Source of the DNA: a virus
DNA length: 23,387 nucleotides
IMG/VR virus record: IMGVR_UViG_3300025598_000187
Location: 1 to 23,387 of that record
Strand: one strand, 5' to 3'
The position numbers and the translations under genes are program-made. A model generated the notes under the pieces. It did not search any database, was not told where the DNA came from, and worked only from the letters and a program-made list of their open reading frames with translations. Positions 1 to 23,387 of the stretch are shown here, piece by piece (positions within the stretch are counted from its first letter, which is position 1; every line of letters starts with the position of its first letter).

Positions 1-132
1 GTATTCCTTGCCGTTAGCGGTTTCTGTGCCGGTAGCACGCCACCCGCAAGTGACCACCACAGAGGTGAAGCCGTTAATTTCGGTAGTAGAAGTGGAGAGC
101 CAGTCGGTCGTCCAAATGATAGTAGCTGACAT
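1..132 (-). CDS. Fibre-associated phage protein, 3' end cut by window
   Basis: An open frame starts at an ATG at 132 and runs off the left edge with no stop, giving 44 residues beginning MSATIIWTTDWLSTST. An AAAGG Shine-Dalgarno stretch sits about 8 bases before the ATG. It lies 18 bp downstream of the S74 fibre gene on the same strand, so it is probably co-transcribed with it. I recall proteins with this MSATI.WTTDWL start next to tail-fibre genes in aquatic phages, but the function is unknown to me. The part visible is hydrophilic and Thr/Ser-rich, with no signal peptide or membrane segment. The call as a real gene is good; the role is not determined. Confidence 0.7.
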   Translation of the reverse strand, partial: MSATIIWTTDWLSTSTTEINGFTSVVVTCGWRATGTETANGKEY

Positions 133-150
133 GATTAGCCTTTCAGTTGA

Positions 151-2361
151 TTAAGCAATGTTTGCCGCTTTAAGGCGGGCGCGGAGGGATTGGATTTCCT
201 TGACCAACATAGGTACAAGTTTGGAATAGTCCACAGCCATCATTTCTTCTGGGTCTGCTGGTTGATGTACTGCTTCAGGTGCAACAGTAACCAATTCTTG
301 AGCAATAAAGCCGTAACGTTGATGTGAGCCGTCTGACTTCCAATCGTATTGACGCACTTGGATGGCGTCAATCAAATCCGATGCCGGTGCAGCGTCTGCG
401 ATGTTGGTTTTTAGGCGCTGGTCGGAGGTCAGGTTATATAGAACTCCAGTTGTGCCGTTTTGAGTGATGGAGCCGATTAAGCCGCCGTTATAACCGAAAT
501 AGGCAAATGTTGTCCCCGATGCAGAACCATTATGGCCAAGAGAAAGTGAAGCATTAACGCCTGTATTTAACCCAGCGCCCTGAGTCGGAACACCTGTTGC
601 AGTTGTATACCCTACCAACAAATTCCCGCTGGAGTCTATACGGGCGCGTTCTGAACCATTAGTACCAAATACTATTGGTGTTGCTGTATTTGTTCTTAAA
701 TAAGCATAGTTACCAGCTTCATTAACCAGTAAGTCAAAAGTGTATGAAGTTGTTGCTATACGTTCAGTTGCTTGTGTCGTTGAAAGCAAATGTAATGTCG
801 TAGCAGGTGAAGTAGTACCAATACCCAAATTCCCACTAGCATCAAGCGTCATTGCTTGGGTGAAAGTTATGGCGTTACCTGCTGTGCCGGAGGGGGCGTT
901 GTACCAAGTGTGAGTGCCAGAAGCAACTTGATACCTGCCAGCGCCATAGCCAGTAAGTTTGTATATCCAATTTGTGCCGTTGTTATACGCGCTTGCAACT
1001 ATGTTAGCGGCAGGGTTGTTTAAATCAAAAGAAATACCAGAAGCATAAGCGCCTTCAAATGCACGATATGCGTTACCAGATGTACTAGGCGTAACCCCTA
1101 GTCCTAGGTTGCCGGAGGTGTCAAACGTGGCAACATAATTTCCATTTGTTGCAACTTGTAAGTTGGTATTTGAAAAAGTTCCAACGTATGCGGCTGAACC
1201 GTTCTGAATACCTAATCTAAGTGTATATGTGCCATCAGTAACAATATATCTAATGTTGCCGCCGCTACTTGCCAAATTAACGCCATTAGCTGTCACATTA
1301 GAAAGTATGTCTAACTTTGCCGCTGGCGAACTTGTCCCAATACCCAGACCTGTGCTGGTTAGGCGCATTTGTTCGGATGAACCGATGTATCCAGCTACGT
1401 AACTGCTTGCTCCGCTGATGTACCAGCCATTGCCCGTTTGTCCTGCACCATCAAACAAAGACACACCGCCAGTATCACCGGCGATGTAAATGTTGCGCGC
1501 TCCGGTTCCGAACTTGGCGCGGTCACCAGCTCCAATGTTGGCAAAAGTCGTCCCATCAAACGTCAGCGCAGACCCCGTAGTCAGCACCTTAGAGCCGTTC
1601 AAATAGGCTACACCGTTGGCTGTGCCGCCCGGTAAAGACACCGCACCAGCAGAACTGATAGCCAGCGCATCCGTAGCAGAACTGTTTGTCGTAAAGTGAA
1701 TACCGTTAGCGCCAATCGTACCCAACACCAAGTCCGTAGAGGCAGTTAAGAAGTACCCATAACCGGGCGCATTGATTGAGCCTGTGCCGCTATAACCGCT
1801 CGAGTTGATACCAACCGTAGCGTAGTTGGTTGTAGCCGTTCCTTGGTCGTTATATGCAATAAACTCAGCCGAGGCTTGAGTGCCGTTGCTGGTGTTTTGG
1901 ATGACGTTCTGGAAGTAGCTGTTGACGCTGGTCTGGGCAGATTGAACGATGCCGGTGTCGCTAAAATTCAACGTGCCGTAGTTCAATGGGCCTACGTTAG
2001 ATGCAGCCGTTGTCGAAGCGTTTGTGGTGACTGTGCTGAATGTCGGCGTACCACCTAAAACAACCGCCTCTTCACTTGGGTAAGTCACAAACACGTTGAC
2101 CGTGCCGCTGAACGTCACCGCAGAGCCAGCATTGCTAGAAGACAAAATCGTTGTGCGGGTCAGCGTAGGACCGCTTGTGGAGTAAGTGCCAATCCCCACC
2201 TCCCAATTGCCAGTAGAGTCTGTCGCAGAATAGTATGTCGTGTTACCATTCCCAATCACTGAGAAGCTCTGAAAGCCGGTGACTGCACCAGACAGCGTAA
2301 AACTGACCGTTGTGTTCGCTGTGCCTGTCTGCTGGACTCTATCTGCTAAAACTAATGACAT
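151..2361 (-). CDS. Tail fibre/tailspike with C-terminal S74 chaperone domain
   Basis: This 736-residue protein has the architecture of a trimeric tail fibre. A beta-rich N-terminal module (about residues 1-100) probably attaches it to the virion. A long Ser/Thr/Gly/Asn-rich shaft follows, with repeated LGIGTSSPA / LGVTPSTS / LGIGTTSPA segments about every 80-120 residues. The C-terminus has an intramolecular chaperone of the peptidase S74 type, starting at SDQRLKTNI (residues 646-654) and ending in a short helical tail. In that family the Ser of S-D-x-x-x-K (here S646, K651) drives autoproteolysis that releases the chaperone after trimer folding. An AAGGA site lies 6 bases before the ATG. 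The role is host recognition, inferred from family knowledge; the receptor cannot be told. None of the GTTTAAAC palindromes common elsewhere in the window occurs here, which fits modular exchange of fibre genes. Confidence 0.88.
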   Translation of the reverse strand: MSLVLADRVQQTGTANTTVSFTLSGAVTGFQSFSVIGNGNTTYYSATDSTGNWEVGIGTYSTSGPTLTRTTILSSSNAGSAVTFSGTVNVFVTYPSEEAVVLGGTPTFSTVTTNASTTAASNVGPLNYGTLNFSDTGIVQSAQTSVNSYFQNVIQNTSNGTQASAEFIAYNDQGTATTNYATVGINSSGYSGTGSINAPGYGYFLTASTDLVLGTIGANGIHFTTNSSATDALAISSAGAVSLPGGTANGVAYLNGSKVLTTGSALTFDGTTFANIGAGDRAKFGTGARNIYIAGDTGGVSLFDGAGQTGNGWYISGASSYVAGYIGSSEQMRLTSTGLGIGTSSPAAKLDILSNVTANGVNLASSGGNIRYIVTDGTYTLRLGIQNGSAAYVGTFSNTNLQVATNGNYVATFDTSGNLGLGVTPSTSGNAYRAFEGAYASGISFDLNNPAANIVASAYNNGTNWIYKLTGYGAGRYQVASGTHTWYNAPSGTAGNAITFTQAMTLDASGNLGIGTTSPATTLHLLSTTQATERIATTSYTFDLLVNEAGNYAYLRTNTATPIVFGTNGSERARIDSSGNLLVGYTTATGVPTQGAGLNTGVNASLSLGHNGSASGTTFAYFGYNGGLIGSITQNGTTGVLYNLTSDQRLKTNIADAAPASDLIDAIQVRQYDWKSDGSHQRYGFIAQELVTVAPEAVHQPADPEEMMAVDYSKLVPMLVKEIQSLRARLKAANIA

Positions 2362-2370
2362 GGTGTATCC

Positions 2371-3873
2371 TTACTGTGTTTCTACAAGCTCCCAGTTGGC
2401 CATCTGAGCATCATTGATTGTAGACCAGCCCGGTGATTGTGTGTCGTTTATCGTTGTCCAAGACGCCGTTTGAGCATTGTTAATAACAGCCCAGCTCGCT
2501 GTCTGAGCATCGTTGATAAGTTGCCAATTTGCATTCTCGGAGTCATCTATAAGCTCCCAGTTAACAACCCCGAGTTTACCTAAAACTCCCGTAATAACCT
2601 GCCCAATTATGGCAGGTGCTACTGCCACTGACAAGCTGTTCACCGAGCCGGTTGCACTGACCGCAGTCAAAGACGCAACTTTACCGGGCGTAAGCGTACC
2701 AACCGATGTTGTACAAGTAACCCCGGACAGCCCAACACTAACGCTGTTCTTAAGAATACCAACAGTACCAATCGAAATCAGCCCGTTGTTGGACGTGCCC
2801 GTGACCGGCGGCAGCGCACCATACGCATACCCAGCAAACGTGTTCGCCCCAGTAACAAACTGCGGACTGATAATTGGGACCGTTGTACTCGGAGTCTGGG
2901 TTCCCGTAGAGCCAGTCGCTGTAATCGCCGTAAGCGGCGCACTCTCAGACTCAGAAGGTGTTACAGAATTAACCGAGGTTGTACTTGTAACCCCCGTAAT
3001 ACCGTATGCCTGAGTCGCTGTAATCGTGCCAGTCTGTGCCGTAGATGTAACGCCCGACAAAGCAATCGTGACACTCTTGGTTAACTGACCGCCAGTAACC
3101 TGCGCCGAAAGCCCAAGGTCTGCTACTTGGTTTGGAACCAGACTACCAAACGCAAAAGCCGCAAACGAATTAGCGCCTATAAACGTGGCAACTGGAATAA
3201 TCGGAACAAACAAATCAGGTGCAGCCGTGCCAACTGACCCTGTAGCCGATACCCCAGACAAGCCGCCCGGAACCACAGAAGACGTTACCGTCCCAACAAT
3301 CGTGGTACTCGTAACCCCAGAGATATTACCTGTGTCTAAGTCGGCCATGTTGCCGACAGATGTATTAGAAGTTACCCCACTAATACCAAACGAAATATTC
3401 GGCGTGACCGTGCCCAGAGACAACGTAGCTGTTGCCCCCGTTAGGGCATCCGAGTCCGAGTATGTAATCGTGCCCGTGGATGTGGTGCTGCTTACCGCTG
3501 AGAGAGCAGCCGATACAACCGGCGCAACCGACCCAACCGATGTAGTAGATGAAAGCGCAGATAGCTGAAAGACAAACCCAGCCGTGGGTGAATTAACCTG
3601 AGAAGTAGAGCTTACGCCAGATAGGGCAACCGACTGACCACTGTATGTGACCGAGTTAACCGATGTAGTGGATGTAACCCCCGACAGCGCAACAGACCGG
3701 CTGGGCGTTACCGAGTTAACTGATGTGGTACTTGTGACGCCAGACAGAGCCAGCGTTACGTTGGGGCTAACCGACCCAACCGAGGCAGTGGATGTTACGC
3801 CACTAACCGTTACGGCAAAGGTAGACTGTCTAGCAGCAAAGGGGGCCGCAGCAAATGCGGTAAAACCAAACAT
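2371..3873 (-). CDS. Repeat-built virion/fibre protein with 11-residue Trp repeats
   Basis: The 500-residue product is almost entirely repeats. Residues about 20-430 hold many copies of a roughly 20-residue unit of the type ALSGVTSTTSVNSVTP, likely short beta strands forming a fibre or Ig-like stack. Residues 438-500 switch to nearly six tandem 11-residue units of the pattern (N/S/G)Wx(L/T/V)INDAQxA, each with one Trp. The start MFGFTAFAAAPFAARQ is hydrophobic and Ala-rich but lacks a clear signal peptidase site. The ATG follows a GGGGGAG stretch. The gene lies 9 bp upstream of the fibre gene and 17 bp downstream of another virion gene, so a structural tail or fibre role is likely. Similar GVS(A/T)TGSVG and W..INDAQ repeat proteins are known to me only as uncharacterised phage proteins. 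Confidence 0.75.
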   Translation of the reverse strand: MFGFTAFAAAPFAARQSTFAVTVSGVTSTASVGSVSPNVTLALSGVTSTTSVNSVTPSRSVALSGVTSTTSVNSVTYSGQSVALSGVSSTSQVNSPTAGFVFQLSALSSTTSVGSVAPVVSAALSAVSSTTSTGTITYSDSDALTGATATLSLGTVTPNISFGISGVTSNTSVGNMADLDTGNISGVTSTTIVGTVTSSVVPGGLSGVSATGSVGTAAPDLFVPIIPVATFIGANSFAAFAFGSLVPNQVADLGLSAQVTGGQLTKSVTIALSGVTSTAQTGTITATQAYGITGVTSTTSVNSVTPSESESAPLTAITATGSTGTQTPSTTVPIISPQFVTGANTFAGYAYGALPPVTGTSNNGLISIGTVGILKNSVSVGLSGVTCTTSVGTLTPGKVASLTAVSATGSVNSLSVAVAPAIIGQVITGVLGKLGVVNWELIDDSENANWQLINDAQTASWAVINNAQTASWTTINDTQSPGWSTINDAQMANWELVETQ

Positions 3874-3890
3874 GGCTCCCCCTTAAAAAA

Positions 3891-4346
3891 TTAAGCCAGA
3901 TTCAACAGCGCAGTACCAGCAGCGTTAGAAGGCATGGTCAGTGTGAACGTACCAGCAGTCACAGTCTGTGAGCCAAAAGTAAACACACCAACAGCAGCAT
4001 TGCTCTGAGTCGAATTGTAAATCAACACGGTATCAAAAGCAGTACTCAAAGTCACGCTTGTATACACCAACGATGCAGAAGGTGTCCAGTATGCAGTCGT
4101 ACCGCTGGTCGCTGGAGCTGTGCCGTTAGTTACCGTGATGCCGCCAGCCGTGTAGCCCGTACCCGAGACTTCACCAGTAGCAGAGTACGCAGTGGTCGAG
4201 GCATTCAGCGTAGCAGACGCCAGATACAAAGCCGCTTTAAACGTGTCGGCAGCAGTTGTGCCACGTGTGGGTGCAGTCCCAAAGTTATGGGTTGCTGTAA
4301 GAAGCTGCCCCTTAAAAGAGGTGCACATCGCTTGGGTGTTTGCCAT
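3891..4346 (-). CDS. Virion protein of the GTGYTAGG family, copy 1
   Basis: I place the start at the ATG at 4346 (MANTQAMCTSFKGQLL, 151 aa) because AAAGGAA lies 5-7 bases before it; the longer frame to 4388 lacks such a site and would overlap the upstream gene. The protein has a conserved plan: SFK.QL near the N-terminus, DTFKAALYLASATLNAST at about 35-52, the signature GTGYTAGG, a WTPSASL segment and a C-terminal LTMPSNAAGTALL. The same plan is seen in the protein encoded at 5453-5872, so the two are paralogues. It is probably a small beta-sandwich structural protein of the tail or head surface. That is inference from context and composition; no enzymatic motif is present. Confidence 0.75.
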   Translation of the reverse strand: MANTQAMCTSFKGQLLTATHNFGTAPTRGTTAADTFKAALYLASATLNASTTAYSATGEVSGTGYTAGGITVTNGTAPATSGTTAYWTPSASLVYTSVTLSTAFDTVLIYNSTQSNAAVGVFTFGSQTVTAGTFTLTMPSNAAGTALLNLA

Positions 4347-4356
4347 GATATTTCCT

Positions 4357-4548
4357 TTAAGCCAACATTGCCTGTATGCCTTCGGCAACGATATTTTTCT
4401 TTAAAAGAACATGCACAGAACGATGCACAAGTTCCCCCTCTAACCAGTACTCAACCCACGTAGTGGTTTCGTTGTCATTATCCAACGAGCCTTCTTTTTT
4501 TTCAAGCAGAGAATCATCCATCTCGCCTTTGGTAGTAGTAACTAGCAT
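4357..4548 (-). CDS. Small acidic phage protein of oxygenase cassette (63 aa)
   Basis: The frame starts at the ATG at 4548 (MLVTTTKGEMDDSLLEKKEG), which shares its A with the TAA stop of the upstream gene (TAATG overlap). GGAG lies 6 bases before it. The product is acidic in its first half and carries TTTWVEYWLEGELVHRSVHVLLKK in its second half, a pattern consistent with one beta hairpin followed by a helix. It is the third gene of a coupled set behind the oxygenase gene. I recall similar small proteins in aquatic phages but know of no function. No membrane segment or metal motif is visible. Confidence 0.68.
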   Translation of the reverse strand: MLVTTTKGEMDDSLLEKKEGSLDNDNETTTWVEYWLEGELVHRSVHVLLKKNIVAEGIQAMLA

Positions 4549-4775
4549 TATTCGCTCCAAATGATTGCAGTTGATGTTTCTTTATCGATTGTCATTCGCC
4601 CTTTGCAAGCTATGCTCCAATCAACCCCGTCAGTCTCGTCCCAAACCGGAACACTAATTCTAATGTGTTTAAACAAGTATTCCTTGTTATTTTCAAACAC
4701 TCTCCACGCATGGTCAAGTGAGCCTCTGCCCGGCTGACCTCTGCTTTTGTTAAATCTTATCAAGTATCTATTCAT
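4548..4775 (-). CDS. Conserved small phage protein of oxygenase cassette (75 aa)
   Basis: MNRYLIRFNKSRGQPGRG begins at the ATG at 4775, which overlaps the TGA of the oxygenase gene by ATGA and is preceded by GAGGTGGT, so its translation is coupled to that gene. The middle carries SLDHAWRVFENNKEYLFKHI, and the C-terminus WSIACKGRMTIDKETSTAII looks beta-rich. One GTTTAAAC copy (4667-4674) falls inside the gene in the Phe-Lys reading. The tight coupling suggests that it works with the oxygenase, perhaps as substrate, chaperone or regulator; this is inference only. I cannot assign a family function. Confidence 0.7.
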   Translation of the reverse strand: MNRYLIRFNKSRGQPGRGSLDHAWRVFENNKEYLFKHIRISVPVWDETDGVDWSIACKGRMTIDKETSTAIIWSE

Positions 4776-5401
4776 ACCACCTCTGCCGATGTGACCAAGG
4801 TAGGCTCAACCGAAATGGTGAAATGAATAAACTTTATAGGCTCATCATTACCATGTCGTGTAAACGAGTGAGGAAGCCATGAACTTGCGAATATTAAGAG
4901 CCCGGGCTTTGGGGCAAAGGTGACCGCATTGCTGGCATGAGTAACCAAATTCATGTCGGCCTCAGGAAGATTAATTTGTTTCTTTCCGGGTCTTGGGTCA
5001 TGGATGGTTGGTACAGAACAGTTCTCTGGAGTCTCGAGAAAGTAAAACCCGACCAACTGAGCCGAGCCGCCATGAATATGTTCATCCATCCCTGAATGTT
5101 TGTAGTGCTCCTGACACCACATCTCATTGAAGACAGCACTAAGACCTGCCATTTGATAGCCTTGGCTTAACAAAATGTTCCAGCCAGTCGTACCTATAAA
5201 GCTGCAAAAGTCGTTTAAACGAGGGTCAAAATTAATGCTTTCCGTTTGGTAAACAGGATAGAGCTCATGTTTACTCTGCACCCTTTGCTTGCTCAGGTAC
5301 TCTTCGCAAACAGGCTTAACAACATCCAAGAACTCCGGCTTATCAATAGAATAGACCGCAGATGTGAAATAAAACCCTGTAGCCAGTTGCTCACCAGACA
5401 T
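4772..5401 (-). CDS. 2-oxoglutarate/Fe(II)-dependent oxygenase-like protein
   Basis: The 209-residue product has the jelly-roll signature of the putative 2OG-Fe(II) oxygenase family seen in many aquatic phages. H108 and H110 in DEHIHGGSAQLVGFYFLE, D135 in IHDPRPG, and H178 in LIFASSWLPHSF are the candidate metal ligands. A basic residue, K190, in EPIKFIHFTIS lies close to where the family has its 2-oxoglutarate-binding Arg or Lys. Known members use O2 and 2-oxoglutarate to hydroxylate a protein, nucleotide or small molecule; the substrate cannot be predicted here. The start ATG follows GGGAGA. The gene opens a three-gene coupled cassette and has its own upstream control region (5406-5430). 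Its position between two paralogous virion genes suggests either a self-contained inserted cassette or a modifier of virion proteins. Confidence 0.78.
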   Translation of the reverse strand: MSGEQLATGFYFTSAVYSIDKPEFLDVVKPVCEEYLSKQRVQSKHELYPVYQTESINFDPRLNDFCSFIGTTGWNILLSQGYQMAGLSAVFNEMWCQEHYKHSGMDEHIHGGSAQLVGFYFLETPENCSVPTIHDPRPGKKQINLPEADMNLVTHASNAVTFAPKPGLLIFASSWLPHSFTRHGNDEPIKFIHFTISVEPTLVTSAEVV

Positions 5402-5405
5402 AACA

Positions 5406-5430
5406 TCTCCCTATAAGAACGTTCGTATTA
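5406..5430 (-). promoter_or_regulatory. Promoter/operator-like element before oxygenase cassette
   Basis: On the minus strand this reads TAATACGA, then seven bases, then TATAGGGAGA, ending just before the oxygenase ATG. Both halves match the T7 RNA polymerase promoter, but T7 has five bases between them. The interior contains the 11-mer GAACGTTCGTA (plus strand, 5417-5427) that recurs twice upstream of the LexA-like gene. It could be a single-subunit phage polymerase promoter, an operator, or both. GGGAGA probably also serves as the ribosome binding site. Confidence 0.5.
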
Positions 5431-5452
5431 TGTCTTAGTTGTTGAAGGATGT

Positions 5453-5872
5453 CTATCCTCGGATAAGAGCGTAGGTTGAGGTGTCGGCTGGCATTGTGAC
5501 TGTGAATGAATTGGCGCAGCTTTTGACCGAGCCAAAGTCCAGCACAGCGATAGAAGCGTTAGAAGCTGTGGCATCATAAATCAATGCTCCCCTTGCGGAG
5601 AACGAAGCTGGCGTCCAGATAACATTAGCCCAGTTAACAAAAACAATATTGTTTTTAGAATCAAACTGAACACTAACTCCGGTCATTAGTTTTCCGCCAG
5701 CCGTATAACCGGTTCCAGTGATTTCGTTAGCACTGGTGTAATTGGTAGTTGATGCGCCTAATGAAGCATTACCATTATAGAGCGCCATATAAATGTTATC
5801 AGAGGCAAGATTAATCTGCCCCTGCATAACTTGATATTTAAAGCTCGTTGTAAGACCTTGGTAAATTGACAT
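5453..5872 (-). CDS. Virion protein of the GTGYTAGG family, copy 2
   Basis: This 139-residue protein aligns over its whole length with the protein at 3891-4346. It has TSFKYQVMQGQ at the N-terminus, NIYMALYNGNASLGASTTNY, then EITGTGYTAGGKL, VIWTPASFSARGALIYDATASNASIAV, and a C-terminal FTVTMPADTSTYALI. Sequence identity is moderate, so the duplication is old. It ends 51 bp before the oxygenase gene and starts one base after the stop of the adaptor-like gene. The ribosome site before its ATG is weak, so translation probably depends on coupling to the upstream gene. It is likely a structural virion protein; the exact position in the particle is unknown. Confidence 0.75.
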   Translation of the reverse strand: MSIYQGLTTSFKYQVMQGQINLASDNIYMALYNGNASLGASTTNYTSANEITGTGYTAGGKLMTGVSVQFDSKNNIVFVNWANVIWTPASFSARGALIYDATASNASIAVLDFGSVKSCANSFTVTMPADTSTYALIRG

Positions 5873-5873
5873 A

Positions 5874-6782
5874 TCAGGTTACTGCTTGTCGATATTGGCC
5901 AGAGCGGTACGCATCCATGCGTTCCAAAGCATCGCCCAAACGTTTTGCTTGTTCCAAGGCTTCTGTATATTTTTGATTATAAAGAGCCACCATGTCTTGC
6001 TCACCCTTCATAAAGGTGTAAGCCTCAACGAGTGACGCATAAAGAAGAACTGGGTCATAGTTATTGCTAAGCCAAGTTGTTCCAGTATTTTGATTTATTG
6101 CGGAAACAGTAACGGCAAACCCAGCGCCAGCGCTAAGGCTAATAGATAAAGTATCACCAACCACATAACCAGTTCCTCCCGCTGACAAGGTAATAGAGTT
6201 AACCACCCCACTAGAAACTACAATAGTTGCCGTAGCACCAGAGCCGGTGCCGCCAGTTAAGGGCTGGTTGTAATACGTGCCATTGGGATAACCAGAGCCA
6301 GATACAAATGTACCATTTAGCGTGGTAATGACTCCGGGGATAATTGACGAAGGGTAATAATAGTAATGCAACTCAGCAGTATAGGTTGTATTTGGAGTGG
6401 GCCCAACCAAAAAAGAAAGACTGGTTGTAACAACACCGCTTGTCACTGTTGGCCCGAATATAGCATAGTAAACAGGTTCGCCAGTATAAGACTGACTTGG
6501 ATAAGCTTCTCTGATGAAGTTTACATCTTTATTCAAAAGGTATGTGTAATTACCACTTGAATCTATAACCGCAAATGAATAAGTGGAGAGATAATCTGTT
6601 GGAGCTGAAACGTATGGATTTGTTGAATTAACAACGCCAGTTACATTCTTTCTTAAAGAAGGAAACTGGACGGTGTTATAAATCCTTTGCTCTGCTTGTT
6701 CAATGAACGTGTTAACGTCTACCGTGTTAAAGGTATTTTCAGTGTAGTTCTGAATCTCTTGAACAAGCTGATAGTAGTTCAC
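5874..6782 (-). CDS. Head-tail adaptor-like protein with inserted beta module
   Basis: The 302-residue product begins with helices (YYQLVQEIQNYTENTFNTVD, FIEQAEQRIYN) and ends with helices (YDPVLLYASLVEAYTFMKGE, QDMVALYNQKYTEALEQAKR). This is the plan of phage head-to-tail adaptor proteins of the P22 gp4 / SU10 adaptor type that sit under the portal. Between them, roughly residues 155-235, lies a Gly-rich module (SGSGYPNGTYYNQPLTGG ... AGGTGYVVGDTLSI) of a kind that occurs inside many aquatic-phage virion proteins and is probably a surface-exposed beta domain. The start is a GTG overlapping the TGA of the upstream gene (GTGA). The assignment rests on fold pattern and gene order, so adaptor is likely but not certain. 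Confidence 0.68.
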   Translation of the reverse strand: MNYYQLVQEIQNYTENTFNTVDVNTFIEQAEQRIYNTVQFPSLRKNVTGVVNSTNPYVSAPTDYLSTYSFAVIDSSGNYTYLLNKDVNFIREAYPSQSYTGEPVYYAIFGPTVTSGVVTTSLSFLVGPTPNTTYTAELHYYYYPSSIIPGVITTLNGTFVSGSGYPNGTYYNQPLTGGTGSGATATIVVSSGVVNSITLSAGGTGYVVGDTLSISLSAGAGFAVTVSAINQNTGTTWLSNNYDPVLLYASLVEAYTFMKGEQDMVALYNQKYTEALEQAKRLGDALERMDAYRSGQYRQAVT

Positions 6783-7054
6783 GCCATCGGTCCTCGAGCC
6801 ATTACGCCTTTAGTAGCTGCACCAGTACCACGGATTTTGATGCCATCCGTTTTGGTTTCGCCAACACCATAACTAACACCACTCATCAGAGGGTCTTTGA
6901 TGGTTGCCGTTTTAGCACTTTTGTTGCTAACGTATTCGCCAGCTTTCATGACTTCAGTACCATCAATGGACTTACCCTTCATGGTATGAGGTTGTGCATA
7001 CTCGGACGCAGGGCCGTTTTCTTTGCCCATTTGCTTGTGACTGAATTTAGCCAT
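6779..7054 (-). CDS. Small basic phage protein (91 aa), unknown role
   Basis: MAKFSHKQMGKENGPASEYAQPHTMKG starts at the second of two adjacent ATG codons; GGGAG lies 6 bases before it but only 3 before the first ATG at 7057, which is the alternative. The product is Lys/Gly-rich, predicted to be largely disordered, with repeated short Lys-Thr stretches (SNKSAKTATIKDP, GETKTDGIKIRGTG). It overlaps its downstream neighbour by GTGA and its upstream neighbour by TGATG, so it belongs to the adaptor operon. Proteins of this sort are widespread near adaptor genes in aquatic phages, but I know of no function. It could be a minor virion protein. Confidence 0.65.
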   Translation of the reverse strand: MAKFSHKQMGKENGPASEYAQPHTMKGKSIDGTEVMKAGEYVSNKSAKTATIKDPLMSGVSYGVGETKTDGIKIRGTGAATKGVMARGPMA

Positions 7055-7230
7055 CATTTGCTCCCGGGTTTTTGGTTGTGAGCACGTGCCAAATTACGAC
7101 CAACGGCCTTCATGGCTTTACCAGTTACACCGCCTTTGGCAAACTTGGTAGGCTTCTGACCGGGATGGTCATGTTTTTCATGCTTGCGAATTTCCATGTC
7201 CGCAATCGCTTTAACTGTTTTCTTTTCCAT
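7054..7230 (-). CDS. Very small basic phage protein (58 aa)
   Basis: An ATG at 7230 preceded by a perfect AGGAG with 5-base spacing opens a frame of 58 codons: MEKKTVKAIADMEIRKHEKH, then a short His/Lys stretch, then KFAKGGVTGKAMKAVGRNLARAHN. The stop TGA overlaps the next start. The product is strongly basic, with an AKGG motif shared with the small proteins at 9005-10805. It is a convincing gene from its ribosome site and exact fit between neighbours. The function is unknown; nucleic-acid or virion association is a guess from charge. Confidence 0.68.
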   Translation of the reverse strand: MEKKTVKAIADMEIRKHEKHDHPGQKPTKFAKGGVTGKAMKAVGRNLARAHNQKPGSK

Positions 7231-7238
7231 AGCAACTC

Positions 7239-7667
7239 CTAGGTTGTGCTTATAGTAACTGTACCCAATTGAAAACCGAATATCAAGCTATTTGGCGTTA
7301 ATGATGAATCAAATCCACTAGAACCGCCAACGGGATTCCAACCCCACTCAAATACTCGACTACCGCCCTCTGGATAACCCACGCCACTTTCAGTGTTCCC
7401 GCCACTCACATTGGTTTGAACACCGCTACTGCCAGACGCATAATAACTGACATCAGGCCTTGGTTCTCTAACAGCCTGTGGGTCATACACTGGGTAAAGA
7501 CCTAAAGACAATTGCGGTTGGTCAGGGTCCCAACATTCAGGACAAACTTTAATCTGAAAAAGTTTTGTCTTGATGATTTCCTTTTTCAACTCCTTAAGCA
7601 TGTACCGTTGGCCGCAACGGTCACACTCAGCAATTGCATATTTACCTGATGCGTACTGGGTAGCCAT
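7239..7667 (-). CDS. Zinc-ribbon protein with beta-rich C-terminus
   Basis: The 142-residue protein has four cysteines, C15-x2-C18 and C42-x2-C45, in AECDRCGQRYMLKE ... KVCPECW, the arrangement of a zinc ribbon. The remainder is Gly/Ser/Asn-rich and ends in a likely beta tail (FGFQLGTVTIST). It lies between two adaptor-like genes, with its ATG overlapping the TAA of the upstream gene (TAATG). A zinc-stabilised minor virion or neck protein is plausible. A DNA-binding role is possible but less likely given the structural context. I do not recognise a named family. Confidence 0.7.
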   Translation of the reverse strand: MATQYASGKYAIAECDRCGQRYMLKELKKEIIKTKLFQIKVCPECWDPDQPQLSLGLYPVYDPQAVREPRPDVSYYASGSSGVQTNVSGGNTESGVGYPEGGSRVFEWGWNPVGGSSGFDSSLTPNSLIFGFQLGTVTISTT

Positions 7668-8605
7668 TACCAGAACATTTGTCTTGGGGCTAACCGGAGA
7701 GAAGCCTTTTCCCTATCCTGAGATGCCGCCATATCCCAAGCTTCATCATATTGTTGTTTGAGAATATCTAACTTTGCCATCCCTTGAGGAGTCTTCAAGG
7801 CGATGTAATAAGAAAGACCAGCAACCAAACAAGGAATGAAGCGGAAAGGAATGTCTTCTATGTTGACACCTGTACCAGAATCTTGAATCCTTCGCATTCT
7901 CCAATAAACAAAGCTGTAATTCCCACCCGCATCCGGGGTAGGCCACACATTGATGTTGGGAAGATAGTTCAAGTAAACCGGGGTGTTTGATGTGGCAGAA
8001 GCTGCTGTCGTTCCATTTTGTCCGCGAGCGCACAATAACAGAGAGTTGCCAGACACGGCGGTATAGTAAATCGTCTCACTACCCACATTGATATAACCTG
8101 CGGCGGGAAGGCTACTTGTATCGCTCAAAACAATGGTGGTATCTGTGGCAGAAATTCCAGTAGAACCAGCACCATTGCCTTGAATTGTTGCATTGGTTGG
8201 GTTGATGTTTCCAGATTGACGATTTACCCAAACCTGAATAGGACGACCCTGAGCCAGCTTGTTTGGAATCGTTGAATACATTGTCTCGGAGATGCGAGTA
8301 ATGTTGATATCCATTTGGCCCGTAGTATTTGCTTGCTGACGAATCACATGGTCAAGCAAATCGATTGTGTCCACCGGCAAAGGATAGGCCACCTGACCCG
8401 TCACCAATGGAATGATTCCTTGTTCGATTGTCCACAGATTGATGCCACGGTTGGCCCAATCTATGGTCATCAAATTAAAACTACGCCTTGCTGTACGCAG
8501 TTGATAACCAGTGCGCACCTCAATACCGCAACGCTCGTAGCATTCTTCTACGATTTCGTTAAACGCTAAGTTGAATGAGGATGTACCACTGGTATAGGCA
8601 GTCAT
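7667..8605 (-). CDS. Head-tail adaptor/connector-like protein
   Basis: The 312-residue product starts with FNLAFNEIVEECYERCGIEV and LRTARRSFNLMTIDWANRGI, followed by a beta region (GIIPLVTGQVAYPLPVDTID) and ends with helices (FIPCLVAGLSYYIALKTPQG, LKQQYDEAWDMAASQDREKA). This plan is typical of podovirus adaptor/connector proteins of the gp4/SU10-adaptor class. Residues about 145-205 look like an inserted module (ISATDTTIVLSDTSSLPAAG ... ARGQNGTTAAS) resembling small beta domains seen in other phage structural proteins. Together with the protein at 5874-6782 it forms a pair with the same plan but little sequence identity. It probably attaches to the portal and starts the tail. Confidence 0.72.
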   Translation of the reverse strand: MTAYTSGTSSFNLAFNEIVEECYERCGIEVRTGYQLRTARRSFNLMTIDWANRGINLWTIEQGIIPLVTGQVAYPLPVDTIDLLDHVIRQQANTTGQMDINITRISETMYSTIPNKLAQGRPIQVWVNRQSGNINPTNATIQGNGAGSTGISATDTTIVLSDTSSLPAAGYINVGSETIYYTAVSGNSLLLCARGQNGTTAASATSNTPVYLNYLPNINVWPTPDAGGNYSFVYWRMRRIQDSGTGVNIEDIPFRFIPCLVAGLSYYIALKTPQGMAKLDILKQQYDEAWDMAASQDREKASLRLAPRQMFW

Positions 8606-8775
8606 TTAAAGCTCTTTAATGTCTGTGCTAAGCGAGCTCTCTGACCAAGCTTTCCGGGAGCCTTGGCAGCTTTCGCAAGCTTATTGGCAGGTATATTATG
8701 CCCTTTTTTTACGTGCAACGCTTCACGTAATGAGCCAGCCTTTTTGATTGCACCTTGAATCCATTTCTCAGCCAT
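8602..8775 (-). CDS. Small basic phage protein (57 aa)
   Basis: An ATG at 8775 opens a 57-codon frame, MAEKWIQGAIKKAGSLREAL, followed by a Lys/Ala-rich stretch ending KLGQRARLAQTLKSFK. It overlaps the stop of its upstream neighbour (TAATG) and the start of the adaptor-like gene (ATGA). The product is very basic and helical. I recall short proteins with this W-I-Q-G-A-I-K-K...G.L...L pattern as common in phages near capsid and adaptor genes, with no known role. The ribosome site is weak, so translation is probably coupled to the gene upstream. Confidence 0.68.
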   Translation of the reverse strand: MAEKWIQGAIKKAGSLREALHVKKGHNIPANKLAKAAKAPGKLGQRARLAQTLKSFK

Positions 8776-9008
8776 TACCGATACCCCGCTGTTTTCTTTG
8801 CAATCCTCTTGGGTTGCGCTACAAACTGTTTACCTTCTGCTTTGCCTTTACGCTTGGCTTTGGTAGTTGCCGCATATTCAGCAGGGCTTAAAGACTTTAT
8901 TGCATTCTCTGGCAAATATCTTTCTCCCGTCTTGCTTGACGGTTTGCCAGACTTGGTGCGCCACTTCTGGTCACCCCAGTCTTTAAGCGATTGCTGAGGA
9001 GCTCTCAA
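8775..9008 (-). CDS. Conserved basic phage protein (77 aa), DUF5872-like
   Basis: The product, RAPQQSLKDWGDQKWRTKSG then KPSSKTGERYLPENAIKSLS and EYAATTKAKRKGKAEGKQF, matches my memory of the widespread DUF5872-type domain in phages and large viruses; the number is recalled, not searched. The start is a TTG that overlaps the TGA of the upstream gene, with GGGGGAT about 8 bases before it; no ATG occurs before the conserved region. It is highly basic and lacks a hydrophobic segment. The function is unknown. Possible roles are DNA binding or packaging with the genome, inferred from charge only. Confidence 0.68.
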   Translation of the reverse strand: MRAPQQSLKDWGDQKWRTKSGKPSSKTGERYLPENAIKSLSPAEYAATTKAKRKGKAEGKQFVAQPKRIAKKTAGYR

Positions 9009-9283
9009 TCTTTATATCCCCCGCCAGCCGCTTTGTACTTCTTAGCTACAAGCTGAGCCTTGCGAGCCGACCACTGACCTGCCTTGGTTCCCTGAGTGGC
9101 CGCCGCCTTCACTTGGGAAACGATACGCTTGCGCAGACTTGGCTTGGTATAGTTTCCAGCAGCGTTGACATGACCGCCCTTGGCGTACATCTCCACGGCA
9201 TTCGGGTCATCCTTGCGATGGATAACCTTTTTTTTTGGCATCTTAGAGGGACTGATGTCCCCCATACCACGGCTTGCCATCAT
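9005..9283 (-). CDS. Basic phage protein with KGG and GQWSARKAQ motifs (92 aa)
   Basis: MMASRGMGDISPSKMPKKKV opens at two adjacent ATG codons (9283 or 9280). The middle has MYAKGGHVNAAGNYTKPSLR and the C-terminus GQWSARKAQLVAKKYKAAGG, a conserved block common in aquatic-phage and giant-virus small proteins of unknown function. Charge is strongly positive. It overlaps both neighbours by a few bases. The AKGGHV element recurs in the 199-aa protein upstream and the AAGGHI variant in the protein at 10104-10805, suggesting a shared short functional element. The role is unknown. Confidence 0.7.
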   Translation of the reverse strand: MMASRGMGDISPSKMPKKKVIHRKDDPNAVEMYAKGGHVNAAGNYTKPSLRKRIVSQVKAAATQGTKAGQWSARKAQLVAKKYKAAGGGYKD

Positions 9284-9879
9284 AGATATCTGCCTTTGGT
9301 ATGCCCTTTCTGAGCAATACCATCACCACGGCCAGCGGCAGATTTAACATGTCCGCCTTTAGCCATCTTGACAACTTTCTTCTCTTGTACCTTGCCGCCC
9401 TTTTTCATCACCGAAGGTGAGGGTTGGCTATAGCTACATGAAGAACAACCGCCCAAATTACCAACTTGCTGTCTTTCGGGCACGGCAGGGCTTAATCCAC
9501 TGATAGGACGGTTTGGCAAGTTGCCCAATGACCCTTGTCCGGGGTTGAATTGACAACCACCATAGGAAGGCCTAGGGGCAATAGCCCCGCTTTGACCGCC
9601 GGGGTTCATGCCGGGGACTTGGGTCATGCCAAACTGACAACCATTTTGAACTGGTCGAGAGGTTTGAGGCTGGCTAGAAAGCCCCGGCCTACAGCCAATC
9701 TGACCTACGCCACCAATATAACCTTGAGATGGTTGAGAGAATTGACAGCCGCCACCAGCTACCCCTGCCGCTGGCGGTCGTAGCTGACCTACACCGGGAC
9801 GCAATGAACTGCGCACATGATTCATGCGGCCTTCAAAATCGTCACCTTGATATTGCATTGGTCTATCTACAATTGGCAT
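9280..9879 (-). CDS. Gly/Pro/Gln-rich protein with GGCQF repeats and basic tail
   Basis: I place the start at the ATG at 9879 (MPIVDRPMQYQGDDFEGRMN, 199 aa) since GGGGA is 5 bases before it; the longer frame uses a TTG. The centre is low-complexity and contains four GCQF or GGCQF units plus GGCSSCS, so eight cysteines are spread through a flexible region, which could form disulfides or bind metal. The C-terminus, KMAKGGHVKSAAGRGDGIAQ then KGHTKGRYL, is a short basic module also present at the end of the protein at 10104-10805. No known enzyme domain is visible. A virion-associated, disordered role is possible. Confidence 0.68.
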   Translation of the reverse strand: MPIVDRPMQYQGDDFEGRMNHVRSSLRPGVGQLRPPAAGVAGGGCQFSQPSQGYIGGVGQIGCRPGLSSQPQTSRPVQNGCQFGMTQVPGMNPGGQSGAIAPRPSYGGCQFNPGQGSLGNLPNRPISGLSPAVPERQQVGNLGGCSSCSYSQPSPSVMKKGGKVQEKKVVKMAKGGHVKSAAGRGDGIAQKGHTKGRYL

Positions 9880-9894
9880 GGCAATCCCCAAGGT

Positions 9895-10092
9895 TTATTT
9901 ATGCGACATTCCGCCGTGGCACATGTGCTCTACATGCTCATGGTGCAACTTGTGACCAGCGGCATGATGTTTGAAATGCTCGTGATGGGGCTTGTGACCG
10001 TCACCACCATAGTGCTTTTCAACATGATGCACATTGTGTTTAAACTCATGATGCACTTCTTTTTCGTGCATGTGTGGAGTGTGATGTTGCAT
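9895..10092 (-). CDS. Histidine-rich small protein (35% His)
   Basis: The 65-residue product (MQHHTPHMHEKEVHHEFKHN at the start, CHGGMSHK at the end) contains about 23 histidines, one cysteine and no tryptophan. Such composition is known from Ni/Zn/Cu-binding and storage proteins, so metal binding is likely, but no family is recognised. The start ATG is preceded by AAGGAG, and the seven bases between it and the ATG are TTTAAAC, so a GTTTAAAC palindrome (10093-10100) overlaps the translation start region; a second copy lies inside the gene at 10038. The gene sits between two KGG/His-bearing genes of the small-protein cluster. The frame is certain to be open and has an ideal ribosome site. Confidence 0.72.
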   Translation of the reverse strand: MQHHTPHMHEKEVHHEFKHNVHHVEKHYGGDGHKPHHEHFKHHAAGHKLHHEHVEHMCHGGMSHK

Positions 10093-10103
10093 GTTTAAAC
10101 TCC

Positions 10104-10805
10104 TTAGCAGTATTTAGCTTTACCGCCACCAGCCATCTTGTGGATTTTGGTTTTGGTGTGGCCTTTTTCGGCGATGCCATCAGCGCGATGGTGAGCAGAA
10201 CTAATGTGACCACCAGCAGCGTATTTGTGGACTTTGCCACCACGCTTCATGCCGGAAGTACCAACATCATTCAAACCATCATTCTTCATCTTTTCTTCAA
10301 GCGCACGTGTGTGACCACGTTTTTGAACGGCATGTTCGCCGTGCTTGAGATGATGTTCACCGGCTTCAATCTCGCGGTCCATAGCGGGACCACCAGCAGC
10401 CATCTTCTTAACCTTGCCACCATGCGAGTGCATCTTCATGTGGTGTTCAGCCATCGACAGATGGTGTTCAGCCAAATGCTTGTGATGAACCTTGGAAAGT
10501 CCACCATGCTTCATGCCGGGAGGAGGCATAGCGCCAGCCATAGGAGGCATGGGAGCAGGTTGACGGGGAGCGGCACGGCGAGCGGCCATCAATGCTGCAA
10601 CAGCGCGGGGGTCAGGAGTGCCACCGGTCGCCATGTGCTTTTCATGTTTCTTCATATCACCACCTCTTGAGAATTTACGGCCTTTATCGGCCTCGTTAAA
10701 GTCTTTTCCCACAGACTGTGGGATACCCACCTTTTTGGCGAAAGCTGCCGAATGGGCAACTGCCGCCATAAGATTATGTTGTGCCTTGCTCTTGCTTGGC
10801 ATCAT
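10104..10805 (-). CDS. Basic, His-rich phage protein with MPSKSKAQ N-terminus
   Basis: The 233-residue product starts MPSKSKAQHNLMAAVAHSAA then FAKKVGIPQSVGKDFNEADK, a conserved start of a common uncharacterised phage protein. A Pro/Ala/Met-rich linker follows (about 75-100), then a His-rich segment (VHHKHLAEHHLSMAEHHMKM) and two GGK-type basic stretches. The C-terminus ADGIAEKGHTKTKIHKMAGG resembles the tail of the protein at 9280-9879. The start could be either of two adjacent ATG codons (10805 or 10802); AAGGA is 5 or 8 bases away. It overlaps the stop of the upstream gene. It is strongly basic, with no membrane segment. A nucleic-acid- or metal-binding virion role is possible but unproven. 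Confidence 0.72.
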   Translation of the reverse strand: MMPSKSKAQHNLMAAVAHSAAFAKKVGIPQSVGKDFNEADKGRKFSRGGDMKKHEKHMATGGTPDPRAVAALMAARRAAPRQPAPMPPMAGAMPPPGMKHGGLSKVHHKHLAEHHLSMAEHHMKMHSHGGKVKKMAAGGPAMDREIEAGEHHLKHGEHAVQKRGHTRALEEKMKNDGLNDVGTSGMKRGGKVHKYAAGGHISSAHHRADGIAEKGHTKTKIHKMAGGGKAKYC

Positions 10806-11044
10806 TTGCTTCCTTGCTGAATAAGCTGGTCAATTTTAGCTTCCAGCTTATTAAAGCGTTGGTCAATATGGTCAGTAATTTTGTTAAGTTCGTCATTTGT
10901 TACATACCCCTTTGCGATTTCCTCGCGTGTACGATTGAGGAGAATCTCAATTCGCTTGAGGTCATTAGACTTCTCTTTAAGAAAAAAAGCAACCATACCC
11001 AATACTAGGGATAAAGCGCCCGACCAAATCATGTTGGCATCCAT
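10802..11044 (-). CDS. Single-span membrane protein with coiled-coil, holin-like
   Basis: I start the gene at the ATG at 11044 (MDANMIWSGALSLVLGMVAF, 80 aa), with GGAAG 7 bases before; the longer frame to 11110 would overlap the upstream gene by 65 bp. Residues about 5-22 form a transmembrane segment. The rest, including LKRIEILLNRTREEIAKGYV and DQRFNKLEAKIDQLIQQ, is a charged helix with heptad spacing. This resembles small phage membrane proteins sometimes called holins or spanin-like, but no lysis genes are adjacent, so the lysis role is only a possibility. The stop overlaps the next gene's start. Confidence 0.68.
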   Translation of the reverse strand: MDANMIWSGALSLVLGMVAFFLKEKSNDLKRIEILLNRTREEIAKGYVTNDELNKITDHIDQRFNKLEAKIDQLIQQGSK

Positions 11045-11045
11045 G

Positions 11046-11291
11046 TCAACACTTCCACGCCCGAAGGCTTTTATTGATTCGGCTGTTAGGGTCGTTGGCC
11101 GTTTTGACACTAGTTAGCTTCTTTTTCATGCCTTCCATGCGAGCGCAAAATGAGTCTCTGCGTGACCCGCCTTCTGGTTGCGGAGGCTTCAGATTCATCC
11201 CTTGCTTTTTGGCGGACGCGCGCCCCTTGGCGTTTAAACCACCATTCGGGTTCTTTCCTTCCTCGCGTTGCCATGCAGGTGATTTAGCCAT
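11046..11291 (-). CDS. Conserved basic phage protein (81 aa), DUF6321-like
   Basis: MAKSPAWQREEGKNPNGGLN then AKGRASAKKQGMNLKPPQPE and RRDSFCARMEGMKKKLTSVK, ending NDPNSRINKSLRAWKC, match my memory of the DUF6321-type domain, widespread in aquatic phages (number recalled, not searched). Conserved Cys residues at the SFCARM and final AWKC positions might bind metal. It starts 2 bp after the stop of the upstream virion gene with a poor ribosome site, suggesting coupled translation. One GTTTAAAC copy (11232-11239) falls in the Gly-Leu-Asn codons of GGLNAKG. The function is unknown. Confidence 0.75.
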   Translation of the reverse strand: MAKSPAWQREEGKNPNGGLNAKGRASAKKQGMNLKPPQPEGGSRRDSFCARMEGMKKKLTSVKTANDPNSRINKSLRAWKC

Positions 11292-11293
11292 GA

Positions 11294-12070
11294 TTAGCTA
11301 CCGTTTGCGATTAAGTAGCCCTCTTGCGAAACCGTTAAGGCCGCAGTGCCGGTACTAACTTTTGCTTGCAATTGAATGTCCGTTTTTTCAGCTACAAGAC
11401 GGGGCATAACCCGTTGCGTATGGTAGTTGTTTGTAAACGGCGCAACAATAGTAACAGTGGATACACCAGTGTTGCTTGTTTGATAGTTTTGATATGTAGC
11501 AAAACCGGCAGGGTTGGCGTTCAAGCTGGTATTAATATCAATACGGCTTAAGTAGAACGTATAACCTGCAGGGACGGTGTAAATGCCCATCAAAGTGCGA
11601 CCATTACCAGCCGCAATTTCTGCATACAGCGTTGTATCCGATGTATCTTTCAACGTGATGTTACCAGTGGGTGCGCCACTAGATACCGCCATGCTATTGA
11701 TGCGGAAATACGATTTCACTGTAGTAACAGTGGTCGTACCGTTCAACTTTATAGTTTCAGAAATTTGGTTGTAATTGGCATCCAAACCGTTAATAGTAAC
11801 AAAAGTGGCCGTCTTATCGTCGCCAGTGTTAACAGAGCTAACAATGTGCATCTGGATTGCAGATGAAGGAAAAGTGTAAGAGCTATTACCTTCCCATACA
11901 GGCACAAACGATGTGCCTACTGCTGTTTGGTAGCCATAAATATTTAGAACACTATGACCATAAATTTGACCGCGAGCAACCTGCAACTCAAACGGTTCAG
12001 TTTTTGCCTGCCGTGTAATCGAATTAATTGAGTTATTGGTACTTGGAATACCGTTTGGGCTTTGAGCCAT
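11294..12070 (-). CDS. Beta-rich virion protein (259 aa)
   Basis: The start is the ATG at 12070 (MAQSPNGIPSTNNSINSITR), with AAGGA about 7 bases before; the frame extends to 12115 but would run through the hairpin at 12088-12110. The product is Thr/Ser/Asn-rich with alternating hydrophobic strands (YTVPAGYTFYLSRIDINTSL, YHTQRVMPRLVAEKTDIQLQ) and no signal peptide. It follows the capsid genes on the same strand, so it is likely a head or neck structural protein. I recall similar proteins in environmental podoviruses without known function. There is no motif for an enzyme. Confidence 0.68.
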   Translation of the reverse strand: MAQSPNGIPSTNNSINSITRQAKTEPFELQVARGQIYGHSVLNIYGYQTAVGTSFVPVWEGNSSYTFPSSAIQMHIVSSVNTGDDKTATFVTINGLDANYNQISETIKLNGTTTVTTVKSYFRINSMAVSSGAPTGNITLKDTSDTTLYAEIAAGNGRTLMGIYTVPAGYTFYLSRIDINTSLNANPAGFATYQNYQTSNTGVSTVTIVAPFTNNYHTQRVMPRLVAEKTDIQLQAKVSTGTAALTVSQEGYLIANGS

Positions 12071-12087
12071 ATTGATTTCCTTAGTTA

Positions 12088-12110
12088 CAAAGAGGGGGCC
12101 GAAGCCCCCA
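12088..12110 (-). terminator. UUCG-loop hairpin, likely terminator or attenuator
   Basis: On the minus strand GGGGGC-TTCG-GCCCCC forms a perfect 6-bp GC stem with a UUCG tetraloop, followed by TCTTTGT. It lies in the gap between two virion genes. The U-tract is short, so it may only reduce readthrough or protect mRNA ends. Confidence 0.6.
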
Positions 12111-12115
12111 TTCAA

Positions 12116-12832
12116 TCAATCGAGGTTACCGTAGGGGTACTGAGTCAGCGTACCGATATTGTTATCGGGCTGTGAGTAACGCAGAATAAAATTAAACTTA
12201 CCGCCAGTAGGAGCAGCCACGCTAGTGCCAGTAATGCTCAAAGTGAACACGACTTGCGACAAGAACGATGGGTTAGAACCTGAGTTGGGGTTTTGAATGT
12301 CGGCGGTGGTAGCCAACATGTTCCCCAAGTTAGTGCCGGTGTAAGTAATGGTTTGACGACCAGCAGTACCGACAGTCGTAGTGCCCAAAGCAGCGGTAGC
12401 GTAAGTGGGAGTGCCAGCAGCGGCAGTGTAGCCGTTAGACACAAACACGCTGACATTGCTCAAAGTAGCGCCAGACTCACCAGTGATTGCAGAGATGTAG
12501 TCGACATCAATGGCAATAATTTCGCAGCCGTTAGGGATATACATAACCACGCCGCGATAGACTTGAGTAGTGGTATCAGCGGGGATGGTTTGAACTGTAG
12601 CGCCGTTAGCGCTGTAAACGCTAGAGGGGGTATAAACTGTACCGGGCAGGTTGGGGATGTTGTTGCCCCAAGCGAATTGGCCTGAGCCGCCAGCGTAACC
12701 AGCAGTGCCAACGGTGCTGTTGGACAAATCAATATAGCAATCTTGTTCCAAGACTGTATAACCAACATCGCGCAAAGAGCCGAAACGATTATCGCCCGAC
12801 AGGATTGGGCCTTCAAATGTACTACGTGCCAT
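12116..12832 (-). CDS. Virion protein downstream of the capsid gene (238 aa)
   Basis: MARSTFEGPILSGDNRFGSL then RDVGYTVLEQDCYIDLSNST begins after AAGGA with a 6-base spacer. The protein is beta-rich, Gly/Thr-rich, without cysteine clusters or membrane segments. I recall this MARSTFEGPILSGD start as a conserved structural protein next to capsid genes in environmental phages. It sits in its own transcription unit, with a promoter and terminator just upstream and a UUCG hairpin just downstream, which suggests that it is made in a controlled, perhaps high, amount, as a capsid decoration or abundant head protein would be. That is inference. Confidence 0.7.
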   Translation of the reverse strand: MARSTFEGPILSGDNRFGSLRDVGYTVLEQDCYIDLSNSTVGTAGYAGGSGQFAWGNNIPNLPGTVYTPSSVYSANGATVQTIPADTTTQVYRGVVMYIPNGCEIIAIDVDYISAITGESGATLSNVSVFVSNGYTAAAGTPTYATAALGTTTVGTAGRQTITYTGTNLGNMLATTADIQNPNSGSNPSFLSQVVFTLSITGTSVAAPTGGKFNFILRYSQPDNNIGTLTQYPYGNLD

Positions 12833-12916
12833 GATAATTCCTTATGCAAAAGTTCCTTTACCCATTGTTGCATCATCTGCTAGGCCAGTCTGGTAAAGGT
12901 AATACCTAGATACCGA

Positions 12917-12944
12917 ATAGTAACTGATTTAAACGATGTGTCAA
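12917..12944 (-). promoter_or_regulatory. Sigma70-like promoter for virion gene 12116-12832
   Basis: On the minus strand TTGACA (12944-12939), a 16-bp spacer and TACTAT (12922-12917) lie just after the capsid-gene terminator and before the next gene. The spacer contains GTTTAAAT, a one-base variant of the dispersed palindrome. Spacer length is slightly short of the usual 17. Confidence 0.55.
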
Positions 12945-12953
12945 TAGATAAAT

Positions 12954-12976
12954 AAAAAAAGGGAGCCGAAGCTCCC
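12954..12976 (-). terminator. Rho-independent terminator after the capsid gene
   Basis: GGGAGC-TTCG-GCTCCC on the minus strand is followed by seven T, then ATTTAT, an ideal intrinsic terminator 18 bp after the capsid stop. The plus strand also has a T-rich flank, so it could act in both directions. Confidence 0.85.
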
Positions 12977-12994
12977 CTTTTTATTTTGTGCAGT

Positions 12995-13897
12995 TCAATA
13001 AGAACCGTACATGCCCAGTGGGTCAGACCAGCCGAACGAATAACGTTCGCGAGACTTGTAACGGACGTTACCAGTATCGAAGTCACCGTCCATGCTGTTT
13101 TGCAGGGGAGTACGCACAAAGTGCTTCATGCCGTTAGGAACATCGGTGGTCAAGAACCATGCGTTAGTCGCGGTCAAGAAGTGGTTGATTACGTAGCCTT
13201 CTGGCACGGAACCGTTGTTCTTGATGGCGTTAACGTCATTGTTGTTTGTACCAACACGCAGTTCAGTGTCGAGCAAACGAGTTGCAACGAACTGCAATGC
13301 GGGAGGAACAATCAACTTGCGGGGCTTGGCAGCAATCAACAGACCACGCTCATCAGTCCATGCAGCGATTTGAATAACAGCATTTTCCAATGCGGTTTCA
13401 TTCAAGTCAGCAGGGGTGCTGGGAGTGTTAGCGTTAGTACCGCCATTCACCAAGGGGTGAGCAGTGTTCAGCAAAGAAACGCCGTCACCGCCAGCGTAGG
13501 CGTTGTTGTAAGCGTTGTTCAAAACTGAAGCTGCTTTAACTTGCTTGGTATAAGCCATAGCACGAGCCAGACCCTTGGTATAACGAGCAGACAAAGAGTC
13601 ATACAAGTTATCTTCAATGGCTTCTTCTGTCAGAGAGAAGCCAAGGGCGATGGTTTCGTGGTTATAGCGAGCTGTCCAAGCTTCTTGAGCGTTGTCATAA
13701 GCAATCGCAGTACCTTCATTCTTCACGGGAGCTGCGGAGAAGCCAGACAATTTGGTTTCTTCTTCGAAGCTACGTTCCGAAGTTTCGGTTTCGTAGATTT
13801 CCTTATGCTCTTCGCCGTAACGCGAGTATTCCAAACCGAACAAAGCGTTCAAGCCGGGGAGCAGTTCTTTAAGTAGTTGTGCACGTGAAATAGCCAT
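12995..13897 (-). CDS. Major capsid protein (HK97-like fold)
   Basis: The 300-residue protein has the plan of a major head protein family seen in environmental and Mu-gpT-like phages. It contains LLKELLPGLNALFGLEYSRY at 9-28, a segment rich in Glu then AAPVKNEGTAIAYDNAQEAW, the block ALGFSLTEEAIEDNLYDSLS, and KGLARAMAYTKQVKAASVLN. Later come LLIAAKPRKLIVPPALQFVA and a C-terminal FVRTPLQNSMDGDFDTGNVR region. A strong AAGGAG precedes the ATG. It follows the scaffolding-like and decoration-like genes and is followed by a strong terminator, as expected for a highly expressed capsid gene. No N-terminal delta domain or protease gene is obvious, so a separate scaffold is likely used. Confidence 0.88.
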   Translation of the reverse strand: MAISRAQLLKELLPGLNALFGLEYSRYGEEHKEIYETETSERSFEEETKLSGFSAAPVKNEGTAIAYDNAQEAWTARYNHETIALGFSLTEEAIEDNLYDSLSARYTKGLARAMAYTKQVKAASVLNNAYNNAYAGGDGVSLLNTAHPLVNGGTNANTPSTPADLNETALENAVIQIAAWTDERGLLIAAKPRKLIVPPALQFVATRLLDTELRVGTNNNDVNAIKNNGSVPEGYVINHFLTATNAWFLTTDVPNGMKHFVRTPLQNSMDGDFDTGNVRYKSRERYSFGWSDPLGMYGSY

Positions 13898-13907
13898 GAT
13901 TTACTCC

Positions 13908-14774
13908 TTAGACGCCAGCGCTGTTTGTGACGCCGATGAAACCTTGGTTCCACACGACTAACACTTCAGGATAGCCAACAAATGAAATTGACGTACCAGA
14001 TGCCAAAGTGATATTGCTGGACACGGTAACGGAAGTGCCGTTCACGTTGGTCACAGTGATGTAGTTACCTTGAGCAGAGCCAGTACCAGTAGGAGCAATC
14101 AACTGCATACCGGCGCTGATGGCGCTGTTGGCAGCGGTCAGAGTCACGGTAGAGCTGGAGCCGGAAGTGGAGCCAGTTGCAGACACGGTCACGGCGGTAT
14201 CAGGAACAACGCTCACAACGCGGAAGGGCAGTGCAGTAGCAACACGGGTGTTACCAGAAGTACCGCTAGAAACCACGCCACCAGACACAGCCAAAGCCGA
14301 GTCGCCGGTGTTGGTATTGCCGCTGTTGCCAGTGATGGCGTACAGGTTAGTACCAATGAAGTTAGCAGATGCGTAGCCGACTGTAGTACCGGTGTTAGCC
14401 AACGATGTACCTTGAACGGTCATCACAGCCTTGAACACAGCACGTGGGTCATCAATCACAAAAGCCACTGCGTTGTTAGACACAGTGTTGGCGGGCCAAT
14501 ATTGAGCGCGCACGGTTTGACCGGACGAGTTCACATATTCGCAACCAACGAAAACACCCAAAGTGCCAGCAGTAGCTGTACCGGGAGTAGAGGTGGCAGA
14601 CATGCTTGTAGCAACAACAGTACCGGCAGACAACTGGACGATATCGCCGTAAAACAAGCCGGTTGAGTAGCCGGTGGCAATGGGATACATGCGAGTGCTG
14701 CCAGCATAGGGCAGACCGCCGAACTCACTGACCGCCTTTAGCCCGTATGGGGCCGGAACGATAGGATAAGCCAT
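13908..14774 (-). CDS. Head decoration/structural protein
   Basis: The 288-residue product starts MAYPIVPAPYGLKAVSEFGG and has STRMYPIATGYSTGLFYGDI, LGVFVGCEYVNSSGQTVRAQ, and YWPANTVSNNAVAFVIDDPR, a conserved pattern of head-associated proteins that precede capsid genes in environmental phages. After about residue 200 it gains a Ser/Thr/Gly-rich stretch (VTLTAANSAISAGM, ITVTNVNGTSVTVSSN) that looks like an extra beta domain. TAGGAG lies 6 bases before the ATG. Lying directly upstream of the capsid gene, it most likely decorates or stabilises the head. Confidence 0.72.
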   Translation of the reverse strand: MAYPIVPAPYGLKAVSEFGGLPYAGSTRMYPIATGYSTGLFYGDIVQLSAGTVVATSMSATSTPGTATAGTLGVFVGCEYVNSSGQTVRAQYWPANTVSNNAVAFVIDDPRAVFKAVMTVQGTSLANTGTTVGYASANFIGTNLYAITGNSGNTNTGDSALAVSGGVVSSGTSGNTRVATALPFRVVSVVPDTAVTVSATGSTSGSSSTVTLTAANSAISAGMQLIAPTGTGSAQGNYITVTNVNGTSVTVSSNITLASGTSISFVGYPEVLVVWNQGFIGVTNSAGV

Positions 14775-14790
14775 TTAAAACTCCTAAAAA

Positions 14791-15237
14791 TTAAGAACCT
14801 TTACCAAAGCTCACCGCAGATTTGCGCTCATTGAAGATGGGCATCCGAGGGTCGCTTTGACGCATTAAGCTATTGTCCACCGCCGCCATCTGTTGCTGAT
14901 TGAGTTCAGAATAATAAGCATTCTGTTCATCAACCATCTCTTCCGGAGCTTTGCAGAGCAATAACCCGCCGATTTCGATGTTGTCTTGGTATCGACTATT
15001 CGGGTCGGCTAGAAGTTTAAACTTCGGTTGTTCTTCCAACTTCACTGGCTCCCAACCTTCGCGATATTTGGCGGAGATATTACGGGGGTCAGCGTTGTTT
15101 AAAAGCGCAACGCGAATCCATCTGTATGCGAAACCCGCTTGCTTGTCTGGTTCAGGCAGCAAATCTGGTGGACGCCACTTCTTACGGCGTACCTCGACTT
15201 CACGGACTTCCATTTCTCTCGGTGTTCTGTTGGTCAT
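14791..15237 (-). CDS. Conserved phage head-module protein (148 aa)
   Basis: MTNRTPREMEVREVEVRRKK then WRPPDLLPEPDKQAGFAYRW, ISAKYREGWEPVKLEEQPKF and NIEIGGLLLCKAPEEMVDEQ characterise a conserved but uncharacterised protein found beside scaffolding genes. The fold appears mixed, with a charged start and a helical C-terminal part. It begins 1 bp after the scaffold-like gene's stop, with GGAG 7 bases before the ATG. A head-assembly role is inferred from position. One GTTTAAAC copy (15015-15022) encodes Phe-Lys in PKFKLL. Confidence 0.7.
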   Translation of the reverse strand: MTNRTPREMEVREVEVRRKKWRPPDLLPEPDKQAGFAYRWIRVALLNNADPRNISAKYREGWEPVKLEEQPKFKLLADPNSRYQDNIEIGGLLLCKAPEEMVDEQNAYYSELNQQQMAAVDNSLMRQSDPRMPIFNERKSAVSFGKGS

Positions 15238-15238
15238 T

Positions 15239-16168
15239 TTAAGACTCCATTTTTGTTACTTCCAAAGCATATTGCTCCGGAGTTAATCCAAGCTTTTTCG
15301 CAATAGCCATCTGTCTAGTTGACAAGCGAATCTTCTTGGAGGCTGTGCTACGAGTTGCCGGGGCGACTACGGAGCTTCTTGTGCGGCGAGTTTCAGGCTC
15401 ATCGCTTTCTTCCTCGAATTTCTCGGGGAATCTATTCCTCATAGTTTGGTTAATGCGGTCATAGTACTCTTGCGATGCAATAACAACTCCCTCTTCTTTG
15501 AGTTGTTCATGCAATGCGAGAGCCATACTGGTCATTAACCGATGTTCTGTGTTTTGATTATCACCAAACCACGGATTTTGTTTCTGCCATCTTACTGCCG
15601 TTGGGTCAGCTTGTTGACGTTCCGGTATTTGAACATGATTAGTTTCAGTTTGTAAAGGGGCTGGCTTAAAATTTCTAACTCTTTCGGCTTTCATGGCCGT
15701 TTCAGTTAGTTTTTGTTGCGCCTCAATGAGCTTATCTGGGTCTCCAGACTCATAAGCCTCTTTATAAAACCGTTTGGCCGCATCAATCTCTAGTTCAACT
15801 GATTTTGATACTGTTGCCAGCGTATTTTGTTGGTTTTCATGCAGGTTAGTCTTTAGCCGCTTGTTTTCTTCAATAAGATTACGGGCTAAATTGATGGCTT
15901 CTTGCTGTTCACGAAGCGCTCTTTCCTTTTCGCGGCGCTCATCGTGAGCCAACCGCTTCATTTGCATGAGTTTTTTCTTAACTTTGGTGGAATAGTCTTC
16001 CAACTCATCGTTATAGAGCTCTTGAACCACTTTTTCGGGCAATGGTTCTTTGTTTTTGTCCTCTTCGGGCGTGTCATCAAAGACTTCAATCTCTAGATTC
16101 TCGTCTTCCGCCTTATTTTCCTCTTCGGTTTCGTCAGGAAATTTAAATCCGGGTTTATCGATAGCCAT
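15239..16168 (-). CDS. Scaffolding-like protein
   Basis: The 309-residue product is highly charged. An acidic first 60 residues (ETEEENKAEDENLEIEVFDD) are followed by a long coiled-coil from about 60 to 175 (KVKKKLMQMKRLAHDERREK ... EAYESGDPDKLIEAQQKLTE), and a basic C-terminus (KIRLSTRQMAIAKKLGLTPE). This composition and its place between portal and capsid genes are typical of internal scaffolding proteins, whose basic C-terminal helix binds the capsid shell. AAGGAG lies 7 bases before the ATG. No protease triad is visible, so scaffold removal would have to occur by exit rather than by this protein's own cleavage. Confidence 0.75.
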   Translation of the reverse strand: MAIDKPGFKFPDETEEENKAEDENLEIEVFDDTPEEDKNKEPLPEKVVQELYNDELEDYSTKVKKKLMQMKRLAHDERREKERALREQQEAINLARNLIEENKRLKTNLHENQQNTLATVSKSVELEIDAAKRFYKEAYESGDPDKLIEAQQKLTETAMKAERVRNFKPAPLQTETNHVQIPERQQADPTAVRWQKQNPWFGDNQNTEHRLMTSMALALHEQLKEEGVVIASQEYYDRINQTMRNRFPEKFEEESDEPETRRTRSSVVAPATRSTASKKIRLSTRQMAIAKKLGLTPEQYALEVTKMES

Positions 16169-16179
16169 TTGTACGCTCC

Positions 16180-16575
16180 TTATTTGCGTTTAATGCCGCG
16201 AGGGTCATCTACGATGCCCTCAACAGAGTCATCATTGATAAGTCGGAACTCTCGTCCGTGAATAACAAGCCGTGAGCCTGTGTTTGGGCGGACCAAAATG
16301 AAGTCACCCTTCTTGCACCATGCGCCAGATGGGAACTTATTCTTGTCCACGTAGCAGTCTGGGCCTAAATCGACCACAAACAGAACCGTTGTCAGCAATT
16401 CATCGTAACGAATTGTGCTTTCGGCTTTGATAATCCCACTCTCGTACTCCTCTTCCACATCGGGAACCGCACAAAGTATGTGATAACCGCTTGGTTGGGG
16501 GAGTTGTTTCGCTTTTTCCTCTTGGTTTTTGTGCATCAGGGCAGATAAATCCACCGCTAGGCTTAAGTCAGTCAT
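16180..16575 (-). CDS. GroES-like co-chaperonin
   Basis: I start this gene at the ATG at 16575 (MTDLSLAVDLSALM, 131 aa) because GAGGA lies 5 bases before it; the longer frame uses TTG. The core resembles chaperonin-10: GYHILCAVPDVEEEY (30-44), a loop rich in charged residues where GroES has its GroEL-binding mobile loop (about 43-62), VLFVVDLGPDCYVD (64-77), and WCKKGDFILVRPNTGSRLVI (86-105). Phage co-chaperonins such as T4 gp31 replace GroES to fold the capsid protein; the location between portal and scaffold genes supports such a role. The N-terminal 28 residues extend beyond the usual fold. Stop and start overlap the neighbour by 8 bp. Confidence 0.72.
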   Translation of the reverse strand: MTDLSLAVDLSALMHKNQEEKAKQLPQPSGYHILCAVPDVEEEYESGIIKAESTIRYDELLTTVLFVVDLGPDCYVDKNKFPSGAWCKKGDFILVRPNTGSRLVIHGREFRLINDDSVEGIVDDPRGIKRK

Positions 16576-16762
16576 CCGATTCCTCAAATGTTTTCAGTAG
16601 GTCTTTGGTGTTTAAACGGGCGGTGAGAAGACCTTTTATCTCTCCGACCATCGCTCGGTATTCAGAATAGTCGGTGGCTTGTCCGTCCCCCAACGTTTCC
16701 TGAATTTGGGTAATGCGCTCATCAATCTTATTGACAAGCACATTTAAATATTTATCAATCAT
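16568..16762 (-). CDS. Small helical protein next to portal (64 aa)
   Basis: MIDKYLNVLVNKIDERITQI then QETLGDGQATDYSEYRAMVG and EIKGLLTARLNTKDLLKTFE gives a short two-helix protein. Its ATG overlaps the portal TGA (ATGA), so it is translated with the portal. I recall small proteins of the Y.....G.I.GL.......L.. type directly after portal genes in phages, without known function. One GTTTAAAC copy (16610-16617) encodes the Arg-Leu-Asn of ARLNTK. Confidence 0.7.
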   Translation of the reverse strand: MIDKYLNVLVNKIDERITQIQETLGDGQATDYSEYRAMVGEIKGLLTARLNTKDLLKTFEESDD

Positions 16763-19254
16763 TCTTCACCTTTATTTCCGCCATTGCTTTGCAGCAAGGA
16801 TTGAACACCAAGGTTTAAACGATTCTTATCTTGGTCATGTTTAATCTTGTCGCTCTCAAGCGCAGCCTTAACGCCAAGGTTTAAACGACTTTGGTTCTGT
16901 TCATGCTCCACCTGAGCGGCCGCCTTTTGCATGTCCAACTGCATACGAGCAGATTCTGTTTGCTGCTGAGCGGCAATGCGGTCTCGCTCGACCTGTATTT
17001 GAGCCATCTTGGCCTGTGTATCGGCTTGGTCTTTGGCAGACTTTCTTTGAATCTCTTGAGCTTGGAGCTGCAAGTCTTGCTGCTGCAATTGAAGCAGGGG
17101 GTCTTGCGCTTGCTGCTGAGCCTTTTGTTGAGCCGCTTGGGCTTGGTTTTCTTGCAGCAACTGCTGAGCCGCCTGAGCAATAAGACCAGAGAGCTGGAAC
17201 TCCAAGTTGGGGGGAAGCGGCTGATTGGGCTCTGGCAAAGATGTGCCGAGTTGCTTTTGGATTTCTTGACGGTAATGGAAGCCCAAGTGTTCCGCAATGT
17301 GCGCTTGCATCGCCGCTTGCATTTGCTGGAACTGCGGGTTTTGAGCCATTGTGCTCTGGGTATTGGGGTCCTGAAGGAAAGAGGTATGGACCGTGATATG
17401 GGCGTCATGGTCTTGGTCCATGAATGCCTTTAAGGGTTTACCCGTAATCACATTCATGTTTTCAGAGACTGGGTCGATTGGCATTTGGTCATCATCCAAA
17501 GGAACCAACTTCTTGGCGTTCTTGATGCCAAGAACTTCCAGCATCTGCCTATGGAGATAAGGCAAGTTATAGAGCTGAGGCGCTTGTTGCGCTAACTGGA
17601 GAACCGCCTGATACTGAACCACTCGCTGGGACATGGTTGCCGCATTTGGGTCTGACACGGGAATAACATCCACCATGTCGTAGTCGGCCTTCTTGGCAAA
17701 ACGGTCTTGCTCGATGGGGTCGTAGTCATACGAGTCGGGGGTGTAGTCCCGAATGATGTCCCGCAACAGGCGAAGCTCTTGCTTCAGTGAGTAATGCACC
17801 CGCGCTTGAATCGCGGTCATTGTTTTGAGGGTGCGCTCCAGAATTGCCAGCGTTGTTCCCACCGGCGAATTGGCAGACATGTCCGCAACTTGAATGTCGG
17901 CGGTGCTGGCAAACTGCTTGCCCTCATCAATAATCTTGTCTAACAAAGTAGCCAGAACTTGACTGGGTTCTTTGTAAGGAAGAGGTAAGAAGTTGTCTTT
18001 GATGGTCCCTGAAGTGACATCCACATCGCGCCACTCTGCGGGAGCGATTGGGGTGTCGTCCCCCTTTATTCGGAGGTTTCGAGATTTGAATCCGCCGGGC
18101 AGGTTTGCAAGACTTCCCGCATCCACGAGTTGTCGAAGGATGGAGGTCCCGGATTTAGCAAATGCTCCAATGAGATGGATAAGACCGAAGTAATAAAAAC
18201 CGAAGCCGGGGATGTATCCATAATGTACGAAGTGTTGTCGTTTCTTTTTGTTTTTGTCATCAGGTTTCCAATTCCTTCTAATTGCCAAACATTTATTGCT
18301 GCCCTTCTCGATGGTGATGAGATAGGGTAAAGCAATACCGGTTGGGTTTCCTTTTTTGTCTGTATCTTCAAATCCGGGCAAGTCCAAATCAACTTGCATT
18401 TCCAAAAGCTTATAGCGGTCATCGGTGGTGGCTTTGAACCCCATCTTTTCCGCTATCTTCTTTTCTACCTCATCGAGACTATTATTGGGTTCACCCAAAT
18501 CAATGTCCGCATAAAAGCCCATGACCTGTAAACGGCGAAGCTCGTTTTCGGTCTTGCGCATCACGTGGGTCACGCGAGGCGAGGTGTCCAAAGAGGAAGC
18601 ACCCCAAGGAACCACCACATCTTCAGCGGGAACAAATATAGAAATTTGCCGCTCGAGATGAGGGTCGTAGTATACCTTCTTAAACGCATTACCAGACAAA
18701 CCCAAGCCCCAAAGCATGCGCTCGGTCTCGGGGCGGAATTCGGTCATGACATCCACCAGTTGGTGGTTCATGTCGGCTTCCACGTTGGTGGCCGCATCTT
18801 TCTTCTCTGGGGTTTCTTTACCAATGATTTCGGTTTTTACCGGACCAGAGGCGGGAAAGATTTCCATGATGGTTTCGGCTTGGAACTTAACCAACGCTTC
18901 TGCCATGATGGGGTGATAGACACCACAAGCCCCCGGCCAAGGGTCGGTGCGGTCTTCCATCTTCAAGCCAAGGAGCTCTAATCCATCCACATAGGCTTGC
19001 ATCCAATCGCGGCGGGAGGTGACATCATCTTCGTAGTCCGAGATTAGGTCGCCCACAATCATGGCGATTTCACTGTCGCTTAATAGCTCTACGAGATTCT
19101 CATCAAAATCCTCTTCACCTTTCTCAAGGCTAATCTCCATATTGCCCGCATGGATGTGAACCGATTCGGGGTCTTCAATTTCAATCTCAATTGCAGGACC
19201 CTCTTCTAATCCTTCTAATCCAGAAGGTGCTTGGCTCAATGATTTAGAAAGCAT
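16759..19254 (-). CDS. Portal protein, P22-like
   Basis: The 831-residue protein sits directly downstream of the large terminase. Residues about 65-150 carry a helical start (LISDYEDDVTSRRDWMQAYV) and the portal-typical DPWPGACGVYHPIMAEALVK then FQAETIMEIFPASGPVKTEI. Further along come the clip/stem and crown regions. The last 140 residues (about 691-831) form a Gln-rich helical barrel-like extension, ending with a 22-residue duplication in which RLNLGV appears at 790-795 and 812-817. It forms the dodecameric ring through which DNA enters. AAGGA lies 5 bases before the ATG. Length matches long P22-type portals with a C-terminal barrel. Both copies of RLN use the codons CGT TTA AAC and so carry the dispersed palindrome. 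Confidence 0.88.
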   Translation of the reverse strand: MLSKSLSQAPSGLEGLEEGPAIEIEIEDPESVHIHAGNMEISLEKGEEDFDENLVELLSDSEIAMIVGDLISDYEDDVTSRRDWMQAYVDGLELLGLKMEDRTDPWPGACGVYHPIMAEALVKFQAETIMEIFPASGPVKTEIIGKETPEKKDAATNVEADMNHQLVDVMTEFRPETERMLWGLGLSGNAFKKVYYDPHLERQISIFVPAEDVVVPWGASSLDTSPRVTHVMRKTENELRRLQVMGFYADIDLGEPNNSLDEVEKKIAEKMGFKATTDDRYKLLEMQVDLDLPGFEDTDKKGNPTGIALPYLITIEKGSNKCLAIRRNWKPDDKNKKKRQHFVHYGYIPGFGFYYFGLIHLIGAFAKSGTSILRQLVDAGSLANLPGGFKSRNLRIKGDDTPIAPAEWRDVDVTSGTIKDNFLPLPYKEPSQVLATLLDKIIDEGKQFASTADIQVADMSANSPVGTTLAILERTLKTMTAIQARVHYSLKQELRLLRDIIRDYTPDSYDYDPIEQDRFAKKADYDMVDVIPVSDPNAATMSQRVVQYQAVLQLAQQAPQLYNLPYLHRQMLEVLGIKNAKKLVPLDDDQMPIDPVSENMNVITGKPLKAFMDQDHDAHITVHTSFLQDPNTQSTMAQNPQFQQMQAAMQAHIAEHLGFHYRQEIQKQLGTSLPEPNQPLPPNLEFQLSGLIAQAAQQLLQENQAQAAQQKAQQQAQDPLLQLQQQDLQLQAQEIQRKSAKDQADTQAKMAQIQVERDRIAAQQQTESARMQLDMQKAAAQVEHEQNQSRLNLGVKAALESDKIKHDQDKNRLNLGVQSLLQSNGGNKGEE

Positions 19255-19262
19255 ATCCGTCC

Positions 19263-20768
19263 TTAATAATAGGCAACCTTGCGGCGATAGTATTGCGGTT
19301 CATCTTCTTCATCGGTGTTTAAACGAATGAATCCGCCTTGACGGAATCTTAATAGGGCTTGAGAGCTTGAGTCAACCAAGTCATCATGGTCCCCATTGGG
19401 GAACGAGGCCAACTCTTCCATCAGCTCTTCAGCCCAGCGGGTCTCAGGACACCACACCATCCCAGAAGCAAATAAATCCGATATCGCGTTTACACGGGCA
19501 ATCTTATCATTTCCCTTGCTGGGTGTGTACTCTTGGAGCGGTATTCCTTGTTGGCGCATTTCATAAATCAAAGGAGCACCAGCCGCTTTCTTTTCAATAA
19601 TCAAACTGTCTGGATTCCATTCCTTATACATCTCAAAAGCTTTTCTCTTGAGCTCTGGAAACTCCATGCGGTCTTTGAATGCATCCAAAAGAATAATGTT
19701 GGCAACCTCATCCCCATTTGAGTTGGGATGCCTAAAGACGCCCCACGTTGTGCAAGCAGAGTAGTCGGCCCTGTTGTGCTTTTCAAAAGCGGTGTCCCAA
19801 GACTGAATGATGTACTCACAGCCGGGAGGATGCTCGCTCTCCCATATACGCCACATCTCTCGCTTAACAATCGCGCCCTCTTCTGAGGTGGGATTCTGTT
19901 GGTACTGAGCTTCCCACTTCCCAACGGGAAGTTCCGCCTTGATGGTGTCCAGTTCTTTCTTGGACCAGAACTCAGGCCACAGAGGAGTTCCACTTTCAAA
20001 CAAAGCAGGGAACTGAATAACCTCCCACTCATCTCCATCGCGCTTAATGGAGTTATTGATAATCTGACCGGTCAAGTCTCTCTTAGACCAACGGGTCATC
20101 ACAATGATAATGGCTCCTCCCGGTTGTAAGCGCTGACGAGGACCGGCGTTGTACCACTCAAACACTCGGTCATATACCGCAGGGTTTCCCATCATGGCTT
20201 CTTGTTCTGAATGCGGGTCATCAATAATTAATACATCCGCACCCTTACCAGTCACAGCGCCGCCAACACCGATAGCAAAGTAATCCCCGCCCTTGTTGGT
20301 ATTCCAACGTCCAGCGGCCTTTGAGTCGGTCGATAGCCGAGTGGTAAAGATAGCTTTGTAGTCGGGCGTATTAACCAAGTTACGCACCTTACGGCCAAAG
20401 CCAACCGCAAGCTCAGCGGTGTGGGCCGTTTGAATAATCTTTTTCTCAGGATACTTACCCAAGAACCAAGCCGGGAACAGATAAGAGGCAAACTCACTCT
20501 TCGTATGCCGGGGAGGCATATTGATAATAAGCCGCTTTAATTCTCCCTTAGCGACCCTCTCAAAAGCATCCGCCATGATTTCATGATGAGAGCCAGCAAT
20601 GAAAGAAGACCACATGGAGTTTACGAAAGGTATAAAGTTTTCTCTACACCTCTCTATCCTGTCAGCCCTAAGAAGCTTATGAATCTTCTCAATGTCCGGA
20701 TGCTTATCCGGAAGGAAGTCCAAAGTCTTTCGATAAGCCTTAAGCTCTTTCTCAGTCAACAAGGTCAT
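19263..20768 (-). CDS. terL: Terminase large subunit (packaging ATPase/nuclease)
   Basis: The 501-residue protein has the two-domain plan of large terminases. The ATPase part has a Walker A-like loop PPRHTKSE (85-92), Walker B VLIIDDP (179-185) followed by acidic residues, and a coupling motif VMTRW (223-227). The RNase H-like nuclease part starts with WDTAFEKHNRADYS (D325), includes IIEKKAAGAP (E392) and ends with HDDLVDSSS (D463/D466). It pumps DNA into the prohead through the portal and cuts concatemers. The ATG overlaps the stop of the LexA-like gene upstream (ATGA), unusual since the small terminase commonly takes that place. A GTTTAAAC copy (19317-19324) encodes RLN near the C-terminus. 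Confidence 0.93.
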   Translation of the reverse strand: MTLLTEKELKAYRKTLDFLPDKHPDIEKIHKLLRADRIERCRENFIPFVNSMWSSFIAGSHHEIMADAFERVAKGELKRLIINMPPRHTKSEFASYLFPAWFLGKYPEKKIIQTAHTAELAVGFGRKVRNLVNTPDYKAIFTTRLSTDSKAAGRWNTNKGGDYFAIGVGGAVTGKGADVLIIDDPHSEQEAMMGNPAVYDRVFEWYNAGPRQRLQPGGAIIIVMTRWSKRDLTGQIINNSIKRDGDEWEVIQFPALFESGTPLWPEFWSKKELDTIKAELPVGKWEAQYQQNPTSEEGAIVKREMWRIWESEHPPGCEYIIQSWDTAFEKHNRADYSACTTWGVFRHPNSNGDEVANIILLDAFKDRMEFPELKRKAFEMYKEWNPDSLIIEKKAAGAPLIYEMRQQGIPLQEYTPSKGNDKIARVNAISDLFASGMVWCPETRWAEELMEELASFPNGDHDDLVDSSSQALLRFRQGGFIRLNTDEEDEPQYYRRKVAYY

Positions 20769-21022
20769 AGCTTAACCATCTTGTTGACCGTCTTATCTTT
20801 AGGCTTACCCATCTTAATGCTCCTGAACTTATAAGGACTCACCTTGATGTAACCCTTCTCATGAAGCTCATGAACAATCCTGCAAATGTTTGACTTGCTC
20901 TTCAAACCAATACCACCCGCAATATCAACATAAGAAGGTGCAAAACCTTTAAGCTGCAAGTAAGCCTTAATGAACTCCAAAACATTCTTCTGTCGTTCCG
21001 TCAACTCTTTATTTTCTGACAT
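20765..21022 (-). CDS. LexA-type winged-helix DNA-binding protein without protease
   Basis: The ATG at 21022 (MSENKELTERQKNVLEFIKA, 85 aa) follows GGGGTGG with about 8 bases of spacing; a GTG at 21031 is an alternative. LTERQ, then GFAPSYVDIAGGIGLKSKSN and ICRIVHELHEKGYIKV match the N-terminal winged helix of LexA (helix-turn-helix about 26-48, wing about 55-68). The S24 self-cleavage domain of LexA is absent, so it cannot be inactivated that way. It overlaps terL by ATGA. Just upstream is a 12-bp palindrome ACGAACGTTCGT (21045-21056), whose GAAC/GTTC halves recall Gram-positive SOS boxes in composition but lack their spacer, so autoregulation is likely. It might instead act in DNA packaging, taking part in pac recognition. 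Confidence 0.75.
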   Translation of the reverse strand: MSENKELTERQKNVLEFIKAYLQLKGFAPSYVDIAGGIGLKSKSNICRIVHELHEKGYIKVSPYKFRSIKMGKPKDKTVNKMVKL

Positions 21023-21044
21023 ATATACCACCCCATGTTTTAAA

Positions 21045-21056
21045 ACGAACGTTCGT
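21045..21056. promoter_or_regulatory. 12-bp palindromic operator candidate
   Basis: ACGAACGTTCGT is a perfect palindrome 23 bp before the LexA-like start codon. It contains the 11-mer GAACGTTCGTA (21047-21057) and overlaps GTTTTAAAAC. Its position suits an operator or promoter for the LexA-like gene and terL. Confidence 0.55.
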
Positions 21057-21123
21057 ATGGGGGGTAATTCTGTACAAATGTTTAAACGATGTCAACAAAA
21101 AAATGAGGAGGGGGAGGGGGTGA

Positions 21124-21134
21124 GAACGTTCGTA
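21124..21134. promoter_or_regulatory. Second upstream copy of GAACGTTCGTA
   Basis: An exact copy of the 11-mer lies 77 bp from the copy at 21047-21057. Chance expectation for an 11-mer repeat in a sequence this long is about 0.01 per site. A third copy at 5417-5427 precedes the oxygenase cassette. Confidence 0.5.
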
Positions 21135-21175
21135 ATGGGTAGGGGAAGTGATGGGATGTGGGAAATAGAGCGTTA

Positions 21176-21265
21176 GGCATTCCTCCAGAGGAGGGCCCGA
21201 ATCGGTCGGGTGGGGGGTGGCAGGGTCGGGATAATCCCAATCGATTATGCCGTACCCCGAATGCC
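21176..21265. other. Nested hairpin domain, possible packaging site or ncRNA
   Basis: GGCATTC (21176-21182) and GAATGCC (21259-21265) are complementary and enclose CTCC-AGA-type, CCCGA-ATCGG-TCGGG (21196-21210) and ATAATC-CCAATC-GATTAT (21231-21248) hairpins plus the G-tract series. No canonical tRNA arms are present. Strand of activity is unknown. Confidence 0.4.
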
Positions 21266-21272
21266 AAATCGT

Positions 21273-21977
21273 TTAAACGGCCTGCGCAGATGAATCGCCA
21301 TTATCGGTTGGAGTCGAGCGCTTGATTATCTTCAATGACGCTTTCATCTTGGCGGTGTTGAATGACTGTATATGACCATCGAGCTCACGTTTGAGTTTGT
21401 CTGAATCAATCTCTTCAATCTTTGATTCAACTCTATCGGTGAACATACCGATTGCTTTACCCATTAGCTCCAGAGCCTTTAAACGGTCGCCAAGCCTGTT
21501 TGTTTCATTATCCGCATGCTTGAGTAGGTCTCCCATAATCTTGCGTCTAGCGGCCACTTGGTCGTCAACTATGTTTTCTTTTACAGAGTCCCAGACAGAC
21601 TCCATTAATCCACTTATCCGCCCATCCTTCATCAGTTTGTTCGCATTACCCTGAATCACTGCCTCGTTGGTGGTTCTTACATCGTAGGCTTTTTTGTAGG
21701 CTTCCTTAGGTGAATGTCCCTGAGCCACCAAAGAGCTGAACAATCTCATCTTTGGAGTAATCCTTTTGTCCTCTCTATTCTTTACACCATATACCTTTCC
21801 ATTCTTTGTTTTCTTTTCTCTTACTTTTGCAACAGCTATCCGCATCGCTTCGCTGATTTCATTCGAGGAATCCCCCGCCTTACCATTGCGTTCGTCATTA
21901 TCCACACCAGCATCACCATGCGGCTCGTTTAAACCCTCTTGAGGCTCTTCAAATGCTTCGTTTGGCTCTTTAATCAT
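21273..21977 (-). CDS. terS: Terminase small subunit
   Basis: The 234-residue product has an acidic, disordered N-terminus (about 1-45), then a helix-turn-helix-like core (ITPKMRLFSSLVAQGHSPKE then AYKKAYDVRTTNEAVIQGNA, about 73-112), followed by an amphipathic oligomerisation helix region (DQVAARRKIMGDLLKHADNE, LKALELMGKAIGMFTDRVES). This is the plan of small terminases, which bind the packaging site and recruit the large subunit. AAGGG lies about 7 bases before the ATG. It is the first gene of the leftward operon. A GTTTAAAC copy overlaps its stop codon (GTT TAA AC), and another lies near the start in EGLNEP. Confidence 0.75.
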   Translation of the reverse strand: MIKEPNEAFEEPQEGLNEPHGDAGVDNDERNGKAGDSSNEISEAMRIAVAKVREKKTKNGKVYGVKNREDKRITPKMRLFSSLVAQGHSPKEAYKKAYDVRTTNEAVIQGNANKLMKDGRISGLMESVWDSVKENIVDDQVAARRKIMGDLLKHADNETNRLGDRLKALELMGKAIGMFTDRVESKIEEIDSDKLKRELDGHIQSFNTAKMKASLKIIKRSTPTDNGDSSAQAV

Positions 21978-22170
21978 TGTTTGACCCTTTCAATAGTCAA
22001 TTGGTTTCACCCTTACATATACAACAGCATCAACATGCAACTGCTGTTCGCGTACCGCTCACTGTACCAACCTGCATAACGCCATCAACCATGCGACCGT
22101 TTGTCCCTTGTGAACGACACTATGTGTTGTTTAAACGCAACACAATTGACAACTTTGTTTAAACTTTTTG
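21978..22170. promoter_or_regulatory. Divergent control region between late and early operons
   Basis: This gap separates the leftward terS operon from the rightward early genes and has no gene. It includes an inverted repeat AACAGCA/TGCTGTT (22023-22029 and 22042-22048), two GTTTAAAC copies (22129-22136 and 22157-22164), and flanking 7-bp arms around the first. I see no convincing leftward -35/-10 pair, so the late promoter may be phage-specific. Confidence 0.55.
22123..22144. promoter_or_regulatory. 22-bp operator-like inverted repeat containing GTTTAAAC
   Basis: Arms TGTGTTG (22123-22129) and CAACACA (22138-22144) are perfectly complementary and surround TTTAAACG. The arm centre is one base off the centre of the 8-bp palindrome. 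It sits 27 bp from the -35 box of the rightward promoter, a good place for a regulator. Confidence 0.5.
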
Positions 22171-22198
22171 TTGACACCCTTGCTGGTAGTGCTAGCAT
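22171..22198 (+). promoter_or_regulatory. Sigma70-like rightward early promoter
   Basis: TTGACA (22171-22176), a 16-bp spacer and TAGCAT (22193-22198) form a good host-type promoter for the plus-strand genes. A GTTTAAAC copy ends 7 bp before the -35 box. Confidence 0.6.
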
Positions 22199-22204
22199 AT
22201 CGCT

Positions 22205-22438
22205 TGTGTTGGTGCTAGTGTGTTGTTGGTGCTGACAGGGTGTAAGACTAGTACTGCTCTGCTCTCGGATGAGATAAAGCAACAGGAACGAGATGGTAAA
22301 TGCCCGACCGCTTTGACTCTGGATTGGTTCTCCAGACGAGTGCGAGACCCAGTGGCGACACTGATAACAGACCACACTGACAGGGTTTTATGAGAGCCCT
22401 GTCCGATGCGGTTTGCATCGATTATCTGCGAGGTGATT
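22205..22438 (+). promoter_or_regulatory. Long structured 5' leader of the early operon
   Basis: About 234 nt between the inferred transcription start and the first early ATG hold four hairpins: TCTGGA/TCCAGA (22318-22336), CAGTG-GCGA-CACTG with a GNRA loop (22350-22363), GACAGGG/CCCTGTC (22379-22403) and CGATGC-GGTTT-GCATCG (22404-22420). A second GACAGGG at 22234-22240 could pair with the same CCCTGTC, giving alternative folds. No gene is credible here, and no known riboswitch class is recognised. Confidence 0.5.
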
Positions 22439-22615
22439 ATGGATTCTATTAAGGCAATTCAAATCGTTGAAGGTTTCATCGATTATGAATCTCAAGAGCA
22501 ATATCTGGAAGCTTGGCAATATCTGGTTAATACAGGCATGGCTTGGCAACTTCAAGGTTGGTACGGTCGTTGTGCTCGGCAGTTAATTGCTGACGGTTTA
22601 ATCTGGGAGGCTTGA
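22439..22615 (+). CDS. Small conserved early phage protein (58 aa)
   Basis: I start the gene at the ATG at 22439 (MDSIKAIQIVEGFIDYESQE) because GAGGTG precedes it; the longer frame from 22406 starts inside a hairpin. The product includes QYLEAWQYLVNTGMAWQLQG then WYGRCARQLIADGLI. I recall this WQYL..TG..WQLQGW(Y/F)GR pattern in small, widely conserved phage early proteins of unknown function. It is helical and acidic, and is followed without gap by the next gene (TGAATG). It may modulate host processes early in infection, but that is only a guess from position. Confidence 0.75.
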   Translation: MDSIKAIQIVEGFIDYESQEQYLEAWQYLVNTGMAWQLQGWYGRCARQLIADGLIWEA

Positions 22616-22747
22616 ATGTACACCGCCCAAGTGAATGCCTTTGGCAACATTATCGTCTGTAAGGGTTGTGACGTGCGCAACAGCTATCGCATTATCTTTA
22701 CTGGTTCCTATCAAGAATGTCTGGCTTTGAAAGCGAGGGGATTATGA
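22616..22747 (+). CDS. Very small early protein (43 aa) with Cys pair
   Basis: An ATG directly after the stop of the previous gene, with GGGAGG 5 bases before it, opens 43 codons: MYTAQVNAFGNIIVCKGCDV then RNSYRIIFTGSYQECLALKA. Stop TGA overlaps the next ATG (ATGA). It has C15-x2-C18 and a third Cys, which might bind zinc in a dimer. No family is recognised. The ribosome site and exact coupling support it as a gene although it is below usual size limits. Confidence 0.65.
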   Translation: MYTAQVNAFGNIIVCKGCDVRNSYRIIFTGSYQECLALKARGL

Positions 22748-22926
22748 AAATCATTAAGCTTGGCGGCGATAAGTTTGAATATCGCGGCATACAGTTTCAG
22801 TTAAACCGTAATGTGCCAACCGGATATTGGGGGCGATACAGGCTTGACTTTTTTGGCGAACGCCGAACGTTCACGTACCGTAGAGATGTGATTGCTTACA
22901 TCGATTGTGTGAAGGATGAGAAATGA
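22744..22926 (+). CDS. Small early protein (60 aa)
   Basis: The ATG at 22744 overlaps the previous stop and is preceded by GAGGGG, making MKIIKLGGDKFEYRGIQFQL then NRNVPTGYWGRYRLDFFGER the likely product. The frame continues upstream to 22717 but within the previous gene. It appears beta-rich with conserved aromatic residues and a helical end (RRDVIAYIDCVKDEK). It is similar in size and style to small early phage genes that affect the host, without any known function. Confidence 0.68.
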   Translation: MKIIKLGGDKFEYRGIQFQLNRNVPTGYWGRYRLDFFGERRTFTYRRDVIAYIDCVKDEK

Positions 22927-23012
22927 AATCATTTTTCTATGACCTGTTTTGCGCGATTATCTTTGTGATATTAATGTTCGGTTACTTTTTCTACGTTCTC
23001 TGGAACATTTAA
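22923..23012 (+). CDS. Tiny single-span membrane protein (29 aa)
   Basis: The ATG overlaps the previous stop (ATGA) and follows AAGGATGAG. The product MKSFFYDLFCAIIFVILMFG then YFFYVLWNI is almost entirely a transmembrane helix (about residues 8-27). It is short but the coupling and ribosome site are as good as those of its neighbours. It could be a membrane-acting early peptide. The TAA stop lies within ATTTAAAC, a one-base variant of the dispersed palindrome. Confidence 0.55.
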   Translation: MKSFFYDLFCAIIFVILMFGYFFYVLWNI

Positions 23013-23020
23013 ACACACTT

Positions 23021-23049
23021 GATAATGCATTATCGCTAGTGCATTATCG
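23021..23049. repeat. 14-bp palindrome plus direct repeat before SprT-like gene
   Basis: GATAATGCATTATC (23021-23034) is a perfect palindrome. TGCATTATCG occurs at 23026-23035 and again at 23040-23049, 14 bp apart. It is 32-60 bp before the SprT-like start, so an operator is possible. Confidence 0.5.
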
Positions 23050-23080
23050 GATTTTGTTTGAATTAACTGCGAGGTGTAAT

Positions 23081-23387
23081 ATGAAACGTGAAGACTGGTT
23101 GAATCTGGCCGTTGAATCTCTCCGGCCTTTGTTTGAATCTGTTGGGCATCCATTACCCGACAAGATTCGGGTGACCTGCGGCTTCCCAAGTCGCGGTGGT
23201 CGCGGTGCGGTTATCGGTGAGCACCACTCTCCCGCCGCGTCTGCCGATAATCACCACGAGATATTCATCACCCCCAAACAGGATAATCCTATTGAGGTGA
23301 TGGGCATTCTGGTCCACGAGTTGGCCCACGCCGCTACCGATGGTGACGGTCACAAGGGACGCTTTCCCGCTCTGGTTAAAAAGCTTT
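23081..23387 (+). CDS. SprT-like zinc metallopeptidase, 3' end cut by window
   Basis: From the ATG at 23081 (MKREDWLNLAVESLRPLFES), preceded by GAGGTG, 102 residues are open to the right edge. The motif VHELAHAATDGDGHKGRFPA contains HELAH (H79, E80, H83) and a third likely zinc ligand H91. This matches the SprT/SPRTN-like peptidase family as found in phages, where the GHKG(R/P)F element is typical. SPRTN homologues cleave DNA-protein crosslinks; the phage role is unknown. N-terminal part (about 20-70) has two HH pairs and a possible beta sheet. The C-terminal part, with any zinc ribbon, is outside the window. Confidence 0.78.
   Translation, partial: MKREDWLNLAVESLRPLFESVGHPLPDKIRVTCGFPSRGGRGAVIGEHHSPAASADNHHEIFITPKQDNPIEVMGILVHELAHAATDGDGHKGRFPALVKKL

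Follow-up and report, generated by a model that had tools for sequence, protein, structure and literature searches.

A putative packaging-initiation site and a predicted late promoter in the gap beside the small terminase gene of uncultivated tailed phages

Sites at which phage terminases begin packaging have been described in a few well-studied systems. Among headful phages, the pac site of P22 lies inside terS, the gene for the small terminase subunit, while the pacL and pacR sites of SPP1 are located around it. The cosB/cosQ region of lambda, next to the terminase genes, contains repeated recognition boxes at helical spacing. A different type of DNA element is the operator of Gram-positive-type LexA repressors, GAAC-N4-GTTC. 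Few phages have a known packaging site, and such sites can seldom be predicted from sequence.

The locus described here belongs to the window, a stretch of 23,387 nucleotides that was analysed as a whole and forms part of a tailed-phage record. In it terS, a LexA-type gene and terL, which encodes the large terminase subunit, all occupy the minus strand, and genes for the portal, a GroES-like protein and the major head protein, together with other ORFs, lie 3' of terL on that strand. The nearest isolates by TerL (51-57%) are the HTVC023P-type pelagiphages (HTVC023P, HTVC027P) and phage DSL-LC04. GroES is part of the core genome of HTVC023P-type phages (PMC9599517), and the structural operon of the window likewise holds a GroES-like co-chaperonin gene (16180-16587). 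HTVC027P also resembles the window in having GTTTAAAC, an 8-nt palindrome, before TAAAAT upstream of terL; in HTVC027P and 023Pt_psg01, however, terS is on the opposite strand.

The original prediction singled out a 241-nt structured, non-coding stretch between terS and terL as a candidate pac or cos site, or an origin. Such a gap indeed exists between long minus-strand ORFs, at 21032-21272, or from 21023 if the LexA-type gene begins at its likely start, the ATG at 21022. It adjoins terS, but an 88-aa gene with a LexA_DNA_bind match, whose frame overlaps terL, separates it from the latter. The palindromes, the purine tract (about 21097-21126) and the GGCATTC/GAATGCC arms (21259-21265 and 21176-21182) that had been pointed out are all present. 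The features of the locus are given below; the motifs termed R, A and B and those of the promoter are all read on the minus strand, which is the late-gene strand.

19263-20768, minus strand: terL, large terminase subunit, 501 aa (PHROG 38, E 1.3e-108; Terminase_6C)
20765-21031, minus strand: 88-aa LexA-type DNA-binding protein, first gene of the late operon (Pfam PF01726, E 3.7e-16)
21028-21064, minus strand: C-run (21059-21064) and G-run (21028-21034), a possible 5'-leader pairing over the ribosome-binding site
21045-21056, both strands: putative operator palindrome ACGAACGTTCGT over the predicted start region
21067-21072, minus strand: predicted -10 hexamer CAGAAT, from the promoter scan
21080-21087, both strands: GTTTAAAC in the promoter spacer, kept in relatives
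21090-21095, minus strand: predicted -35 hexamer TTGACA, from the promoter scan, with the same layout in relatives
21097-21126, plus strand: purine-rich tract (C-rich on the late-gene strand)
21124-21133, minus strand: block B, a putative upstream operator copy, ACGAACGTTC, from the A-to-B spacing in relatives
21148-21175, minus strand: block A, here TAACGCTCTATTTCCCACATCCCATCAC, family form TACACTSTAWTCCACACATCCCATCACC, from an HMM match (E 2.7e-5), the family alignment and the exact core
21176-21265, both strands: hairpin stretch closed by GGCATTC/GAATGCC, overlapping R and the R-A spacer; fold not conserved
21204-21227, minus strand: block R, here GACCCTGCCACCCCCCACCCGACC, family form GACCCCACC-N4-CCC-N-ACCCCC, from a position weight matrix, a loose pattern and the family alignment
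21271-21278, both strands: GTTTAAAC containing the terS stop codon (GTT TAA AC)
21273-21977, minus strand: terS, small terminase subunit, 234 aa (PHROG 51 terminase small subunit, E 1.8e-9)

Block R is composed of two C-rich boxes 11 nt apart, and its copy in the window has diverged. A weight matrix spanning R and A, which was derived from loci carrying the R pattern even though the window's own R fails that exact pattern, gives its best window score of 28.9 at 21227-21154; the next separate place reaches 16.7, and 20 Markov windows do not exceed 13.7. A looser R pattern has one match in the window and one match in each of 13 of 22 long records, some of which may be incomplete, versus zero in the reversed control. 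Block B is an imperfect repeat: ACGAACGTTCGT at 21045-21056 has a near copy at 21124-21134.

Comparison across relatives establishes the blocks as conserved, fixed in their geometry and linked to the terminase genes over two gene orders, with the proviso that many of the loci counted below are related and are not independent events. Scans of IMG/VR with terS and terL gave 31 and 80 loci, respectively; the pieces are fragments, and their ORFs and terS genes were called with simple rules together with iterated HMMs. Three contigs match the gap at 98-100% identity; in other relatives the similarity is no more than patchy. Wherever the LexA-type helix-turn-helix (HTH) gene could be placed, it lies close upstream of terL and mostly abuts it. 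Of 54 loci with both block A and terS, 53 have the block 78-247 nt past the terS stop; the exception is L015, where the terS frame appears to read past it. This distance is kept even with the HTH gene as far off as 1.4-1.8 kb (L049, L076). In IMG/VR the exact core of A is present in 16 contigs; of these, 14 carry terS upstream and two begin within the gap. Block R, upstream of A, was revealed by aligning 46 loci chosen without reference to it, and its pattern is present in at least about 120 IMG/VR stretches. Conservation of R in the set selected by this pattern arises by construction; its linkage to terminase genes, block A and the R-to-A spacing do not. Among the matches listed, 107 of 119 R loci have terS nearby, 53 with terS before R and 54 with R before terS, and terL was detected in 103 of these terS-bearing loci, each time downstream and on the same strand; the encoded proteins share 46.8-81% identity with the TerL of the window. 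No terS was called in the remaining 12; one of these (L169) has terL 948 nt downstream in the full record, and in four (L162, L167, L198, L242) the contig ends just after R. As a separate observation, about 1 kb of DNA interrupts terL after residue 88 in two relatives (L008, ~4407-5425; L018, ~2858-3879), possibly an intron or another insert.

The spacing within the element is similarly constrained. Among the matches listed, the spacer inside R is 4 nt in 93 of 110 loci, and R and A are separated by 50-55 nt in 86 of 91, even though A was not in the query. The DNA between R and A is nearly random in sequence, and in 40 of 41 loci A and B lie 45-47 or 62-63 nt apart. Neither blastn nor inspection by eye found a clear R-A element in the nearest cultured relatives, though the C-rich R may be masked by the low-complexity filter of BLAST.

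The relation of the site to coding sequence is variable. Among the matches listed, the terS frame enters or crosses R in 30 of 107 loci and stops before it in 23, while R comes first in 54, of which 37 have no long ORF over R. Where the frame passes through R-A (L145, L146, L161, L199, L240 and others), the blocks encode DPTxxPP and HTIPxxxS at the TerS C-terminus. A conserved TerS C-terminus was considered as an account of R-A and rejected, as the element lies outside the terS frame in 77 of these 107 listed loci. Since the site is outside terS in 77 and inside its frame in 30, it is explained by neither coding nor any one mRNA leader. Where site and frame coincide, R-A is a single DNA site with a coding constraint and probably also a binding one. 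The statement that nothing coding explains the gap is true of the window, but some relatives have a terS whose end the site overlaps.

Could the gap instead act as RNA? The hairpins, taken as a terminator, a processing site or a leader RNA, do stand out in this one sequence: the hairpin part folds better than its shuffles (z -3.3 on the minus strand and -2.6 on the plus strand). None of 100 shuffles produced an exact inverted repeat as long as the 11 nt found in the gap. Yet the homologous stretch folded in about 35 relatives gave no conserved fold, with values scattered around z = 0, so that the hairpins originally highlighted are not a trait of the family. A conservation test of the gap, which had been suggested as a check, returned the sequence over the hairpins only in the three near-identical contigs, while the short blocks are kept in relatives. 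There is also no Rfam match and no terminator-like site in the scan, and a structured RNA is accordingly a reading to which we assign next to no probability. With the site kept in all gene contexts and no conserved fold, R-A is best read, judging from its position and sequence, as double-stranded DNA. A further pairing candidate, the C-run/G-run element C4-N-G4NTATAT, appears once per record in 8 of 18 records, on the terL strand and with a variable loop; it was discarded as a cos nick site, because its loop measures anywhere between 0 and about 30 nt and it was mostly not found where R precedes terS.

Much of the gap is a predicted promoter/operator of the late operon, a function absent from those first proposed. 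A sigma-70-type promoter, TTGACA-17-CAGAAT, is predicted at 21095-21067 on the minus strand with GTTTAAAC in its spacer, its hexamers falling within the 16-18 nt spacing of this class. The promoter scan by itself is at chance (1 found, 0.7 expected), and support comes from the same promoter and operator layout in relatives. Within the window, GAACGTTC directly follows a promoter-like pair in a second, independent case, TAGACA-17-CATAAT-AC-GAACGTTC at 5417 (5417-5424), before the ORF at 4772-5401. Overall, GAACGTTC is located just downstream of such a pair in 10 distinct places versus 0.76 expected, several of them homologous copies, and in some distant relatives CGAAC-N4-GTTCG precedes the HTH gene. 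At the position of the purine tract, C-rich DNA is usual in relatives, but its sequence is variable. HTVC027P encodes no RNA polymerase and uses that of its host (PMC12753301), a dependence that fits host-type promoters.

The 88-aa product of the first gene matches LexA DNA-binding domains in Pfam and PDB. The C-terminal autoproteolytic (S24) domain is absent, the protein being 88 aa long with a Pfam match only over residues 8-70, and it is therefore a LexA-type DNA-binding protein rather than a LexA. It resembles the LexA repressor in its DNA-binding domain and in the GAAC/GTTC half-sites at its own promoter, which take the N4 form in some relatives; it differs in lacking a peptidase domain and in that the half-sites abut (GAACGTTC) in the window's group. 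The distal half of the gap would serve as the promoter of the late operon, which comprises the HTH gene, terL, portal and the genes beyond; a LexA-type palindrome over the start region would be its operator, to which the protein encoded by the first gene probably binds. Binding of the HTH protein to GAACGTTC and the direction of regulation are both predictions from sequence. Autoregulation of the late operon by this protein is likely, given a LexA-type operator by the promoter and the matches to LexA DNA-binding domains.

The palindrome GTTTAAAC had been viewed as flanking the gap. Its two copies are present, but one (21080-21087) is inside the gap and the other (21271-21278) holds the terS stop codon. 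Nor is it peculiar to the gap: the window contains 15 copies between 4667 and 22157 versus 0.44 expected, making it the joint commonest 8-mer, in coding and non-coding DNA alike. In 490 kb of relatives it is the commonest 8-mer (367 copies), with 16-47 copies in each of 12 long records against 0-3 in the reversed control, and its genome-wide dispersal led us to reject it as a component specific to this site. The copies share no evident longer consensus. At the C-terminus of the portal protein (window 16813-16886), RLNLGV occurs twice, each time encoded over a GTTTAAAC. Among the more distant isolates examined, the terL regions contain few copies of the palindrome or none, as do most R-bearing loci whose TerL is more diverged. 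In its dispersal far above expectation it recalls the HIP1-type highly iterated palindromes of cyanobacteria, from which it differs in sequence and in being enriched in the phages rather than in the one candidate host genome. That genome, a Burkholderiales MAG holding a relative and a candidate host only, contains 68 copies versus 109 of the reversed control, so that in this one genome the palindrome does not show the enrichment of a host palindrome.

What, then, does R-A-B do? The element lies in or beside the terminase genes, occurs in single copy per record and is conserved as DNA independently of coding. A DNA element that keeps to the terminase genes in each of their orders is most economically read as initiating packaging, and a pac/cosB-like site is the best explanation of its function. 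R-A-B would be recognised as double-stranded DNA, most likely by the small terminase; TerS would bind R-A, and this recognition would choose the point on the phage DNA from which packaging starts. The pac/cos proposal thus gains a conserved multi-block element, one per record and terminase-linked in more than 100 phages irrespective of gene order, although the hairpins and flanking GTTTAAAC on which it relied are not the conserved features.

The main rival is that R-A-B belongs wholly to late-operon control, its blocks being activator or antiterminator sites that act on the downstream promoter with no role in packaging. It holds this rank because R invariably precedes terL on the strand of that gene, an arrangement that would look alike under either explanation; moreover, many relatives have a promoter after A and B, and B is the same palindrome as the operator. 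However, the distance from A to the promoter varies widely while the R-A-B spacing does not, and R can fall inside the terS frame. Where a promoter is seen, R-A lies upstream of it and would therefore not be in that transcript. We regard wholly regulatory blocks as unlikely, though still a serious contender.

Two further readings concern the ends and the replication of the genome. R-A could mark a fixed end, either cos or a terminal-repeat boundary, with cleavage at or beside the site. It adjoins the terminase genes, the best PDB match of TerL is T7 gp19, albeit a weak one, and contigs end within 200 nt after R in 6 of 119 of the matches listed versus 2.6 expected, a mild excess. Nearly all contigs nonetheless assemble straight through the site, and their end positions differ, some falling in poly-C or repeats as assembly breaks would give. 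No position common to contig ends was found at the site, where metagenome contigs can bridge a cos in concatemers, and a fixed end seems improbable. Alternatively, R-A could be a replication origin or part of one, with R and B as iteron-like boxes and A containing a DnaA-box-like core (TAATCCACA / TTTTGCACA) that in many relatives differs from a DnaA box at one position. GC skew, another of the suggested checks, did place the gap at the window's extreme, with the cumulative minimum in the bin that holds it; the turn in skew also coincides, however, with a change of gene direction near 22.2 kb. Only a single DnaA-like box is present, the flanks of A are conserved beyond it, and it is the terminase genes to which the site is linked. 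Packaging and late-operon control are both likelier than an origin, which we consider very improbable.

Read as a packaging-initiation site, R-A-B shares with the P22 and SPP1 pac sites the character of a multi-box DNA site in or beside terS and upstream of terL, overlapping the terS frame in 30 relatives among the matches listed. It differs in its three blocks with set spacing and in having terS on either side; its sequence is, to our knowledge, unrelated to theirs. With lambda cosB/cosQ it has in common boxes at helical spacing beside the terminase genes, but no nick site or cohesive end was identified at R-A-B, and contigs run through it. The literature on these motifs yielded nothing relevant.

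Taken as a whole, the gap is somewhat more probably than otherwise a composite cis-acting region, in which the terS-proximal half would carry the R-A-B packaging-initiation site and the distal half the late promoter and operator. Whether R-A-B represents a new class of packaging-initiation site is a more evenly balanced matter. Such a class would consist of two C-rich boxes one helical turn apart and a block about five turns on, with a LexA-type palindrome at a set distance in the window's group; it would be anchored upstream of terL, with terS on either side or reading through, and would be common to a very large group of uncultivated phages. For this large group, which is known almost solely from metagenomes, a motif with set spacing provides a testable packaging site and a marker of genome orientation. 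The locus is also a model case in which a bare LexA-type DNA-binding domain may control a late promoter.
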